Source: Methylocella silvestris BL2 (GTDB taxonomy: Bacteria > Pseudomonadota > Alphaproteobacteria > Rhizobiales > Beijerinckiaceae). Taken from it: a DNA stretch of 64,000 nucleotides. The stretch is taken from NCBI RefSeq assembly GCF_000021745.1, contig NC_011666.1:4057001-4121000 (forward strand), written 5' to 3'. This document shows positions 1 to 64,000 of this stretch, piece after piece (within the stretch, counting starts at the first letter, position 1; each line of letters opens with the position of its first letter). The notes under the pieces were generated by a model. That model was not told the DNA's origin. It ran no database searches and saw only the letters and a list, made by a program, of their open reading frames with translations. The translations under genes and the position numbers were made by a program.

Positions 1-986
1 CCGGCCTTGCGGTTGTGCAGGCGGCGCTCCCAGGACAGAGCCTGCTCGACGATTTCGGCGAGATTGTCGTGTTTCGGCGTCCAGCCGAGCTCCTGCCTGA
101 CGCGGTCGGCGCCGGCGACCAGCGAGGCCGGATCGCCGGGCCTCCGCCCCTTCAGCCGCACCTCGAAATCGACGCCCGACACTTTCTTTACAACCTCGAC
201 CACTTCGAGCACGGATAGTCCGCGGCCATAGCCGCAATTGCAGGTGAGGCTGCCGCCGCCCGCGCGCAGATGCGCCAGCGCCAGCAAATGTGCGTCGACG
301 AGATCGGTCACCTGAATGTAGTCGCGCACGCAGGAGCCGTCGGGCGTCGGATAATCGGTTCCAAACACGTCAAGGCCGTCGCGATGGCCAAGGGCGGCCT
401 GCACCGCGACCTTGATGAGATGGGTCGCGACCGGCGAGGACTGGCCGAGCCGCCCGGCGGGATCGGCTCCAGCGACGTTGAAATAGCGCAAGACCACATA
501 GCGCAGCTGATGCGCCGCCGCGACGTCGGCGAGCATCCATTCGACCATCAGCTTCGAGCGGCCATAAGGGTTGATCGGCGCGAGCGCGACATTCTCGAAG
601 ACCGGATTTTCCGCCGGCTCGCCATAGACGGCCGCGGTCGAGGAGAAGATGAACTGTTTGACGCCGGCCTTGACCGCGCATTCGAGCAGGTTGCGCGCCT
701 TGGCGGTGTTGTTGAGATAATAGGCGAGGGGGTCCGAGACGGACTCCGGGACGACGATCTTCGCCGCGAAATGGGCGATCGCATCGATGCGGTGGTCGGC
801 GAAAATCTGATCGACAAGCGCGCTGTCGCCGAAGTCTCCCACGATCAGCTTGGCCGCCGGCGGGACCGCCCAGGCGAAACCGGTCGAGAGATTGTCAAGG
901 ACGACGACCTCCTCGCCCTGATCGAGCAGCGCCAGCGCCATATGGCCGCCGATATAGCCGGCTCCCCCCGTAACGAGCACCGTCAT
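1..986 (-). CDS. galE: UDP-glucose 4-epimerase, 3' end cut by window edge
   Basis: Interconverts UDP-glucose and UDP-galactose with bound NAD, supplying sugars for surface polysaccharide. The protein opens with MTVLVTGGAGYIGGH, the Rossmann GxxGxxG motif of the extended SDR family. It contains the catalytic Ser-Ser-Thr and Tyr-x-x-x-Lys pattern (FSSTAAVYG, then NPYGRSK) and the conserved LRYFNVAGADP. About 328 residues are visible and the family is usually 325-340 long, so only a few C-terminal codons are missing. The ATG at 984-986 is directly followed by the nucleotide-binding motif. It is divergent from galU, and the two enzymes act in the same nucleotide-sugar pathway. The 295 bp between them holds no gene and no promoter I would defend. 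Confidence 0.95.
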   Translation of the reverse strand, partial: MTVLVTGGAGYIGGHMALALLDQGEEVVVLDNLSTGFAWAVPPAAKLIVGDFGDSALVDQIFADHRIDAIAHFAAKIVVPESVSDPLAYYLNNTAKARNLLECAVKAGVKQFIFSSTAAVYGEPAENPVFENVALAPINPYGRSKLMVEWMLADVAAAHQLRYVVLRYFNVAGADPAGRLGQSSPVATHLIKVAVQAALGHRDGLDVFGTDYPTPDGSCVRDYIQVTDLVDAHLLALAHLRAGGGSLTCNCGYGRGLSVLEVVEVVKKVSGVDFEVRLKGRRPGDPASLVAGADRVRQELGWTPKHDNLAEIVEQALSWERRLHNRKA

Positions 987-1281
987 GAATTACCCCTCTA
1001 AGACGCAGCCGCCATTTAATGAATTTGCCGCGAAGTGGAAATCATAGTCCATCGTGATAGCCCGGCGCCGTCGAGCAAGCTTCTCCGCCGCCTCATGACG
1101 GAATTATTGCGGAACTTGTGGCCGCCCCCAAGCTTTAGTCCTGCTCGATAATGCGCGGCTCAGCCATACGACATAATGCTGCGGTTGCGCTCGCTAGTTT
1201 GACAGGCCGATCTTGGTTATGATCGCGCCGCCGTTCATTCGGCGCCTTTCCACGGGACGGCGCTCATCTCAGGGACACTCG

Positions 1282-2169
1282 ATGACGAAACGGATTCGCA
1301 AGGCTGTTTTTCCGGTCGCGGGCCTCGGCACGCGGTTTCTTCCGGCGACCAAATCGATCCCGAAGGAAATGTTGACGATCGTCGATCGTCCCGTGCTTCA
1401 GCATGTCGTCGAGGAGGCGGCCGAGGCCGGCATCGAGCATTTCATCTTCGTCACCGGACGCGGCAAGGCGGTCATCGAAGATCATTTCGACATCGCCTAT
1501 GAGCTTGACGACACGCTGCAGAAACGCGGCAAGCTGAAAGAGTTCAACGCCCTCAAGGAGCAATTGCCAGCCGCCGGCGCGACGAGCTTTACGCGCCAGC
1601 AGGCGCCGCTCGGCCTTGGCCATGCGATCTGGTGCGCGCGGGAGCTCGTCGGCGACGAGCCTTTCGCCGTGCTGCTGCCCGACATGGTGACGATGGCCGG
1701 CCCGCAGAGTTCAGGCCGCTGCCTCTCCCAATGCATTGAAGCCTATGCAAAGCACGGCGGCAACATCATCGCCGTCGAGGAAGTCGCGCCGGAAGAGACG
1801 CACCAATATGGAATCGTATCGATCGGCAGGGATTTCGGCTCATCTTTCGAGATTACCGGCATGGTGGAGAAGCCGCCGCAGGGAACCGCGCCGTCGAACT
1901 GCATCATTTCCGGCCGCTATCTGCTCGGCCCGGAAATCTTCAAGATTCTGGAAAAGGTCGAGAAGGGCGCAGGCGGCGAGATCCAGCTGACCGACGGCAT
2001 GAAGGAGCTCGCCGCGACGCAGAGCTTTCACGGCGTGCGCTTCGACGGCAAGACCTATGATTGCGGCTCGAAGCTCGGCTTTCTTTCGGCCAATGTCGCC
2101 TTCGCGCTGTCCAATCCCGATATCGCCGGAGCCTTCAAGGCCGAATTGAAGAAATTCGGGCCTTTCTAG
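1282..2169 (+). CDS. galU: UTP-glucose-1-phosphate uridylyltransferase
   Basis: Makes UDP-glucose from UTP and glucose-1-phosphate in the cytoplasm. The N-terminus [16 protein letters not shown] leads into [16 protein letters not shown], the nucleotidyltransferase signature; later blocks are [24 protein letters not shown] and VEKP. The protein has 295 residues, the usual GalU length. The frame is open for 23 further codons upstream, but the ATG at 1282 starts exactly at the family N-terminus. It faces away from galE. A strong hairpin follows the stop codon. Confidence 0.95.
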
Positions 2170-2177
2170 CAGTTTCG

Positions 2178-2201
2178 CGAGGCCGGCGGCGGCCGGCCTC
2201 G
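2178..2201. terminator. Hairpin between converging galU and the OYE gene
   Basis: A perfect 10-bp GC-rich inverted repeat (cgaggccggc / gccggcctcg) with a 4-base loop lies 9 bp after the galU stop and 8 bp before the end of the converging flavin oxidoreductase gene. There is no long T run, so it could act as a weak bidirectional terminator. This is inferred from structure and position. Confidence 0.5.
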
Positions 2202-2208
2202 CCCCGTC

Positions 2209-3303
2209 TTACGCGTCGTCGAGCGCCGGATAGTCCGTATAGCCCTCGGCTGCGCCGCCATAGAAAGTCTCGACATGGGGAGCATTGAGCGGCGCATTCT
2301 CGCGCAGCCGCTCGACGAGATCGGGGTTGGAGATGAACAATTTGCCGAAGGCGATCAGGTCGGCCCGATCGGCTTCCAGCGCCTCGATCGCGAGGTCGCG
2401 CGTATAGGCGTTGTTGGCGATATAGGCGCCGCTGAAGGATTTGCGAAACGCCGGAAAATCGAATGGCGCATTATCCCGCGCGCCGCCCGTCGCGCCTTCG
2501 ATCACGTGGATATAGGCGAGGCCGCGCTGGCTCAGCGCCGCGACGAGCGGGAAGAAGACTTTTTCGGGTGCGCTGTCGACCGCGTCATTGACGGGGCTGA
2601 CCGGCGAGAGCCGGATCCCGACGCGCGACTTGTCCCAAACGGCAAGGATCGCGTCGGTGACTTCGAGCGCGAAACGGGTCCGGTTTTCTACCGATCCGCC
2701 ATAAGAATCGTCGCGCTTGTTGGTCCCGTCCTTCAGAAACTGGTCGATCAGATAGCCATTGGCGCCGTGGATCTCGACGCCGTCGAAGCCGGCGCGCTTG
2801 GCGTTCTCGGCGGCGCGGCGATAGTCCGCGACGACGCGCGGGATTTCATCGAGGGCGAGCGCGCGCGGCGCCGAGACGGGCGCGAGGCCGCTTTCGATAA
2901 AAGTTTGGCCCTTCGCCGCAATCGCGGAGGGGGCGACGGGCGCGCCGCCGCCCGGCTGCAGCGACACATGCGAGTACCGGCCGACGTGCCAGAGCTGGAT
3001 GAAAATCAGCCCGCCCTCCTCATGGACGGCGTCCGTCACCTTTTTCCATCCCTCGACCTGCTCCTCGCTATAAATGCCGGGCGTTGCGAAATAGCCTTGG
3101 CCTTCCTGCGAAATCTGTGACGCCTCGCTGATGATCATGCCCGCGGAAGCGCGCTGGCGGTAATATGTCGCATTGAGATCCGAGGGGGCCAGCGTGCCCT
3201 TCGTAGCGCGGCTGCGTGTCAGCGGGGCCATCACGATCCGGTTCGGCAGGCGAAGGTCGCCGAGCGTGAAAGGCGAAAACAGAACATTGGCGTCAGCGGT
3301 CAT
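2209..3303 (-). CDS. NADH:flavin oxidoreductase, Old Yellow Enzyme family
   Basis: FMN enzyme of the OYE/N-ethylmaleimide reductase family, which reduces activated C=C bonds and nitro compounds with NAD(P)H. The 364-residue protein starts MTADANVLFSPFTLGDLRLP and has the family blocks NRIVMAPLTRSRA, QLWHVGRYSH, GVEIHGANGYLIDQFL and DSYGGSVENR. In this family the His and Asn of HGAN bind the substrate. I chose the ATG at 3303 because GGAG lies 8 bp upstream and because homologues begin near there; the open frame extends 18 codons further. It resembles NemA, but no TetR repressor is adjacent, so the symbol is left blank. Confidence 0.93.
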   Translation of the reverse strand: MTADANVLFSPFTLGDLRLPNRIVMAPLTRSRATKGTLAPSDLNATYYRQRASAGMIISEASQISQEGQGYFATPGIYSEEQVEGWKKVTDAVHEEGGLIFIQLWHVGRYSHVSLQPGGGAPVAPSAIAAKGQTFIESGLAPVSAPRALALDEIPRVVADYRRAAENAKRAGFDGVEIHGANGYLIDQFLKDGTNKRDDSYGGSVENRTRFALEVTDAILAVWDKSRVGIRLSPVSPVNDAVDSAPEKVFFPLVAALSQRGLAYIHVIEGATGGARDNAPFDFPAFRKSFSGAYIANNAYTRDLAIEALEADRADLIAFGKLFISNPDLVERLRENAPLNAPHVETFYGGAAEGYTDYPALDDA

Positions 3304-3413
3304 CGATTGCTCCAACTTTCGGTGGCGAACGGGGGCGCAGGATGACTGAAAACGCATGAACGCCCCTTGCGTTGCCGCAAAGCAGCATAGGCGTCCGGCG
3401 TCGGAAAAAGGTC

Positions 3414-3668
3414 CTATTTCATGTTGAGCGCGGACATATAAAGTTCCAGGATCGCCTCCATCTCCATCCGTTCGGCGTGATCCTGCTTGCGCAGCCGGAC
3501 GATCTGGCGGACGACCTTGACGTCGAAGCCGCGGGCTTTCATCTCGGCATAGACGTCGCGGATATCGTCGGACAACGCCTTCTTTTCTTCCTCGAGCCGC
3601 TCCACGCGCTCGACGAACTGGGTGAGTTCGGCGGCGGCGACGCCGCTTTCGGCGATATCTTTCGTCAT
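3414..3668 (-). CDS. gapR: GapR-like DUF2312 nucleoid-associated protein
   Basis: A small coiled-coil DNA-binding protein of 84 residues. It shows the DUF2312 core FVERVERLEEEKKALSDDI, then VYAEMKARGFDVKVVRQ and IVRLRKQD. In Caulobacter this family (GapR) binds AT-rich, overtwisted DNA and supports replication and segregation. The ATG at 3668 has AAGGA about 9 bp upstream; an in-frame ATG at 3707 would add 13 residues unlike the family. It is transcribed away from the OYE gene's start side with 110 bp between them and is apparently monocistronic. Confidence 0.88.
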   Translation of the reverse strand: MTKDIAESGVAAAELTQFVERVERLEEEKKALSDDIRDVYAEMKARGFDVKVVRQIVRLRKQDHAERMEMEAILELYMSALNMK

Positions 3669-3785
3669 TGGCGAAGGTCCTTCAGGATTGGTTCTCGCGT
3701 CCGCCATGTGGCGTTGCGGCGCGCGCGTCAAGGCGCGAGGCGCGGTAATCCCCGCTATTTGCGCTTCCGGCTCACGGCGTCGCCC

Positions 3786-4610
3786 TCAGCGCTCCGCGTG
3801 CCGCCCTGTGCGGCTCGGCAAAAAGGCGAGCTGCCGCAATTCCGGCAGCGCCAGCACGGATGCGAAGATCGGCGCAAGGCGATCGGCGTAGCGCTCCGCC
3901 TGCTCCTTTGTCGAAATCAGATCCTGGCGAACCTCGACGAGCAACCCGGCGAGGCCGCGCCGCGTCACCTCCTCGTCCAGCGTATCGCCGACAAGGGCGC
4001 CGTCATAAGGCTCATTGTCGCCGACGCAAAATCCCGCCTCGTCGAGGGCTGCGATCAGCGGCGCGGCAAGACGCGCATCGCTGTCCCACAGAATTCCGAT
4101 CTCCCACGGCCGCGTTACGCCGCGCCAGCATGGCGTGAAGGAATGGATCGACAGGACCACGGGGAGGGGGCCGGCGGCTGTCATCATATCGACCGCAACC
4201 GAGACGGCGTCGCGGTAGGGACGCCAATAGAGCGCGATGCGCCGTTCGATTTCCTCCGCGGCGATCGCTGCATTGCCCGGGACAATTGCGCCGTCGGACA
4301 GCTGCATGACCAGCGTCGGATCGTCGCTGCCGCGATTCGGATCGATCAGCAGCCGCGAAAAACGCGACAGAACCGCCGGCGCGCCGAACAGCGAGGCGAG
4401 GCGGAGCGTCAGAGCCCGCGCGCCAATATCATAGCCGATATGGCGTTCGAGCTCGCTTTGCGGCAAGCCCAGCGTTCCATAGGGGGGCGGCAGCGCGTTC
4501 GAGGCGTGATCGCAGATGAAAAGCACGCCGCCGTCGCGCGCGCCCTCGATCCGCTCGACCGGCTCGAACGCGGCGGCCTCCTGGGCCGATGCGCGCTTGG
4601 TCAAGGTCAT
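3786..4610 (-). CDS. N-formylglutamate amidohydrolase family protein
   Basis: Metal-dependent hydrolase of the HutG-like family, releasing formate from N-formyl-L-glutamate or a related N-formyl amino acid. The 274-residue sequence has the metal-site blocks GVLFICDHASNALPP and ERHIGYDIGA, then LIDPNRG, VLSIHSFTP and VEVRQDLI typical of the family. No other histidine-degradation gene is nearby, so a general scavenging role is as likely as a place in histidine catabolism. Upstream (4611-4878) no gene is evident. Confidence 0.88.
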   Translation of the reverse strand: MTLTKRASAQEAAAFEPVERIEGARDGGVLFICDHASNALPPPYGTLGLPQSELERHIGYDIGARALTLRLASLFGAPAVLSRFSRLLIDPNRGSDDPTLVMQLSDGAIVPGNAAIAAEEIERRIALYWRPYRDAVSVAVDMMTAAGPLPVVLSIHSFTPCWRGVTRPWEIGILWDSDARLAAPLIAALDEAGFCVGDNEPYDGALVGDTLDEEVTRRGLAGLLVEVRQDLISTKEQAERYADRLAPIFASVLALPELRQLAFLPSRTGRHAER

Positions 4611-4878
4611 AGGTGCGGCTCCTTCAAAAAAGAGGCGCGGCGTCTTGCGCTCAGGGCGGCGAAAATAACCCGCAGGCGCGCCGCCGCAACCCGTTTTTGC
4701 CCGGATTTGCGTCTATCGGCGTTGCGGCGGCTGATTTGCCGGCGGGCGTCGCCCTCTCGCGGGCGCGGTTTGCTAGTCAATCCCCGGCCGCCGGGTTAGA
4801 AGCGCCGAAGCGGCGACAAGAAAATCATTCCAGAAAAGAGCCCATGTCCGGCCAATTTCAACCACGACCTTGACGGCG

Positions 4879-5310
4879 ATGAAACAAGCGATTACTCCCG
4901 CGACGATAGGGCTTGGGCTTTTTCTGGCCTCGGCCCTCCCTGCGTCGGCCGACTTTCGTCTCTGCAATAACACCGCGAGCAGGACCAGCATTTCGCTGGC
5001 CTATACCGACGGCGAGATTTGGGTGAGCGAGGGTTGGTGGAATTTGAAGCCCGGCGCCTGTGAAACCCTCGTTCGCGGGCCGCTTGCGGCTGAATTCTAT
5101 TATGTCTACGCGATGGATGAGCGTGGCGGCGAATGGAAGGGTAAGGCTTTCATGTGCACGCGCGACCGTGAATTCCGCATCCTGGGACGCGAGGATTGTT
5201 ACGTCCGCGGCTTCGACCGGACCGGCTTCTTTGAGGTCGATACGGGCAAGGAAGCCAAGAACTGGACGGTGCAACTGACCGATCCCGCGCCTCAAAAGCC
5301 AACTCCCTGA
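4879..5310 (+). CDS. DUF1036 secreted protein
   Basis: An exported protein of unknown function, 143 residues. Residues 1-23 look like a signal peptide (MKQAITPATIGLGLFL, cleavage after LPASA). The mature part is a DUF1036 domain with FRLCNNTASR, GWWNLKPGACETL and four conserved Cys that could form disulfides in the periplasm. An in-frame TTG three codons earlier is possible, but the ATG at 4879 fits the signal peptide better. The gene sits 21 bp ahead of pyk, an arrangement I recall from other Hyphomicrobiales, so the two are probably cotranscribed. Confidence 0.85.
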   Translation: MKQAITPATIGLGLFLASALPASADFRLCNNTASRTSISLAYTDGEIWVSEGWWNLKPGACETLVRGPLAAEFYYVYAMDERGGEWKGKAFMCTRDREFRILGREDCYVRGFDRTGFFEVDTGKEAKNWTVQLTDPAPQKPTP

Positions 5311-5331
5311 CTTTTTTACGAAGAGGCTGTC

Positions 5332-6825
5332 ATGCGGCGACTGCGACGGTGCAAGATCATTGCGACGATAGGACCGGCTTCGGCGAAGCAGGAGACGCTG
5401 GCGGCCTTGTTCAAGGCCGGCGCCGACGTCTTCCGCATCAATATGAGCCACGCCTCTCACGACGCCATGCGCGAGCAGGTGCGGATGATCCGCGCCGTGC
5501 AGAAGGAGTTCAAGCGGCCGATCGGCATTCTGCTCGACCTTCAGGGTCCGAAGCTGCGCATCGGCCTGTTCAAGGACCGCGCCGTCAAACTCGCGCGCGG
5601 CGCGACCTTTACGCTCGACTCCAATTCGGAGCCCGGCGATGAGACCCGCGTCTGCCTGCCGCATCCGGAAATCCTGCGCGCCCTCGTGCCCGGCCATACG
5701 CTGCTGATCGACGACGGCAAGGTGCGCCTCCACGTGGTGACCGCCGATGCGTCGCACGCCGTCGCCGTTGTCGACGTCGCCGGCGAAATATCGAACCGCA
5801 AAGGCGTCAGCCTGCCGGATACCGAAATTCCGGTCTCGCCGATGACAGATAAGGATCGCGCGGATCTGGAGGCGGGGCTCGAGGCCGGCGTCGACTGGGT
5901 CGCCGTCTCCTTCGTGCAGCGGCCAGAAGACGTCGCCGAGGTCAAGAAACTGACCCGCGGCCGCGCGGCGGTGATGTCGAAGATCGAAAAGCCGCAGGCG
6001 ATCGCCAAGCTCGAAGAGATCGTCGAAATCTCCGACGGGCTGATGGTCGCGCGCGGCGATCTTGGCGTCGAGATGCCGCTGGAAAAGGTGCCCGGCCTGC
6101 AAAAGCGCATCAGCCGCACCGCCCGCCGTCTCGGCAAGCCGGTTGTGGTCGCGACGCAGATGCTGGAATCGATGATCAATGCGCCGGTTCCGACCCGCGC
6201 CGAAGTGTCCGACGTCGCGACGGCGGTGTTCGAGGGCGCCGACGCCGTGATGCTTTCGGCCGAAAGCGCCGCCGGCCATTATCCGGTCGAGGCGGTCTCG
6301 ACGATGAACCGCATCGCCGAAGAGGTGGAGCGCGACGCTTATTTCCGCGGCATCATCAATGCGCAGCGCACGACTCCCGAGGCGACGGGGGCCGACGCCA
6401 TCGCGGTGGCGGCGCGCAACGTCGCCGAAACGCTCGATCTCAAGGCGATCGTCGCCTGGACCGCGTCGGGATCGACCGCGCTGCGGATCGCGCGCGAGCG
6501 GCCCGCCGCGCCGATCCTGGCGCTGACGCCCTTTCCCGAGACGGCCGGCCGGCTTGCGCTCGCCTGGGGTGTTCACGCCGTCGTCACCAAGGACGCGAAC
6601 GACATCGCCGACATGTCGGCGCGCGCCTCGAAATTTGCTTTTCGCGAGGGCTTCGCTTTCGTCGGCGACCGCATCATTATCGTCGCCGGCGTGCCCTTCG
6701 GCACGCCGGGCGCGACCAATATGGTTCGGATCGATTTCGTCGAAGAAGCGGCGACGATGAGTTCAAGCGATTCAACCGCGGTCCCGCTGGAACAGGCGGC
6801 GCAGGCGCAGCAGCAGCAGCAATAA
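5332..6825 (+). CDS. pyk: Pyruvate kinase
   Basis: Converts phosphoenolpyruvate and ADP to pyruvate and ATP at the end of glycolysis. The 497-residue protein begins with RRCKIIATIGPAS, followed by FRINMSHASHD (substrate and cation site), ILLDLQGPKLRIG and the catalytic MSKIEKPQAI. The ARGDLGVEMP and TQMLESMI blocks complete the active site, and the C-terminal domain ends around residue 470. GAGG lies upstream of the ATG. The tail is low-complexity and glutamine-rich (five Gln at the end, encoded by cag repeats), beyond the folded core. It converges on the penicillin-binding protein gene 9 bp downstream. Confidence 0.97.
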   Translation: MRRLRRCKIIATIGPASAKQETLAALFKAGADVFRINMSHASHDAMREQVRMIRAVQKEFKRPIGILLDLQGPKLRIGLFKDRAVKLARGATFTLDSNSEPGDETRVCLPHPEILRALVPGHTLLIDDGKVRLHVVTADASHAVAVVDVAGEISNRKGVSLPDTEIPVSPMTDKDRADLEAGLEAGVDWVAVSFVQRPEDVAEVKKLTRGRAAVMSKIEKPQAIAKLEEIVEISDGLMVARGDLGVEMPLEKVPGLQKRISRTARRLGKPVVVATQMLESMINAPVPTRAEVSDVATAVFEGADAVMLSAESAAGHYPVEAVSTMNRIAEEVERDAYFRGIINAQRTTPEATGADAIAVAARNVAETLDLKAIVAWTASGSTALRIARERPAAPILALTPFPETAGRLALAWGVHAVVTKDANDIADMSARASKFAFREGFAFVGDRIIIVAGVPFGTPGATNMVRIDFVEEAATMSSSDSTAVPLEQAAQAQQQQQ

Positions 6826-6834
6826 AACCTTCGC

Positions 6835-8973
6835 CTAACCGCCGCCGAACAGATTTTCAAAAAAATTGCGCTCGCGCGGCGCTGGCCGCGCCGTCGCGGA
6901 ATCGCCCGGGTTGGGAATAAGCCCGGGCGGCACGAGCCCGCCGCTGCGTCCGCGCGGGGAAGCGTCGGCCTCGGTCCGGCGCGGCTGCGCTCCTGGAAAA
7001 GCCGGATAGCCGGTCGGTGCCGCGGGCCCGCCCGCGTCCGCCACGGGCGGGGGAGCGCCGACGGACGTCGGCGCATCCGGCCAGAAGGGCGGCGCGACGA
7101 GAGGCGCCTGCCACAGGCCGCCCGGCAGCGGCTGGGGCGGAATTCCCTGATGGGCCGCGCGCATAAAACGCGACCAGATCTCCACCGGCAGAGTGCCGCC
7201 CGACGCTTTTTTCGTCGGCGAGCTGTCGTCATTGCCGAGCCAGACGCCGGTGACGAGATGGCTCGTGTAACCGACGAACCAGGCGTCGCGCCAATCCTGG
7301 CTGGTGCCGGTCTTGCCCGCCGCCTGCCAGCCTGGGACATCCCCCTTGCGCGCCGTGCCGGTCAGCAGAGTCTCCTGCATCATGACGTTCATCATCGGCA
7401 GATAGGCGCCGTCGATGACGCGGCCGTTGCTCGACCCTTTGCGCGCATACATCAGCTTTCCGGCGGCCGTCTTGACGCGGACGATGATATGCGGCTGCAC
7501 GCCGATGCCGCCATTGGCGAAGGGCGCATAGGCGGCCACAAGTTCGAGCGGGCTCACCTCCGACGTTCCAAGCGCGATCGAGGCGTTGGGGCTAAGTTCC
7601 GAGCCGATCCCGAGCCGATGCGCCGTGGCGATGACGGTTTTCGGGCCGACCTCGACGCCGAGCCGCACCGCGACCGTATTCAGCGACAGCGAGAGCGCCT
7701 TGGTCAGCGTGACGGGGCCGAAATATTGCCGCGAGTAATTTTCCGGCTGCCAGCCGCGGACGTTGATCGGGCCGTCCTCGCGGACGCTCGCCGGGGTCAG
7801 CCCATGTTCGAGCGCCGCAAGATAGACGAACGGTTTGAACGCCGATCCCGGCTGGCGTCTTGCGGCGGTCGCGCGGTTGAACTGGCTGTCGGCATAATTG
7901 CGCCCGCCGACCAGCGCCTTGATGCCGCCGGTCGGATCGAGCGACACCAAAGCGCCTTGGCCGACGCCGAATTTCGCGCCCTTCTGGTCGAGTTCCTCGG
8001 TCAGCGCCTTTTCGGCATTGGCTTGCAGCGCCGCACTGATCGTCGTCGCGACGACGATATCCTCCTCGATCGCGCCGATGGTGTCGTCGAGAACGTCCAT
8101 CACATAATCGGCGGCGTAATTGGCCGTGCCCGCGCCATCGGATTTTGTCGCTTCCGCCGGATGGGCGAGAGCGAATTTTCCCATGGCGTCGGTAATAAAG
8201 CCCTCGTCGACCATGGCGGCGATGACTTGGGCGGCGCGCTCGCGCGCGCCGGCGGCGTTGCGGTTGGGCGCGAGCTTTGTCGGCGCCTTCATGAGGCCAG
8301 CCAGCGTCGCCGATTCGGCCAGCGTCAGATTGCGCGCGCCATGGCCGAAATATTTCTGCGCCGCCGCCTCGACGCCATAGGCGCCGGAGCCGAAATAGAC
8401 GCGGTTGAGATAGAGTTCGAGGATCTGGTTTTTCGAATATTTATGTTCGAGCCAGACCGCGAGGATCGCCTCCTGGATCTTGCGCGAAACCGTGCGCTCC
8501 TGCGTCAGGAACAGATTCTTTGCAAGTTGCTGTGTCAGCGTCGAGCCGCCCTGCGTCGCCCCGCCCGCGGCGTTGCGGGTCAAAGCGCGCAAGATGCCGA
8601 TCGGATCGACGCCCCAATGGGAATAAAAGCGCCGGTCCTCGATGGCGACGAAGGCCTTTGGCAGATAGGGCGGCAGATCGGCGAGCCGCACGCTCGCGCC
8701 CCCTGTGTCGCCGCGATTGGCGATGAGGCTGCCGTCGTCGGCCAGGATCGCGATGTTGGGCGGGCGCTTCGGCACCGCGAGCTGGTCGATCGGCGGCAGC
8801 TTTGTCGCGTAGAAGGCGATGATCGCCGCGCCCGCGACGCCGGCCCAGACCGCGAGCGTCAGCAGCAGCGAGGCGGCGCCGGCGAGGCTCCAGCCGCGGC
8901 GCCGCGGCTTCTTGCGCGCCGGGCCGCTGCGGGCGGGGCCGCGCTCTCCGCGGCTGGAGCCTTGAGTGGCCAT
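6835..8973 (-). CDS. Class A penicillin-binding protein (transglycosylase/transpeptidase)
   Basis: Bifunctional cell-wall synthase of the PBP1A family. Residues 1-28 are a basic cytoplasmic tail, 29-55 a membrane anchor. The glycosyltransferase domain begins near residue 75 with catalytic Glu112 in FVAIEDRRFYSHWGVDP, then GGSTLTQQLAKN and LELYLNRVYFG. The transpeptidase domain carries the three penicillin-binding motifs: GSAFKP (Ser-x-x-Lys), SLNT and KTGTS. The C-terminal about 90 residues are a Pro/Gly-rich low-complexity tail. At 712 residues it is shorter than E. coli PBP1A and lacks an obvious OB insertion, closer to the PBP1C/2C-like proteins of Hyphomicrobiales. Confidence 0.94.
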   Translation of the reverse strand: MATQGSSRGERGPARSGPARKKPRRRGWSLAGAASLLLTLAVWAGVAGAAIIAFYATKLPPIDQLAVPKRPPNIAILADDGSLIANRGDTGGASVRLADLPPYLPKAFVAIEDRRFYSHWGVDPIGILRALTRNAAGGATQGGSTLTQQLAKNLFLTQERTVSRKIQEAILAVWLEHKYSKNQILELYLNRVYFGSGAYGVEAAAQKYFGHGARNLTLAESATLAGLMKAPTKLAPNRNAAGARERAAQVIAAMVDEGFITDAMGKFALAHPAEATKSDGAGTANYAADYVMDVLDDTIGAIEEDIVVATTISAALQANAEKALTEELDQKGAKFGVGQGALVSLDPTGGIKALVGGRNYADSQFNRATAARRQPGSAFKPFVYLAALEHGLTPASVREDGPINVRGWQPENYSRQYFGPVTLTKALSLSLNTVAVRLGVEVGPKTVIATAHRLGIGSELSPNASIALGTSEVSPLELVAAYAPFANGGIGVQPHIIVRVKTAAGKLMYARKGSSNGRVIDGAYLPMMNVMMQETLLTGTARKGDVPGWQAAGKTGTSQDWRDAWFVGYTSHLVTGVWLGNDDSSPTKKASGGTLPVEIWSRFMRAAHQGIPPQPLPGGLWQAPLVAPPFWPDAPTSVGAPPPVADAGGPAAPTGYPAFPGAQPRRTEADASPRGRSGGLVPPGLIPNPGDSATARPAPRERNFFENLFGGG

Positions 8974-9005
8974 CGGCGGTCCCGCGTCGATCCGATCAGA
9001 ACAGC

Positions 9006-9032
9006 GATTTTGGAGCTGAAGGCTCCAAAATC
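9006..9032. repeat. Perfect 11-bp inverted repeat upstream of the PBP gene
   Basis: gattttggagc and gctccaaaatc flank a 5-base loop. It lies between two minus-strand genes: 33 bp upstream of the PBP start and 68 bp downstream of the protease stop. It could end transcription of the protease gene or act as an operator for the PBP gene; no T run follows on either strand. Nearby gatcaga and ctagag words recur beside the inverted repeats at 18.1 kb, so it may be part of a dispersed repeat. Confidence 0.55.
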
Positions 9033-9099
9033 ATGAAGCTGATCTAGAGGGTTTAAGCTTAACGGGCCGTAAATCGCGCGGGCGCGGCGATTTTGTGGC

Positions 9100-10128
9100 T
9101 CACCCCCAATTGGCCATCGCCCATTTGACGAGATCGACCATCTGCGAGCCGCCGGCGAAGACGCTATGCGTCGCGGTGAAGAAATCCCAGAAGGAGAATT
9201 CCTCCTCGCGCCCGGAGCAGACGCCCGCGACGCGCGGCCCGGTCACGCCGCGCGGCCAGCCGAACAGCGGGCCGCCCGACCAGCCGTTGCTGGTGAAGGG
9301 CGTCGTCTCCAGCTCCAGCCCGCCATCGTCATCGTCGATGTCCTCGACCGCGACGAAGGGCTGCAGCGCCGGCCGCTGCGCCATGAAGAAATCGCCGGGA
9401 TAGCCGATGCTCTGCCAGGGCACGTCCTTGTAATTGTCCTCGTCGCCGAAGCTGTGCGTCCCCATCCAGCCGAGCGCGTCGCCGAGCGGATTGTAGAGTT
9501 TGGCGACGATATAGTCGCTGCCCTTGATCTCGTCGGAATTCTTGTAGCCGCGGAATTGCTGGACATAGCTCTGGCCGAGCGGGGCGGCGCCGTCGCGATA
9601 GGCCGGCACGAAGCGCATCCACCAGCTCGCCTGATCCCAGGGCGCGACATGGCTCGCCGTCAGGATGATATTATGACCGATGAGCACGCCCGTGCCCGAT
9701 TGCGTCCAGTTGACGTAATCCTCATTGATCCCGACAAAGACGCGCCCGACCGTGCACCATGGATAGCCGGCATCGAGCAGCTCCTGGCGCATCAGCCGCA
9801 TGGCTCCGGCCGGGGGCAGAGCGATGCTGGAGAGATCGCGCAGGCGGCTCGCCGTCATTTCGGCGGCGGCGGCGCGCGCCCGCGGCGCTCCGGTCTGGGC
9901 GAGCCAGGCGTGGCGCATCGGCCCGGCGTCGCCTTCGCGCGCAACGCCATGGAGATCGCGTGGGCCGATGAAGCCGGAGCTTTGGCCGCCGCGCGGCTCG
10001 CGCCCCGCTCTTAGCAGGCGCAGCATTTCCTCGGGCATCGGCATGACGGCCGAAATATCGGGAATGGCGTCGCCGCCCCTTGGCCGGCGTGCGACTTTCT
10101 TAGTATAGCAGCACTCTTCAATCGACAT
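9100..10128 (-). CDS. Trypsin-like serine protease without signal peptide
   Basis: A chymotrypsin-fold peptidase of 342 residues. The catalytic triad is readable: His in IILTASHVAPW, Asp in KGSDYIVAKL and Ser in TSNGWSGGPLFG. The first about 120 residues are not protease-like, and the protein begins MSIEECCYTKK with no hydrophobic signal, so export is unclear. The substrate is unknown. The ATG at 10128 has AAGG upstream; the frame runs 51 codons further but those codons look non-coding. The family resembles glutamyl-endopeptidase-type secreted enzymes, with an acidic stretch (DIDDDDGG) before the Ser motif. Confidence 0.82.
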   Translation of the reverse strand: MSIEECCYTKKVARRPRGGDAIPDISAVMPMPEEMLRLLRAGREPRGGQSSGFIGPRDLHGVAREGDAGPMRHAWLAQTGAPRARAAAAEMTASRLRDLSSIALPPAGAMRLMRQELLDAGYPWCTVGRVFVGINEDYVNWTQSGTGVLIGHNIILTASHVAPWDQASWWMRFVPAYRDGAAPLGQSYVQQFRGYKNSDEIKGSDYIVAKLYNPLGDALGWMGTHSFGDEDNYKDVPWQSIGYPGDFFMAQRPALQPFVAVEDIDDDDGGLELETTPFTSNGWSGGPLFGWPRGVTGPRVAGVCSGREEEFSFWDFFTATHSVFAGGSQMVDLVKWAMANWG

Positions 10129-10346
10129 TGGCGTCCGCCTTATTTGAAAATCAAAATAGAGCGACAAGCATAGAGGGCCGGGCGACCCGGGCCTGTGCCA
10201 ATGGTCACGCGGGCGACAAGCGGTGCGGAAGCCCTTGAAAACTCCGCCTCGGCGCTTGCGCATTTTGCAGCGCCGCGCCAAAGTCTCGCCCCCGGCGGGA
10301 GGCGATCTGGCTTGCGCGCGGCAAGAACTGAATGGATGGACGCGCT

Positions 10347-11465
10347 ATGAAAGTCACCCTTGAGCGAGCGGCCCTGCTCAAATCGCTTGGCCATGTTCAT
10401 CGCGTGGTCGAGCGCCGCAACACCATTCCGATCCTGTCCAATGTGCTGCTGCGCGCCGAAGGCAAGTCGCTGCTCCTGAAGGCGACCGATCTCGACCTTG
10501 AGGTGACCGAGCGCCTCGCCGCCGACGTCGGCGTCGCCGGCGGGACGACGCTGCCGGCCCATACGCTCTATGACATTGTGCGAAAGCTGCCTGACGGCTC
10601 GCAGGTCTCGCTTGAGATCGCCGGGGACAGCGGCCAGCTGCTGCTGCGCTCGGGCCGTTCGCGCTTCAATCTGCAGACCCTGCCCGACAGCGATTTTCCC
10701 GACCTTGCGGCGGGCGATTTCAGCCATGATTTCCTGCTGCCCCCGGCCGATCTCAAGCGCCTGATCGAAAAGACGCAATTCGCCATCTCGAATGAAGAGA
10801 CGCGCTATTATCTCAACGGCATTTTCATGCATTCGATGGAGGCGGAGGGCGCCTCGGTGCTGCGGGCGGTCGCGACCGACGGCCACCGGCTGGCGCGCGT
10901 CGAAATCGCCTGCCCGAAGGGCGCCTCCGGCATGCCGGGCGTGATCGTGCCGCGCAAGGCGGTCACGGAGGTCCAGAAGCTGATCGAGGATCTCTCCGCC
11001 GACATCCGCGTCGAACTGTCGACGACGAAGGCGCGCTTTACATTTGGCGATGTGGTGCTGACCACAAAACTGATCGACGGCACCTTTCCGGATTATATGC
11101 GGGTCATTCCGGCCGGCAATGACAAGCGGCTCATCGTCGAGCGCGGACCCTTCGCCGCCGCCGTCGACCGCGTCTCGACGATTTCCTCCGAGCGCGGCCG
11201 CGCCGTGAAACTGGCGATCGCCGACGGCAAGCTGACCTTGTCGGTCACAAACCCCGATTCCGGCTCGGCGCAGGAAGAACTCGACGTCGATTATGATTCG
11301 ACGCCGCTCGATATCGGCTTCAACGCGAGATATCTGCTCGACATCACCGAACAGCTCGACAGCGACACGGCGTTATTCAAACTCGCCGACCCCGGCTCGC
11401 CGACGCTGGTGCAGGACCGCGACGGGGCCAGCGCGCTTTATGTGCTGATGCCGATGCGGGTGTAG
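10347..11465 (+). CDS. dnaN: DNA polymerase III beta subunit (sliding clamp)
   Basis: Forms the ring-shaped dimer that tethers DNA polymerase III to DNA. The 372-residue protein starts MKVTLERAALLKSLGHVHRV and has RRNTIPILSNVLL, TDGHRLA, FPDYMRVIP and the C-terminal YVLMPMRV that ends most clamps. An in-frame ATG 15 bp earlier (10332) exists, but the ATG at 10347 gives the standard N-terminus and length. No dnaA or recF is adjacent, so the gene is outside the classical origin cluster. Confidence 0.97.
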   Translation: MKVTLERAALLKSLGHVHRVVERRNTIPILSNVLLRAEGKSLLLKATDLDLEVTERLAADVGVAGGTTLPAHTLYDIVRKLPDGSQVSLEIAGDSGQLLLRSGRSRFNLQTLPDSDFPDLAAGDFSHDFLLPPADLKRLIEKTQFAISNEETRYYLNGIFMHSMEAEGASVLRAVATDGHRLARVEIACPKGASGMPGVIVPRKAVTEVQKLIEDLSADIRVELSTTKARFTFGDVVLTTKLIDGTFPDYMRVIPAGNDKRLIVERGPFAAAVDRVSTISSERGRAVKLAIADGKLTLSVTNPDSGSAQEELDVDYDSTPLDIGFNARYLLDITEQLDSDTALFKLADPGSPTLVQDRDGASALYVLMPMRV

Positions 11466-11574
11466 ACTTAGCGGGGAAGGAGCAGCGATAAGCGACGCCA
11501 AAGACGAAAATGTGCGGTTCAATAACAGGGCAGCACACGTGGTGCTTCGCGCCTGCCATAGAGAGCGCCGCTAA

Positions 11575-11982
11575 ATGACCTCCGCCTATTCTGAAGCTCA
11601 CAGACGACTGGATCGCATTCTCATATTCTTTTTTGTCATATGTATTTCTGGAATTATCGTCGGAATCGTTCGTCAGGAGTGGTTGTTCGCGGCTGTCTGG
11701 TTGGCAGCAGGATTTTTCAACGGCGTAATTGGAGCTTCGATAAGGCGGCTAGCCAATACTCCCGAGACAGGAGAAGATGATGAGTTTTTTGACAGACAAG
11801 TTTGGTTCAGAAACCTCGTCAATGTCGGACAGCTTCTCTCGGCGACGGTGATGGCCGCTGGGATTGCACTTGGACAACCGTGGTGGCGCGATGCTCTCGC
11901 CGCGGTCGCTATATTTTTTGTGGGCGTTTTTGGCCTATCGCTACTATGCGGCCCGCGAAAAAAGCGTAGCGCGCAACAGTGA
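11575..11982 (+). CDS. Unknown small membrane protein in an AT-richer patch
   Basis: A 135-residue protein I do not recognise. Hydrophobic stretches near residues 15-33, 36-53, 82-97 and 103-122 suggest three or four membrane helices; a charged segment with TGEDDEFFD lies between the pairs. Its DNA is visibly richer in A and T than dnaN before it, and codon choice differs (many ata, tta, agt type codons). With the next gene it looks like recently acquired DNA. The ATG at 11575 directly follows a stop codon in another frame; no strong ribosome binding site is visible. Confidence 0.6.
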   Translation: MTSAYSEAHRRLDRILIFFFVICISGIIVGIVRQEWLFAAVWLAAGFFNGVIGASIRRLANTPETGEDDEFFDRQVWFRNLVNVGQLLSATVMAAGIALGQPWWRDALAAVAIFFVGVFGLSLLCGPRKKRSAQQ

Positions 11983-12062
11983 ATGTGTCCTCCGTGCTCA
12001 AGGCAAGTGGATAAAGAAGTAAAATACTGGTCTATTCAGTTAAACAACACAGTAATGCAACA

Positions 12063-12833
12063 ATGGCGTTCAAACAAGAAACAATCGAGGACATCGTTGA
12101 GAGCGAGCATTTGATGATCTTGGCTGCGCCTCGACGATATGGTGCTTATTATGCCGTTGCACTTGATGTTTCAGCTTTCCTTTCCGTAGCTGTAAAGTCG
12201 TTAGATCGAGAGCACGAGATTTTCGGCCGCTTTCTGTCGCAAGTCAAAAACCACCACTTGCTCGCCATATTTGCGATCGTTCGTTTACACCAAACTCAGG
12301 CGATGATGAATCTGCGTCAAGTGCTTGAAGCTGGGGCTTGCGCGGCATTCGCGATCGCGAATCCACATCAAGATCACTTCGCAAAGCCCGCACCCGGAGG
12401 AACACTCGATGCATCACAAGAACTGACCGCGAAGCGTTACAAATGGCTTGACGAGAATTTCCCGAAAGAGTCATCGTATATAAAGGCAACGAAGGAAAAG
12501 ATCAACAGTTCTGCCGCTCATGCAAACATTGTCTACACCCAGAAAAATTTTCGCGTAGCTGATAATGGCAGCGAATTTATCGTGCCGTTTTTTGACATTG
12601 AGGATGGGTATTTCGAGCAAGGCGAGCTATTAATGGCTGCAGGAATCGCAATTTCACTTATCGACTTATTTTACGGTGTGAACAACGACATAAATGCGAT
12701 TGTGTGGTGCGACGATTTTGAATCACGGTTCCGCTCGCTCTTTGAAAGAGAAACTGCACTTCGGCTAGAAATGTATTCGTCGGATCGTTTCAAGGAACAG
12801 CAAAGGAAATTTGGACATCTGTTCAGTCCGTAA
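12063..12833 (+). CDS. Unknown 256-residue protein, AT-richer than surroundings
   Basis: A soluble, largely helical protein with no family I can name. Features visible are an N-terminal acidic helix, a central HLLAIFAIVRLHQTQAMMNL helix, and a C-terminal charged helix with SDRFKEQQRKFGH. No catalytic motif is apparent. Base composition and codon use match the preceding small membrane-protein gene and differ from dnaN and the vapBC region. The stop codon is only a few bases from where the remnant of mazF ends, so the gene marks the right edge of a possible insertion. Phage-defence or stress function is conceivable but nothing in the sequence shows it. Confidence 0.7.
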   Translation: MAFKQETIEDIVESEHLMILAAPRRYGAYYAVALDVSAFLSVAVKSLDREHEIFGRFLSQVKNHHLLAIFAIVRLHQTQAMMNLRQVLEAGACAAFAIANPHQDHFAKPAPGGTLDASQELTAKRYKWLDENFPKESSYIKATKEKINSSAAHANIVYTQKNFRVADNGSEFIVPFFDIEDGYFEQGELLMAAGIAISLIDLFYGVNNDINAIVWCDDFESRFRSLFERETALRLEMYSSDRFKEQQRKFGHLFSP

Positions 12834-12841
12834 ATGCGCAG

Positions 12842-13130
12842 AATCAATGGGCTACCGTCGGCGTCGCCGATCGCCTCGCCGATTTTGACGACGGGAACGA
12901 CGGTGTCTTGTCGATGGCGATTGAGACGCCTCGCGCAGCCCGTTGAGCAGGGAAGGCGCGATTTCGAGCCGGAACAGATCGGCGTCGTCGCGAAGCATTG
13001 TCGTTAACGGAGAGATAACGGCGGAAGGCAATTCGGCGAACAGATCGCTTTGCACGATGCGCGGCCAGCCGTAATCGCCAGAGGTCGTAAGCACCACGCA
13101 TTGCCCGCGCCGGACTAAAAATCCGGCCAT
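12842..13130 (-). pseudogene. mazF: Decayed MazF/PemK-family toxin
   Basis: The reading from the ATG at 13130 gives a MazF-like start: VRRGQCVVLTTSGDYGWPR, then IVQSDLFAELPSAVISPLTT and LLNGLREASQ. Three defects are visible. The PAL-type residues normally after the GxPR motif are missing. The frame shifts near 12922 (continuing IAIDK in another frame) and again near 12900 (continuing VVPVVKIGEAIGDAD). The last 25 or so residues of the family are absent, because the sequence stops resembling a toxin at the edge of the AT-rich patch. The start overlaps the mazE-like stop, as in intact pairs. It should not make an active endoribonuclease. Confidence 0.7.
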
Positions 13131-13354
13131 TCATAAACGCCGGCGACAAAACGCATGATCTCGTCGCCGGCCGGATCGCTGCCGGCGACGGCGCGCGCCT
13201 GAGCGCGGCATTTATCGGCAGAATCCGGCGCACGGCTGTCCGGAACCCCGATCTGAACGGGGCGCAAACCCGCCGCGCGCATCCTCTGGCGATAGCTTGC
13301 CATTCGCTTTGGCGGCGACGCGGGGCTTTTGAATTGGTCGGGTCGGCGTGGCAT
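13115..13354 (-). CDS. MazE-family antitoxin, partner toxin decayed
   Basis: A 79-residue protein of the antitoxin MazE (DUF3018-like) family. It contains RMASYRQRMRAAGLRPVQI followed by GVPDSRAPDSADKCRAQARAVAGSD, the family core that forms a ribbon-helix-helix-like DNA-binding start and a toxin-binding tail. It ends EWPDF, 16 bp inside the toxin frame. Because the toxin is broken, the gene is probably a relic or an orphan antitoxin that could still neutralise related toxins. The reading frame itself is intact. Confidence 0.72.
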   Translation of the reverse strand: MPRRPDQFKSPASPPKRMASYRQRMRAAGLRPVQIGVPDSRAPDSADKCRAQARAVAGSDPAGDEIMRFVAGVYEWPDF

Positions 13355-13390
13355 ATTCTAAGGGACCGTTTGAAAATTCGTTTCGCCTAT

Positions 13391-13502
13391 CCTGAGGAGC
13401 CATTTCGTGAGAAATGGCGTCTCGAAGGATGTGTTCAGTGTGCTCTCTTGACGCCCTCGTGGTTCGAGACGGGCTCTTCGAGCCCTCCTCACCATGAGGG
13501 CT
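13391..13502. repeat. Pair of inverted palindromic repeats (BIME-like)
   Basis: Two related elements face each other. The left (13391-13432) reads cctgaggagc, a short hairpin, then cgtctcgaaggatg. The right (13458-13502) reads cgtggttcgagacgg, ctcttcgag, then ctcctcaccatgaggg. The word pair gtctcgaa / ttcgagac and the cctcatggtgaggag word recur at 15744-15847. Such GC-rich mosaic palindromes are common between genes in Hyphomicrobiales. This pair lies between the mazE relic and vapC. Confidence 0.75.
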
Positions 13503-13599
13503 TTGGAGGACGCCAGCATTTTCAAATGGTCTCTAAGCCCTCGAATCTCGTGACATGTTACATGTCGTAGGTTTGCTTGTCAGAACATGGCGAACCCAA

Positions 13600-13989
13600 T
13601 CAGATCACCCGCAACCCAAGATGCTCCGCCATCGGCGCAAAATCGCGGTCGTCGTGGAGCAGGGCGTGGCCTCGGGCGAGGCAAAAACTTCCGATGATGA
13701 GGTCGATGGTCTTGCGCACGGTCGCGCCCTTTTCGCGTAGCGCGCGATAATTTTGCGCGGCGTGAACGGCAAGCTCGGCATCGAGCAGGGGCTCGATCCG
13801 GAACTGGCGCAGACTGGCCTCGATCCGCGCCGCATGCGCCTCGCTCCGCGCGCCCTGCAGCACTTCCAGCAAAATGAGGTCGCCGATCAAAATTTCGTTG
13901 GGGTCTTCGATCGATCGCAACGCGCGCACCGCTCGCGTGTCGAGATCGCGCAGATTGGCGATCCACACCGAACTATCGACGACGATCAA
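13600..13989 (-). CDS. vapC: VapC-family PIN-domain toxin
   Basis: A 129-residue PIN-domain ribonuclease, the toxic half of a VapBC pair. It starts MIVVDSSVWIANLRD with the first metal-binding Asp (Asp5), continues with DLILLEVLQGARSE (conserved Glu), and has the late acidic residues in KTIDLIIGSF and LLHDDRDF. All four acidic positions expected for Mg-dependent RNA cleavage are present, so the toxin looks intact. Its start overlaps the vapB stop by 4 bp, indicating translational coupling. Confidence 0.92.
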   Translation of the reverse strand: MIVVDSSVWIANLRDLDTRAVRALRSIEDPNEILIGDLILLEVLQGARSEAHAARIEASLRQFRIEPLLDAELAVHAAQNYRALREKGATVRKTIDLIIGSFCLARGHALLHDDRDFAPMAEHLGLRVI

Positions 13990-14198
13990 GATTTTGGATG
14001 GTCGGAGCCGCCTTGCCGCGACGCGTCAAGATCCCCCTGCCAGCCAAGGCCGATCATATCGGCGATGGCGCGGCGCTGACGCTTTTGCCGCACGAGGGCG
14101 CGTAAAGCCTCCTCGACGGTGGCTTTCTTGGTCGAAAGCCCCGTCGCCGCCATGGCCTCAGCGAGCAGTTCGTCGTCGATCTCGATATTGGTGCGCAT
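13986..14198 (-). CDS. vapB: VapB-family antitoxin
   Basis: A 70-residue antitoxin. The N-terminal MRTNIEIDDELLAEAMAATG forms a ribbon-helix-helix DNA-binding fold, followed by LSTKKATVEEALRALV, the usual type II VapB (VapB-Rv/DUF2191-like) sequence. The C-terminal half should wrap around the VapC active site. The gene precedes vapC with an ATGA overlap. The AT-rich bases just upstream (14199-14240) with several tacaaat/gtattga words are the likely promoter and self-operator. Confidence 0.92.
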   Translation of the reverse strand: MRTNIEIDDELLAEAMAATGLSTKKATVEEALRALVRQKRQRRAIADMIGLGWQGDLDASRQGGSDHPKS

Positions 14199-14350
14199 GA
14201 TGTCTTGATGTGTATATTATTACAAATCAATACACATTCCCGCAACGAGAGGCAATAGGAGTCGCTCCGGTTGACGCATCGCCCCCCGGCGGGCATTGAA
14301 GCGCCTGACAAGACGCCGCGCGCGCGCCAAAAGAAAACCTTCGAAAGCAA

Positions 14351-14920
14351 ATGCCCAAAATCAACGGAAACCAGATCACGCCCGGCGCGGTCGTCAGCCA
14401 TGACGGCGGCCTTTGGGTTGCGGTCAAGACCAATAGCGTCAAGCCCGGCAAGGGCGGCGCCTTCAATCAGGTCGAGCTCAAGAACCTGATCGACGGCCGC
14501 AAGCTGAACGAGCGATTTCGCGCCGATGAGACGGTCGATACGGTCGATCTGGAGCTGAAGGACTTCAGCTTTCTTTATGCCGAGGGCGACAATCTCGTTT
14601 TCATGGATCTGGAATCCTACGACCAGATCGAACTCCCCAAGGATTTTGTCGGCGAGCGCGCGGCTTTTCTGCAGGACGGCATGAAGGTCACGCTGCAGAT
14701 GCATGAGGCGCGCGCGATCTCGATCCGCCTGCCGCAGCAGGTCACGCTCGAAATCGTCGAGGCCGATCCCGTCGTGCGCGGCCAGACGGCGGCTTCCTCC
14801 TATAAGCCGGCCATTCTCGAAAACGGTCTGCGCGTGCTCGTGCCGCCCTTCATTGGCGTCGGCGAGAAAATCGTCGTCGACACCAATGAGGTCGCCTATT
14901 TGCGCAGGGCCGAAGCATGA
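14351..14920 (+). CDS. efp: Elongation factor P
   Basis: Rescues ribosomes stalled on polyproline stretches. The 189-residue protein has the three OB-type domains of EF-P. The tip loop is [12 protein letters not shown], with the modifiable Lys at residue 34. The C-terminal block [19 protein letters not shown] is diagnostic. It shares a 4-bp ATGA overlap with suhB, so the two genes form an operon. No EpmA or EpmB modification genes are in view. Confidence 0.97.
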
Positions 14921-15708
14921 TCCGCTCCGCCCTCATGAATGTGATGACCGGCGCGGCCTTAAAGGCCGGGCGCGGTTTGAAGCGCGACTTCGGCGAGGTT
15001 GAAAATCTGCAGGTCTCGGTGAAGGGGCCGGGCGATTTCGTCTCCGCCGCCGACAAGCGCGCCGAAAAAGTGCTGTTCGAGGAACTGTCCAAGGCGCGCC
15101 CCGGCTATGGCTTCCTCATGGAGGAATCGGGCGCGGTCGAGGGCTCCGACAAGAGCCACACTTTCATTATCGATCCGCTCGACGGCACCACCAATTTTTT
15201 GCATGGCCTGCCGATCTTCTCGATCTCGATCGGCCTCGTGCGCGAGGGACAGGTCGTCGCCGGGCTCGTCTATAATCCCGCCAATGACGACATGTTCGTC
15301 GCCGAAAAGGGGCAGGGGGCCTATCTCAACAACCGGCGCCTGCGCGTCGCCGCCCGCCGCGACCTCGGTGAGGCGCTGATCGGCTGCGGCACGCCCCATA
15401 TCGGCAAGGCGAACGGCCACGCCCGCTTCAAGCAGGAGTTTTCCGCCGTGATGGCGAATGTCGCCAATATCCGCCGGCTCGGCTCGGCGGCGCTCGATCT
15501 CTGCTATGTCGCCGCCGGCAATTACGACGGGTTCTGGGAGCGCGACCTGCAGCAATGGGACATCGCCGCCGGAATCATCATGGTCAAGGAAGCCGGCGGC
15601 TATATCACCGACGCCGACGGAGGCCCGGATCCGCTGGCGAAGGGCACGGTCTGCGCCGGCAACGACCTCATCCACCGCGCTTTGCTCGCGCTGGTAAAGC
15701 AGGCGTAA
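14917..15708 (+). CDS. suhB: Inositol monophosphatase family protein
   Basis: Mg-dependent phosphatase of 263 residues, hydrolysing inositol-1-phosphate or related sugar phosphates. The metal-binding motifs are in order: the Glu of FLMEESG, then [14 protein letters not shown], and [15 protein letters not shown] near the C-terminus. This matches bacterial SuhB, which in enterobacteria also joins the rRNA antitermination complex. It is translationally coupled to efp. An intergenic palindromic repeat follows the stop. Confidence 0.92.
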
Positions 15709-15743
15709 GCCTTTGACTTTATAATGCGTTGTTGTCCTGAAAT

Positions 15744-15847
15744 CCCTCATGGTGAGGAGCCCGCAGGGCCGTCTCGAACCACGAGGGAGGCAATAACGCG
15801 CCCCTCGTCCTTCGAGACGGACCCGCGGCCTCCCCACGATGAGGGGA
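15744..15847. repeat. Second pair of inverted palindromic repeats
   Basis: Left element 15744-15787 reads ccctcatggtgaggagc through gtctcgaaccacgaggg. Right element 15801-15847 reads cccctcgtccttcgagacgg through tccccacgatgagggga. Each is itself an imperfect palindrome and the two lie in opposite orientation, as in the copy at 13391-13502. They fill most of the 277-bp gap between suhB and the DUF2852 gene. Confidence 0.78.
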
Positions 15848-15985
15848 GGGCCGGCAGGACAAGGGGAGGCGCTCAATATTAATTTTGAGCGCCAAATCTC
15901 GACGAAAGCAAAAGGCCTCTTACATCTTGCCCATCACCGGTCCGCGCGAAGCGGGCGTCCCGGCGAGCCTTTGGAGCTTTTGTCG

Positions 15986-16480
15986 ATGAGCGAAGAGTTG
16001 GGAAGAAAACCTTATGATCCGGGCTTTTCCCGCGCCAGCGCCCGCGCGGCTGTGTGCGGCGCTGGATGGAAGCCTCTTGAGATCGCCGCGATGGTGTTTG
16101 GCTTTGCCTTGTACTGGCCGCTCGGCGTCGCCGTGATTGGCTTTAAATTCTGGCAGAAGCGGAGCGGCTACCAGGGCGATCTGTTCTCCTTCGGCCGCGA
16201 AAAATGGGAAAGCGCCTCGAATTGGCGGTTTTCGGGTTCGGCCCGCGGCTTTGCCGAGCGCGGCTGGCGCAGCGCGGGCTTCGGCTCGAGCGGCAATCGC
16301 GCCTTTGACGAATGGCGCGACGGCGAACTCGCCCGTCTCGAGGAGGAGCGCCGCAAGCTCGTCGCCGCGGAGCGCGAATTTACGGAGTTTATGGAGACTC
16401 TGCGCCGCGCGCGTGACCGCGAAGAGTTCGATCGCTTCATGCAGGAGCGCCACTCGCGCGACAATACGACCTCGGTCTGA
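15986..16480 (+). CDS. DUF2852 membrane-associated protein
   Basis: A 164-residue protein of the DUF2852 family, unknown in function. Residues 30-55 (LEIAAMVFGFALYWPLGVAV) form one membrane helix. The rest is cytoplasmic or periplasmic and highly charged, with a coiled-coil-like RLEEERRKLVAAEREFTEF and a conserved end RRARDREEFDRFM. I chose the ATG at 15986, which has GGAG 10 bp upstream and the family start; the open frame extends 49 codons back into repeat sequence. A strong terminator follows. Confidence 0.85.
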   Translation: MSEELGRKPYDPGFSRASARAAVCGAGWKPLEIAAMVFGFALYWPLGVAVIGFKFWQKRSGYQGDLFSFGREKWESASNWRFSGSARGFAERGWRSAGFGSSGNRAFDEWRDGELARLEEERRKLVAAEREFTEFMETLRRARDREEFDRFMQERHSRDNTTSV

Positions 16481-16491
16481 CAACCCCGTCG

Positions 16492-16522
16492 AAAGGCGCC
16501 GCACAAGAGCGGCGCCTTTTTT
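16492..16522. terminator. Rho-independent terminator, usable on both strands
   Basis: An 11-bp stem (aaaggcgccgc / gcggcgccttt) with a 6-base loop is followed by a run of six T. It begins 12 bp after the DUF2852 stop. The stem ends in A residues on the other side, so it can also serve arfB, which converges and ends at 16531. Confidence 0.88.
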
Positions 16523-16530
16523 ATGCGCGA

Positions 16531-16953
16531 TCAATCGTCCGGGGCGCGGCGGAGCTTCTTCACCGCGCCCCGCGCCGTCTTTTCGTCCGCGCGTTTCTTC
16601 CGCGCCGTCATCGAGGGGCGGGTTTTAACCCGGAATTTTGGCGGTTTCGCCGCGCCGGCGATCAGCGCCAAAAGCCGGCCGATCGCATCCTTGCGGTTCA
16701 TCTCCTGCGAGCGAAAGCTTTGCGCGAAAATCACGATCGCGCCGTCCTTGGTCGCGCGCGCTCCGGCAAGGCGCAGCAGCCGGCGCTTCACAGGCGCCTC
16801 GAGCGAGGGCGAATTTGCAACATCAAAGCGCAGCAGCGCCGCCGTCTCGACCTTATTGACGTTCTGCCCGCCCGGCCCCGAGGCGCGCGCATAGGAGAGC
16901 GCGATCTCATCCTCGTCGATGAAGAGGTCCGGCCCCGCCGCGATTTTTGCCAT
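16531..16953 (-). CDS. arfB: Alternative ribosome-rescue factor ArfB (YaeJ)
   Basis: Peptidyl-tRNA hydrolase that frees ribosomes stalled at the end of broken mRNAs. The 140-residue protein has the release-factor GGQ loop in SYARASGPGGQNVNKVET and a basic C-terminal tail (KFRVKTRPSMTARKKRADEK) that in this family enters the empty mRNA channel. It lacks the codon-recognition domains of RF1/RF2, as expected for ArfB. It is apparently monocistronic. Confidence 0.93.
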   Translation of the reverse strand: MAKIAAGPDLFIDEDEIALSYARASGPGGQNVNKVETAALLRFDVANSPSLEAPVKRRLLRLAGARATKDGAIVIFAQSFRSQEMNRKDAIGRLLALIAGAAKPPKFRVKTRPSMTARKKRADEKTARGAVKKLRRAPDD

Positions 16954-17058
16954 TTAACCTTCTCTCGACTGCTGGCGCTGGGGGCCGGCCTCGATTTTCA
17001 GCACTGGTTAACCTAATTGCTTTAGCCGAGGTTAAAGAATCGCAGCCAATCTGCCGCG

Positions 17059-18084
17059 ATGGCGCGCCGGATCCTGCTCCTCGCCTTTGCTGCAGCCCTG
17101 ATTGGATCGCTGGCCGGCTGCTCCAACTATGAGCGCGCGCGCCGGCCGGTCTGGCGCGAGCAGGCTGAAAACGCCTGTTTTGCGCGGCGTCCGTTCGAGC
17201 TCTCATCCTATATCCAGCCGGCGCGCGAAATCAGCGGCCCCGGCATTTGCGGGCTGACCCGCCCTCTAAAAGTCTACGCCCTCGACAATGGGACGGTCGG
17301 CTTTCAGACTGGCTATACTCTGGATTGTCCGATGGTCGCGAGCCTGAACGAATGGGTGCGCGAGGTCGTGCAGCCGACGGCGCAGGCCCGCTTCGGCCAG
17401 CGCATCATCGAAATCATCGGCATGGGCTCCTATTCCTGCCGCGGCATCAACGGGTCCGCCTATGGGCGCCTGTCGGAACATGCGTTCGGCAACGCCCTCG
17501 ACATCGGCGGCTTTCGCCTCGCCGATGGACGCGAGATCACCGTGGTGCGCGACTGGACGCGCGGCGACGAGCAGGCCCGCGCTTTTTTGCAGGAGGTCCA
17601 TATGGGCGCCTGCTCGCATTTCACGACGGTGCTGGGGCCGGGCTCCAACGTCTTTCACTACAATCATATTCACGTCGATCTTGCGATGCATGGCGCGACT
17701 TCGACCGGACCGCGCCGCATTTGCAAGCCGTTCCTCCAGCTCAATCCTGCCGTTGCGCCGCCGCCGGCTGCGCCCTCCGACGGACTGCCCGAGGCGCCCG
17801 ACATCGACGACGACCTCGACGTCGCCCATAATAATGTTCTGAAGCAGGACGCCGAAGCGCTCCAGGTCGGCCCGGGACCAGGGCCGACGGCGCGCATCCC
17901 GGACGCTTATTTCGCCGCGGCGATGCGTCCGCCCGCGGCGATCCCGACGCGGCCTGCCGTGGCCAGCGCTTATGCGCCAGTCGCGCCAATGGGCCGGCCT
18001 TCCTCCGCGCCGCCGAGAGGCGAGCTCCCCGAGGGCGATCCGTCGCAATGGGATCTGACCTCGACCGTCGCGCCGCGCCGCTAG
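17059..18084 (+). CDS. Extensin-like lipoprotein
   Basis: A 341-residue exported protein with an extensin-like C-terminal domain. The N-terminus ARRILLLAFAAALIGSLAGC is a lipoprotein signal with the lipobox LAGC. The domain holds GPGICGLTRPLKV, YSCRGINGSAYGRLSEHAFG and FHYNHIHVDLAMHG. The SEHAFGNALDI and HIHVDL histidines resemble the zinc-binding residues of D-Ala-D-Ala carboxypeptidase/VanY-like folds. Cell-wall processing is therefore plausible, but no activity is established for the family. The last about 90 residues are Pro/Ala-rich and probably disordered. Confidence 0.85.
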   Translation: MARRILLLAFAAALIGSLAGCSNYERARRPVWREQAENACFARRPFELSSYIQPAREISGPGICGLTRPLKVYALDNGTVGFQTGYTLDCPMVASLNEWVREVVQPTAQARFGQRIIEIIGMGSYSCRGINGSAYGRLSEHAFGNALDIGGFRLADGREITVVRDWTRGDEQARAFLQEVHMGACSHFTTVLGPGSNVFHYNHIHVDLAMHGATSTGPRRICKPFLQLNPAVAPPPAAPSDGLPEAPDIDDDLDVAHNNVLKQDAEALQVGPGPGPTARIPDAYFAAAMRPPAAIPTRPAVASAYAPVAPMGRPSSAPPRGELPEGDPSQWDLTSTVAPRR

Positions 18085-18094
18085 AGCATCCGCC

Positions 18095-18185
18095 CGAAAA
18101 GTTGTGGACTTTTCGCGTAGAGCAGATGTGTTGGAACAATGAGTTAGAGCAAAAGCCCGCTTCAATCTGATCGGCTTTTGCTCTA
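18095..18185. repeat. Two stem-loops forming a dispersed palindromic element
   Basis: First stem cgaaaagt / acttttcg (18095-18115, 5-base loop); second stem tagagcaaaagcc / ggcttttgctcta (18145-18185, 15-base loop). Both are perfect. The arrangement resembles alphaproteobacterial intergenic palindromic elements. It occupies the whole 105 bp between the converging extensin-like and LysR genes, and the second stem could stop transcription from both sides. Confidence 0.7.
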
Positions 18186-18189
18186 GCTA

Positions 18190-19056
18190 TCAGGCGGCCG
18201 TGCGGATGCGGCTCGCATTGTCGAGGATCGCGCGGCCGAGCGCTTCGGCCGCCGCATTGCCGCGCCCGCCGCCGACGACCACGAATTCGATATGTCCCAA
18301 GGCGGGCAAGGCGCGGGAAGCCGGCAGCGGCGTCAGGCCTTCCGGAATCAGCCGCTCCGAATGGGCGGCGACGCCGAGCCCCGCGAGAGCCGCCGCCCTG
18401 ATCCCGCTCAGACTGTCGGCGGTGCAGACGATGCGCCAGCTCCGCTTGGCCTTTTCCAGCGCCGCGAGCGCATGGGCGCGGGTTATGCTCGGCGGACGCA
18501 GTGCGATCAGCGGCAGCGGCGCATCCATATTCATCTCGAAACCCGGGCGGCCGATCCAGACCAGTTCTTCCTTCCAGCCGAAGCGGCCGCGCTCGTCGCC
18601 GCGCCGCCGCTTCACGAAAATGAGGTCGAGTTCGCCGGCGTCATAGCGCTCATAGAGATTGCCGCTGAGGCCGACCGTCAATTCGAGATCGACGGCGCTA
18701 TGCTGTTCGGTAAATTCCGCGAGCACCTTTGGCAAAGCGGTGGCGACGAAATCCTCCGACGTGCCAAACCTGACATGTCCGCGCAGATCCGAGCCCGCGA
18801 GCAGGCTGGCGATGCGCGCGTTGGCTTCGAGCGCCTGCCGCGCGAAAGGCAGCACGGCGTCCCCATCCGGGGTCAGGCTCACGGAATGGGTGTCGCGCGC
18901 CAGCAGACGCCGCGCCGTTTTCAATTCGAGCCTGTTGATATGCTGGCTCACGGTTGACTGGCTGAGGCCGAGTTGCCGGGCGGCGAGGGTGAAGCTTTTT
19001 GCCTCGGCGACCGCGACCAGGCTGCGCAGGAGGATGGGATCGATCGGATCGGCCAT
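18190..19056 (-). CDS. LysR-family transcriptional regulator
   Basis: A 288-residue LysR protein. The winged helix-turn-helix is at residues 8-66 (LLRSLVAVAEAKSFTLAARQ, then LGLSQSTVSQHINRLE). The remainder is the periplasmic-binding-protein-like effector domain, beginning GHVRFGTSEDFVATALPKVL. It is divergent from an SBF-type transporter with a 102-bp gap containing an AT-rich stretch. By LysR custom it probably controls that transporter and itself, with an unknown co-inducer. Confidence 0.92.
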   Translation of the reverse strand: MADPIDPILLRSLVAVAEAKSFTLAARQLGLSQSTVSQHINRLELKTARRLLARDTHSVSLTPDGDAVLPFARQALEANARIASLLAGSDLRGHVRFGTSEDFVATALPKVLAEFTEQHSAVDLELTVGLSGNLYERYDAGELDLIFVKRRRGDERGRFGWKEELVWIGRPGFEMNMDAPLPLIALRPPSITRAHALAALEKAKRSWRIVCTADSLSGIRAAALAGLGVAAHSERLIPEGLTPLPASRALPALGHIEFVVVGGGRGNAAAEALGRAILDNASRIRTAA

Positions 19057-19158
19057 GGACTCTTCATCACGGTTCGAAATGACTATTATCTAATTTATCA
19101 CGTTTGTTCATAACGGCGCACATGTTAGAAAAACATTCTCCTTAATTTCGGTGACGCC

Positions 19159-20190
19159 ATGTTCGACCGGCAGCTCTTGTCCCGCTTGGGGATCGATCCC
19201 TATCTTTTCGCGCTCATCGCCACGGTGACGCTCGCGCTGATTTTTCCCGCGCGCGGCGCCGCGGCGGAAGTGGCGGGCTACGCGGCCTATGGCGCGGTCT
19301 CGCTCTTGTTCTTCCTTTATGGCGCGCGCCTCGCGCCGCGTGCCGTCATCGAGGGATTTTCCCATTGGCGGCTGCAATCGACAGTGCTGTTCCTGACATT
19401 TGTTCTGTTTCCGGCGATCGGTATCGCCCTCACGGCGGCTCTGCGCCCCTTCCTGTCGCCGCCGCTTGCGGTCGGCCTGCTTTACCTTTGCCTGATGCCC
19501 TCGACGATCCAGTCCTCGATCGCCTTCACCTCAATTGCCCGCGGCAATGTCGCGGCGGCGCTTTGCAGCGCTTCGGCCTCCAACGTGCTCGGCGTTTTCA
19601 TCAGCCCGATGCTTGTCGCTTTGCTTTTGTCGACGCAGAGCCACGGCTTCAACGTCGCGGCCGTGGAGGATGTGGCCTTGCAGCTTCTTCTGCCTTTCGC
19701 CCTCGGGCAGCTCGCCCGGCCGCTGATCGGCCGCTGGCTCCTGGCGCATAAGGTGATGACGTCGATCGTCGATCGCGGCTCGATCCTGCTGATCGTCTAT
19801 GTCGCCTTCGCCGAGGGGACCGCCGCCGGCGTCTGGGCGCAGCTCAGCTGGCAGGGACTGGCGCTGATTCTTGCGCTCGACTGCCTCATTCTGGCGCTTG
19901 TCCTCGTCGCGTCGACGCTCCTCAGCCGCCGGCTTGGTTTTTCGAAAGAGGATGAGATCGCCATCGTCTTCTGCGGCTCGAAAAAAAGCATGGCGGGCGG
20001 CGTGCCGATGGCGAGCATCCTGTTTCCGGGGCAGCCGCTCGGCCTCATCGTGCTGCCGCTGATGCTATTTCATCAGGTGCAGCTGTTCGCCTGCGCCATT
20101 CTGGCCCAGCGCTATGCCCGCCGTCCCGCGGCGCCCGTGCGCGCCGACGCGCAGATTACGCCGCCAGAGCAGCGTCTGGCCGCCGAATAG
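19159..20190 (+). CDS. SBF-like (bile acid:sodium symporter family) transporter
   Basis: A 343-residue inner-membrane protein with about nine or ten helices. It shows LLFFLYGARLAPRAVIEGF near the second helix, LYLCLMPSTIQSSIAFTSI in the core, and CGSKKSMAGGVPMA late, all typical of the SBF-like CPA family (YfeH/PF13593-type). Family members are Na-coupled organic-anion carriers; the substrate here cannot be read from sequence. It is paired with the divergent LysR regulator. Confidence 0.88.
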   Translation: MFDRQLLSRLGIDPYLFALIATVTLALIFPARGAAAEVAGYAAYGAVSLLFFLYGARLAPRAVIEGFSHWRLQSTVLFLTFVLFPAIGIALTAALRPFLSPPLAVGLLYLCLMPSTIQSSIAFTSIARGNVAAALCSASASNVLGVFISPMLVALLLSTQSHGFNVAAVEDVALQLLLPFALGQLARPLIGRWLLAHKVMTSIVDRGSILLIVYVAFAEGTAAGVWAQLSWQGLALILALDCLILALVLVASTLLSRRLGFSKEDEIAIVFCGSKKSMAGGVPMASILFPGQPLGLIVLPLMLFHQVQLFACAILAQRYARRPAAPVRADAQITPPEQRLAAE

Positions 20191-20201
20191 AAATCCTGGC
20201 T

Positions 20202-20489
20202 CTACTTCGGCTGCGGTCGGCCGAAGGCAGCGCGAAGCCTTGTCTTCGCGGCTTCGAGGATCTTTCGCCGGCGTTGCGACAGATTGCGGCCGGCGCGGTT
20301 GACATAGAAAGTCAGCATCGACATCGCCGAGCGAAATGGCTCCGCTTTGCGCCTGTGGCTCTGTTCGACGGATCGCTTGAGCGATTGCGCGATGGCCTCG
20401 GGGCTGTCCGAGGCGAAGATATCCTTTTCAAGATCGAGCGCGTCGCTGTTTTGCGTCACGTCGTTCGACCATTTGCGTTGACGGGTCAT
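20202..20489 (-). CDS. DUF3175 protein
   Basis: A 95-residue basic protein of unknown function. Its core KWSNDVTQNSDALDLEK, then SPEAIAQSLKRSVEQS and SAMSMLTFYVNRAGRNL is the DUF3175 signature. The frame is open far upstream, but the ATG at 20489 coincides with the family start. It lies head to head with a DUF3072 protein and a DNA ligase, two partners I associate with alphaproteobacterial stress and DNA-repair gene neighbourhoods. Confidence 0.8.
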   Translation of the reverse strand: MTRQRKWSNDVTQNSDALDLEKDIFASDSPEAIAQSLKRSVEQSHRRKAEPFRSAMSMLTFYVNRAGRNLSQRRRKILEAAKTRLRAAFGRPQPK

Positions 20490-20581
20490 GCGCTTCTCCC
20501 TTGCCGGCGCGGCTTCGACTGGCGCTGGAACGCTTCTCGGGCCTCGGCGTTCGACCGGAACAATTGGCGAACGGAGGACGG

Positions 20582-20827
20582 ATGACAAAACAACTGCACA
20601 CCGACAATCCAAAGCTTGATCCCGACCCGCCGACAAATCTTGAAAAAGACCCCGACGAATGGGTTTCAGGCGATGATCCAATGACCGGCGCGCAATCTTC
20701 CTATTTGAAAACCCTGTCGGAACAGGCGCATGCGCCCGAGCAATTCGAGCCGGACCTTTCAAAGGCGGAGGCGAGCAGGCGGATCGACGCGCTGAAGCAT
20801 CAACTGGAGCGGGAGCGCGGCGCGTGA
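20582..20827 (+). CDS. DUF3072 protein
   Basis: An 81-residue acidic protein. The block DDPMTGAQSSYLKTLSEQA followed by LSKAEASRRIDALK is the DUF3072 motif. The function is not known; the C-terminal SAP-like helix pair suggests nucleic-acid or protein binding. The stop codon is 8 bp ahead of the ligase gene, so both are probably on one mRNA. Confidence 0.78.
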   Translation: MTKQLHTDNPKLDPDPPTNLEKDPDEWVSGDDPMTGAQSSYLKTLSEQAHAPEQFEPDLSKAEASRRIDALKHQLERERGA

Positions 20828-20834
20828 AAACCGC

Positions 20835-21860
20835 ATGACGCAAACATCGCCAGATGACCGGCCGGTGTTTGGCATTCCCGTCGAGACGGCCCCGATGGAG
20901 GCTCGCCTCGCCGACCTGCTGCCGGAAGATTCGGCTTGGCAATATGAGCCGAAATGGGACGGGTTTCGCTGTCTCGCCTTCCGGGCGGGCGAAGACCTCG
21001 AACTCAGGGCGAAATCGGGAAAGCCGCTGCAACGATATTTCCCGGAGGTCGCCGCCTATCTGCGTCAGATTCCCGCCGGGCGCTTCGTCGTCGATGGCGA
21101 ACTCATCATCGAAATAGACGGCGAATTTTCCTTCGCGGCCCTGCAGGCTCGGCTGCATCCGGCGGCCTCCCGTATTCGAAGGCTCTCCGGCGAAACGCCG
21201 GCCCGCTTCATTCTATTCGACATGCTGGTTGACGCCGAGGGCGCCGTTCTGATCGGCGAGCCTCTACTGACGCGGCGGCGGGCGCTCGAAGCTTTTATGG
21301 CGCGGGCCGGCGCGCCATCGCGTCAGCTGGAGCTTTCGCCCGTCACGCTCGACCCCAAGAAGGCGCATCGATGGCTCGAGGACTCGCGGCGCGGCGCGAT
21401 CGACGGCGTGATGGCGAAGCGCCGCGACGGGTTCTATGAGCCCGGCGCGCGCGCCATGATCAAGGTCAAGCGCAAGCGCACGGCCGATTGCGTCGTCGGC
21501 GGATTTCGCTACGCGGCCAATTCGCGCAAGGTCGGCTCCTTGCTTCTCGGCCTCTACGACGATGCCGGGAAGCTCGATCATGTCGGCTTCACCTCCGCGA
21601 TCAGCGAGGCGGAGCGGCAAGCTTTAACAGAGAAGCTCGAAGCGTTGCGCGGGCCGCCCGGCTTCACCGGCCGCGCGCCCGGCGGCCCCAGCCGTTGGAG
21701 CACGGAGCGGAGCTCCAAATGGGAGCCGCTGCGGCCGGAACTGGTGGTCGAAGTATGTTTCGATCAAGTCACCGATGGGCGCTTTCGCCATGGGACAAGG
21801 CTCATGCGCTGGCGGCCCGATAAATCGCCGCGCCAATGCAAGATGGCGCAATTGAACTGA
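20835..21860 (+). CDS. ATP-dependent DNA ligase (LigC/LigD ligase-domain type)
   Basis: Seals nicks in DNA using ATP. Nucleotidyl-transfer motif I is YEPKWDGFR, so the adenylated residue is Lys40. Motif III is RFILFDMLV, motif IV DGVMAKRRDG and motif V AMIKVKRKRTADCVVGG. The C-terminal OB domain ends in FRHGTRLMRWRPDKSPRQC. At 341 residues it is ligase only, without the polymerase and nuclease domains of full LigD. No ku gene is within the window. It probably serves in backup repair. Confidence 0.92.
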   Translation: MTQTSPDDRPVFGIPVETAPMEARLADLLPEDSAWQYEPKWDGFRCLAFRAGEDLELRAKSGKPLQRYFPEVAAYLRQIPAGRFVVDGELIIEIDGEFSFAALQARLHPAASRIRRLSGETPARFILFDMLVDAEGAVLIGEPLLTRRRALEAFMARAGAPSRQLELSPVTLDPKKAHRWLEDSRRGAIDGVMAKRRDGFYEPGARAMIKVKRKRTADCVVGGFRYAANSRKVGSLLLGLYDDAGKLDHVGFTSAISEAERQALTEKLEALRGPPGFTGRAPGGPSRWSTERSSKWEPLRPELVVEVCFDQVTDGRFRHGTRLMRWRPDKSPRQCKMAQLN

Positions 21861-21866
21861 AACGGC

Positions 21867-22592
21867 TTATGCCCGATCGGCGCCGGTGAGCCGCGCGGAC
21901 GCGTCCTCGACGGTCCGCGTCGCGAGGCGCCGCTCGGCGATGCGCCGCCACCCCTCGGGGAGCCGGGCGAGCGCGGCCATCGCGGCGAGTTCGTTGGGAT
22001 TCTGGGCGTCAACATAGAGCGCGCGCCACAGACGGCTGATCGGCCAGTCGGGCGAGCGGCGATCGATGAGGCGCAATTCGTCTCCGGGCGCGACAAATCC
22101 CTCCTCCAGCACGCGGTAATACCAGCCGGTGCGCCCGCTCTTTTGCACCCGCATCGCCATGTCGGGGACGCTGAAGCGGACATTGAGCTTCCAGCAGGGC
22201 TGGCGCCCCTGCGCGACCTCGATCACGGCCGAACCGACCCGGAAGACGTCGCCAAGCGCGACGCTGTCTTCATCGAGACCGCGCGCGGAAAAATTCTCGC
22301 CGAAGGCGCCCGGCTGGTCGAGACGCGGCAGGCCGCCGATCTCCGCGCGCCACGCCGCATAATGCTCGAAGGGATAGTGATGCGCCGCCTTGTCGCGGCC
22401 GCCGTGATTCTTGCGGTCGCCCTGAAAGTCGCCCTCGAATCCCTCCCGGCCGAGCCTTAAGCGACGCGTGACGGGATGCTTGTCGATGCCGCTCGGAGCG
22501 CGCTTGTCGCCAAGCGGCCCGATGGCGCCGATCAGCAGATGATCGATTCGCGCGCTGGATTTTGGCGGCGGCTGCGGTTCGGCGACATTCAT
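21867..22592 (-). CDS. MOSC domain protein (YiiM-like)
   Basis: A 241-residue MOSC protein, a fold that handles the molybdenum cofactor sulfur. The MOSC core has GREGFEGDFQGDRKNHGG, then FGENFSARGLDEDSVALGD and the cysteine block EVAQGRQPCWKLNVRF, where the Cys is the likely reactive residue. A C-terminal helical 3-alpha domain follows. It starts 16 bp after the tetR stop, so it is the probable target of that repressor. YiiM-type proteins reduce N-hydroxylated compounds with electrons from a partner; none is obvious here. Confidence 0.88.
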   Translation of the reverse strand: MNVAEPQPPPKSSARIDHLLIGAIGPLGDKRAPSGIDKHPVTRRLRLGREGFEGDFQGDRKNHGGRDKAAHHYPFEHYAAWRAEIGGLPRLDQPGAFGENFSARGLDEDSVALGDVFRVGSAVIEVAQGRQPCWKLNVRFSVPDMAMRVQKSGRTGWYYRVLEEGFVAPGDELRLIDRRSPDWPISRLWRALYVDAQNPNELAAMAALARLPEGWRRIAERRLATRTVEDASARLTGADRA

Positions 22593-22608
22593 CGGCGCGA
22601 ACCTCGTT

Positions 22609-23199
22609 TCAGGCGTCGATCAGCGGTCGAACCAGAATGAGGTCGAAGGCGCAGGTTAAAAAATCATCGAGCGGCGCGCGGCTCTTTGTCAGCCGGGATC
22701 GCGTCACCGCGCCCTGCCAGGAGTTGACCAAGAAACGCGCCAGAACCTCCGGGTCTCGGTCTTGCGCGAGCTGGCCCTCGGCCTGCGCCTGGCGCAACAG
22801 CGAGCCGACGGCGCCGCTCCACCGCGCCAGCGTCTCGTTCAACGCCTCCCGCATGACGGGATAGTCATCGGCCATATCCGCCGCAAAATTGCCGATCATG
22901 CAGCCGCGCTCGAAATTCCAGCCTTTCAGTCTTGCGGCCAGAAATTCGAAATGCGCCCGCAGCCGCTTCAGCGGCGGCTTGTCGCCCTCGAACAGCATGC
23001 CCATCCGGCTGTCGTCTCGATAGCGCGCGAGCGCCTCCAGCGCCAGCAGCTCCTTCGTCTTGAAATGATTGTAGAATGATCCTTTGGGCGCGCCGGCGGC
23101 CTCGGTGATGTCCTGCACGCTGCAGCCATTAAAGCCCTGGGCGTGAAAACGCTCCAGCGCGGCGTCGACGATGTTTTCGCGTAGGCTGGCTCTGGCCAT
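22609..23199 (-). CDS. TetR-family repressor
   Basis: A 196-residue repressor. The HTH occupies residues 5-50 (FHAQGFNGCSVQDITEAAGA, then PKGSFYNHFKTKELL). The ligand domain has a conserved GCMIGNFAADMADD, seen in regulators that sense electrophiles or aldehydes through a Cys (NemR/AcuR relatives). A palindrome lies 34 bp upstream of its start and a second, perfect one about 80 bp beyond. The gene heads an operon with the MOSC gene, which suggests autoregulated detoxification. Confidence 0.92.
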   Translation of the reverse strand: MARASLRENIVDAALERFHAQGFNGCSVQDITEAAGAPKGSFYNHFKTKELLALEALARYRDDSRMGMLFEGDKPPLKRLRAHFEFLAARLKGWNFERGCMIGNFAADMADDYPVMREALNETLARWSGAVGSLLRQAQAEGQLAQDRDPEVLARFLVNSWQGAVTRSRLTKSRAPLDDFLTCAFDLILVRPLIDA

Positions 23200-23232
23200 C
23201 CTCTTCTCCCGATTTTATTTTCTATTGCTTTA

Positions 23233-23252
23233 TAATATGACCGGTCTGATTA
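23233..23252. promoter_or_regulatory. Probable TetR operator 1
   Basis: TAATATGACCGGTCTGATTA, an inverted repeat matching at 8 of 10 positions per arm, lies 34 bp upstream of the tetR start. It shares the half-site TAATATGAC with operator 2. The position fits self-repression. Confidence 0.65.
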
Positions 23253-23334
23253 ATTGCAAGGAAAGAATTGCCGAAAACGTCAATTTGGCGGAGAGCGAAG
23301 CGAAATTGAAGTCGCCGACAGGATTATATCGAAA

Positions 23335-23356
23335 TTAATATGACTAGTCATATTAA
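23335..23356. promoter_or_regulatory. Probable TetR operator 2 (perfect palindrome)
   Basis: An uninterrupted 22-bp perfect palindrome with arm TTAATATGACT. It repeats the half-site of operator 1 with centre 103 bp away, about ten helical turns, so cooperative binding or looping by one repressor is possible. Confidence 0.68.
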
Positions 23357-23437
23357 CATTTAAATCTTGGAAATTGCTCGCGCCTCGTATCGTTCGTGCA
23401 ATCCGACGCTGTTCGCCGAACTCCTCGGGGCCGCCGC

Positions 23438-23968
23438 CTATCGCATCTTGGATTTCAGCTTGATCGTCTCGCCGTCCACGACAAACCGGCCATATCCATG
23501 ATGATGGATCGTCTTGGGCTGCTTCTGCGCCGGATCGCTCCAGGCCTTCAGCACTTCAAGAATGAAGAGATTGTATGAGCGTACGAGCCGCGTATCGACC
23601 ACCTTGCATTCGAGATTGGCGAAACAGTCGGCGATCAGAGGGGCAGCGACGCGCCCGGCCGGCGTCGGCGTCAGTCCGAACGTCTCGAATTTGTTCACGT
23701 CGCAGCCCGAGCAGTTTCCAACTTCCGCGACCTTGGACGCCAGCTCCAGCGCCGGAACGGCGATCACGCATTCTTTCGTCGCCTTCAACGCGGCAAAGCT
23801 GTGATTGGCGCTGCTGACGACGCAGGCGACGAGCGGCGGCTCGAATTCGACCATCATATGCCAGGACATCGTCATGACGTTGGCGCGGCCCTTGGCGGCG
23901 GTCGTCAGCAAGACGACAGGGCCCGGTTCGAGCAACTGGTAGACCTTCGACAGCGGCAGGTCTCTCAT
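23438..23968 (-). CDS. Flavin reductase-like (FMN-binding split-barrel) protein
   Basis: A 176-residue protein of the flavin reductase-like family. It has PGPVVLLTTAAKGRANVMT, then MSWHMMVEFEPPLVACVV and GNCSGCDVNKFE. These enzymes bind FMN and reduce free flavin with NAD(P)H or act directly on small substrates. The ATG at 23968 has GGAG 10 bp upstream; a TTG five codons earlier is the alternative. It reads toward the tetR gene, with both putative operators in the gap, so it may be read through rather than controlled by them. Confidence 0.88.
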   Translation of the reverse strand: MRDLPLSKVYQLLEPGPVVLLTTAAKGRANVMTMSWHMMVEFEPPLVACVVSSANHSFAALKATKECVIAVPALELASKVAEVGNCSGCDVNKFETFGLTPTPAGRVAAPLIADCFANLECKVVDTRLVRSYNLFILEVLKAWSDPAQKQPKTIHHHGYGRFVVDGETIKLKSKMR

Positions 23969-24138
23969 CGCGCGGGTCTCCAATCATCGGTCGCTTGGGG
24001 TTCAGCCGCGGGCGTCTATGCATTCCAAAGAACCAACGCGTCAGGTCGATTTCCAGGCGCGCATCCTGGTCCGTCGGTTGCGCTCCTAACGACAGGCGCG
24101 CGGGAACATGACATGCGGCGCAGTCTGTTGATTTTGTT

Positions 24139-26811
24139 TCAGAGGCCGAAGGGATAGGTCTCATCCTCGCCGGCGGTTACCTTCGTCGGCAACGGGATCA
24201 CCGCATGAGTCTCGTCGAACCACACGAAGGCGTCGTACTGGTCGGGAAGCGTCGCGTAGCTGTAGTGGCTCCAGCGCTCGGTCTCGGGCCGATAGATGAC
24301 GCCAATGTAGCGTTCAAGTCGTGGTTCGGCCATGACGCGGCGGAGATCGTCATGCTGCCCCGCTCGTAGGTCCAGCAGGAATCGTTCGGAGCCTACCTCG
24401 TGGCACAAGGCCTCGTAACTGTCCGGACGCGATGGCCTGACGGCCTTGACCTCCATCGGCGCGTCCCATTCGGACGCAGCCGCGACGGTGCCGGTATGCG
24501 TGCCAAAGCCGATCAAGGCCGCGCCGCGTCCATATGTCTGGCGGCACAACTGGCCGATGTTCAGCTCGCCGCGCTCCGCGCCCATGTCCGTGAATCGCGC
24601 GTCCCCGATGTGGGAATTATGCGCCCAGACAACCGCCTTCTTGTCTGGACCGGCCTGCGCGAGGATGTTCTGCAGTGTGTCGAACATGTGCCGGTCGCGC
24701 AGATTCCAGGATTCGTGGGCGCCGTAATACATGGCCCGGTAGTAGCGCTCCGCGTCGGCCACCAGTCGGGCGTTCTGCGTTGCGTCGAAGAAATGGCCGC
24801 CATCGAGGCGCGCGTATTGGAGTTCCTTCTCCAAAAGATCAACGAGAATACGCGTCACCGGCTGTTCGCACAGCGCATAGCCTTCGGTGAGCGAGGCCCG
24901 TCCATAGGCCGCCGGCTCCCGCGACCACGGCGACAGGCAGGCGTAGCGCGCCCGCGCCGCCTCCGCAGCCTTGGGATCGATGCGATCGAGATAGGCAAGC
25001 ACGGCGGCGATCGAGGCCGTCATGTTGTACAGGTCGAGGCCATAGAACCCAACCTCGTCGCCGGGCGACGTCGCGGCGTTGTGGCCGCGCAGAAAGCCGA
25101 CGAAGGCGTCGACATCCTTGTTGCGCCACATCCAGCTTGGGAAGCGGGCGAATGGCGTTGAGCTCATCGGCTGATGCGGGCTGCGCCGCACATAGCGGTC
25201 GATTGCAGCGGCGTCCGGCCAATCCGCCTCGACAGCCACGATCGTAAAACCGTGCCGCTCGATCAGGCGCCGCGTGATGGCGGCGCGGGCGCGGTAGAAT
25301 TCCGAGGTCCCGTGCGAAGCCTCGCCAAGCAACACCACGCGGGACTGGGCAAAGCGGTCAAAGGCGGCGGCGAAGGTCGGGTCGTCCAACGAAAGCAACG
25401 GCTCGGCGGCGGCGCGCAGCACGGCCGCTGTCGATATCTGTGGCGTCGGCCGCGCCGCTGGGGGCGCTGGCGCGCGGCTGGGCGCCGGGGGCGTCAGATA
25501 GTGCTGGAACCAGGCGCTCGCCATGTCGGTCGCCAGCTCCAGCGCGCCAGGCTCCTCAAACAGATGGGTGGCGTTGGGAACGATCTTCAGCAGCCTTTCA
25601 CATTTCAGCGCAGCCAGCGCCTGCCGGTTCAGCGCGAGGACCTGCCGATCGTCGCCGCCGACAATCAGCAGGCTCGGCGCGCGGACTTCCGCCAGCCGGG
25701 GGCCGGCCAGATCGGGGCGTCCGCCGCGCGAGACCACCGCCGCCACGCCGCCCAGAAGCTCCGCCGCGGCCAGCATAGCTGCCCCCGCGCCGGTGCTCGC
25801 GCCAAACAGGCCCAGCGGCAGATCGGCGATGTCGGGCTCGGCGCGGATCCATATCGCCGCCTCCAGCAGGCGCTCCGCGAGCAGTGGAATATCGAAGACG
25901 TTACGGCGGTCCTTCGCCTCTTTCTCGGTCAACAGATCCAGCAGAAGCGTGGCGAAGCCCTGTGCGTTCAAAGTGTGGGCGACGGCGGCGTTGCGCGGAC
26001 TGAGGCGGCTCGATCCGCTTCCATGGGCGAACAGAATGACGCCGCGCGGGTCCGGCGGCACGTAGAGATCGCCGACCAAACCGAGCGGCGGGACCGCGAT
26101 CTGACGCCTGGCTGAACCGGACTCGGCCTCGCCGGTCTCCGCCCAGCCCTGACGCAGCAACCCGATTGTCTCTTCATCGGTGAGTTGGTGGAAATCGCTG
26201 TAGAATGCGCCGACCCCCTGGAAATGCCTGGCGGGATGTAGACACACAACAAGATCTGCATACTGGCGCATTTCGGCCAGCGTTTCCTCCGGCGCGGCGG
26301 GAATGGCGAGTATGATCCTGGCGGCGCCCTGGCGTTTGATCGCGATGAGGGCGGCTTTCGCCGTGGCCCCGGTGGCAAGCCCATCATCGACGATGATGGC
26401 GGTGCGTCCGGTTGGCTGCAGTCGCGCGCGGTCGCCCAAATATCGGACGCGCCGGCGTTCGAGCTCCGCCAGTTCACGCTGCCGCGCGCGCTCAAGATAA
26501 GCGTCGTCCGCGCCGGAAGCTCGCCGCACGTCTTCGTTGATCACGGTCTGCGGAATTTCGCCTTCGACGACGGCGCCAAGCGCCAATTCCGGCGCGCCCG
26601 GAGCGCCAATCTTACGCACCAGAATGAGATCGAGAGGGGCGCGCAGGGCGCGCGCGATTTCGAGAGCTACCGGCACGCCGCCACGGGGCAACGCGTAGAC
26701 TGCCGGGCGATCAAGCTGCATCGTGACCAATTTGGCCGCCAACTGGCGGCCAGCGTCGGCCCGGTCGAGAAATTTGAAGGGCAAGCCAGCCATTGAGTTA
26801 CTACCAGTCAT
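24139..26811 (-). CDS. Phosphoribosyltransferase - alpha/beta hydrolase - erythromycin esterase-like fusion
   Basis: An 890-residue protein with three enzyme-like domains. Residues 10-215 are a type I phosphoribosyltransferase with the PRPP loop AIIVDDGLATGATAKA. Residues 235-440 are a dienelactone-hydrolase-like alpha/beta hydrolase: nucleophile Ser339 in LFGASTGAGAA, acid Asp387 or Asp388 in VGGDDRQ, His416 in PNATHLFEE. A Pro/Ala linker (441-455) leads to an erythromycin-esterase-like domain (465-885) with VVLLGEASHGTSEFYRAR and VAVEADWPDA, holding the Glu and His used by EreA/EreB. All three active sites look intact. No neighbour hints at the substrate. The start at 26811 lacks a good ribosome binding site; Met7 is an alternative. 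Confidence 0.9.
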   Translation of the reverse strand: MTGSNSMAGLPFKFLDRADAGRQLAAKLVTMQLDRPAVYALPRGGVPVALEIARALRAPLDLILVRKIGAPGAPELALGAVVEGEIPQTVINEDVRRASGADDAYLERARQRELAELERRRVRYLGDRARLQPTGRTAIIVDDGLATGATAKAALIAIKRQGAARIILAIPAAPEETLAEMRQYADLVVCLHPARHFQGVGAFYSDFHQLTDEETIGLLRQGWAETGEAESGSARRQIAVPPLGLVGDLYVPPDPRGVILFAHGSGSSRLSPRNAAVAHTLNAQGFATLLLDLLTEKEAKDRRNVFDIPLLAERLLEAAIWIRAEPDIADLPLGLFGASTGAGAAMLAAAELLGGVAAVVSRGGRPDLAGPRLAEVRAPSLLIVGGDDRQVLALNRQALAALKCERLLKIVPNATHLFEEPGALELATDMASAWFQHYLTPPAPSRAPAPPAARPTPQISTAAVLRAAAEPLLSLDDPTFAAAFDRFAQSRVVLLGEASHGTSEFYRARAAITRRLIERHGFTIVAVEADWPDAAAIDRYVRRSPHQPMSSTPFARFPSWMWRNKDVDAFVGFLRGHNAATSPGDEVGFYGLDLYNMTASIAAVLAYLDRIDPKAAEAARARYACLSPWSREPAAYGRASLTEGYALCEQPVTRILVDLLEKELQYARLDGGHFFDATQNARLVADAERYYRAMYYGAHESWNLRDRHMFDTLQNILAQAGPDKKAVVWAHNSHIGDARFTDMGAERGELNIGQLCRQTYGRGAALIGFGTHTGTVAAASEWDAPMEVKAVRPSRPDSYEALCHEVGSERFLLDLRAGQHDDLRRVMAEPRLERYIGVIYRPETERWSHYSYATLPDQYDAFVWFDETHAVIPLPTKVTAGEDETYPFGL

Positions 26812-27188
26812 CGGTCTGGGCGCCGCATTGATTCAGGTCAATGTGATCCCGGCGCGCATCGGCGCGCCGGCTTCACGCGCCGCGATGGCGCTGGTTTCCG
26901 CGTTGCATGGATGATCGCGCGCGATGGTCAACGGTCCGGCGATCGTTTGCGCAAAAGCGCTGTCTGCAAATGTTGGCGGCTGGCGCGCTCGGCGCGTCGT
27001 CGTCGGGTCGCCCATTCGCCTGCTTCCCTCGCGAGCCCGGACGCCGAGCGACTTGAGGCGCCGCCAGAGTTCAGCTCCGTTGCGGCGGCCCTTGGCCGAT
27101 CAGGCGCCGAATTTGGCCCGCAGCATATGAGGGATAAGTTTTCGGCTATAGTCGGGCGAAGACCCAATCCGATCCGGGAGAAGCTTAT
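26812..27188. other. 377-bp gap between the fusion gene and glsA
   Basis: No gene is supported. The divergent promoters of the three-domain fusion gene and of glutaminase must lie here. The short open frames on both strands have no recognisable family and no ribosome binding site. I see no clear promoter motif. Confidence 0.5.
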
Positions 27189-28118
27189 TTGCCTGACATC
27201 GAATCCGTCGTCGCGGAGATCGCGGAAAGCCTGTCGCGCCGCACCGACCGCGGCAAGGTCGCGACTTATATTCCCGAACTCGCGCGGGTGCCCATTGATC
27301 AGTTTGGCATCGCTGTGTTCATGGCCGACGGCAAAATGTTCGTCGCCGGCGACGCCGAGACGCCCTTTTCCATTCAGAGCGTCTCCAAGGCGTTCACCCT
27401 GACTCTGGCGCTCGGGAAAGTCGGCGACCGGCTGTGGAGCCGGGTCGGCCGCGAACCTTCGGGCGATCCCTTCAATTCCATCGTTCAGCTGGAATATGAG
27501 AAAGGCAAGCCGCGCAATCCCTTCATCAATGCGGGCGCGATCGCGGTCACGGACACGCTGCTCGCGGGACACGCGCCGAAGGAAGCGTTGGGGGAGATCC
27601 TCGACTTCGTCCGCTTTATCGCCGACGACGATACGATCTCGATTGATGAGCATGTCGCCCGTTCGGAAAAGCAGACCGGCTTCCTCAACACGGCGCTCGC
27701 CAATTACATGCGCGCGTTCAAAGTGCTGGAACATCCGGTGGACCATGTGCTTGGCGTCTATTTTCACCATTGCTCCATCGCCATGACTTGCCGCCAGCTG
27801 GCCATGGCGGGGCGCTATCTTGCTTTTTCTGGACGGCTGCCGGGCCAGAATGTTTCGGTCGTCTCCAGCGAACGGGCCCGGCGCATTAGCGCGCTGATGC
27901 TGACCTGCGGACATTACGACGGCTCGGGCGACTTCGCGTTCCGGGTCGGCCTGCCGGCAAAGAGCGGGGTCGGCGGCGCCATCCTCGCCGTCGCGCCCGG
28001 CAAGGCTTCCATTGCGGTCTGGTCTCCAGGTCTCGATCAGAACGGCAATTCTGTGCTGGGCTCGCTCGCGCTGGAGCAGCTGGCGAAGGCCATGCGCTGG
28101 TCGGTTTTTGGAGATTGA
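27189..28118 (+). CDS. glsA: Glutaminase
   Basis: Hydrolyses glutamine to glutamate and ammonia, a serine-dependent beta-lactamase-fold enzyme. The catalytic Ser-x-x-Lys is in [17 protein letters not shown]; other family blocks are [26 protein letters not shown] and [12 protein letters not shown]. The 309-residue length is normal. Translation probably starts at TTG (27189), preceded by GGGAGAAG at good spacing; no ATG is available near the family N-terminus. Confidence 0.95.
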
Positions 28119-28554
28119 CAAAGCGGCGGCGCGGCGCCCGCCTTGCGGGAGCCGCCGCCCGCGTTCAAAGCCGCCTGACGTCTCGAGCGGGATGGGTCCA
28201 GGCTGAATCGCCTCCCCTCTTAATCCCTTGTTTTATCGCATGAACTTTCTTGGAAAAAGCTGCAGCTCTTTCGGAGCATGTTCTTGAGATTCAGCCTTCG
28301 AGATCGAGCGCCAAATGAACGAAAGTGAATCCTTGGACGAATTCGGAGCGGCCGTAAGGCGAACTACGACTTAGATAGCAATAGTTCTGCTCCAGGAACA
28401 AGGGCGCCTCGTGTTTTCAATGCGGCCAAAGACGAAAGCCATCAAGTTCTCTTGTAGGCCGCGCAAGAGCTGTCTTTTACACTTGAACATTTACGCAAAC
28501 GCTTTTACGTCTTGGCGAAAATAAGAATCAGCATTCTTTGCCGGGAGGACGCCC
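28119..28554. other. 436-bp gap upstream of acoR
   Basis: No gene is supported. A GC-rich imperfect inverted repeat just after glsA (28125-28160, gcggcggcg ... gccgccgc) could terminate that gene. The rest is lower in GC and should contain the acoR promoter, but I cannot assign -35/-10 boxes. Confidence 0.45.
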
Positions 28555-30516
28555 TTGATTAGGCAAAGCCGCGTCGCTCATATCGATGAAGTGCTCGGCC
28601 TCATGATGGGCCAGACTTCGGAGCGTGACAGGGTCATTCACGAATCCTGGCGCCGCTGCGTGACGGAGCACGGGCTCGATCCGATCGCCTCGCGCGACGC
28701 CTATATCCTGCCGCAGGAGCGTCTCAATGAACATCGCGACGCGATGGAAGAATTTCTGCACACGGCGCGATTCGGCCTCGAAACGCTATATCGCCAAGTG
28801 TCCTGCCTCGATTATGTGATGCTGCTGACGGACGCCAAGGGCGTCACCGTCGATTTCATGGGCGATCCGACCTATAGCGGCTATCTGCGCAAGGCGGGCC
28901 TCTATCTCGGCTCCGATTGGCACGAGGAGCTTGCAGGGACATGCGCGGTCGGCACCTGCATCGCCACCGGCGAACCCCTCATCGTGCATCAAAGCGATCA
29001 TTTTGACGCCTCGCACATCTCGCTGACCTGCACCTGCGCGCCCATCTTCGACACCAATGGCGACCTTGCCGCCGCGCTCGATATCTCGGCGCTTCATTCG
29101 CCCGAGCCCAAGCTTAGCCAGCATCTGGCGCTGCAGCTCGTGCGAAGCTTCACGCATAAGATCGAAAATGCGAATTTGCTCAATCGCTTTCGCGGCGAGT
29201 GGATTTTGAAGCTGTCGAAAGCCCAGGAATTCCTCGACATCGATCCCGAATACATCCTCGCGGTCGACGCCAACGGCTGCATCATCGGCCATAACAGCCG
29301 CACGCGAGAGCTGCTCGCCCGCGAATCCCGTCGGCTCGGCGATGAGAAGGATCGTTTCATCGGCGAACCCCTGTCGGCGTTTTTTGAATGCGACGTCTCG
29401 ACCTTGCCGCGATTCGCCCGGTTCCGCCCAAGCGATCAGCGCACCATGCGGCTTGTCAGCGGCGGCGCGATGTTGTTCGCGCAGGCGATGCCGCCGCCGC
29501 TCGCCTCTCTGCCGCGCCAGCCGGCGACGCCAGGCCCCAATCTGCCGTTGCCGCTGCGCGAAATGTTTTCCGGCGATCCGATGATGTTCGAGGCGTTGCG
29601 GCGCGCTGCCAAGATCGTCGGCACGCAAATGAGCATCCTCATCCAGGGCGAGACAGGGACCGGCAAGGAGCATCTCGCCAAGGCGCTGCACGCGGCCTCG
29701 CCCCGCGCCGACAAGCCATTCGTTGCGGTAAACTGCGCGGCGCTGCCGGAGAGCCTGATCGAGAGCGAATTGTTCGGCTACGAGGCGGGATCATTCACCG
29801 GAGCGGCGAGCAAGGGCAAGAAGGGACTGGTGCTTGGCGCCGAGGGGGGCACCCTGTTCCTCGACGAGATCGGCGACATGCCGCTGGCCTCGCAGACGCG
29901 TCTTTTGCGCGTGCTTGCCGAGCGCGAGGTGACGCCGCTCGGCAAGGTCAAGCCGATCCCGATCGACATAAGGGTGATCGCTGCGACCCACCGGGACCTC
30001 GTCGAACTCGTCAAAGCCAAGAGTTTTCGCGAGGATCTTTATTTCCGGCTCAACGGCGCTGTTCTGACTCTGCCGCCGCTGCGCAGCCGCATCGACGTCA
30101 AATGGCTGATCGAGCGTCTCTTGCAACGAGGGTCGAACCGGGATGGCGCGCGCCGCCATCTGAGCGACGCGGCCCTTGCCGCTCTCTGCGCCTATTCCTG
30201 GCCCGGCAATGTCCGCGAACTGGTCAATTGTCTCGATTACGCCAGCGCCGTCTGCTCCGAGCAGCAGATCGAGGTCGAGGATTTGCCTGAATCGATCATC
30301 AAGAGCCTCAACGGCGCCGGCCCAGCTGCGCTGGCGGCGGATCGCGCCGGAGACGAGAGTCCGCAGTCCGACGCTTTGAACGGGCTCGAGGAGGCGTTGC
30401 GCGAGCATCATTGGAACGTCTCCGCGGTCGCGCGCGCGCTTGCGGTGGATCGCTCGACGGTGCATCGGCGGATGCGGCGGCTTGGCCTTGTGCCGCCGCA
30501 AAAGCGGGATTTCTGA
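28555..30516 (+). CDS. acoR: Sigma-54-dependent activator of acetoin catabolism
   Basis: Enhancer-binding protein of 653 residues that activates the acetoin operon. Residues 60-200 form a GAF sensor domain and 225-300 a PAS-like region. The AAA+ domain has Walker A GETGTGKE (365-372), the sigma-54 contact loop GSFTGA (412-417, Ser in place of the usual Ala) and Walker B TLFLDEIG (433-440). A Fis-type HTH lies at about 615-650 (WNVSAVARALAVDRSTVHRR). There is no receiver domain, so it senses a small molecule, by analogy acetoin. Translation begins at TTG (28555) with GGGAGGA upstream. A sigma-54 promoter follows before acoX. Confidence 0.92.
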   Translation: MIRQSRVAHIDEVLGLMMGQTSERDRVIHESWRRCVTEHGLDPIASRDAYILPQERLNEHRDAMEEFLHTARFGLETLYRQVSCLDYVMLLTDAKGVTVDFMGDPTYSGYLRKAGLYLGSDWHEELAGTCAVGTCIATGEPLIVHQSDHFDASHISLTCTCAPIFDTNGDLAAALDISALHSPEPKLSQHLALQLVRSFTHKIENANLLNRFRGEWILKLSKAQEFLDIDPEYILAVDANGCIIGHNSRTRELLARESRRLGDEKDRFIGEPLSAFFECDVSTLPRFARFRPSDQRTMRLVSGGAMLFAQAMPPPLASLPRQPATPGPNLPLPLREMFSGDPMMFEALRRAAKIVGTQMSILIQGETGTGKEHLAKALHAASPRADKPFVAVNCAALPESLIESELFGYEAGSFTGAASKGKKGLVLGAEGGTLFLDEIGDMPLASQTRLLRVLAEREVTPLGKVKPIPIDIRVIAATHRDLVELVKAKSFREDLYFRLNGAVLTLPPLRSRIDVKWLIERLLQRGSNRDGARRHLSDAALAALCAYSWPGNVRELVNCLDYASAVCSEQQIEVEDLPESIIKSLNGAGPAALAADRAGDESPQSDALNGLEEALREHHWNVSAVARALAVDRSTVHRRMRRLGLVPPQKRDF

Positions 30517-30607
30517 CCGGCGGCTCGATGGCATCGAGACTTTATTCGGCCGCGTGAAAAGCTCCAGTCGCTTGAATTAGGCAACGCGTTTGCACAAAAA
30601 CGGGCTG

Positions 30608-30622
30608 TGTTGCGTCGCAACA
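30608..30622. promoter_or_regulatory. Inverted repeat, probable AcoR upstream activating site
   Basis: TGTTGCGTCGCAACA is a perfect 7+1+7 palindrome located about 165 bp upstream of the sigma-54 promoter, the usual enhancer distance. A related word TGTTGCGCCGC occurs at 30670-30680. Assignment to AcoR rests on position only. Confidence 0.6.
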
Positions 30623-30772
30623 GGGCGAAGCCCCAATCGGCAAAGCGACGTTGCGGCAGGCGCCACACCTGTTGCGCCGCCCGCCACAGGCGAGGCGGCG
30701 AAGATAAATTCATGCAACAGACAGACTTTTCTAGTTGTCTGTTTTTATTAGAGTTTGTCGTCAAGAGCCGCC

Positions 30773-30789
30773 TTGGCATCACCCTTGCT
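30773..30789 (+). promoter_or_regulatory. Sigma-54 (-24/-12) promoter of acoXABC
   Basis: TTGGCATCACCCTTGCT matches the sigma-54 consensus: GG and GC are separated by exactly 10 bp (30775-30776 and 30787-30788) within TTGGCA and TTGC. Transcription would start near 30800, about 37 bp before the acoX start. An enhancer-binding protein gene of the acetoin type lies immediately upstream. Confidence 0.82.
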
Positions 30790-30836
30790 GTTCCCTCTGC
30801 GCCCGACAACAAGCAAGCGGGATTGAGGGACAGGAT

Positions 30837-31913
30837 TTGACGCTCACCGTTGGCATCATCGCCAATCCGTTTTCGGCGCGCGACATTCGCCGCGTTGTCG
30901 CCGATGCGTCGGGCGTGCAAATCGCCGACCGCGCCAATGCGGTGCTGCGCGTGCTCGCCGGGCTTTTTGCATGCGGCGTCCGCCACGCGGTCATGATGCC
31001 GGATCGCGCCGGGTTGATGCAGCACGTGCTGCGCGGAATAGCCCGGGCGGGAAATCAAGGTCTGCAACGCTATCCGGAGGTCTCGCCTCTCGATATGCCG
31101 CTCTTCGGAACTGTCGAAGATACGCGCACGGCGGCGGCCCTGATGCGCGCGGGGGGCGCCGGGGCGATCGTCGCTCTCGGCGGCGACGGCACCCACCGCG
31201 CCGTCATATCCGCCTGCGGCGCGACCCCGATCGCGGCGATCTCGACAGGAACCAACAACGCTTACGCCGAACAATGCGAGCCGACCGTCGTCGGCCTTGC
31301 CGTCGGCCTCGCCGTAACGGGCCAACTCCCCGCCGCGCTCGCCTTTCGCGCCAACAAGCGCCTTGACGCCGTGATCGGCGGGCAGACGCATATCGCCCTC
31401 GTCGATATTGCGCTGGTCAGCGACCGCCATGTCGGCGCGAAAGCGCTGTGGCGTCCCGAAACCTTCCGCGAATTATATGTCGCTTTCGCTGATCCGACGC
31501 TGATCGGAATGTCAGCCATCGCCGGTCTGATCGAACCCGTGTCCCGGCGGGAGGCTTTCGGCCTCCAGATCCTGTTCGCCGGCGAGGGCAGGGCGGCGCG
31601 CGCGCGGCTGCGCGCCCCGATCGCTCCGGGGTTGATCGCGCCGATCGGCGTCGCCGACTGGCGCAGGATCGCGCCCGGCGAGGCGATCGTTCCGCGTCTC
31701 GAGGCGGGTTCGCTCGCCTTTGACGGAGAGCGCGAGATCGCCTTTTCACACAAGGACAAGGTTTCGATCACGCTGCGCGAGGGGGCGTTTCGCAGCGTCG
31801 ATATTGCCGCCTGCATGCGCGCCGCCGCGACACACGGCCTGTTGCGCGAAGACACGACGAACGAGGACGCCGGCGACGGACCGCTGCTGATGGCGGCGTC
31901 CGCCTCGCCATAA
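30837..31913 (+). CDS. acoX: Acetoin catabolism protein AcoX (ATP-NAD kinase-like)
   Basis: A 358-residue protein of the NAD kinase/AcoX family. The N-terminus LTVGIIANPFSARDIRRVV and the block GAIVALGGDGTHRAVISACG carry the GGDGT nucleotide motif, followed by ISTGTNNAY. The role of AcoX in acetoin breakdown is not established; it is dispensable in some bacteria. The TTG at 30837 has GAGGGACAGGA in front and matches the family start; upstream codons would overlap the sigma-54 promoter. It is the first gene of the aco operon, 17 bp before acoA. Confidence 0.88.
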   Translation: MTLTVGIIANPFSARDIRRVVADASGVQIADRANAVLRVLAGLFACGVRHAVMMPDRAGLMQHVLRGIARAGNQGLQRYPEVSPLDMPLFGTVEDTRTAAALMRAGGAGAIVALGGDGTHRAVISACGATPIAAISTGTNNAYAEQCEPTVVGLAVGLAVTGQLPAALAFRANKRLDAVIGGQTHIALVDIALVSDRHVGAKALWRPETFRELYVAFADPTLIGMSAIAGLIEPVSRREAFGLQILFAGEGRAARARLRAPIAPGLIAPIGVADWRRIAPGEAIVPRLEAGSLAFDGEREIAFSHKDKVSITLREGAFRSVDIAACMRAAATHGLLREDTTNEDAGDGPLLMAASASP

Positions 31914-31930
31914 GGATCACGGAGAAAGAA

Positions 31931-32914
31931 ATGAGCGACAATCCCTTTCCAATCGACAAGGCCGGGCTTCTCGAAGCCTACCGCATGATGAAGACCATCC
32001 GCGAGTTCGAGGAGCGGCTGCACATCGATTTCGCCAAAGGCGACATACCCGGCTTCGTCCATCTTTATGCCGGCGAAGAGGCGGTCGCGACCGGAATCAT
32101 GATGCATCTGAATGATCGCGACCGGATCGCCTCGACCCATCGCGGACATGGGCATTGCATCGCCAAGGGCGTCGACGTTCATGGAATGATGGCCGAAATC
32201 TACGGCAAGGTGACGGGCTCGTGCCAGGGCCGCGGCGGCTCCATGCATATCGCCGATCTGTCCAAGGGCATGATGGGCGCGAACGGCATTCTTGGCGCCG
32301 GCGCGCCGCTGATCTGCGGCGCCGGCCTTGCGGCGAAGTTTCGCGGCGACGGCGGCGTTGGGATCTCCTTCTTCGGCGACGGCGCCGCGAACCAGGGCAT
32401 GGTTCTCGAAAGCATGAACCTTGCGGCGGTGTGGAACCTGCCGGTGATCTTTGTTTGCGAGAACAATGGCTACGCGGAAGCGACCTCGCGCGACTATGGA
32501 ACGGCCGTCAAATCCTATGTCGATCGCGGCGCGGGTTTCGGCATTCCCGGCGTCGTTGCGGACGGAACGGATTTCTTCGCGGTTTACGAGGTGGTCGGCG
32601 AACTCATCAAGCGCGCGCGCGAGGGCGGCGGCCCGGCGCTGCTGGAGTGCGAGGTCATCCGCTTCTTCGGCCATTTCGAGGGCGATGCGCAAACCTACAA
32701 GGCCAAGGGCGAAAACGAATACAACCGCGCCAACCGCGATTGCCTGAAAATTTTCCGCGCCAAAGTGACGGAGGCCGGCGTCGTCAGCGATGCGGAGCTC
32801 GACGCCATCGACGCCGAAGTGGCGGAGCTGATCGAGGATTCGGTCGCCAGCGCGAAAGCCGCGCCGCTGCCGTCGCCGAAAGATCTGATGTCCAACGTCT
32901 ACGTCTCGTATTGA
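31931..32914 (+). CDS. acoA: Acetoin dehydrogenase E1 alpha subunit (TPP-dependent)
   Basis: Cleaves acetoin with acoB to acetaldehyde and an acetyl group passed to the lipoyl E2. The 327-residue protein has IREFEERLHIDFAKGDIPGF, the substrate-channel block GRGGSMHIAD, and the thiamine pyrophosphate motif GDGAANQGMVLES ending in CENNGYAE. GGAGAAAG lies upstream of the ATG. The sequence is closer to AcoA than to PdhA, and the gene context with acoX and an AcoC-type E2 supports acetoin as the substrate. Confidence 0.93.
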   Translation: MSDNPFPIDKAGLLEAYRMMKTIREFEERLHIDFAKGDIPGFVHLYAGEEAVATGIMMHLNDRDRIASTHRGHGHCIAKGVDVHGMMAEIYGKVTGSCQGRGGSMHIADLSKGMMGANGILGAGAPLICGAGLAAKFRGDGGVGISFFGDGAANQGMVLESMNLAAVWNLPVIFVCENNGYAEATSRDYGTAVKSYVDRGAGFGIPGVVADGTDFFAVYEVVGELIKRAREGGGPALLECEVIRFFGHFEGDAQTYKAKGENEYNRANRDCLKIFRAKVTEAGVVSDAELDAIDAEVAELIEDSVASAKAAPLPSPKDLMSNVYVSY

Positions 32915-32934
32915 TTAGAAGGAAAAACGGAGTT

Positions 32935-33957
32935 ATGGCTCGCAAGCTTAGCTATAAGATGGCCGTCAACGAGGCGCTCGACCTCGAAATGACGCGCGAC
33001 CCAACCGTCATTTTGATGGGCGAGGACATTGTCGGGGGCGCCGGCGCGCCCGGCGAAGACGACGCCTGGGGCGGCGTGCTCGGGGTCACCAAGGGGCTCT
33101 TCGCCAAGCACGGCGCGCGCGTCATGGACACGCCGCTGTCGGAGTCGGCCTATGTCGGCGCTGCGATAGGCGCCGCCGCCTGCGGCATGCGGCCGGTCGC
33201 CGAACTGATGTTCATCGACTTCATCGGCTGTTGCTTCGACGAGATCTTCAATCAGGCGGCGAAGTTCCGCTATATGTTCGGCGGCAAGGCTGAAACACCG
33301 GTCGTGATCCGCTGCATGATCGGGGCGGGCTATCGCGCCGCCGCGCAACATTCCCAGATGCTGACGCCGCTCGTCACCCACATTCCGGGACTGAAGGTCG
33401 TCTGCCCCTCAAACGCCTATGACGTCAAGGGACTGCTGATCCAGTCGATCCGCGACAATGATCCGGTGATCTTCTGCGAGCACAAAAATCTCTACGCGCA
33501 TGAGGTCGACGTTCCGACGGAATCCTACACGATTCCCTTCGGAGAGGCCGCGATCCCCCGCGAAGGCAAGGATGCGACGATCGTGACTTACGGGCTGATG
33601 GTGCATCGCTCGCTCGAGGCCGCCGAGAAGCTCGCCAAGGAGGGCGTCGACGTCGAGGTCATCGACCTGCGCACCCTGTCGCCGATGGACTGGGACACCG
33701 TCATCGAAAGCGTCGAGAAAACCGGCCGGCTGATCGCCGTCGACGAAGCGCACCCGCGCTGCTCGATCGCCTCCGACATTACGGCCTTCGTCGCGCAACA
33801 CGCCTTCAAGGCGCTGAAGTCGGCGCCGCAAATGGTGACCGCGCCGCATTCGCCGGTGCCGTTCTCGCCGACGCTTGAGGACATCTACATCCCGTCCGCA
33901 GAAACCATTGCGGGCGCCGTCAAGAAAACCATCGTCCAGAAGATGGTCGCAGCCTAA
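32935..33957 (+). CDS. acoB: Acetoin dehydrogenase E1 beta subunit
   Basis: Partner of AcoA in the alpha2beta2 TPP enzyme. The 340-residue sequence starts MARKLSYKMAVNEALDLEM and includes MGEDIVGGAG, PLSESAYVGAAIGAA and VIDLRTLSPMDWDTV. The conserved Glu of LMGEDI sits over the thiamine ring in this family. The start at 32935 follows AAGGAAAAACGG; the frame is open much further upstream only because it overlaps acoA in a different phase. Spacing to acoC is 12 bp. Confidence 0.94.
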   Translation: MARKLSYKMAVNEALDLEMTRDPTVILMGEDIVGGAGAPGEDDAWGGVLGVTKGLFAKHGARVMDTPLSESAYVGAAIGAAACGMRPVAELMFIDFIGCCFDEIFNQAAKFRYMFGGKAETPVVIRCMIGAGYRAAAQHSQMLTPLVTHIPGLKVVCPSNAYDVKGLLIQSIRDNDPVIFCEHKNLYAHEVDVPTESYTIPFGEAAIPREGKDATIVTYGLMVHRSLEAAEKLAKEGVDVEVIDLRTLSPMDWDTVIESVEKTGRLIAVDEAHPRCSIASDITAFVAQHAFKALKSAPQMVTAPHSPVPFSPTLEDIYIPSAETIAGAVKKTIVQKMVAA

Positions 33958-33969
33958 GGATCAAGCGTA

Positions 33970-35088
33970 ATGACCGATGAACGCATAAAGCCGTTGGTGA
34001 TGCCGAAATGGGGTCTCTCCATGGCCGAAGGCAAGGTCACGGGCTGGCTCAAGAAGCCCGGCGCCGCCATCAAGGTCGGCGACGAACTTCTCGAGGTGGA
34101 AACGGACAAAATCACCAATGTCGTCGAAGCCGGCGACGCCGGCGTCCTGCGCCGCATTCTGGGCGAGCCGGACACTATCTACCCGGTCAAGGCTTTGATC
34201 GGAGTGCTGGCCGATTCGGATGTGCCGGACGCCGAGATCGACGCCTTCGTCGCGGGCTATGTCACCCCCGCAGCCGAGGAAGGCTCGGATGAGGACGCCG
34301 GCCCGCAATATGAGTTCGCGGAGACGCCCGCCGGATCGCTCCGCTACGCCAAGCGCGGGAGCGGGCCGGAGACGATCGTTCTCGTCCACGGCTTTGGCGG
34401 CGATCTCGACAATTGGTTGTTCAACATCGACGCGCTCGCCGAACATGCGACGGTCTATGCGCTCGATCTGCCGGGACATGGTCAATCGACCAAGTCGCTC
34501 GCAGACGCCTCATTGAGCGGAATGTCGAAGGCATTGGCCGATTTTCTCGACAAACTCGGCGTTTCGGCAGCCCACCTTGTCGGTCATTCCATGGGCGGCG
34601 CGATCTGTTTGCGGACCGCGATCGATCGCCCCGACCTTGTCAAATCTCTGACGCTGATCAGCTCGGCGGGAATCGGCGAAGATATCAACATCGATTATAT
34701 CGAAAGATTCGCCGGCGCGTCCTCGCGGCGCGAGCTGAAGCCCGCGCTTGAACAGCTGTTTGAGGATCCAAATCTTGTCAGCCGGCAGTTGATCGACGAT
34801 CTGCTCAAATACAAGCGGCTCGACGGGGTCAGCGAAGCCTTGAATGCTTTGGCCAAAAGCATGTTCCCCGGCGGCAAACAGACTTCTGTGCTCGCCGACG
34901 AGGCGGCCAGGACGAAGCGCCCCGTCACCGTCATCTGGGGAGCGTCGGACAAGATCATTCCGGCTTCCCACGCGGCGACGCTGCCGGCCGGCTGGCGCGC
35001 CGAAGTGATCAATGGGGCAGGCCACATGGTTCAGATGGAGAAAGCGGCTGCTGTGAACGCGCTGATTCGTCAGGGCGTTGGCGTGTAG
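33970..35088 (+). CDS. acoC: Acetoin dehydrogenase E2, lipoyl domain fused to alpha/beta hydrolase
   Basis: Acetyl-transferring component of 372 residues. Residues 5-85 are a lipoyl domain with the lipoylated Lys47 in EVETDKITN. After an acidic linker (100-115) comes an alpha/beta-hydrolase fold: FVLVHGFGGD-type oxyanion block, nucleophile Ser207 in LVGHSMGGAI, and His in NGAGHMVQME. This hydrolase-type catalytic domain, in place of the usual chloramphenicol-acetyltransferase-like E2 domain, is typical of AcoC. No E3 (lipoamide dehydrogenase) gene follows, so E3 must be supplied from elsewhere. Confidence 0.92.
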   Translation: MTDERIKPLVMPKWGLSMAEGKVTGWLKKPGAAIKVGDELLEVETDKITNVVEAGDAGVLRRILGEPDTIYPVKALIGVLADSDVPDAEIDAFVAGYVTPAAEEGSDEDAGPQYEFAETPAGSLRYAKRGSGPETIVLVHGFGGDLDNWLFNIDALAEHATVYALDLPGHGQSTKSLADASLSGMSKALADFLDKLGVSAAHLVGHSMGGAICLRTAIDRPDLVKSLTLISSAGIGEDINIDYIERFAGASSRRELKPALEQLFEDPNLVSRQLIDDLLKYKRLDGVSEALNALAKSMFPGGKQTSVLADEAARTKRPVTVIWGASDKIIPASHAATLPAGWRAEVINGAGHMVQMEKAAAVNALIRQGVGV

Positions 35089-35480
35089 CAGGAAGGCGCG
35101 GGCGGGTTTTCAAGTGAATATGATGCGTAACAGTCAGTTAATGCGGCGGCCGCGGCCGAGGTAGATCGAGACATCCGCTGCGCGTCCTTTCGGCCGCGCG
35201 GCGAAGCCTCTGCAAAGCAACAGCAAGTAACCCCGATCAAAGCACTCCGCGCCGGCGTAACGCCAGCGTGGCCGATGGAGCGCGAGCTCAATACAAGACG
35301 ATGAAAATTGTTGTATTTCAGACACTTACGTGGAGATTCAAGTATGTTTTCGCCTTTACTGCTTTCCCCACGCGGATCTTCATGGAAAGCTTCGTCGGCG
35401 CTTCAAAACTAGCGGCTGCGCTCGTTGTCGAGGCACGACCGATCTTACATGTTGAAAGCGTCGAAAGAGGGAGAGGGGAA
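35089..35480. other. 392-bp leader region of the PQQ dehydrogenase operon
   Basis: No gene is supported; the upstream extension of the barrel-protein frame looks non-coding. A 7-bp inverted repeat aatacaa / ttgtatt with 14-bp spacing (35290-35317) could be an operator. I found no sigma-54 element here, so this operon probably has its own different promoter. Confidence 0.5.
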
Positions 35481-36404
35481 ATGTCGGAAAAATCATACGA
35501 AGATCTTGCTGATGATGGAGCTCATAAGAAGGTTTCAAGCGGGACCTCGGCGCTGCTCGCTGCGGCCTTCGCGGTCGGGCTCGGCGCGTCGCCGGCTCTC
35601 GCCGACAACATCACCTTCGCGGTCATCGGGCCGCATGAATATGATCTTCCGGTCGACTTCAAGCCGTTCAACGTGTTTGTGCAATATGGCGAGAACAACA
35701 CCGGTAACCGCGCCTTCGACAAATACGGAAACTCCGTTCCGGGCAGCGGGCAGAATCAGTTCGTCGGCCTGTCCAAATATGTCTACTTCTGGTGCTTTCC
35801 GAACATCACCGACATCGGCTTCGCTTATGAAGTGATCACGCCGGAAGTTGGCGTGACTGGTCCGGGCACCGGCAGCGGCGTCCGAGGCGTCGGCGACACG
35901 CTGACGGGACCCGCCATGTGGTTCAAGCCAACGCCGAACTCGACCCTTGGCGTGCAGAACTTCGTACAGGTTCCCGTGGGCATGAAGGACGTCACCAACG
36001 GCTATTGGGCCAATTACGCGAGCATCTTCTTTGACGCGCAATGGCCGATCGCCAGCCTCACCGGAAACCTTGGCGTCGTCACGCGCTCGAATCAATATCT
36101 GCCGAACGGCTCGCCGGAGGCCGTGCCCGGCACGACGTATCATTTCAACGTCCGTCTTGGCTGGGTCAACGCAACGATTTTCGAGCCGTTCCTCGCGCTC
36201 GACTGGCAGACGCAGAGCAGCGCCTATCAGGTGGAAAACGGCCTCATTCTCGCGCCCCATAGCCAAGAGACGGCGCTCGGCGCGGGCGTAATGTTCAAAT
36301 TCTCGCCGACGATGTCGCTGACGGTGCGCTACTCGCATTCGGTAGAGGGCAAGGCCGTCACCATGACCAACGCCGGCTATTTCAAACTCGCCTATGTGTG
36401 GTGA
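35481..36404 (+). CDS. Outer-membrane beta-barrel protein (phenol MetA-deg/transporter-like)
   Basis: A 307-residue exported protein that ends in a barrel-type C-terminus (FKLAYVW). An unusually long polar n-region (about 22 residues) precedes the signal core SALLAAAFAVGLGASPALA. The mature part alternates polar and hydrophobic residues and shows YLPNGSPE, FNVRLGWVNATIFEPFLAL and MFKFSPTMSLTVRYSH, as in the MetA-pathway phenol-degradation family of putative outer-membrane transporters. The ATG at 35481 follows GAGAGGGGA. It is 49 bp upstream of the PQQ dehydrogenase, so it may admit that enzyme's substrate to the periplasm. Confidence 0.8.
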   Translation: MSEKSYEDLADDGAHKKVSSGTSALLAAAFAVGLGASPALADNITFAVIGPHEYDLPVDFKPFNVFVQYGENNTGNRAFDKYGNSVPGSGQNQFVGLSKYVYFWCFPNITDIGFAYEVITPEVGVTGPGTGSGVRGVGDTLTGPAMWFKPTPNSTLGVQNFVQVPVGMKDVTNGYWANYASIFFDAQWPIASLTGNLGVVTRSNQYLPNGSPEAVPGTTYHFNVRLGWVNATIFEPFLALDWQTQSSAYQVENGLILAPHSQETALGAGVMFKFSPTMSLTVRYSHSVEGKAVTMTNAGYFKLAYVW

Positions 36405-36453
36405 CGCCTCCGTCAACCGGCGCGCCATCATGACGCAAAAAAGGAGAAAGAAA

Positions 36454-38142
36454 ATGGGACATGATGTGTTGCGCCGCCTCGCGTTTGCGGGCGTCGCCAT
36501 GGCCGCGATTGTCTGCGCAGCGACTCTGCCGTCGCGCGCGGCGGATTCGCTGAGCGCCGGGAACGCCCGTCCGAACGATTGGCCGGAATATCATCGCACC
36601 TGGAACGCCTGGCGTTACAGCCCGCTGGATCAGATCAACGCCAAGAATGTCGGCAAGCTGCGCGTCGCCTGGATCCATCAGCCGGGCGATATTACCAGCG
36701 GCTTGCTGTCGACCCCGCTCGTCGCGGACGGTATTTTCTACTATGTCGCCGCCAACGACAATGTGTTCGCGTTGAATGGCGCGACAGGCGAGAAGCTGTG
36801 GCATTATCAACCAAAGCTTGCTCCGGTGGCGAGCCAGAGTTTCTACGCCTCGCAGATTCGCAATATTTCGATGGGGCATGGCTTCATCTATCTTGGCACG
36901 CTTGACGGGCGGGTGGTCGCGATCGACCAGAAGACCGGCAAGGAGGCGTGGTCCTCTGTCCCGCTGGTCGATCTCAAGAAATGCTATGGCTGTCTTTTCT
37001 CGTCGACGCCGGTCCTCGCGGGCGATGTGCTCGTCGGCGGCACGACGGGCGGCGACCAGCCGATCGCCGGCCAGATTTTCGGCGTTGACGCGCACACCGG
37101 CAAATTGCTTTGGACGTTCAAGACGACCAAGGACGATCCGAAGAGCTGGCCGGGGGATACGGGCGCAGTCGGCGGCAGCACGGCCTGGAATGTCGGCACC
37201 TATGATCCGACCACCGACACGGTGTTCATCGGGGTCGGCAACGCCGCGCCGGATTTCTATTGGAACGACCGCCACGGCGACAATCTCTATTCGGCCTCGC
37301 TCCTCGCCCTCGATCCGAAAACGGGCAAACTCAAATGGCACCGCCAGGAAGTGCCGGGCGATCACTACGACTACGACGCCTCCTATGAGGCCGTCGTCAT
37401 CGACCACGAGGGCAAGCAGCTCATCATGCATTTGAGCAAGAGCGGCTTCGTCTTCGTGATGGACAAGGAGGACGGCAAGCTTTTCAATGTGTGGCCACTT
37501 GCGGAAAACTACAATTGGGTGAAAAGCATCAACCCGAAGACGGGCGAACTTGTCGGCCAGCTTGGCGACTTTCCGCTTGATAAGGAGACGGTGCTTTGTC
37601 CCTATCTGCTTGGCGTGCGCAGCTGGAACGCGGGCGCCTACAATCCCAAGACCAAGCTCTGGTACACCAATGCGATGGAGGTCTGCCAGACCTTGGTCCC
37701 GGCCAAGCAGGACGTCTCCAAGATCGGCATCGCCGGGCTCTATCTCGGCGTTTCGAAGCTTGAGGCGGTCGCGCCGCCGAACGCTCCGGCAAGCGCAAGG
37801 CTGGACGCCCGCGATCCGCTGACCGGCAAGCTGAAATGGAGCGTGCCCTATTCGATCCCGGGCCTTGGCGGCGTGCTGACCACAGCAGGCGGCCTTGTGT
37901 TCAACGGCGATCCGCAAGGGCTGGTGCACGCCTATGATGCGGAGACCGGCAAGGATCTGTGGCGCTTCAACGTCGGGTCGGGCGTGCGCGCAGGCATCAT
38001 CAGCTATGCCGTCGACGGCAAGCAATATATCTCCGTGCCGGCTGGGTGGGGATCGCTGGCGCCGGGCTTCATGGCGAGCGCCTTCCCGGATGTGAGCAAG
38101 CTGCAAGGCGGCGCCGCCATCGTGACGTTCGTGCTGGAATAA
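36454..38142 (+). CDS. Divergent PQQ-dependent alcohol dehydrogenase
   Basis: Periplasmic quinoprotein of 562 residues with a cleavable signal (residues 1-30, SRAA/D). The eight-bladed propeller carries repeated W-motifs such as LGTLDGRVVAIDQKTGKEAW and DPKTGKLKWHRQ. Candidate cofactor residues are Asn263 (VGNAAPDF), Trp245, and catalytic Asp306. Asp308, two residues on, gives a DYD motif like that of lanthanide-dependent XoxF/PedH enzymes. Two features are odd: the vicinal Cys-Cys pair expected near residue 130 is Phe-Tyr, and the metal-binding Glu region reads GGDQP (Asp201). The ATG at 36454 follows AAGGAGAAAG. A cytochrome c and a XoxJ-like gene follow, as in xoxFGJ. The substrate is unknown. 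Confidence 0.88.
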   Translation: MGHDVLRRLAFAGVAMAAIVCAATLPSRAADSLSAGNARPNDWPEYHRTWNAWRYSPLDQINAKNVGKLRVAWIHQPGDITSGLLSTPLVADGIFYYVAANDNVFALNGATGEKLWHYQPKLAPVASQSFYASQIRNISMGHGFIYLGTLDGRVVAIDQKTGKEAWSSVPLVDLKKCYGCLFSSTPVLAGDVLVGGTTGGDQPIAGQIFGVDAHTGKLLWTFKTTKDDPKSWPGDTGAVGGSTAWNVGTYDPTTDTVFIGVGNAAPDFYWNDRHGDNLYSASLLALDPKTGKLKWHRQEVPGDHYDYDASYEAVVIDHEGKQLIMHLSKSGFVFVMDKEDGKLFNVWPLAENYNWVKSINPKTGELVGQLGDFPLDKETVLCPYLLGVRSWNAGAYNPKTKLWYTNAMEVCQTLVPAKQDVSKIGIAGLYLGVSKLEAVAPPNAPASARLDARDPLTGKLKWSVPYSIPGLGGVLTTAGGLVFNGDPQGLVHAYDAETGKDLWRFNVGSGVRAGIISYAVDGKQYISVPAGWGSLAPGFMASAFPDVSKLQGGAAIVTFVLE

Positions 38143-38177
38143 ACCTATCGGCCGGAAAGCCGCCTCCTCCCAACTTG

Positions 38178-38209
38178 GCATGATCGTTTGGCCTCCGGAT
38201 CGATCATGC
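38178..38209 (+). terminator. Hairpin between the PQQ dehydrogenase and cytochrome genes
   Basis: Perfect 9-bp stem gcatgatcg / cgatcatgc with a 14-base loop, followed by tctttcttt. It may attenuate transcription into the cytochrome gene, giving more dehydrogenase than partner proteins. Confidence 0.5.
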
Positions 38210-38306
38210 TCTTTCTTTACGCCCGCGCGGCCGATTTCGTCGCGTCGGGGTCTTTGGGCCTCAGACGCCGCCGCCTGATGGCGGGGTCTTCAAGAGGAGA
38301 TGTTGA

Positions 38307-38705
38307 ATGATTGATTGCGTCTACAGGCGCGGTCTTAACGCTGGCGCGGGGCTTTTCTTTGCCGTCACAGGCTGTCTCGGCGCCGCGACGCTCTGGGCGG
38401 AAGAGAGCGAACCGAAGCCGCCGTTCGATCTTGCCGATCCCGCAATCGTCGATGAAGGCCGCGTTCAATTCGCGCAGACCTGCGTCTATTGTCACGGCAA
38501 TGCCGGCAGCGGCGGCAAGGCGGGCCCGATCGCCGGCCGCACGGACCTGACCGAAGACTATCTGTTTACGACGATTTCGAATGGCAAGAGGGCCGGCTCC
38601 CTGGTCATGCCGACGTGGAAGGATTCCCTTGATGAGCCGACGATTTGGAAGCTTGTCGCCTATGTCGTGTCTTTGCAGGCAAAGCCCGAGGCAGCGGCGA
38701 AGTAA
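38307..38705 (+). CDS. c-type cytochrome, probable electron acceptor of the quinoprotein
   Basis: A 132-residue monohaem cytochrome c. An N-terminal signal (residues 1-31, ending LWA) precedes the haem-binding CVYCH motif near residue 59. The axial Met is probably in SLVMPTWKD. The size and the order behind the dehydrogenase match XoxG/MxaG-type acceptors, although overall similarity to those is weak by eye. AAGAGGAG lies upstream of the ATG. Its end overlaps the next gene. Confidence 0.88.
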   Translation: MIDCVYRRGLNAGAGLFFAVTGCLGAATLWAEESEPKPPFDLADPAIVDEGRVQFAQTCVYCHGNAGSGGKAGPIAGRTDLTEDYLFTTISNGKRAGSLVMPTWKDSLDEPTIWKLVAYVVSLQAKPEAAAK

Positions 38706-39495
38706 GCTGCTCGCCGGCATCGTGGCTGCCGCGTTCTGCGTTTTCGCCGGTCCGTCTTTCGCCCGGCCGCTCGAAGACATATTGAGTTCGAAAAGCCTTG
38801 AGATCTGCGTTCAGGAAGACAACGCGCCGTTCTCCAGCGAGCGTCCGAAGCCTGCCGGCGTCTTCATCGATCTTGGCGACGCAATCGGCAAGCGTCTCGG
38901 GGTCGAGGTAAAATACACTTGGCTGTTTTCGGCGGAATACATCCGCAAGACCGGCTGCGATCTCATTCCGGCCGTCGCGCAGATCGAGGGCGACGATCCG
39001 TTGCGGCAGACCATTCCCTATATGGAGGTGCGCTCCGTCCTTGCCGTGGCCAGGGATCATCCGCCGATCGGCGACCTCTCCGAATTGCGCGACGGCCATA
39101 TTGCGGTGCTCGCTACATCCTGGGCGAGGCATGTGCTGAACGGCGAAGGATACAATCTCTGGGTGCGCTTCCTCACCAATGACGAGATTCTCGATGCGGT
39201 GGCGAAAGGCGACGCGGACGCGGGCGTCGTTCCGCTTTTCGCGTTCCAAACGCGCTTGCGCGAAGATCCAGCCTTGCCGCTGCGGGTCGAGGAGGCGGTG
39301 AAGCTCGATCCGAGCTTCGACTATCCGGCCTCGATGGGTCTTCGGCGCGCCGACAATGCTGCGGTCGATCGGATCGACGACATTCTACGGGAGATGATGC
39401 GGGACGGACGCATCGCCGAGATTTTTGCCCGCTACGGCCTCAGTTACGAGCCGCCGCAATCAATCCCCGTCGCCGAAAAGGCGCGGCGCGACTAG
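38662..39495 (+). CDS. MxaJ/XoxJ-like periplasmic solute-binding protein
   Basis: A 277-residue family 3 solute-binding-fold protein. A twin-basic signal region (RQRRSKLLAGIVAAAFCVFA, cleaved after SFA) is followed by LEICVQEDNAPFSSERP and GVFIDLGDAIGKRLGVEVKY. The order dehydrogenase, cytochrome, binding protein equals xoxF-G-J or mxaF-J-G, whose J protein is thought to assist enzyme maturation. No ABC permease is nearby, supporting that role over transport. I chose the ATG at 38662, overlapping the cytochrome gene by 44 bp; the ATG at 38632 is an equal alternative. Confidence 0.8.
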   Translation: MSCLCRQSPRQRRSKLLAGIVAAAFCVFAGPSFARPLEDILSSKSLEICVQEDNAPFSSERPKPAGVFIDLGDAIGKRLGVEVKYTWLFSAEYIRKTGCDLIPAVAQIEGDDPLRQTIPYMEVRSVLAVARDHPPIGDLSELRDGHIAVLATSWARHVLNGEGYNLWVRFLTNDEILDAVAKGDADAGVVPLFAFQTRLREDPALPLRVEEAVKLDPSFDYPASMGLRRADNAAVDRIDDILREMMRDGRIAEIFARYGLSYEPPQSIPVAEKARRD

Positions 39496-39633
39496 CGCTG
39501 AACATTGGCGCGCTTCCGCTTTTCCGGGGGCGCAATCAAAACGTCCAAAGCCAATTGCCCATCCGCTGCGAACGCGCCATAGGATATGCGCGCGGCGCGA
39601 CCGCTGCCGGGAAGGCAGGGCGAGAGGGCGGGA

Positions 39634-40473
39634 ATGGACGATATCCACTATCGCGAATACAAAATTCTGCTGCGGCCGGAGCGCTTCTTCAACCCGACCC
39701 AGTTCGAGGTCTATTGGAAGAAGCTTTGCGCGGTCGCTGAACTCCACAAAGTCGGCGCGGTGACGAACAAGGACGCGTTTCACCGCCATGTGCGGGAAGT
39801 GCTGTTCTACGACACCGAGACTTGCGACCTTTATCGAAACGCTTTCATCCTGCGCAAGCGCACCTTTTACACAGATGGCTGGCCAGATCCGGAGCATGAG
39901 CTCACGTTCAAATTTCGCCACGCTGACATGAAGACCGCCGCGGACGTCGACGTGACCCCCTATATGGAGGCCAATGCCGCCATCAAATTCAAGGAAGAGG
40001 TCCTGCCTCTGAAGGATCAGGTTGGCGGCATGCGCAGCCTCTATTCGCACAATTGCGTGCTGATGACTCCGGCGCTCGAGATCAACCAGGGGCTGGAGCA
40101 CATCGCGGCGGTGTTCCCCTGCATCGGCCGCCTGACCGGCCCCTCCGGAAATGCGAAGGTCAGCCTCGTCAACAACCTTCCCGTGCAGGAGGTGCAGGTC
40201 AATGTCGGATCCTTCGACTTCGGCCATGGCCTCGAAGCCAAGGCCACCATCGCGATCTGGCGTAACCGCGCCACGGAAACATCGCTCATCGGCGAGTTCG
40301 CGTTTCAGGTGAAGTTCGACAATTATGACGCCCTGCATATAAAGGCCAAGGCGCGTTCGGAAGACTTCTTCAAGGATGTTCAGACGAGAGCCCCGGATTG
40401 GGTGGCGCTCGGCGCGACCAAGACCGCGGTGGTCTATGGCCTCGGCCATAAAGACGCGTGCGGGCGCGAATGA
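39634..40473 (+). CDS. Unknown protein with CYTH/VTC-like features
   Basis: A 279-residue cytoplasmic protein that I cannot assign firmly. Its start HYREYKILLRPERF, the block FYDTETCDLYRNAFILRKR and ELTFKFRH resemble the ordered motifs of CYTH/VTC triphosphate-tunnel proteins (acidic-x-acidic-x-Lys, then DT..LY..G..LR.R, then LT.K.R). If so it would bind triphosphate or polyphosphate with divalent metal. GAGAGGGCGGGA precedes the ATG at 39634. Its stop overlaps the chromate transporter start by 4 bp, so the two are cotranscribed. Confidence 0.65.
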   Translation: MDDIHYREYKILLRPERFFNPTQFEVYWKKLCAVAELHKVGAVTNKDAFHRHVREVLFYDTETCDLYRNAFILRKRTFYTDGWPDPEHELTFKFRHADMKTAADVDVTPYMEANAAIKFKEEVLPLKDQVGGMRSLYSHNCVLMTPALEINQGLEHIAAVFPCIGRLTGPSGNAKVSLVNNLPVQEVQVNVGSFDFGHGLEAKATIAIWRNRATETSLIGEFAFQVKFDNYDALHIKAKARSEDFFKDVQTRAPDWVALGATKTAVVYGLGHKDACGRE

Positions 40474-41063
40474 CAAAAGCGCGCGAGGCCGACCGCTCCG
40501 GGGCGGCGGGGCGGGCTTCCCTGCCTGAGATATTTTTGGCCTTTCTCGTCATCGGCGCCACGAGTTTTGGCGGTGGGGTCGTCGCCTATCTGCGCAATGC
40601 GCTGGTGATCGGCCGCGGCTGGCTCGACGAGGAGCAGTTTCTGTCGGCGCTGGAGATCGCGCAGGCTCTGCCGGGGCTCAACGCCACCAATATGAGCGTC
40701 ATCGTCGGCGACCGGCTGCGCGGTCCGCCAGGCGCCGCGCTCGCCTTTATTGGCATGACGGCGCCGGGCGCCGCGTTGGTGATGACGCTCGGCGTGCTCT
40801 ATGCCTCGAACGCCGAAAATCCTTACGTCAATGCGGGACTGATCGGCGTCGGCGCCGCCGCAGTCGGCATGCTGAGCGCCGTGACCTTTCAGATCGGGCG
40901 CAAGCAGCTGCGGCGGCCGGTCGACCTCGCCATCATCCTTGTCACCGTCGCGATGGTGAGCTTCTTCCACATCTCGTTGGTGATCGTTCTTCTGACGGTC
41001 GGCCCGCTCGCCGTTCTGATCTACCGGCCGCGGCGGGGCGGCGGCGCGCAGCCGCCGGAGTAG
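40470..41063 (+). CDS. Chromate transporter, first half-size subunit
   Basis: A 197-residue membrane protein with the ChrA motif FLVIGATSFGGGVVAYL, then WLDEEQFLSALEIAQALPG and NATNMSVIVG. It corresponds to the N-terminal half of long ChrA. Five to six helices are visible. Together with the next gene it makes a two-gene short-chain chromate (CHR) pair, probably working as a heterodimer in chromate or sulfate-analogue export. It starts inside the preceding stop (ATGA). Confidence 0.9.
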   Translation: MTKAREADRSGAAGRASLPEIFLAFLVIGATSFGGGVVAYLRNALVIGRGWLDEEQFLSALEIAQALPGLNATNMSVIVGDRLRGPPGAALAFIGMTAPGAALVMTLGVLYASNAENPYVNAGLIGVGAAAVGMLSAVTFQIGRKQLRRPVDLAIILVTVAMVSFFHISLVIVLLTVGPLAVLIYRPRRGGGAQPPE

Positions 41064-41070
41064 CAGCCGC

Positions 41071-41598
41071 ATGCAGGATCAAAATCTCGGCGTATTCGGG
41101 GTCTTCGCCCTGTTGTCCGTGCTGGCGGTCGGCGGCGGCTCGGCCGTGCTGCCGGAAATGAAGACGCTGGTGGTCGAGACCCATCATTGGCTGAATGACG
41201 ATCAGTTCCGCGACATTTATGGCCTCGGCCAGATGGCGCCGGGTCCGAATATGCTGATGGTCATCGTGATCGGCTATCACGTCACCGGCTTTCTTGGCGC
41301 CTTCCTCGCGTTTCTCGGCTTCTTCCTGCCTGCGGGCCTCATCTCTTTCGTCGGATCCCGGCTCTGGGACCATTTCGAGGGCTCGCCCTGGCGCCGCGCG
41401 CTTCAGGACGGCATGGCGCCGCTGGTGGTGGGGCTGATGATCGCCGGGGTGATCGCCATCGCGCGGACGGCGATCGACGGCTGGGCGACGATTGCGCTCG
41501 CCGTCGGGGCGTTTCTTGGCGTCGCCTTCGTCAAGCGGGTCAATCCATCTCTGTTCATTCTCGCCGGCGGTCTGATCGGCCTCGCCGCCCTGCGCTGA
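41071..41598 (+). CDS. Chromate transporter, second half-size subunit
   Basis: A 175-residue partner of the preceding protein, corresponding to the C-terminal half of long ChrA. Motifs are LAVGGGSAVLPEMKTLVVE, then QFRDIYGLGQMAPGPNMLM and FLGFFLPAGLISF. It follows 7 bp after the first subunit. The gene converges on folE, whose end is 6 bp away. Confidence 0.9.
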   Translation: MQDQNLGVFGVFALLSVLAVGGGSAVLPEMKTLVVETHHWLNDDQFRDIYGLGQMAPGPNMLMVIVIGYHVTGFLGAFLAFLGFFLPAGLISFVGSRLWDHFEGSPWRRALQDGMAPLVVGLMIAGVIAIARTAIDGWATIALAVGAFLGVAFVKRVNPSLFILAGGLIGLAALR

Positions 41599-41604
41599 AG
41601 ATTT

Positions 41605-42177
41605 TTATGTCCCCCGCGTCAGCCGCAGAAATTCTTCGCGGGTGCGGGGATCGTCGCGGATGACGCCGAGCAGGCGGCTGGTGATCAGCGTCGCGCCGAT
41701 CGTATTGACCCCGCGCAGCGACATGCAGCTATGTTCGGCCTCGATGACGACGCCGACGCCCTGCGGCTCCAGAATATCCTGAATGGCGTCGGCGATCTCG
41801 GCAGTGAGTTTTTCCTGAATCTGCAGGCGGCGCGCGAAGCCATGAACGACGCGCGCCAGCTTGGAGATGCCGACGACCTTGTTGGTCGGCAGATAGCCGA
41901 CATGGGCGCGGCCGAGCACCGGCAGCATGTGATGCTCGCAGAAGCTGACGACGCGGATGTCGCGCAAGACGACCAGTTCGTCATAACCGCCGACCTCCTC
42001 GAACGTCCGTTCGAGATAGGCGCGCGGATCGGCGACATAGCCGGAGAACAGTTCCCGATAGGAGCGCGCGACCCGCCGCGGGGTGTCGAGCAGCCCCTCC
42101 CGATCGGGATCGTCGCCGGCCCATTCGATGAGCACTCTCACGGCGGCTTCGGCGTCGGCCTCGGTCGGTTTCGCCAT
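41605..42177 (-). CDS. folE: GTP cyclohydrolase I
   Basis: First step of folate and pterin synthesis, turning GTP into dihydroneopterin triphosphate. The 190-residue protein has [19 protein letters not shown] with zinc-binding Cys and His, GISKLARVV, and [12 protein letters not shown] with the second Cys. I chose the ATG at 42177, which follows GGGAGAAACAGGA and gives the usual length; the open frame extends 34 codons further. It is probably transcribed alone. Confidence 0.95.
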
Positions 42178-42451
42178 TCCTGTTTCTCCCTTGCAGCCAG
42201 ACCCGCGTCGATCTTTATGCTGCGCCGCGCCCCGATGCGAAAGGGGAGATTGCCGGTTTGAGACCGAAAGCGTCGACAAAAGAACGGGCTAGGGACAGGA
42301 GCGCGCCGCCGCGGGCGGCTGCGACAACCGGCGCGGCTTGCAGAACGCGAGGCGTCAGTCCAGATTGCGCCACGCGTCGGAAGGTTTTGGCGATTGCGCG
42401 TCGAGTCGCGCAAGGCTCGCCCCCGCGCAATCGAACGCGCAGGAGATTTGC

Positions 42452-42949
42452 ATGAAACGCCTGTCTGCGACGCTGGCTTTGGCGTTGCTCTCTTTGTCTG
42501 CCGGCCGCGCGATGGCCGAGGGCGCGCCAAAACTCGATGTCGCGCGATCCTGCAAGGAAGCCGGTGATTTTGGCGGCGGCGGCGACGCCAAGCTCGCCTT
42601 CAAAGGCTGCATGCAGGATGAAAACGACGCCTATGCGCAGCTGCAACGCGACTGGTCGCGCTACAAGCCGGAGACCCGCTCGACCTGCATCGCCCAGGGC
42701 ATTTCGCCCATGCCGAGCTATGTCGAGATTTTGACCTGCATCGAGATGTACGACAATGTCGGCGCGCTGAATCGGCGGGGCGAACAGACGCGCCCGCTCG
42801 GGGGGGCGGCGCCGGGCCGACGCGCCGGCCGTCCCGCCCGACGCCGCGACGACGCCAAAATAAGCGCCACGAAAGCCAAGCGGAAAAGCTCCAACAGAAA
42901 GGGGCGAGAATGCATGGCATTCCCGCCCCAGTCCGGCTTCTACCCTTAA
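42452..42949 (+). CDS. Cysteine-containing exported protein of unknown function
   Basis: A 165-residue protein with signal peptide MKRLSATLALALLSLSAGRA (cleavage after AMA). The mature N-terminal part has SCKEAGDFGGGGDAKLAFKG, CMQDENDAYAQL and YVEILTCIEMYDNVG; four Cys could pair in the periplasm. The C-terminal 55 residues are Arg/Lys-rich and look disordered. I recall similar conserved hypotheticals in other Hyphomicrobiales. AGGAG is present 7 bp before the ATG. Confidence 0.78.
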   Translation: MKRLSATLALALLSLSAGRAMAEGAPKLDVARSCKEAGDFGGGGDAKLAFKGCMQDENDAYAQLQRDWSRYKPETRSTCIAQGISPMPSYVEILTCIEMYDNVGALNRRGEQTRPLGGAAPGRRAGRPARRRDDAKISATKAKRKSSNRKGRECMAFPPQSGFYP

Positions 42950-43870
42950 ATCCTCTTGCGCGCTTTGCCTGCAGATCAGCCGTCCGAAGACGACCGCGTC
43001 ATGAGAAGCGCCGCGGAGCGGCGCAAGCATGCAATCGGCGTCCTCCCAGGACTTGGACATAGCGCCGATTTACAGAACAGCGCGCGCATTTAGCGTGAGG
43101 CTAAATAGCCGATGCGTGACGCATTGTCACGTGTAATTCCGCTGCTGCGTTTCCGATTTGGAAAGTTTTTATGCATCCGTCGGCGCGCCGATCGGCGTGC
43201 GCGGATCGACCCCGTGGATGGATGTGGCCCAAGAGCCTCTGGTCACCAATAATTATGTCTGGTACCCGACAAAACTCTATCGTAAAATGAAAAATGGGCA
43301 TATCTATCAATTGTCCAGAAGTGGATATCTGGGGAGCGTAGACGACCGAGGCAGATGCGCTCCGGGCGAGCGGGGGGCTCCCGACGTCAGCCCGCATTGC
43401 ACGGATGGAAGCCAGGCTCAAAACCTGGCTTCCTTTCCGGGGCGCCTTTCACGTCGCGCGCCCAATGACGCCGGCGAAGTCGCGAGAGCAGGCGTCCTTC
43501 GACTCCCGACGCGAGCGCGGACGCGCTCTTTGCCCGCTTGATTTCGCTTCATCCGCTGCCGCCAAGCGGCTGAAAGCCAGCGCGCGACGTTTCGGCTTCG
43601 AATGAAGCGATCGGCAATCGCCGCCGCATTGAGGGCCGCATCGAGTTCATCGCCGAAAACGGCTTGAGACCAGCGCGAGGCTGGGAGGCGAGCGCCCCGC
43701 GAAGGATAGATAGGCCAGAGCCGATTCGCTCGTCGACCTTCCAAGCGTCAGCCGGCGAATCAAAAAGAACGGCGAGGGCCCGAGGAACTATGTCGGGTAT
43801 CGTACATTGAGCAGGCGAACCTTTACAGTTGGGGACGCTGCACCGCCCTCGTCAGGAACGCTCGGGCCCC
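42950..43870. other. 921-bp region without a supported gene
   Basis: Only short overlapping frames occur. One of 127 codons (43158-43541, plus) begins in an AT-richer patch with NYVWYPTKLYRKMKNG and continues in GC-rich sequence of non-coding character; it has no recognisable family. A gene remnant is possible. The region separates the exported-protein gene from a response-regulator gene. Confidence 0.5.
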
Positions 43871-44254
43871 ATGATGTCTCCTTACAAGTATTTTCAATCC
43901 GGGACAGTCGTTCTGATCGTCGAAGACGAGCCGTTGATCTTAATGAATGCGGTTTGCATTATCGAAGATGCCGGATTTACCGCTCTTGTTGCAGGAAACG
44001 CCGACGAGGCGATCCTGATTCTGGAGCAAAGGACCGACATACGAGTGGTCTTTACCGACATCGAAATGCCGGGCTCCATGGATGGCGTGAAGCTCGCGCG
44101 CGCCATTCGAGGCCGTTGGCCTCCGATCGATCTGATCCTCACCTCGGGACGGCGCCTGGTGTCGCCCGAGGACATTCCTGTTCGAGGCCGGTTTCTTGCC
44201 AAACCGTATCGGCCGGCGGACGTCGTGGAAGCCTTGCAGCAAATGGCCGCCTAG
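43871..44254 (+). CDS. Single-domain response regulator (CheY-like)
   Basis: A 127-residue receiver domain without an output domain. The acidic pocket is VLIVEDEPLIL, the phosphorylated Asp is in VVFTDIEMPGSMDG, Thr/Ser in ILTSGRR, and the Lys in FLAKPYRPADVV. No histidine kinase is adjacent. It converges with a Crp/Fnr-family gene 4 bp away. Similar orphan receivers are frequent in Hyphomicrobiales, where they tune stress signalling. Met1 or Met2 could be the start. Confidence 0.9.
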   Translation: MMSPYKYFQSGTVVLIVEDEPLILMNAVCIIEDAGFTALVAGNADEAILILEQRTDIRVVFTDIEMPGSMDGVKLARAIRGRWPPIDLILTSGRRLVSPEDIPVRGRFLAKPYRPADVVEALQQMAA

Positions 44255-44258
44255 CTAG

Positions 44259-44969
44259 TTAGGGCTTCCATCCGATCAGCCGATGGAAATGCGCGTTGAT
44301 CGCGCCGTGGCATTCGCAGCAGGTCTCGCTCAGGCCGTCGCCATCGACGATATGGATTCGGCCGCGCCGATAGGTGATCAAGCCGACTTCCTGCAGCGAG
44401 CGGGCGACGAGCGTGACGCTGCTGCGTTGAACCGCGAGCATCTGGGACAGGAATTCCTGCGTCAAAGGAAGATCCTCGCTCTGGATCAGATCGCGCACCT
44501 GAAGCAGCCATCGGCTGAGGCGCTCTTCCAACGTATGCACGGCGTTGCAGGCGGCCACCTGCTGGATTTGCGCCACCGTGCTTTGTTCATATTTGGCGAT
44601 CAAAGGGCGTAGCGTTTCGCTTTGCTCGACGAGGCGCTTCAGCGTCGTTGTTTCGCCGACGAGGCCGCTTCCCCCAACTTGCCCGATCGCCTGATTAATA
44701 GCGAAGGGCTCACCCAGCAACGCCCCGACGCCGATCACGCTATTTCTGCCGAACATGCCAGCTTCAATATATTGGCCGGTGCTAAGCCCAATGACGATCG
44801 AAACGACGCCGCCGTGCGGGAAATAGATGCGGCTGATCGACTGCTCCGCGCTGAACAGGATGGCGCCTTGCGGCAATTCCATCGGCCGCAAATGCGGCTG
44901 AAAAAGCGCGCTGTCGCTCTCGGAAAGTGACGACAGAAAATGATTCGGCGAATCCGAAAATGCTGACAA
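44259..44969 (-). CDS. Crp/Fnr-family regulator, paralogue A
   Basis: A 236-residue regulator. The cyclic-nucleotide-binding-like barrel (residues 15-130) has ILFSAEQSISRIYFPHGGVV and EAGMFGRNSVIGVGALLG; a Crp-type HTH follows with LTQEFLSQMLAVQRSSVTLV. It lacks the N-terminal cysteines of FNR and the canonical cAMP-binding residues are not evident. The TTG at 44969, preceded by GGAGAG, gives a start (SAFSDSPNHFL) that parallels paralogue B; a TTG at 44984 is the alternative. It is about two-thirds identical by eye to the gene at 46087. Confidence 0.88.
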   Translation of the reverse strand: MSAFSDSPNHFLSSLSESDSALFQPHLRPMELPQGAILFSAEQSISRIYFPHGGVVSIVIGLSTGQYIEAGMFGRNSVIGVGALLGEPFAINQAIGQVGGSGLVGETTTLKRLVEQSETLRPLIAKYEQSTVAQIQQVAACNAVHTLEERLSRWLLQVRDLIQSEDLPLTQEFLSQMLAVQRSSVTLVARSLQEVGLITYRRGRIHIVDGDGLSETCCECHGAINAHFHRLIGWKP

Positions 44970-45515
44970 GAGCGCTCTCCGCAAAGCATGGCGGGGAGCA
45001 CGGAAATGTCTCTCAGCCGTCGGCGTCCTGTGTCCAGCTGCCGACGATCATTCGAAGATAGCACCAAAGGATGCAAAGCCCTAACCGATGGTCTTCGGTT
45101 TGTCGGTCGGCTATCCGACGGAGTGGCCTAGTCCAAGCCTTATATTCGCCGGCTCGCCAATTGGCTTTGGCTGTCGCCCCAGCCAAATGGCGTCTATCAT
45201 ATTGACGGATGCCCATCATCGCGGGGTCGCCACGTTTCGCTTGACGAGTCGGATGAGGATTTTGACTCGCAGCTCTCTGAAATCGCCAAACACGGCCAAA
45301 GCGCGACGATAACTTCCGGTTGGCGCCTTCAGTCTTCCCGGCCGCCTTGTGGCGCGCGTTGGCGGGGGATCATCGCGCCGAGATGCGCGGCGCGCCCTTG
45401 CCGGAAGTTGAGCGACGCTGTTAATCGACCGAGGGACGCGTCGGCGAAAATATTTGATAGAGCGTCCATAGCCGTCGTTCCAAACCGTCGGACGTCGGCT
45501 TTGAACTCGTTAGCT
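44970..45515. other. 546-bp region without a supported gene
   Basis: Short frames on both strands (for example 45088-45312 plus and 45329-45631 minus) show no family and no convincing ribosome binding site. The promoter of the leftward Crp/Fnr-type gene must lie near 44990-45100. Confidence 0.45.
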
Positions 45516-45824
45516 TCAGACGAGCCCGAGTCTCTCGCTGAGCGGCTCTGAATAATTGGGAAGCCCTGGGCGACGGTCGGCAGCGTTCTGAGTTTCTGTT
45601 TCGGCAAGCGCGAGCGCGGCCGCCTCAGCATCGTTTGTGCGAGCTCTGGCCCAATAAAGCGCCGCCGTTAGCAATCGCTTTGGATCGCGTTCGCCAGTTT
45701 GAGCCACAATCAGAATCCGTGTGGCAAGGCCAGTCCGAACTTCATCCGTCAGGCCTTCAGTCGAAAGCTTAGCTTCCGCTTGCTGAAGAACTTCGCTTAA
45801 AATCGAAAGCGTATGGCTATCCAT
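45516..45824 (-). CDS. Small conserved hypothetical protein
   Basis: A 102-residue, mostly helical acidic protein. It starts MDSHTLSILSEVLQQAEAKL and contains TGLATRILIVAQTGERDPKR, a pattern I recall in short Bradyrhizobium-type hypotheticals (ILxxAxxGERDxxxL). No function is known. It lies between the two Crp/Fnr-family paralogues and is transcribed toward paralogue A. Confidence 0.65.
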   Translation of the reverse strand: MDSHTLSILSEVLQQAEAKLSTEGLTDEVRTGLATRILIVAQTGERDPKRLLTAALYWARARTNDAEAAALALAETETQNAADRRPGLPNYSEPLSERLGLV

Positions 45825-46086
45825 AAGTTCACATCTTCCTCATGCACTGCATCTTCCAACCAAAGGTTGAGAATATTGCCAAGAGCCGTGACCATTGAAA
45901 AGTATTAGTACACTCTATATGGGTTACCGTCCGTCGGGCGCACGACAGAGCGAAGAAATAATGTTGCGTAGCCACTGACGCCGTTTCATGCTATTCTAGC
46001 ATTATCGTTGGCAGCAGACCTCTTAAACGCGCCGGCGGCTGAGAGACATTCCTGTGCTCCCCTCCCATTTGGTGCGGAGAGCCATT

Positions 46087-46830
46087 ATGCCTTTTTCGAA
46101 CTCGCCCAATCATTTTCTCGCGTCCCTGTCGTCGAAAGACGGCGAATTGCTGCGCACTCATTTGAGGCCGATGAAATTGCCCCTGGGGGTCATATTTTAC
46201 AGGGCTGAGGACATCATCGATCGCGTCTATTTCCCGTCCAGCGGCGTGGTCTCGCTTATCGTAGGCGTAAGCAGCGGACAATTCGTGGAAGCTGGGATGT
46301 TTGGCAGAAACAGCGTGATCGGCGCCAGCGCATTGCTGGATGGTTCAGTTGCGCTCAATCAGGCAATAGGCCAGGCCGAAGGCTCAGGAATGGTCGGCGA
46401 GCGGTCGGCTCTCAAAGGCCTGGTGGATCGAAGCGAAACGCTTCGCAAATTGCTTGCGGCCTACGAGCAGGCGATATTCGCGCATGTGCAACAGGTCGCC
46501 GCATGTAACACCGTACATGAATTAGAGGCGCGGCTCTGCCGCTGGCTTTTGCAAGTGCGAGACTTGATCCAGAGCGACAGCTTGCCGCTGACGCAGGAGT
46601 TTTTGTCCGAGATGCTCGGCGTTCAGCGCAGCAGCGTCACATTGGTGGCCCGCAGCCTTCAGAGCGCGGGCTTGATCAGCTATCGAAGAGGCCACATCCA
46701 AATTCTCGACCTGGAAGGGCTCCGTGAGGCCACTTGCGAGTGCTATAACGCGATCAATTCACACTACCAGCGTCTGACGGGCTGGACGCCCGAGTTGAAC
46801 AAACCCCCTTCGACAAGGGAATGCGCCTGA
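46087..46830 (+). CDS. Crp/Fnr-family regulator, paralogue B
   Basis: A 247-residue regulator, close in sequence to the one at 44259: SPNHFLASLSSKDGELL, then RVYFPSSGVVSLIVGVSSGQ and EAGMFGRNSVIGASALL. The Crp HTH reads LTQEFLSEMLGVQRSSVTLV. The recognition helices of the two paralogues are nearly the same, so they may compete for the same sites. The ATG at 46087 follows GGAGAG; a GTG 11 codons earlier is less likely. Its signal is unknown. Confidence 0.9.
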   Translation: MPFSNSPNHFLASLSSKDGELLRTHLRPMKLPLGVIFYRAEDIIDRVYFPSSGVVSLIVGVSSGQFVEAGMFGRNSVIGASALLDGSVALNQAIGQAEGSGMVGERSALKGLVDRSETLRKLLAAYEQAIFAHVQQVAACNTVHELEARLCRWLLQVRDLIQSDSLPLTQEFLSEMLGVQRSSVTLVARSLQSAGLISYRRGHIQILDLEGLREATCECYNAINSHYQRLTGWTPELNKPPSTRECA

Positions 46831-47358
46831 CGCGCTGTCGGAAGCCGGCGCAAGCTTGGCGACGAACCTGCTCGGCTAAGGCCTCGAGGCGAGATTGTAC
46901 ACGTAAAACCAAGTATATTCCTTAAGTTACGACTTTTGCTATATTTGCTTATTCCGAGACAAATTCTATTCCAATAGCTTGGTCCAGAAAACATCGATTT
47001 AAGAAATATTTGAATAAACCGCAGCTTTTTCTACGATCGCTCGGTTGCAAGGCTTTGTCGCTTATGCGGGCAATATATAACGCGATAAGTATTATAAAGA
47101 AATTGTCTGCCATAGATAGGGCGACACGGTCGTCAAGTTTTATAATAGGCCAATTAAGTTCTGGCTTAGCCAACTCTACCCACGCAAAGGTCAAACCTCG
47201 CGCAATCGGGATGTTTTTTGCTGTTCAGTGTCGAAAAAGCGTGTCATCTTAATAATAAGAAAGGGATTCTTTCAGCTCATTTTACGATGACAATGTCGCT
47301 AACCATCACGGGCGTCGAGAGATAGCCATGTGGCTAACCTATCTCTTTGGGATCGAAG
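46831..47358. other. 528-bp AT-rich region without a supported gene
   Basis: Overlapping frames of about 80 codons on both strands (46949-47194 minus; 47010-47252 plus) have no recognisable similarity or good start signals. The sequence is clearly lower in GC than the flanks and may be foreign or regulatory. The promoter of the following TetR gene is expected at the right end. Confidence 0.45.
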
Positions 47359-47964
47359 ATGACACATTCCGCCTCAATCGACGCTCGCCGCACCCAAAAT
47401 GGCACTCGAGACGCAATTATCGACGTTGCATTGACATTATTCGGACGGGTTGGATTTCAAAAAACAACCATCAAGGACATCGCCCGCCAGCTTCGTATGT
47501 CGCCGGCAAATATCTATCGCTTTTTTGGCACGAAGGCGGAGCTTAACGACGCCGTTGGACGCCGATTGTTGAATGAAATGGAAGCGTCCGTCATCGCCAT
47601 TGCCAAACGCCGGGCTTCAGCGAGCGATAGATTGCGAGCGTGCATCACCGCCATTGAGGAAAGCAATGCGCGACGCTTCCTTTTCGACCCAGCGTTGCAT
47701 GAGCTGATCGAAATCGCATTTGACGAAAGCTGGCCGAGCGCCGCCGATCACGTTCAGACAATCGAGAAAACGCTATCCGGGATCATCTCGCAGGGCGCCC
47801 ACACGGGGGAGTTCCGCGTCAACGATAGCGATTTGGCGGCGATTCTCGTGCACAACGCCTGCGTTCGATTCCCTCATCCTCGCTTAATTGAGGAGCGCCG
47901 CAGGAAGACGACGCCAACGCTCGACCAAATGATGGATTTTTGTCTCGCGGCCATCACCGATTAA
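47359..47964 (+). CDS. TetR-family regulator
   Basis: A 201-residue repressor. The HTH (residues 15-65) reads LFGRVGFQKTTIKDIARQLR, then MSPANIYRFFGTKAEL, close to the HTH of regulators in the TetR/AcrR group with a TetR_C_7-like ligand domain. The ATG at 47359 is chosen; an in-frame TTG lies four codons upstream. No obvious target gene is next to it: the next gene is antisense and overlaps its stop codon by 4 bp. Confidence 0.88.
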   Translation: MTHSASIDARRTQNGTRDAIIDVALTLFGRVGFQKTTIKDIARQLRMSPANIYRFFGTKAELNDAVGRRLLNEMEASVIAIAKRRASASDRLRACITAIEESNARRFLFDPALHELIEIAFDESWPSAADHVQTIEKTLSGIISQGAHTGEFRVNDSDLAAILVHNACVRFPHPRLIEERRRKTTPTLDQMMDFCLAAITD

Positions 47965-48152
47965 TGCGTCAGGGTTTCGCGATGTTTCAGGAGCTCGGCG
48001 AGCAGCGCTTCCTGCTCGGCGATCCTGTCCGATGTGCGATCCTCGTCGGCCGCGCCGGAAAACGCCGCTGCCTGCTCGGTGAGCACGCGGATATTCTCCC
48101 TTATATCGGCGATGCGTTGGTCAATCTCAGAGAGGGTGGCGACGATTTCCAT
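47961..48152 (-). CDS. Small coiled-coil protein
   Basis: A 63-residue protein with heptad-like helices: MEIVATLSEIDQRIADIREN, then RVLTEQAAAFSG and RIAEQEALLAELLKHRETL. No family is recognised. The ATG at 48152 is preceded by a weak site (caaatc), so expression is uncertain. It overlaps the end of the TetR gene on the other strand. Confidence 0.5.
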   Translation of the reverse strand: MEIVATLSEIDQRIADIRENIRVLTEQAAAFSGAADEDRTSDRIAEQEALLAELLKHRETLTH

Positions 48153-48347
48153 GATTTGTACCTTGCTCGATTCGGAGGCGCCGGAACACGGCATGCCCTC
48201 ATATAAACTGACCGAGCAAGAAATGCCCACTGGCGGCTTCTCAGACAAGCTGGGCGGAGAGGAATTTCAATCGCTTTGATCCCTTCCGCCGGGCATGATG
48301 AGCACGACGGAGCGTTCGGTTCCGCCCCGTCGCGCCGATTGCAGGGC

Positions 48348-48947
48348 TTAGAGATAGCCGGTCAGGAGGCCGACTCCGGCCAGCGCCATCAGGCCGCCGC
48401 TGGCCCGAAAGGCGAGGCGGGATGTTTGCGCGCCGATCCGGCCGACGCCGAGCCCGATGCCGATGCCGGCGACATGAAGCAACGCCGTGGCCAGCATGAA
48501 GCCCAGCGCATAGTCGAGCCCGGATACGTCAGCGGGCATTTCCGCGCCATGGGCGTGGCCGTGAAAAATTGCGAAAAAGCCGACAAGCGCCATCGCGGCG
48601 ACGGTCGGCAAGCTCCATTGCAGGGCGACGGCAAGCCCCAGCACGATGACGGAGGCGGCGATGCCGATTTCGACGAAGGGCAACGCCACTCCGGCAAGGC
48701 CGAGCGCGCCGCCCACGCCCATCATCAGAAAGAAGGCGGCAGGCGTCAGCCAAAGCGCGCGTCCGCCGAGATAGGCCGCGAACATGCCCACGGCGACCAT
48801 CGCAAGGACGTGGTCGAGGCCGCCGAGCGGGTGGCTGAACCCATGCATGAAGCCATGGGCGTCGCCGAGCCCGACATGGGCGTCCGCGCTGATTGGAAGT
48901 CCGGCGAGCGCGAGCGCCAGAAGCGCCAATTTAAGAGTCGGTTTCAT
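48348..48947 (-). CDS. hupE: HupE/UreJ-family nickel transporter
   Basis: A 199-residue membrane protein, last gene of the hydrogenase operon. The signal-like start ends SADAHVGLGD; the family motif HPLGGLDHVLAMVAVGMFAA follows, holding the His and Asp thought to bind nickel. Five further helices include a second histidine pair in FHGHAHGAEMP. HupE proteins admit Ni2+ for hydrogenase assembly. GGAGG lies 8 bp before the ATG at 48947, and the gap to hypB is 62 bp. Confidence 0.92.
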   Translation of the reverse strand: MKPTLKLALLALALAGLPISADAHVGLGDAHGFMHGFSHPLGGLDHVLAMVAVGMFAAYLGGRALWLTPAAFFLMMGVGGALGLAGVALPFVEIGIAASVIVLGLAVALQWSLPTVAAMALVGFFAIFHGHAHGAEMPADVSGLDYALGFMLATALLHVAGIGIGLGVGRIGAQTSRLAFRASGGLMALAGVGLLTGYL

Positions 48948-49009
48948 CTGTCCAATCCTCCAAAAAACCCTCATTCCCAGCCTGGAATCGCGCAGCGCGC
49001 GAACGTCGT

Positions 49010-49969
49010 TCAAAGCCGGCAGGCCCGCGCGCGGCGATCGAGCCACGCGTACCAATCGTCCAACCCTTCGCCGGTTCTTGCCGAAACGCGCAGCGCCAGA
49101 ATGGCCGGATTGACCTTCATCGCATTGTCGATCGCCGCGCCGACGTCGAAATCGACATGAGGCAGGAGATCGACCTTGTTGACGATCATGATCTCGGCAG
49201 CTTTGAACATATGCGGATATTTCAGCGGCTTGTCGTCGCCTTCGGTGACCGAGAGGATCACCACCTTGGCGCTTTCGCCAAGATCGAACAGCGCCGGGCA
49301 GACAAGATTGCCGACATTCTCGATCATCACCATCGAGCCGAAGGGCGGCTTCAATTCGGCGAGACCCTTTTCAACCATATCCGCTTCGAGGTGGCAGCCG
49401 GCGCCGGTGTTGATCTGAACGGCGGCGGCGCCCGCCGCGCGAATGCGCTCGCCGTCTTTCGAGGTCGCCTGATCGCCCTCGATGACCGAGATCGGAATCT
49501 TGTCTTTGAGGTCGCGGATGGTGCGCTCCAAGAGCGTCGTCTTGCCCGCGCCCGGCGAGGAGACAAGGTTCAGCGCCAGAATTTCGCGGCCCAGAAACCA
49601 GCCCCGATTTTTGGCGGCGAGCGCATCGTTCTTGGCGAGGATCTGCGCTTCGAGTTCGATCACCGAAGAGCGGGCATGGCCGTCGTCATGGTCATGACGG
49701 TGATCATGTTGATGATCGTGGTCGCCATGCTCATGATCGTGCAGGTGCTCGTGATCGTGCATGTGATCGTGATTGTGATGACGCGCATGAACATGGTCGG
49801 CGCCATGGTCGTGCGGATGCGCATGAGGGCGGCTATGCTCATGCTGGCGCGCTGAGCCATCGTCTTGCGTGTGCGAACGGACATGGCCGTCCAATGTCGT
49901 TTCCGCCCCGGTCTCGAGATTGAGGATCGTCGCTTGCGTCTTCGCGCCGCAGCCGCAGGTTCCGCACAT
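49010..49969 (-). CDS. hypB: Hydrogenase nickel-incorporation GTPase HypB
   Basis: GTP-driven nickel insertase and store, 319 residues. It has the N-terminal high-affinity nickel motif CGTCGCG, a strongly His/Asp-rich segment at residues 43-98, and the GTPase P-loop NLVSSPGAGKTT (138-144). Later blocks are VIEGDQATSKDGERI, IENVGNLVCPALFDLGE and NKVDLLP. The His-rich insert should hold many Ni2+ ions. The start at 49969 overlaps the hypA stop. Confidence 0.97.
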   Translation of the reverse strand: MCGTCGCGAKTQATILNLETGAETTLDGHVRSHTQDDGSARQHEHSRPHAHPHDHGADHVHARHHNHDHMHDHEHLHDHEHGDHDHQHDHRHDHDDGHARSSVIELEAQILAKNDALAAKNRGWFLGREILALNLVSSPGAGKTTLLERTIRDLKDKIPISVIEGDQATSKDGERIRAAGAAAVQINTGAGCHLEADMVEKGLAELKPPFGSMVMIENVGNLVCPALFDLGESAKVVILSVTEGDDKPLKYPHMFKAAEIMIVNKVDLLPHVDFDVGAAIDNAMKVNPAILALRVSARTGEGLDDWYAWLDRRARACRL

Positions 49970-50307
49970 CAGGCCGCCTCCTCGATTTCCATGTTTCTTA
50001 TCTTCAACTCCTCGCCGGCAAGCCGCTCGATCGAGCGCGAGCCGCAGCCGCAAGGCTCGAACAGCGTGCTTGTCTCGAAGGCTCTCCCGCAGGCGCGGCA
50101 GCGCCCCCGCCCCGCGATGCTGTTGATGTCGAGTTTTGCGCCGTCGAGCAGCGTTCCCTTTGCGACGATGTCGAAGCAGAACAGGATCGCCTCGGGCATG
50201 ACGCCGGAGAGCTGGCCGACATCGAGCGTGACGCGGGTAACGCGGCGTCCCTTCGCCGCCTCTTCGACGATCGAGACGATGTTGCGCGTGATGCCGAGTT
50301 CATGCAT
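49969..50307 (-). CDS. hypA: Hydrogenase nickel chaperone HypA
   Basis: Delivers nickel to the large subunit together with HypB. The 112-residue protein starts MHELGITRNIVSIVEEAA, with His2 the nickel ligand. The zinc site is formed by CRACG and the pair in PCGCGSRSIE, a slight variant of the usual double CxxC. The stop overlaps the hypB start (TGATG), so the two are translationally coupled. Confidence 0.95.
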   Translation of the reverse strand: MHELGITRNIVSIVEEAAKGRRVTRVTLDVGQLSGVMPEAILFCFDIVAKGTLLDGAKLDINSIAGRGRCRACGRAFETSTLFEPCGCGSRSIERLAGEELKIRNMEIEEAA

Positions 50308-50325
50308 GGGCGTTTCCCTCGGCCC

Positions 50326-51393
50326 TCAACAGATTCGCGGCAGCTGTTCGCCGACCAGCATGTCGACGATGCGCCGCCCGCCGAACACGGTCTGCATGGT
50401 CACGCGCCCCGGCTCGCCGCAGCCGGCATAGCCGATCAGCGCGGAGCCCGCGCCGAGCGGATGCGCGCCGAGCGCAGCCAGCGCCGCGGCGATCTCGTCT
50501 CGCGGCACGGCGATGACGATCTTGCCCTCATTGGCGAGATAGAGCGGGTCGAGGCCAAGGATTTCGCAGAAACCACGCACCTCCTCGCGCAGCGGCGTCA
50601 GCGCTTCCTCGATCTCGATCGAGACGCCGGAGGCGTCGGCGATTTCATTGAGCACCGTGGCGAGGCCGCCGCGCGTCGCGTCGCGGATGCAGCGCGCGCC
50701 CGGCGCGGCCCGCAGCAGCGCCGCGATCAAGCCGTGCAGCGCGGCGCAGTCGCTTTCGATCGCTGTCTCCAGCGCGAGGTCGCCGCGCGCGCAGAGGATG
50801 GCGGCGCCATGGTCGCCGAGCAGGCCATTGACCAATATTCCGTCGCCGGGCCTCACCCGATCGACGCCAAGGTCGACGCCCGGCGCGATCACGCCAATGC
50901 CCGTCGTGGTGATGAAGATCTTGTCGCAGGCGCCGCGCTGCACCACCTTGGTGTCGCCGGTGACGATGGAAACGCCCGCCTCGCGCGCCGCATGCGCCAT
51001 GGATTGCGCGATGCGACGCAGCAGCTCCACCTGCATCCCTTCCTCGATGACCACGGCGCAGGAGAGATAGAGGGGCTTGGCGCCGCCGACGGCGAGATCG
51101 TTGATCGTGCCGCAGACCGCGAGCTTGCCGATGTCGCCGCCCGGGAAGAACAGCGGATCGACGACAAAACTGTCGGTGGTGAAAGCCAGCCGGTCGCCGT
51201 GCGCGGCGAGGCCCGCAAGGTCGAACCGCGCCTGATCTTCCAGCACTTGCGGCGTCGCATCGGCGAAGGCGCTGATGAACACGTCGTCGATCAGATCCTT
51301 CATCGCCTTGCCGCCGCCGCCATGGGCGAGCGTCACCATCGGCACGAAAACGCGCCCCAGCGCGCGTCGCGGCGAAATTGGATGCATGTTCAT
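50326..51393 (-). CDS. hypE: Hydrogenase maturation protein HypE
   Basis: Dehydrates a carbamoyl group on its own C-terminal Cys to make cyanide for the NiFe site. The 355-residue protein has VTLAHGGGGKAMKDLI, TTDSFVVDPLFFPGGDIG and RDATRGGLATVLNEIA of the PurM/ThiL-like ATPase fold. It ends PRIC, the thiocarbamate-bearing cysteine. Its start overlaps the hypD stop by 4 bp. Confidence 0.97.
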   Translation of the reverse strand: MNMHPISPRRALGRVFVPMVTLAHGGGGKAMKDLIDDVFISAFADATPQVLEDQARFDLAGLAAHGDRLAFTTDSFVVDPLFFPGGDIGKLAVCGTINDLAVGGAKPLYLSCAVVIEEGMQVELLRRIAQSMAHAAREAGVSIVTGDTKVVQRGACDKIFITTTGIGVIAPGVDLGVDRVRPGDGILVNGLLGDHGAAILCARGDLALETAIESDCAALHGLIAALLRAAPGARCIRDATRGGLATVLNEIADASGVSIEIEEALTPLREEVRGFCEILGLDPLYLANEGKIVIAVPRDEIAAALAALGAHPLGAGSALIGYAGCGEPGRVTMQTVFGGRRIVDMLVGEQLPRIC

Positions 51394-52547
51394 GATGCTG
51401 TCGCCAGTTGCGGAGCCGCCTCACTGGCGCCATGGCGCTTGACGCCGCCATATTGATAATAGGCGGCGCAGGCGCCCTCGGACGACACCATCAGCGCGCC
51501 GAGCGGCGTCTCCGGCGTGCAGGCTGCGCCGAAGACCTTGCATTGCCACGGCTTGATGACGCCCTTCAGCACATCGCCGCATTGGCACGATTTCGGATCG
51601 GCGATCTTGACGTTGGGAATGGCGAATTTCCGCTCCGCGTCGAAACGCGCATATTCGTCGCGGATTTTCACTCCGGAATGATCGATGGAGCCGAGGCCGC
51701 GCCATTCAAAAAATTCGCGCAACTCATAGACTTTGCCGACAGCGTTCAGCGCCGCCGCGTTGCCCGCCGCGGGGGCGACGCGCGCATATTGGTTCTCAAT
51801 CTCGGCGCGGCCCTCCTTGATCTGCTTCAGCACCATCCAGATCGATTGCAGCACGTCGAGCGGCTCAAAGCCGGCGATCACCATCGGCCGCTTGTAGACA
51901 TCGGCGATGAATTGATAGGGCGCCGCGCCGATCACCATCGAGACATGGCCGGGTCCAAGGAAGCCGTCGAGGTTGAGCTCGGGGCTGTCGAGGATCGCCT
52001 TCATCGTCGGCACGATGGTGATGTGGTTGCAGAACACCGAAAAATTCTCGACGCCGTCAGCCTCGGCCTGCAGCACCGTCAAGGCGGTCGACGGCATGGT
52101 GGTCTCGAAGCCGAGCCCGAAGAAGACCACTTCGCGGCCGGGATTTTTGCGGGCCAGGCCGAGCGCGTCGAGAGGCGAATAGACCATGCGGACGTCGGCG
52201 CCTTGGGCCTTGGCCTGTTGCAAGCTTTTTTTCGATCCGGGCACGCGCATGGCGTCGCCAAAGGTGGCGAAGATGACCTCCGGCCGCTCGGCGATGGACA
52301 CGCAGTCGTCGACCCGGCCCATCGGTAGAACGCAGACGGGGCAGCCCGGTCCATGCACCAGTTCGATGGCGCCGGGCAGCAGGCCTTCCAGTCCATAGCG
52401 GAAGATCGAATGGGTATGTCCGCCGCAGACTTCCATGATGTTGATTGGCCGGGTTTTGGCGATCTCTATCGTGGCGGCGAGCTTGTCGATCTCCCGGATC
52501 AAAATCGCCGCCTTCTCGCGGTCGCGGAATTCGTCGGCATATTTCAT
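51390..52547 (-). CDS. hypD: Hydrogenase maturation protein HypD
   Basis: Iron-sulfur scaffold on which Fe(CN)2CO is assembled with HypC. The 385-residue protein includes INIMEVCGGHTHSIFRYGLE, LVHGPGCPVCVLPMGRVDD and FEPLDVLQSIWMVLKQ. The C-terminal cysteine cluster (CQCGDVLKG, PWQCKVFGAACTPE) binds a [4Fe-4S] centre. AGGGA precedes the ATG at 52547; the frame is open further upstream but into the hypC end region. Confidence 0.97.
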   Translation of the reverse strand: MKYADEFRDREKAAILIREIDKLAATIEIAKTRPINIMEVCGGHTHSIFRYGLEGLLPGAIELVHGPGCPVCVLPMGRVDDCVSIAERPEVIFATFGDAMRVPGSKKSLQQAKAQGADVRMVYSPLDALGLARKNPGREVVFFGLGFETTMPSTALTVLQAEADGVENFSVFCNHITIVPTMKAILDSPELNLDGFLGPGHVSMVIGAAPYQFIADVYKRPMVIAGFEPLDVLQSIWMVLKQIKEGRAEIENQYARVAPAAGNAAALNAVGKVYELREFFEWRGLGSIDHSGVKIRDEYARFDAERKFAIPNVKIADPKSCQCGDVLKGVIKPWQCKVFGAACTPETPLGALMVSSEGACAAYYQYGGVKRHGASEAAPQLATAS

Positions 52548-52612
52548 TGCGCTGGTCCCTTCTGCGCGGCCGAACCGCGCGCGTCGGCGAGCAATGTGTT
52601 TGCGCGGCTCAG

Positions 52613-52894
52613 CTATTGCGCAGCCGAGAGCCGCATGGCCTCGATTTCGGATTGCGCCTCGCCGAGCTCGGCAAGGATCTTCAGCGTCTCCGCCGCCTCG
52701 CGCTGGTCGATGCGGCTCATGGCGAAGCCGACATGCACGAGCACCCAATCGCCGACACAGTCATCGACCGAATGGTTATCGTCGACGATACAGGCGATGT
52801 TGATCTGGCGCCTGACGCCGCTGACGTCGACGGTCGCCAGTTTCTTCACAGGGTCGTCGATCTTGACGATCCGTCCGGGAATGCCAAGGCACAT
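52613..52894 (-). CDS. hypC: Hydrogenase maturation chaperone HypC
   Basis: A 93-residue chaperone that carries the iron-cyanide unit from HypD to the large subunit. The start MCLGIPGRIVKI has the essential Cys2, which becomes N-terminal after Met removal. DWVLVHVGFAMSRIDQREA is the second family block. It starts 3 bp after the hypF stop. Confidence 0.96.
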   Translation of the reverse strand: MCLGIPGRIVKIDDPVKKLATVDVSGVRRQINIACIVDDNHSVDDCVGDWVLVHVGFAMSRIDQREAAETLKILAELGEAQSEIEAMRLSAAQ

Positions 52895-52897
52895 GGG

Positions 52898-55327
52898 TCA
52901 GCTCGCTTTCCGTCGGTCAGCGCCGGCGTCGATCAGATGAGCGGCGGCGATCGCCGCCTGGCCGAGCGCGACCCCGCCGTCATTGGCGGGTGTGCGGGAG
53001 TGGGTCAAAACTTCGAAATCCAGCGCCTGAAGACGGCCAAGAACCTTTTCGAACAGGACCTTGTTCTGGAAGCAGCCGCCCGAGAGCGCGATCGTATCGA
53101 AGCGCGGCGGGCGGCCCTCAGCGTCGCCGCGGCGGGCGAGCTTTAGCGCCATAGCGGCGATCGCTCGCGCCAGGCCCTTGTGGAAGCGGGCTGCGATGAC
53201 CGGCGCCGGCGTCTTCAAGATCAGATCGCCAAGCAGCGCGTTCCACATGCCAAGCGGCTCGATATAGGGCAGGCCGGAGCTTTTGAGGTTGGGGATCGAC
53301 AGCGGATAGGCGAGTTCTTCGCCTTCCTCAGCCATCGTTTTCGACGAGACGATAGCCTCGAAGCGCGCCGCCGCCTCGCCCTCATAGGCTTGGCGGTCGA
53401 AGCACAGGCCGACGCTGGCTGCGGCAGCGTCGAACAAACGCCCGCAAGATGACGCTTGAGGCGAATTGAACGCGGATTTCAGCATCGCTTGGACCGTCGC
53501 CAGCGGCTTGGCCGACAGCGCCGCAAAGACGTCGAGCTCGGCAAAATTCATGGCGAACGCCGGCCAGCCCATCTCGGCCATGAGATGGGCGTAGAGATTG
53601 CGCCACGGTTCGCGCGCCGCCTGCGCCGCGCCCGGCATGGCGACCGGCTTGAAGGTTCCGATCCGTTCGAAGCCGCGGTAGTCAGCAAGCAAAAACTCGC
53701 CGCCCCAGATGGCGCCGTCCGCGCCATAGCCGAGCCCGTCGAGCACGATGGCGAGGACAGGCGCTGCGTCAAGCGGGCGGCCATTCTCCGCCAGGCAGGC
53801 GGTGGCGTGGGCGTGATGGTGCTGGATCTCGATAAGCGGAAGTCCGTCGCCTGTTGCCGCCATCCTTGCGAGTTTGGACGAGAGATAGTCGGGATGCAGA
53901 TCGGCGGCGAGAGCTGTCGGCCGATGGTCGAAAAGCTCGCGGTAGAGCGCGAGGTTTTTGCGGTAGTCGTCATAGGTCAAAGCGTCTTCGAGATCGCCCT
54001 GATGCTGCGAAAGAACGGCGCGCCCGTCCTTGACAAGGCAGAAGCTTGATTTCAATTCGCCGCCATAGGCGAGAATCTCGGGCGCCTTCTCAAACCCTTG
54101 CGGCAAGGCGATTGAAGCTGGCGCATAGCCGCGGGCGCGGCGCAGCACGCGCAGCCTGCCGCCCATGCGGCGCACGACGGAATCGTCGATGCGGTTGGCG
54201 ATCTCGCGGTTGTGGATCAGCGCGTAGGAGGCGATGGCGGAGAGCTTTTGCGCGGCCTCGGCGTCTCCTATGACCTGCGGTTCATCGGAGAGATTGCCGC
54301 TGGTCATGACCACCGGCCGCGTCATGCGCCGAAGCAACAGGAGATGCAGCGGCGTCGACGGCAACATGAAGCCGAGCGTGGCAAGACCCGGCGCGATTTG
54401 ATCGGGCAGTCTTTCGCTTCCGCCTGCGACGAGCAGCACGATCGGCGCTTCACGGCTCGTCAGCGCGGCTGCCTCATCAGCGCCGACCGTCGCGTAGCGG
54501 CGAACAACCTCGAGGTCGCGCGCCATCAGCGCGAAGGGCTTTCGATCGCGCCGCTTGCGTTCGCGCAGCGTTGCGATCGCCTCGGCGTTGGTCGCGTCGC
54601 AGGCGAGCTGATAGCCGCCAAGCGCCTTGATCGCGACAATCTCGCCTTTCTGGATGAGGCTCAGCGCCGCATCGACATCGTCGAGCATCGAATGCTGCTC
54701 GAACGAAAAGGCGCGGCCGTCGAAGCGGATCAGTTTCGCCCGAGGCCCGCAGACATGGCAGGCGGTCGCCTCGGCGTGGAAGCGCCGGTCGGCGGGATCG
54801 CGATATTCGCCGCCGCAGGCCTCGCATAAGGGGAAGGGCGCCATGGAGGTCGTGGCGCGGTCATAGGGAACGCTGCGGACGATGCTGAGGCGCGGCCCGC
54901 AATGAGTGCAATTGGTGAAGGGATAGCGGAAACGGCGGACGAAAGGATCGAAAATTTCGGCCGCGCAAGCCTCGCAAATCGCGGCGTCCGGCGAGACTTC
55001 CGTGCGCGTGGCGCCCGAGCTGCTTTCCGGGATGACAAAGCCTGATCCGACGTCGCCATGATAGTCGCGCGTGTCGATGGAGGCGATTTCGGCGAGGGGC
55101 GGCGGCGCGGCGCGTATGTCGTCGATCAGCGCGGCAATTTGTGAGGCTGCCCCGCGCGCCCGGATCAGCACGCCTTCGCCGTCGTTGAACGTTTCGCCGT
55201 CGAGCCCGATTTTCCGGGCGATGCGCCAGATCGCCGGCCGGAAGCCGACGCCCTGCACGCGACCGCGCACCCGGATCTCCACCGTCTGAATTGGCTCGGC
55301 GAAGGGCGTCCGCAGCGGCGTGTTCAT
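52898..55327 (-). CDS. hypF: Carbamoyltransferase HypF
   Basis: Makes carbamoyl-adenylate and loads HypE for cyanide synthesis. The 809-residue protein has an acylphosphatase domain (residues 15-105: VRGRVQGVGFRPAIWRIA), two zinc-finger units (CEACAAEIFDPF with CTHCGPRLS; CEACGGEYRDP with CHVCGPRAK), a YrdC-like domain (IKALGGYQLACDATN) and a Kae1-like domain with IQHHHAHATACLAENG and GLGYGADGAIWGGEF. The ATG at 55327 shares ATGA with the upstream gene's stop. Confidence 0.96.
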   Translation of the reverse strand: MNTPLRTPFAEPIQTVEIRVRGRVQGVGFRPAIWRIARKIGLDGETFNDGEGVLIRARGAASQIAALIDDIRAAPPPLAEIASIDTRDYHGDVGSGFVIPESSSGATRTEVSPDAAICEACAAEIFDPFVRRFRYPFTNCTHCGPRLSIVRSVPYDRATTSMAPFPLCEACGGEYRDPADRRFHAEATACHVCGPRAKLIRFDGRAFSFEQHSMLDDVDAALSLIQKGEIVAIKALGGYQLACDATNAEAIATLRERKRRDRKPFALMARDLEVVRRYATVGADEAAALTSREAPIVLLVAGGSERLPDQIAPGLATLGFMLPSTPLHLLLLRRMTRPVVMTSGNLSDEPQVIGDAEAAQKLSAIASYALIHNREIANRIDDSVVRRMGGRLRVLRRARGYAPASIALPQGFEKAPEILAYGGELKSSFCLVKDGRAVLSQHQGDLEDALTYDDYRKNLALYRELFDHRPTALAADLHPDYLSSKLARMAATGDGLPLIEIQHHHAHATACLAENGRPLDAAPVLAIVLDGLGYGADGAIWGGEFLLADYRGFERIGTFKPVAMPGAAQAAREPWRNLYAHLMAEMGWPAFAMNFAELDVFAALSAKPLATVQAMLKSAFNSPQASSCGRLFDAAAASVGLCFDRQAYEGEAAARFEAIVSSKTMAEEGEELAYPLSIPNLKSSGLPYIEPLGMWNALLGDLILKTPAPVIAARFHKGLARAIAAMALKLARRGDAEGRPPRFDTIALSGGCFQNKVLFEKVLGRLQALDFEVLTHSRTPANDGGVALGQAAIAAAHLIDAGADRRKAS

Positions 55328-56520
55328 GGCGCCGTCTCCCATAACAGCACGCGGTTGTTGCCAGTGTCGGCGACGGCTAGCGTGGTCCCGCGCGCGGCGA
55401 GCGCGAAGGGCCAGCAGACGCTGTCGCGCGCGGCGAAGCGCCAGCGATTGTCGCCTTCGTCGGAAAAGCCGGGCTGCGCCGCCAGTCCGTCGGCTGCGGC
55501 GTCCATCGCTAGGGAGCCGAGCGGATAGGCGAGCAGCCGCGAATTGGCGGTGTCGGCGCAATAAAGGGCGTTATCGTTGACAACAAGCCCGTAGGGCATG
55601 TTGAGCGCGCGATCATCGGGAATGTAGCTGGCGCGGTTGCGGTCATTTGTCTCGAACGTCTTTTGCCCAAGCACAAAACTGCATGGCGCGCCGTCGGCGT
55701 TGGGCATCGCATTCCAGACCATGATGCGGTTGTTGCCGGCGTCCGTAACGAGGATTCGGCCGTTCGCCGCCGCGATGCTGTGCGGCCAGCGCATGCCAAT
55801 CGCCGCGCCGGCGCCGGACGCGTTGTCGTCGCGAGTCGTCGTATTTGTCTGACCGAGCACAAGATCGGCCGGCTGGCCATTGCGTTCCGGCAGGGCGTTC
55901 CACACCAGCACCCGGCGATTGCCGGTGTCGGCCACGAACAGGCGGCCATCCGCCAAGGTGACGCCATAGCACCAGTTCAGCGTGTCGGCGGCTGCGTCCG
56001 GCCGGCCGCGATTGGCGAGGCCGCCACAAAAGTCGGCTTGCCCCAGCACGAGATCGGCGGGTTGGTTCGAGCGCTCGGGCAGGGCGCGCCAGATCAGCAC
56101 GCGATGGTTCCAGGCGTCGGCAAGCACGAGCGTCTCGCCGTCGGTCGAGAGGCCGGTCGGCATGTTCAGCGTCGCTGCGCCCACGTCCCCGCGCGCGTTG
56201 CGTCCCTCACTGAAGAAATCGGGTTGGCCTATAAGAAAATCGGCGGGCGCATTGTCGTCGTGCGGCGCGTTTCGCCAGATCATCAATCGGTGGTGGCCGG
56301 TATCGGCGACGACCAATGGTCCGTCGGCGGGCGCGAGGCAGAGGCCGCGCGGTCCAAACAGCGTGGCCGGACTGGGGGCGACCTCGACCGGCAGTCCATC
56401 CGCGCGCACATGGTCGCCGAGGATCACGCGCGCGCCTGCTGGATCGAGCATTGGCGCAGGCCGGCCCATGTGGGGCGGCGGGTTGCGGCGGTAGGCGGGC
56501 GCGAGCGAGAGGCGGGTCAT
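55324..56520 (-). CDS. NHL-repeat beta-propeller protein of the hydrogenase locus
   Basis: A 398-residue protein of about six NHL-type repeats, each with a V/LADTGNxRVLxW core (VVADTGHHRLMIWRNAP, VLADAWNHRVLIW, FVADTGNRRVLVWNALPERN, VTDAGNNRIMVWNAMP). Between repeats recur phrases like PADLVLGQ. It has no signal peptide, so it is cytoplasmic. NHL proteins occur in group 2a and 1h hydrogenase clusters, where their role is undefined, perhaps as an assembly scaffold. It overlaps hypF and the NifU-Rieske gene by 4 bp on each side. Confidence 0.9.
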   Translation of the reverse strand: MTRLSLAPAYRRNPPPHMGRPAPMLDPAGARVILGDHVRADGLPVEVAPSPATLFGPRGLCLAPADGPLVVADTGHHRLMIWRNAPHDDNAPADFLIGQPDFFSEGRNARGDVGAATLNMPTGLSTDGETLVLADAWNHRVLIWRALPERSNQPADLVLGQADFCGGLANRGRPDAAADTLNWCYGVTLADGRLFVADTGNRRVLVWNALPERNGQPADLVLGQTNTTTRDDNASGAGAAIGMRWPHSIAAANGRILVTDAGNNRIMVWNAMPNADGAPCSFVLGQKTFETNDRNRASYIPDDRALNMPYGLVVNDNALYCADTANSRLLAYPLGSLAMDAAADGLAAQPGFSDEGDNRWRFAARDSVCWPFALAARGTTLAVADTGNNRVLLWETAP

Positions 56521-57389
56521 GACGACAGCCTCACCTCGACGCAATTGCCGACGACGCGAACGGCGTGCGGCTGTAGCGCTACTTCCGGCGCGGTCAGGCA
56601 TTCTCCGCTTAAGAGATCATATTGGAAGCCGTGGTAGGGGCAGGTGATGACGCCGTGGGCGATCTCGCCGCCGTCCAACGCCAGGCCAAGATGGGCGCAG
56701 GCGTTCTCAAAGCAGGACAGCACAGCGTCCTGGCGCGAGAGGATCACATTCCGCCCGTCGATCACAACGGCGTTGACGCCGCCTTGCGGGATCTCTTCGA
56801 TGCCGCAAACGAAGCGCCAGCCATCGGCTGCGCCATGCGCGAAGGGGCTGACGAAATGGACGTTTCCAGCGCCGGCGGCATGGCTCACGCCCTTGACCTG
56901 AAGGATGTCGGTGATCTCGGGGCAGGCCTCCGCGACGGCTTTCTTGACGCCCGCGTGGAAGGTCATCGATGAGGCCGGGCAGCCGTCGCAGGAACCGACG
57001 AAACGCACCTCGATTGCCGGTGGACGGACGCTCACCAGTTCGACGTCGCCGCCATGCGCGGCGAGCATGGGCCGCACGCCCTCAAGCGCACTCTCGATAC
57101 GTTCGCTGAGACTGGGCTTCAAGATGTTGTGACGGCGCAGCACCGCGTAGACAATTTCGTCGGTCGCCGCCTGCTTCATCGCGGCGAGCGCGGCAGGCTC
57201 CTGCTTCAGCATGCGCACGAGGCGGCGAAGCGCCTCGCCGTTCAGATCTTCGATGGCGCGGCGATACGTCTCTACCGCGCCGCGTTGCGTCGCATTCCAG
57301 GTCGAAAAGATTGCTTCAAGCCGCTCGATATCGCCGGCGTAGCCAGCAAGATCGTCGCGCTTTGTTGCAATGATGTCGACTGCGTTCAT
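56517..57389 (-). CDS. NifU C-terminal domain - Rieske domain fusion
   Basis: A 290-residue two-domain iron-sulfur protein. Residues 1-85 are helical. Residues 90-165 form a NifU-like scaffold with GSCDGCPASSMTFHAGVKKA (CxxC). Residues 180-290 are a Rieske domain with ENACAHLGLALDGGE and ITCPYHGFQYDLLSGE, giving the Cys-x-His and Cys-x2-His ligands of a [2Fe-2S] centre. It may deliver clusters to HupS or carry electrons. Similar fusions occur beside Huc-type hydrogenases. It starts 1 bp after the preceding small membrane gene ends. Confidence 0.9.
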   Translation of the reverse strand: MNAVDIIATKRDDLAGYAGDIERLEAIFSTWNATQRGAVETYRRAIEDLNGEALRRLVRMLKQEPAALAAMKQAATDEIVYAVLRRHNILKPSLSERIESALEGVRPMLAAHGGDVELVSVRPPAIEVRFVGSCDGCPASSMTFHAGVKKAVAEACPEITDILQVKGVSHAAGAGNVHFVSPFAHGAADGWRFVCGIEEIPQGGVNAVVIDGRNVILSRQDAVLSCFENACAHLGLALDGGEIAHGVITCPYHGFQYDLLSGECLTAPEVALQPHAVRVVGNCVEVRLSS

Positions 57390-57390
57390 G

Positions 57391-57615
57391 TCAGCGATAC
57401 CGCAAATCCTTGAAGAGATAGGGTTGCAGCGCTCCGCCGATGAGACCGGCGACGCCGGCGGCGACCGCCAGCGGCAGCCCGATCTTGGCGAGCGCGATGA
57501 GGATGATCGCCGTCGCCGCGGCCCCCTTAGCAATCTGGCCGTAGACTTTGGACGGATCGGAAAAGAGCTTGCCGCGGAAGAAAAGGACGATCGAGCTTTT
57601 GGCCATTTCCAGCAT
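57391..57615 (-). CDS. Small membrane protein of the hydrogenase locus, 74 residues
   Basis: One amphipathic N-terminal helix (MLEMAKSSIVLFFRGKLF) and one or two membrane helices (AAATAIILIALAKIGLPLAV, then AGVAGLIGGALQPYLF) rich in small residues. No family is known to me. GAGGCG precedes the ATG. Hydrogenase small subunits of this class lack a membrane anchor, so a tiny anchor protein is one possible role. Confidence 0.75.
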   Translation of the reverse strand: MLEMAKSSIVLFFRGKLFSDPSKVYGQIAKGAAATAIILIALAKIGLPLAVAAGVAGLIGGALQPYLFKDLRYR

Positions 57616-57623
57616 GACGCGCC

Positions 57624-57836
57624 TCAGCCGATGAGAGCGAGGACGACGAGGCCGAGGACGAGGCCCGCGACGGCGCCGAGCGGCCCGTAGAAACTGCCCA
57701 TCATGGCCGCGAGCTCATTGCCGAGCGCGGCCCCGCCCGTCGCGACGCCGCCAAGCGCGCCGCCGATGCAAGACGCGATCAGACCGACGACCAGCGCGAG
57801 CGTAAAACTTCCCGCCGTGAGAATCACTGGCGTCAT
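57624..57836 (-). CDS. Small membrane protein of the hydrogenase locus, 70 residues
   Basis: Two glycine/alanine-rich membrane helices: ILTAGSFTLALVVGLIASCI and YGPLGAVAGLVLGLVVLALI, separated by GGALGGVATGGAALGNE. GxxxG-like spacings suggest tight helix packing or oligomers. A strong AAGGAGG lies upstream of the ATG. It is 8 bp from the 74-residue protein, with which it may act. Confidence 0.75.
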   Translation of the reverse strand: MTPVILTAGSFTLALVVGLIASCIGGALGGVATGGAALGNELAAMMGSFYGPLGAVAGLVLGLVVLALIG

Positions 57837-57885
57837 ATGTTGGCCTCCTTGCGATGTCTGTGGTGAGAAATGGGGAACGCAATCA

Positions 57886-58899
57886 TCACGACGCGGTCCT
57901 TTCCTGCCTGCCGGCGTCGCGCGCCGGGGTAAGTGACAGCAGCTCGCGGCCGATCTGATCGCAGGCTTCCGTGACGATGCGCGCCTTTTCGAATTCGCCG
58001 CTGCCGCTGAAAATCTCGCGGGCCTCGCGGTAGCACTCCTGCGCCAGCAACATGTTGGCGCGGTTGCCTGCATCGGCTTTTTCGAGATCGTCCGGCAGGT
58101 TCCACCGGCAGTTCGCCTTGTTGGCGATGGTGTTGGCGTATTCGAGCGGCATGGCCTCACGGGTGCGCACCTTCAGCGCTTCATCATAGGCGTCGAGCGC
58201 GCGCAGATTGTTCTCGACCGTGTGGCTCGATGAGGCGTATTGGAGCGCGTTGCCGAGATTATTCTGCAGCATGGCGTATTCGGCCGGATGATCGATGATG
58301 TTGACGATCCTCAACCCTTCTTCGAAGGCCTGAACGGCCAGCGCCTCGCGCATTTTGGCGCGGGAGTCGGTGAATGGCATCGACAGGAAAGCGGTCGCCA
58401 GATTGTTCTGCAAGATCGCGAACTCCTTGGGGAAACGGATCTTGTCGAAGGTGCGAAGCGCGCGCTGATAGGCGGAAATGGCATCGGTGATGCGCGCTTT
58501 TTGCAGGCCAGCCAGATTTTGGATGGCGAGGCCAAGGTTCATTTCGGCCTCGGCCAATTCCTCCGCGCGGCCGAGATCGACGAAATGGGGAATGGCTGCC
58601 TCGAAGGCGGCGCGGGCGGCGACGAGAGCCTCGGCGCCATCCCCCGGCGTCGCCAGCAGCGCGGTTCCCCGGCGCGCGGCGATGCGGGCGAGAAGCAGAG
58701 GTTCGCTCGAAGGGACGAGCGTCAGCGCCCGATCGTAGAGGTCAATCGCGGCGGCAATCTGCTGCGGCGTTTTGGGTCGCTGCTGGAGGCCCATGGCAAT
58801 CTCCATCAGCATTTCGGCGCGTTCGGCCGGGCTTGCGGCGTCATCCTCGGCCGCAGCGAAAGCCGCCCGCAACTCATCGTCGACGCGATCGCCGTTCAA
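57886..58899 (-). CDS. Tetratricopeptide-repeat protein of the hydrogenase locus
   Basis: A 337-residue soluble helical-repeat protein. TPR-like helices are seen as AIDLYDRALTLVPSSEPLLL, EAEMNLGLAIQNLAGLQ, AISAYQRALRTFDKIRFPKE and the twin phrase AxLQNNLxxA (residues about 165 and 215). There is no signal peptide or membrane segment. TPR proteins recur in Huc/Hhy-type hydrogenase clusters and probably serve as assembly or docking platforms. Confidence 0.88.
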   Translation of the reverse strand: MNGDRVDDELRAAFAAAEDDAASPAERAEMLMEIAMGLQQRPKTPQQIAAAIDLYDRALTLVPSSEPLLLARIAARRGTALLATPGDGAEALVAARAAFEAAIPHFVDLGRAEELAEAEMNLGLAIQNLAGLQKARITDAISAYQRALRTFDKIRFPKEFAILQNNLATAFLSMPFTDSRAKMREALAVQAFEEGLRIVNIIDHPAEYAMLQNNLGNALQYASSSHTVENNLRALDAYDEALKVRTREAMPLEYANTIANKANCRWNLPDDLEKADAGNRANMLLAQECYREAREIFSGSGEFEKARIVTEACDQIGRELLSLTPARDAGRQERTAS

Positions 58900-59000
58900 T
58901 TCGGCATCCTCCCCGGCTGCGTTGAGATGCAGCTTACTTGATTGCCTGGAATGCTAATCCGCTTTGGCGCGCCAGTCTACATCTATTACAAACTGAAAAC

Positions 59001-59321
59001 CTAGTTTGCAGGAAACGCGTTCCGGACAGTCAAGGCAGCCACCTCAGGGTCCCAATCCACGGCGAACTCGCACGCCACGTGATCCTCAAATCCGTGCTCG
59101 CGAAAGAAATCCGGCGCGAAGACCACGCGGTCTCCGGCACTGTTGCGAAGCTTCAACAAATAGCCGCCCGCAGCGGCATGGCGCACCGGCAAAATGAGCA
59201 GATCGCGATCGCGGCGAAGCAGGATCACCGTCTCAAGACCCGGGAAAAATTTCGCGCAGAGCGCCGACGACAAATAGAGGCCGCCGCGCCTCAACTGCAC
59301 GATGCCGGGCGGGTCGCTCAT
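59001..59321 (-). CDS. Unknown 106-residue protein of the hydrogenase locus
   Basis: No family is recognised. It starts MSDPPGIVQLRRGGLYLSSA and includes FFPGLETVILLRRDRDLLIL and GGYLLKLRNSAGDRVVFAPD, a beta-rich pattern without cysteines. The ATG at 59321 overlaps the maturation-protease stop by 4 bp, so its translation is coupled to that of the protease and it is very likely a hydrogenase accessory protein. Confidence 0.75.
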   Translation of the reverse strand: MSDPPGIVQLRRGGLYLSSALCAKFFPGLETVILLRRDRDLLILPVRHAAAGGYLLKLRNSAGDRVVFAPDFFREHGFEDHVACEFAVDWDPEVAALTVRNAFPAN

Positions 59322-59794
59322 GTCTGAAATTGCTCGACGCGCGCGCCGATCAACGCCTCGATGCGTTGCGCGACCTTGTCGGCGGCCGCCGCGACAGCAG
59401 GCGACAAGCCAATTCCCAAGCCGAGCTCTTGCGCCTCGATCAGAAAAACCGTGACGTCTTGCGGAAATGCGTCGCGGAAGATCTGCCGGCCGGCGTGGAG
59501 CGCCGCGTCCCAACGAAAATCATGCAGGTTGAGGCTGGGCGTATAGGGCCGTTCGAGCTCATGCCCCGGGACCTCATAAAGCGCGCCGGGCTCGCTCCCC
59601 GAATTCGCAGCGTCGACGATGATCAAGGCGGCGCATCCGCGCGCAGCGAACATGACCGCCATGCCGTCGGTCCCGGCGTCGAACAGTTTGACGCCAGCGC
59701 TTTCCAATCCGCGCGCGCGCAGCGCATGAATGACTTCCGGGCCGACGCCGTCGTCGCGCCGGTTGGCGTTTCCGCAGCCGATAATGGCGATCAT
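59318..59794 (-). CDS. hupD: Hydrogenase maturation endopeptidase
   Basis: Cuts the C-terminal peptide from the large subunit after nickel insertion. The 158-residue protein begins MIAIIGCGNANRRDDGVGPE, the family start, with the Glu/Asp nickel ligands represented by DDGVG and by Asp in LFDAGTDG. The late His is in SLNLHDFRWD. The target peptide is readable at the HupL end. The order behind hupSL and two small iron-sulfur genes fits the group 2a layout. Confidence 0.92.
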   Translation of the reverse strand: MIAIIGCGNANRRDDGVGPEVIHALRARGLESAGVKLFDAGTDGMAVMFAARGCAALIIVDAANSGSEPGALYEVPGHELERPYTPSLNLHDFRWDAALHAGRQIFRDAFPQDVTVFLIEAQELGLGIGLSPAVAAAADKVAQRIEALIGARVEQFQT

Positions 59795-59804
59795 CGCGTC
59801 GCCC

Positions 59805-60128
59805 TCAGATTCGCCAGAGCCGGCACGACCATTGTGGCTCGACGGGTACCGCGAGCTCGGGAAGTTCGCAGAATTGCCGATGCACGAGATAATACATGCA
59901 GGTCTCGCAAGCCTGCTCCAGACCGCCATATTCGACGGGTTGGAGCGTGAAGCCTGAGATCGCCAGCTTGGCTTCGAGATCGTCCCCGGCGGCCGCCAGC
60001 CTGTTGATGATGTCGCGCGTCATTTCCTGTGTGTCGGCGCGCGGGAACGCCTCGGTCTCGAGGCCGCTCGCCAGCAGGGAGCGGATGCGCTCCAGGACTT
60101 CGGCGTCAAGGGTTGCTGCTTGACTCAT
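59805..60128 (-). CDS. HiPIP-like small iron-sulfur protein 1
   Basis: A 107-residue protein with four cysteines at 74, 77, 87 and 102. The tail CETCMYYLVHRQFCELPELA then QWSCRLWRI has the C-x2-C-x9-C-x14-C spacing and flanking aromatics of high-potential [4Fe-4S] proteins. Unlike classical HiPIPs it has no Tat signal and carries a 70-residue helical N-terminal domain. It is a paralogue of the next protein. A role in electron transfer from HupS is inferred. Confidence 0.72.
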   Translation of the reverse strand: MSQAATLDAEVLERIRSLLASGLETEAFPRADTQEMTRDIINRLAAAGDDLEAKLAISGFTLQPVEYGGLEQACETCMYYLVHRQFCELPELAVPVEPQWSCRLWRI

Positions 60129-60167
60129 GTCGCCTCCGTTAGCCGCCGTTTCAAGTCAGCTTTCGTC

Positions 60168-60482
60168 TCAGATTCGCCACAGCCGGCACCACCAATCCGC
60201 ATCGACCGGAACCGCAAGTTCGGGCAGGTCGCACCATTCGCGATGCACGAGATAATACATGCATTCCATGCAGCGCTGCTTGTCGGGGCCGTAGGGGTGA
60301 TCGACAAAGCCGCTGATCACCAGCTTCGCCTCGAGATCTTCCGGATCGAGGGTGCGCAGCTGATCAAGGATCGCCGCGAACTCCCGTTCCGTTTCCGGAA
60401 AGGGCTCGGTCTGCGTCTTCAGCCCGTTCCGCATCAGGCCGGCTATTTTTTTCAGCTGAGCGCGTTGCTGCTCGCTATTCAT
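60168..60482 (-). CDS. HiPIP-like small iron-sulfur protein 2
   Basis: A 104-residue paralogue with cysteines at 71, 74, 84 and 99 in exactly the same spacing: CMECMYYLVHREWCDLPELA then DWWCRLWRI. The shared core YYLVHR, LPELAVPV and CRLWRI is nearly invariant between the two, while the N-terminal helices differ (shared DLEAKLxISGF). It lies 89 bp after hupL. An upstream in-frame extension to 60644 would run into hupL and is rejected. Confidence 0.72.
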   Translation of the reverse strand: MNSEQQRAQLKKIAGLMRNGLKTQTEPFPETEREFAAILDQLRTLDPEDLEAKLVISGFVDHPYGPDKQRCMECMYYLVHREWCDLPELAVPVDADWWCRLWRI

Positions 60483-60571
60483 TGCGCCGCCTCGTCCGGG
60501 TTCGCGTCGGAGCGCGGCCCCAACCGCCCCTGGATATCTAGCTCCAAATGTCCAACGACAAGCGTCTTCGA

Positions 60572-62170
60572 TCAAGCGGTTCTGAAACGCGCGAGCTCTT
60601 TTCCTGTCTTGGCGTCGTGGGCGTGCACCGTGCAAACGAGGCATGAATCATAGGACCGGCAGACATGGCCGATCTCGACTGGGTCGCTTGGATCGGCGAT
60701 TGGCGCGCCGATCAGCGCCTCCTCCATCGGTCCGCGCACGCCATCGTCCGAGCGCGGGCCGACATTCCATGTGGTCGGGGCGATGATCTGATAATTCTTG
60801 ATCTTGCCTCCTTCGATCTCGATCCAATGGCACAGCGCGCCGCGGATCGCTTCCGTCGCGCCCCAGCCGCGACCGTCCCGCTCCGTCGGCTTGATATACC
60901 AGGGATCGTTCAGTCTGAATTCCTTCAGATAATATTCCGCGCGGCGGTACAGTTTCACGCATTCATGCATGCGCGCGAAATGGCGAAGCATCACGCTCGC
61001 GCCGCCCAGCTTCTTGAACATATCGAGCACGAGCGGATCATAATGCTGCCACTCCTCGCCATGCGGGCCGCCTGCGATCAACTGACGGGCGAGGGGTCCC
61101 GCCTCCAATCGGCCCGCCTGCGCATGCCGCACCGCCGTCGCCCAGGAATATTTGCCTTCCGCATCAACCGTATTCTTGCGGGTCGGGGCGGTCGTGCGGT
61201 CGAACGGATGCTTTCCGCTGGGTTCGTCGTACCAGGCGCGAATCGTGTCTTCGCGCGTGAAGGATTGATCCATCAATTGATGGGCGTCGGTCTTGGAATC
61301 ATAGACGCCGCTCTTCATGAACAAGGACGCGTTGCGGCCTTCGATGGTGGGTTTGTTGTATTTGTCTTCGTGCGGCAGGTAGCCCCAGCTGACGAAGCGA
61401 CCATGCCCCTGTCCGTATTTGTCGAGGCCGATATCCTCGCTCATGCGCCAGAACATGCCAAGATCGGAGTTGGCGTGTTCCGGCCGTTCGTCGAGCCAGG
61501 CCTTGAAATCGTCAAGCGACTTGATCTCCTCGTAACGCTCCAGCGAACAGCCAAGCCATATCGGCTCGATCCAATTGCGCCGGAAATGTTCGAGAATGCC
61601 CCAGGAGCGGGTCACGTCGGTCAGCGTCGGAGCGCACATCACGCCGCCGGGCACCATATAGCTTGAATGCGGCCATTGACCGCCGAGCAAGGCGTAGATT
61701 TCGACAGGGCGGCCGGAAATCGTCACGCCGATTTCATAGTTTGTTCCGGTAAAGGGCGCCCAGCGCTTGACGGCCTCCTCATAATATTTCGACTTCGCAT
61801 AATTCTTGTTGGTGTAGTCGATCATGAAGAGCCCGTAGTGGTGTCGCGGCAGGCTCTGTATGCTTTCGACCACCTGACCGAGGTTGCGCGCAAGGATGGC
61901 GTTGCGCGGCACGGTTGTCCCCCATGCCGTGTCGAGCGCCCAGGCCGCGCAGGTGAGGTGCGAGGCGCCGCAAATGCCGCAGGCGCGCGGCGTGACGATG
62001 AGCCCGGCTTGCGGGTCCTTGTTGCGCAGGATCACCTCAAAGCCGCGGAAGAGTTCGGCCTGGGTCCAGGCGTTGACGACGACGCCATCCTGAACGTCGA
62101 CGCGGACGTCGAGGTCGCCTTCGACGCGGCCGACCGGCGAAATATCGAGTGTCTGTACAGCGGCGGGCAT
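60572..62170 (-). CDS. hupL: [NiFe]-hydrogenase large subunit, group 2a type
   Basis: Catalytic subunit of 532 residues that oxidises H2. It begins with ISPVGRVEGDLDVRVDVQDG. The nickel-iron site is bound by L1 (TPRACGICGASHL) and L2 (SYDSCLVCTVHAHD). A peptide of about 15 residues after VH is the expected maturation product. Blocks GQWPHSSYMVPGGV and WLGCSLERY resemble cyanobacterial HupL and mycobacterial HucL. The ATG at 62170 is preferred; a TTG seven codons earlier is possible. It starts 60 bp after hupS. Confidence 0.96.
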   Translation of the reverse strand: MPAAVQTLDISPVGRVEGDLDVRVDVQDGVVVNAWTQAELFRGFEVILRNKDPQAGLIVTPRACGICGASHLTCAAWALDTAWGTTVPRNAILARNLGQVVESIQSLPRHHYGLFMIDYTNKNYAKSKYYEEAVKRWAPFTGTNYEIGVTISGRPVEIYALLGGQWPHSSYMVPGGVMCAPTLTDVTRSWGILEHFRRNWIEPIWLGCSLERYEEIKSLDDFKAWLDERPEHANSDLGMFWRMSEDIGLDKYGQGHGRFVSWGYLPHEDKYNKPTIEGRNASLFMKSGVYDSKTDAHQLMDQSFTREDTIRAWYDEPSGKHPFDRTTAPTRKNTVDAEGKYSWATAVRHAQAGRLEAGPLARQLIAGGPHGEEWQHYDPLVLDMFKKLGGASVMLRHFARMHECVKLYRRAEYYLKEFRLNDPWYIKPTERDGRGWGATEAIRGALCHWIEIEGGKIKNYQIIAPTTWNVGPRSDDGVRGPMEEALIGAPIADPSDPVEIGHVCRSYDSCLVCTVHAHDAKTGKELARFRTA

Positions 62171-62230
62171 GGCCTCATGACCTTTCTGCAATGAGCTTGG
62201 GTTCGCGACGGCGATGATCTTGTTGCGGGC

Positions 62231-63193
62231 TCAGACGACGAAGATGTCTTCCTCGGCCCAGCGCGGCGAGGCGGCCTTGGCGGCCGCGGTCAGCTTCACG
62301 TAGCCGGTCTTGTCGACGCCGCTCGGCATGTCTTTTGGCACGCCCATCACCGTTTGCGTCTTGAACACAGTGCCGGGCGCGAGTTCGGAGAAGGGGAACT
62401 CCGGCTCGGTGCAGCCAAGGCACGGCATGCCGGCGCGAGTTTTCGACGATTGCCTGTTCCACAGGATGCGATTGCACGGCGAATGGGTCATCGGTCCACG
62501 ACAGCCGAGATCGTAGAAGAGACAACCCTTGCGCTGGCCGAATTCCGTTGCCGACACCTTGTAGGCGAAATGCATGTTGCGCGTGCAGCCGGTCTGGGTG
62601 AACGAGGTGAAGAAAGTTTTGGGACGCTGAAATTCGTCGAGCGTCAAATCGCCGCCGCGGCCGGTGGCGACCGCCACGACGATCTGCGTGATCCAGTCGG
62701 GATGCGCCGGGCAGCCAGGGATGTTGATGACCGGCAGACCGGCCTTGGATTTATAGTCCTTGCCGAGGAAGCCGCCATGGGCGCGCTTGAGAAATTGCAG
62801 GCCCTGGCTCTCTGACGGATTGGGCGCGGTCGCCGGAATGCCGCCCCATGTCGCGCAATCGCCGATCGCGACCGTAAAGCTCGCGACCTTGGCGAGGTCG
62901 GCGACCCAGTCCTTCATGGGCCGTCCGGCGAAGCGGTTCCATTCGCCTGTGCCGTCCGGCGCGTTGACCACAGTGCCTTCGAAGACAAAAATATCGAGCG
63001 CGATCTCGCCTGAGGTCAGCGCCCGCAGCAGCTTCTTCAGATTGTCGCCGAGCTCCATGCCGAGGGAGGGATGCCACAGGACGTTGACGCCGAAATCCGT
63101 GACTAGGTCGCAGGCGCTCGGCTCCTCTGCGTTCAGGAACGACATCGTGTTGCCGGAACAGGCTCCGCCCTGGAGCCACAACAGATTGGCCAT
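62231..63193 (-). CDS. hupS: [NiFe]-hydrogenase small subunit, group 2a type
   Basis: Iron-sulfur subunit of 320 residues. It begins MANLLWLQGGACSGNTMSFL with no Tat signal, so the enzyme is cytoplasmic or peripheral on the inner face. Blocks GTGEWNRFAGRPMKDW and CRGPMTHSPCNRILWN are nearly those of cyanobacterial HupS. For the proximal cluster three Cys are seen (ACSGN, GDCATWGG, PGCPAHPDW); the second Cys of the usual CxxC is replaced by Asn. Further Cys are in TGCTRN, KGCLFYDLGC and GMPCLGCTEPEF. It is the first structural gene after a sigma-54 promoter. Confidence 0.96.
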   Translation of the reverse strand: MANLLWLQGGACSGNTMSFLNAEEPSACDLVTDFGVNVLWHPSLGMELGDNLKKLLRALTSGEIALDIFVFEGTVVNAPDGTGEWNRFAGRPMKDWVADLAKVASFTVAIGDCATWGGIPATAPNPSESQGLQFLKRAHGGFLGKDYKSKAGLPVINIPGCPAHPDWITQIVVAVATGRGGDLTLDEFQRPKTFFTSFTQTGCTRNMHFAYKVSATEFGQRKGCLFYDLGCRGPMTHSPCNRILWNRQSSKTRAGMPCLGCTEPEFPFSELAPGTVFKTQTVMGVPKDMPSGVDKTGYVKLTAAAKAASPRWAEEDIFVV

Positions 63194-63254
63194 AAAGTCC
63201 TCCCTCCGATTCGGCGCCGCAATTTTGTGTGCGGCGCGCTTTGGAAGCTTAGAC

Positions 63255-63269
63255 GCAATGGCGGCGCCA
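63255..63269 (-). promoter_or_regulatory. Sigma-54 (-24/-12) promoter of the hup/hyp operon
   Basis: On the minus strand TGGCGCCGCCATTGC fits the consensus: GG and GC are 10 bp apart within TGGC and TTGC. The predicted transcription start is about 50 bp before the hupS ATG. The regulator gene just upstream is of the sigma-54-dependent type. Confidence 0.72.
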
Positions 63270-63419
63270 TCTTTTGACGGCCAGAAATTACTATGATATT
63301 ACAATGACTTGCTTAAATACCAAGATGCCGCGCCGCAACAATACAGGCGCGTCTTTGCGTATACTTTGTATGCAGGTGAAAAGTAAGTTTCGGGCGCGAC
63401 CGGCGGGCATGTTGCGCGC

Positions 63420-63662
63420 CTAGCCGTGGCGGTTTCCGCATGCCGGGCAGGTCACTTCGAGCAGATAGCCGTACCAAAGGCCGCGGCAGCGGCTGCACCA
63501 ATGGCCGGTCGCCTGTTGTTCCGGAACGCCGAGGATCTTCGCCATCGCGCCGAGGCCAAGATATCTGGTTGGCTTGCCGGCGCCCGCGGGCGAAGTGCGC
63601 GACTGCGGAAAACGGAGCACGCTTGCGTCGGGGTCCGCCTCGGATTCGTCGCCGTCGCTCAT
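63420..63662 (-). CDS. Zinc-ribbon protein upstream of hupS
   Basis: An 80-residue protein. Its C-terminal HWCSRCRGLWYGYLLEVTCP and ACGNRHG form two CxxC knuckles, likely binding zinc or iron. The N-terminal half is acidic and flexible, with a central RYLGLGAMAKILGVPEQ helix. It lies 9 bp after the regulator gene stop and is probably cotranscribed with it. The function is unknown; a part in hydrogenase control or metal handling is inferred from position. Confidence 0.72.
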   Translation of the reverse strand: MSDGDESEADPDASVLRFPQSRTSPAGAGKPTRYLGLGAMAKILGVPEQQATGHWCSRCRGLWYGYLLEVTCPACGNRHG

Positions 63663-63671
63663 CGCTGGATC

Positions 63672-64000
63672 TCAACCGCTTGGAACAAGATTGTATCTCT
63701 TGATCTTATTGGCGAGGCCGACGCGCGACAAGCCGAGCTCGGTCGCGGCGCGGCTCTGGTTCCAGTGGTTGCGGGCGAGCGCCCGGCCGACGATCTGCTT
63801 TTCCAGGCTTTCGACCTGGTCCTTGAGCGTTACGCCTTCGGGCTGGAAGCCGCCGGCGCCGGGCCTCTCACGGGGCGCAGCGGCCAGCAGGGCCGGCGAC
63901 ATATTGCGGGTCGTCAGATATTCGCCGTCCCGGGCGAGCGCCACCATGCGTCGAATCTCGTTTTCCAGCTCGCGCACATTGCCGGGAAACTCGCCATTGC
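63672..64000 (-). CDS. NtrC-family regulator, C-terminal part only (window edge)
   Basis: About 109 codons of the C-terminal end are visible. The window begins inside the AAA+ domain at FPGNVRELENEIRRMVALAR, the conserved PGNVREL motif. A linker follows, then a Fis-type HTH in ALARNHWNQSRAATELGLSR with VGLANKIKRYNL. This layout is that of HoxA/HupR-type activators of hydrogenase genes, which use sigma-54. The sensor or receiver end lies outside the window. Confidence 0.88.
   Translation of the reverse strand, partial: NGEFPGNVRELENEIRRMVALARDGEYLTTRNMSPALLAAAPRERPGAGGFQPEGVTLKDQVESLEKQIVGRALARNHWNQSRAATELGLSRVGLANKIKRYNLVPSG

Follow-up and report, generated by a model that had tools for sequence, protein, structure and literature searches.

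A lanthanide-type PQQ dehydrogenase without a vicinal disulfide beside the acetoin dehydrogenase genes of Methylocella silvestris BL2

Introduction

A stretch of 64,000 nucleotides of the Methylocella silvestris BL2 genome (contig NC_011666.1, positions 4,057,001 to 4,121,000; hereafter the window) contains a gene for a PQQ dehydrogenase which has the second aspartate of the lanthanide-dependent enzymes and lacks the vicinal cysteine pair. To which branch of the PQQ dehydrogenases does this enzyme belong, and what could it oxidise? The biochemically confirmed lanthanide enzymes are described as methanol dehydrogenases and alcohol dehydrogenases of the ethanol type (2b), and in ocean metagenomes 14 of 17 PQQ dehydrogenase families are reported to have D-x-D as their predominant motif (PMC11996626). 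The disulfide over the PQQ has been linked to electron transfer (PMC8546591, PMC12997753), and PQQ alcohol dehydrogenases without the Cys-Cys pair were noted earlier (PMC8561711). A first-pass annotation of the window had claimed that the enzyme does not fit MxaF, XoxF or ExaF and may define a separate clade.

Results

Identity of the gene

The reading frame 36454-38142 (+) is free of internal stops, a likely ribosome-binding site (AAAGGAGAAAGAAAATG) is located 5' of it, and the N-terminus of the protein resembles a Sec signal sequence as judged by eye. At E<=0.001 the genome, a single contig of 4,305,430 bases, contains PQQ dehydrogenases at seven places, and seven tags have been published for strain BL2: Msil_0471, 1587, 2260, 2867, 3149, 3387, and 3733 (PMC9291206). 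Because the order and the spacing of the seven places fit the seven tags, the gene is almost certainly Msil_3733. In that publication Msil_3733 is a "group 9" PQQ alcohol dehydrogenase which carries the lanthanide aspartate and has no assigned function (PMC9291206). The gene and its lanthanide aspartate are already published, and it is the acetoin gene context described below that is new.

The label Keltjens group 9 was published for Msil_3733 together with Msil_2867 (PMC9291206) and seems to join two unlike proteins. Msil_2867, which by inference is located at L002:1426-3324, is 31% identical to the window enzyme and differs from it in having the Cys-Cys pair and a Gly at the position of the catalytic Asp (it reads W-G-Y-D). 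The protein contains long insertions and is found on a very long branch of the tree; judged from its sequence it may lack activity or work in another way.

The 562-residue protein has a Pfam PQQ match. With NCBIfam TIGR03075 (PQQ methanol/ethanol dehydrogenase subfamily) it reached 423.1 bits, below the cut-off of 480.05, and with TIGR04528 (acido-empty-quinoprotein) 317 bits, below the cut-off of 650. An AlphaFold2 model calculated from a 50-row alignment had a mean pLDDT of 89.4 and a pTM of 0.89; its best match in the PDB was the lanthanide-dependent PedH (6zcw; TM 0.87, 30% identity). The PDB sequence matches were alcohol and methanol dehydrogenases, with 1kv9 and 1kb0 among the best three.

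Table 1. Features of the dehydrogenase locus (positions within the window)
Feature	Position	Strand	Remark
acoR-like sigma-54-dependent activator	28555..30516	+	Name based on family and position; score passes no equivalog cut-off
acoX	30735..31913	+	Start uncertain; NCBIfam gave no match at 1e-60; name taken from gene order and from homologues in other aco clusters
Sigma-54 -24/-12 promoter match TGGCATCACCCTTGCT	30774..30789	+	Perfect match; upstream of acoX
acoA, acetoin dehydrogenase E1 alpha	31931..32914	+	E1-alpha family; named by operon
acoB, acetoin dehydrogenase E1 beta	32935..33957	+	E1-beta family; named by operon
acoC, acetoin dehydrogenase E2	33970..35088	+	NF011457, 496.5 bits (equivalog cut-off 307)
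Outer-membrane channel-like protein	35481..36404	+	Pfam PF13557 (Phenol_MetA_deg)
PQQ dehydrogenase, 562 aa	36454..38142	+	Signal-like N-terminus; lanthanide-type D306-Y-D308, no vicinal Cys-Cys
Phe130-Tyr131	36841..36846	+	Aligned on the vicinal Cys-Cys of XoxF, MxaF, and PedH
Cys177-x-x-Cys180	36982..36993	+	Directly N-terminal to the Ser/Thr predicted to contact PQQ; found in 22 of the 31 Phe-Tyr rows
Asp201 (in GGDQP)	37054..37056	+	Aligned on the metal-binding Glu
Asn263	37240..37242	+	Aligned on the metal Asn ligand
Asp306-Tyr307-Asp308	37369..37377	+	Asp306 on the catalytic Asp, Asp308 on the lanthanide Asp of XoxF/PedH
Cytochrome c (CVYCH)	38307..38705	+	Likely electron acceptor of the dehydrogenase
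XoxJ/MoxJ-like periplasmic binding protein	38581..39495	+	Start uncertain; PF00497; TIGR03871 E=1.1e-12, far under the cut-off (48 vs 212 bits)

Residues of the active site

The enzyme was aligned with the MxaF and XoxF paralogues of its own genome. Segments of PedH, of XoxF, and of two quinohemoprotein alcohol dehydrogenases were added from the PDB. The first-pass annotation had stated that a Phe-Tyr pair takes the place of the vicinal cysteines, that the DYD motif of the 562-residue protein provides the lanthanide-marking second Asp, and that the region of the metal-binding Glu reads GGDQP. All three readings were borne out by the alignment (Table 1), and the concern that Asp308 might lie away from the metal was removed, as it aligns with the lanthanide ligand. 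The replacement of Glu by Asp at position 201 corresponds to a shorter metal ligand. Lys329 sits where the methanol dehydrogenases and PedH carry Arg, and Cys382 and Cys411 have their counterpart in a Cys pair of the methanol dehydrogenases. D306, N263, R136, W245, N392, and K329, which are invariant in all 50 proteins of the 50-row alignment, fall on catalytic, metal, and PQQ-contact positions. In the XoxF of SolV the active-site positions are C104, C105, E172, N256, D299, Y300, and D301 (PMC8561711).

The pattern is not the result of a sequencing accident, since the residues are kept across the 31 homologues with the Phe-Tyr pair (Phe-Tyr rows): the pair itself, D201, N263, and D306 are each present in 31 of 31 rows and D308 in 30. 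The one exception, L032, reads DYG, possibly by error because L032 is a MAG.

A Cys pair elsewhere around the PQQ had been named as an observation that would speak against the unusual site. The motif Cys177-x-x-Cys180 is such a candidate on account of its position. As it is missing from nine of the 31 Phe-Tyr rows, it is rejected as a general substitute for the vicinal disulfide; it may matter in the window enzyme's own branch.

Comparison with the known enzymes gave a graded picture. XoxF1, XoxF3, and XoxF5 of the same genome (28-31% identity) share the D-x-D motif and the metal Asn with the window enzyme but have Cys-Cys, Glu, and Arg at the three other positions. PedH of P. putida KT2440, a lanthanide PQQ alcohol dehydrogenase of type 2b, is likewise a D-x-D enzyme and the best structural match, whereas it has the Cys-Cys pair, Glu as metal ligand, and Arg at position 329. 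Type 2b (PedH/ExaF), represented in this comparison by PedH, combines D-x-D with Cys-Cys while the window enzyme has D-x-D only. The quinohemoprotein alcohol dehydrogenases 1kv9 and 1kb0 resemble the window enzyme in Lys329 and differ from it in their Cys-Cys pair and their D-x-T motif of the calcium type. Quinohemoprotein alcohol dehydrogenases carry a fused heme domain. MxaF of the same genome reads DFA, the D-x-A calcium motif, in contrast to DYD in the window enzyme.

A separate branch of PQQ dehydrogenases

Homologues were drawn by similarity to the window gene, mostly in one scan with two peptide patterns, and because of this the uneven sample says nothing on PQQ dehydrogenases at large. 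The alignment consisted of 99 rows after two short L033 reading frames and the duplicates L001 and L008 had been left out; L014 and L029 are duplicate rows as well, being identical across their last 540 residues. The Cys-Cys pair is absent in 85 of the 99 homologues, hereafter the wider group, and D-x-D is found in 84 of these 85. At position 201 the wider group has Asp in 53 rows and Glu in 32. It is made up of a Phe-Tyr type (31 rows), Leu/Val/Ile types (12), a Thr-His type (27), and a mostly acidobacterial type (15). The Leu/Val/Ile rows split into two groups in the tree, and L092 and L093 of the Thr-His set also read Phe-Tyr. The Thr-His type takes in a plasmid of Rhodococcus qingshengii (L010:11941-16183), on which the dehydrogenase is accompanied by a cytochrome c, a binding protein, and a TonB-receptor plug domain. 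This set is odd for a Gram-positive organism and is suggestive of gene transfer.

A tree was calculated from 74 rows, i.e. 70 of the 99 homologues and four reference segments, with SH-aLRT as the sole support measure. Most of the 29 rows outside the tree were near-duplicates, the others being L090_2 and L094_2, which are partial or odd paralogues; all 29 were assigned to their groups by motif and identity. Support was 98 for the wider group (58 rows), 100 for the Phe-Tyr clade (24 rows), and 100 for the clade of MxaF and XoxF (6 rows); some inner forks are open. The Phe-Tyr branch stands apart from MxaF, XoxF, and PedH, and the window enzyme belongs to it by the lack of Cys-Cys, D-x-D, the Phe-Tyr pair, GGD, and its position in the tree. 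The tree that the first-pass annotation had proposed, with MxaF, XoxF, and PedH included, therefore yielded a well-supported separate clade. The claim of a misfit holds in this respect, with PedH standing in for the ExaF type. Two elements of the claimed combination are less particular: the D-x-D motif had already been published with the group 9 label, and the loss of Cys-Cys marks the whole wider group.

The Phe-Tyr branch is rare. At E<=1e-120 members were detected in three of 60 genomes (the BL2 genome and two of 14 congeners), and at E<=1e-130 in four of 398 genomes of the phylum (the BL2 genome and three with 45-47% identity). Within the clade Alpha-, Beta-, and Gammaproteobacteria are intermixed; this, together with the presence of the gene in just two of 14 congeners, suggests gene transfer of the Phe-Tyr dehydrogenase.

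The dehydrogenase adjoins an acetoin dehydrogenase operon

The gene order in the window is acoR, acoX, acoA, acoB, acoC, the PF13557 channel gene, the dehydrogenase gene, the cytochrome c gene, and the XoxJ-like gene. An AcoC equivalog, E1 alpha and beta subunits, AcoX, and a sigma-54 activator in this order make up an acetoin dehydrogenase operon; AcoC is the one protein named by an aco-specific model, the others being named by family and order. A 295-aa reading frame (39586-40473) follows 3' of the binding protein gene. By BLAST against the reading frames of the compared loci it was found in the window alone, and a 280-aa part of it gave no match in Pfam or NCBIfam. XoxF is flanked by genes for a cytochrome c and XoxJ (PMC9291206), as the window dehydrogenase is by a cytochrome c gene and the XoxJ-like gene, and the ped cluster resembles the window locus in its PedF/PedG-type partners (PMC12997753).

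We compared the neighbourhood within 9 kb of the dehydrogenase at 29 Phe-Tyr loci and 54 sister loci, leaving out L013 and L014 (4.7-kb loci). An E1 protein at least 60% identical to AcoA/B is encoded at 8 of the 29 Phe-Tyr loci (7 of 28 when the window is left out) vs none of the 54 sister loci, and any E1 homologue at 14 of 29 vs none of 54 (Fisher p=1e-4 and p=3e-8, respectively, with related loci treated as independent). When the count was restricted to loci flanked by 10 kb or more, the figures were 8 of 27 and 14 of 27 for the Phe-Tyr loci and 0 of 42 for the sister loci. At the other 15 of the 29 Phe-Tyr loci, some of them on short contigs, no E1 homologue occurs within 9 kb.

A search for acoC was carried out in 27 Phe-Tyr genomes, excluding two Skermanella plasmids and the BL2 genome; G002 and G449 are apparently one genome. 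At E<=1e-60 acoC was detected in 11 of the 27, with no match in the other 16. Ten of these 11 genomes have it close to the dehydrogenase gene, either within 9 kb or at a distance of about 11 kb (L030/L099, Actibacterium). The exception is Skermanella aerolata, where acoC must be situated elsewhere because its position exceeds the size of the contig bearing the dehydrogenase gene. The arrangement differs between lineages: the dehydrogenase gene follows acoC on the same strand in Methylocella, is divergent from the aco genes in L032 and L037, is placed between acoR and acoX in L036 and L044, and precedes acoR-acoABC in L031 and L034. As the arrangements vary in this way, the aco genes and the dehydrogenase gene are not one inherited block.

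Among the other neighbours a cytochrome c homologue is present within 9 kb at 28 of the 29 Phe-Tyr loci, adjoining the dehydrogenase gene in the gene orders compared. A XoxJ-like homologue is found at 20 of 29; since it is absent at the other nine, and each of the six aco-bearing loci that do not come from Methylocella (L031, L032, L034, L036, L037, L044) is among these, it is no fixed part of the set. A channel homologue is near the dehydrogenase at 4 of 29 loci. BLAST homologues occur in L029, L034, and L037, of which the L037 protein has no Pfam match, and L032 has a PF13557 protein near its dehydrogenase.

A second module was found beside some Phe-Tyr dehydrogenases. It consists of E1 alpha and beta subunits (about 40-48% identical to AcoAB), an E2, a GMC oxidoreductase, and a Gluconate_2-dh3-like protein, and occurs in Massilia, Marinobacterium, Enterovibrio, and one Azoarcus locus (L028:2620-8731, L027:14392-19677, L015-L017, L031, L022, L025, and L057; partial in L022 and L025). 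The Azoarcus locus, L031, has both this module and AcoABC. As a second E1/E2 type and a GMC oxidoreductase adjoin these dehydrogenases, other diols or ketols are likely to be the substrates there.

Some loci showed further peculiarities. In L032:8974-14587 the DYG Phe-Tyr dehydrogenase is located about 2 kb from a D-x-D dehydrogenase of the Cys-Cys type that adjoins acoRXABC; with DYG as the calcium type, the two resemble a calcium/lanthanide pair. A second PQQ dehydrogenase is also present in L044, L022, and L035. On the Skermanella plasmids (L009:14980-16937, L011:11003-12975) the genes for the dehydrogenase, a cytochrome c, and a binding protein are followed by those for a PAS-domain protein and a fumarate hydratase.

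Putative sigma-54 sites

The perfect sigma-54 promoter match upstream of acoX (Table 1) recurs at the same place with one mismatch in M. tundrae and another congener. In the roughly 600 bp upstream of the dehydrogenase gene, matches with at most one mismatch were found at 10 of 31 Phe-Tyr loci, six of them perfect, where shuffled sequences lead to an expectation of 0.18; the same scan gave 3 of 62 at other loci (0.62 expected). Neither the window nor its Methylocella relatives belong to these ten, and four aco-bearing loci (L031, L034, L036, and L037) are likewise missing from them. A promoter of this kind was also sought between acoC and the dehydrogenase gene in the window, and none was found, so that co-transcription would rest on read-through over about 390 bp.

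A perfect dyad, TGTTGCGTCGCAACA (TGTTGC-N3-GCAACA, 30608-30622), is located upstream of acoX and is possibly a binding site of AcoR. No perfect copy was found at the other Phe-Tyr loci. A shared AcoR dyad was considered and rejected: with up to two mismatches, 24 matches occurred in 602 kb of Phe-Tyr loci vs 13 in one shuffle, and other loci gave the same rate (32 matches in 799 kb).

Discussion

The dehydrogenase of the window is a periplasmic PQQ enzyme of a branch that has the lanthanide Asp and lacks the disulfide above the cofactor. The adjacent acetoin operon is the best clue to its function, and the recurrent place of such dehydrogenases beside genes of acetoin degradation suggests that the enzyme produces acetoin by oxidising 2,3-butanediol or a diol like it. 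A precedent has been described in P. putida, where PedE (calcium) and PedH (lanthanum) convert (2S,3S)-2,3-butanediol to acetoin, which is passed on to acetoin dehydrogenase (PMC8427195). Among the matches listed, judged by title and the start of the abstract, no paper joined the Phe-Tyr clade to acetoin; these matches leave subscription journals mostly uncovered.

On balance we lean, if only slightly, towards a lanthanide-type, disulfide-free periplasmic PQQ alcohol dehydrogenase for which 2,3-butanediol or a similar vicinal diol is the probable substrate and acetoin the product, working with AcoABC in a set under the control of AcoR. The diol would be oxidised in the periplasm by means of PQQ and a lanthanide, and the electrons would pass to the cytochrome c encoded next to the dehydrogenase. 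Acetoin would then be taken up into the cell and cleaved by AcoABC to acetyl-CoA and acetaldehyde, while the sigma-54 activator AcoR would control the aco genes and the dehydrogenase set. The electron route must differ in detail from that of known enzymes, since the disulfide reported for electron transfer is missing. The predicted fold, the aligned residues, the clade, the neighbours, and the promoter matches are results of the comparisons, and what we propose on lanthanide binding, substrate, electron route, and co-regulation is inference.

We considered three alternatives. The enzyme could be a general quinoprotein for short-chain alcohols and diols with the breadth of PedH, for which 2,3-butanediol is one of several substrates and whose place beside the aco genes reflects the volatile alcohols common to acetoin and acetaldehyde catabolism. 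PedE and PedH are indeed described as broad and yet serve 2,3-butanediol (PMC8427195), and TPP-type complexes of two kinds are found beside Phe-Tyr dehydrogenases, with neither of them within 9 kb at the 15 loci mentioned. However, at none of the 54 sister loci does the PQQ dehydrogenase lie near E1 genes. We regard this alternative as rather unlikely. A similar but slightly lower standing is given to a calcium enzyme, in which the shorter Asp201 ligand and the changed cavity hold calcium in spite of Asp308, with no dependence on lanthanides. The exchange of Glu for Asp at the metal ligand throughout the Phe-Tyr rows and the loss of Asp308 in L032 would agree with calcium, whereas D-x-D is kept almost without exception in the wider group, the additional Asp has been reported to be indispensable to lanthanide enzymes (PMC8546591; PMC11996626), and a gene weakly like XoxJ adjoins the dehydrogenase gene.

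An empty or sensory quinoprotein that does not work as an alcohol dehydrogenase is very improbable. The scores below the cut-off of TIGR03075 and the match, itself below the cut-off, to TIGR04528 might be taken as signs of it, but the catalytic Asp, the metal Asn, the Arg, Trp, and Asn at the PQQ positions, and the Lys are invariant in the 50 aligned proteins, and a cytochrome c homologue accompanies nearly all Phe-Tyr dehydrogenases. The oxidation of a vicinal diol to acetoin is the function preferred here for the window enzyme.

Its extension to the whole Phe-Tyr clade, as lanthanide-dependent, disulfide-free dehydrogenases of 2,3-butanediol or vicinal diols which were spread among Alpha-, Beta-, and Gammaproteobacteria by gene transfer, is put forward tentatively and with some doubt. 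The substrate may vary among the members, because those from Massilia and marine bacteria carry the different E1/E2 complex with the GMC oxidoreductase.

For M. silvestris, a model facultative methanotroph, the gene context provides a concrete candidate substrate for an enzyme that was published with no function. If the proposal is true, the Phe-Tyr clade ties rare-earth catalysis to acetoin metabolism, and lanthanide quinoproteins are able to pass electrons to cytochrome c without a vicinal disulfide. A natural D-x-D clade that lacks the disulfide would test whether the disulfide is needed.
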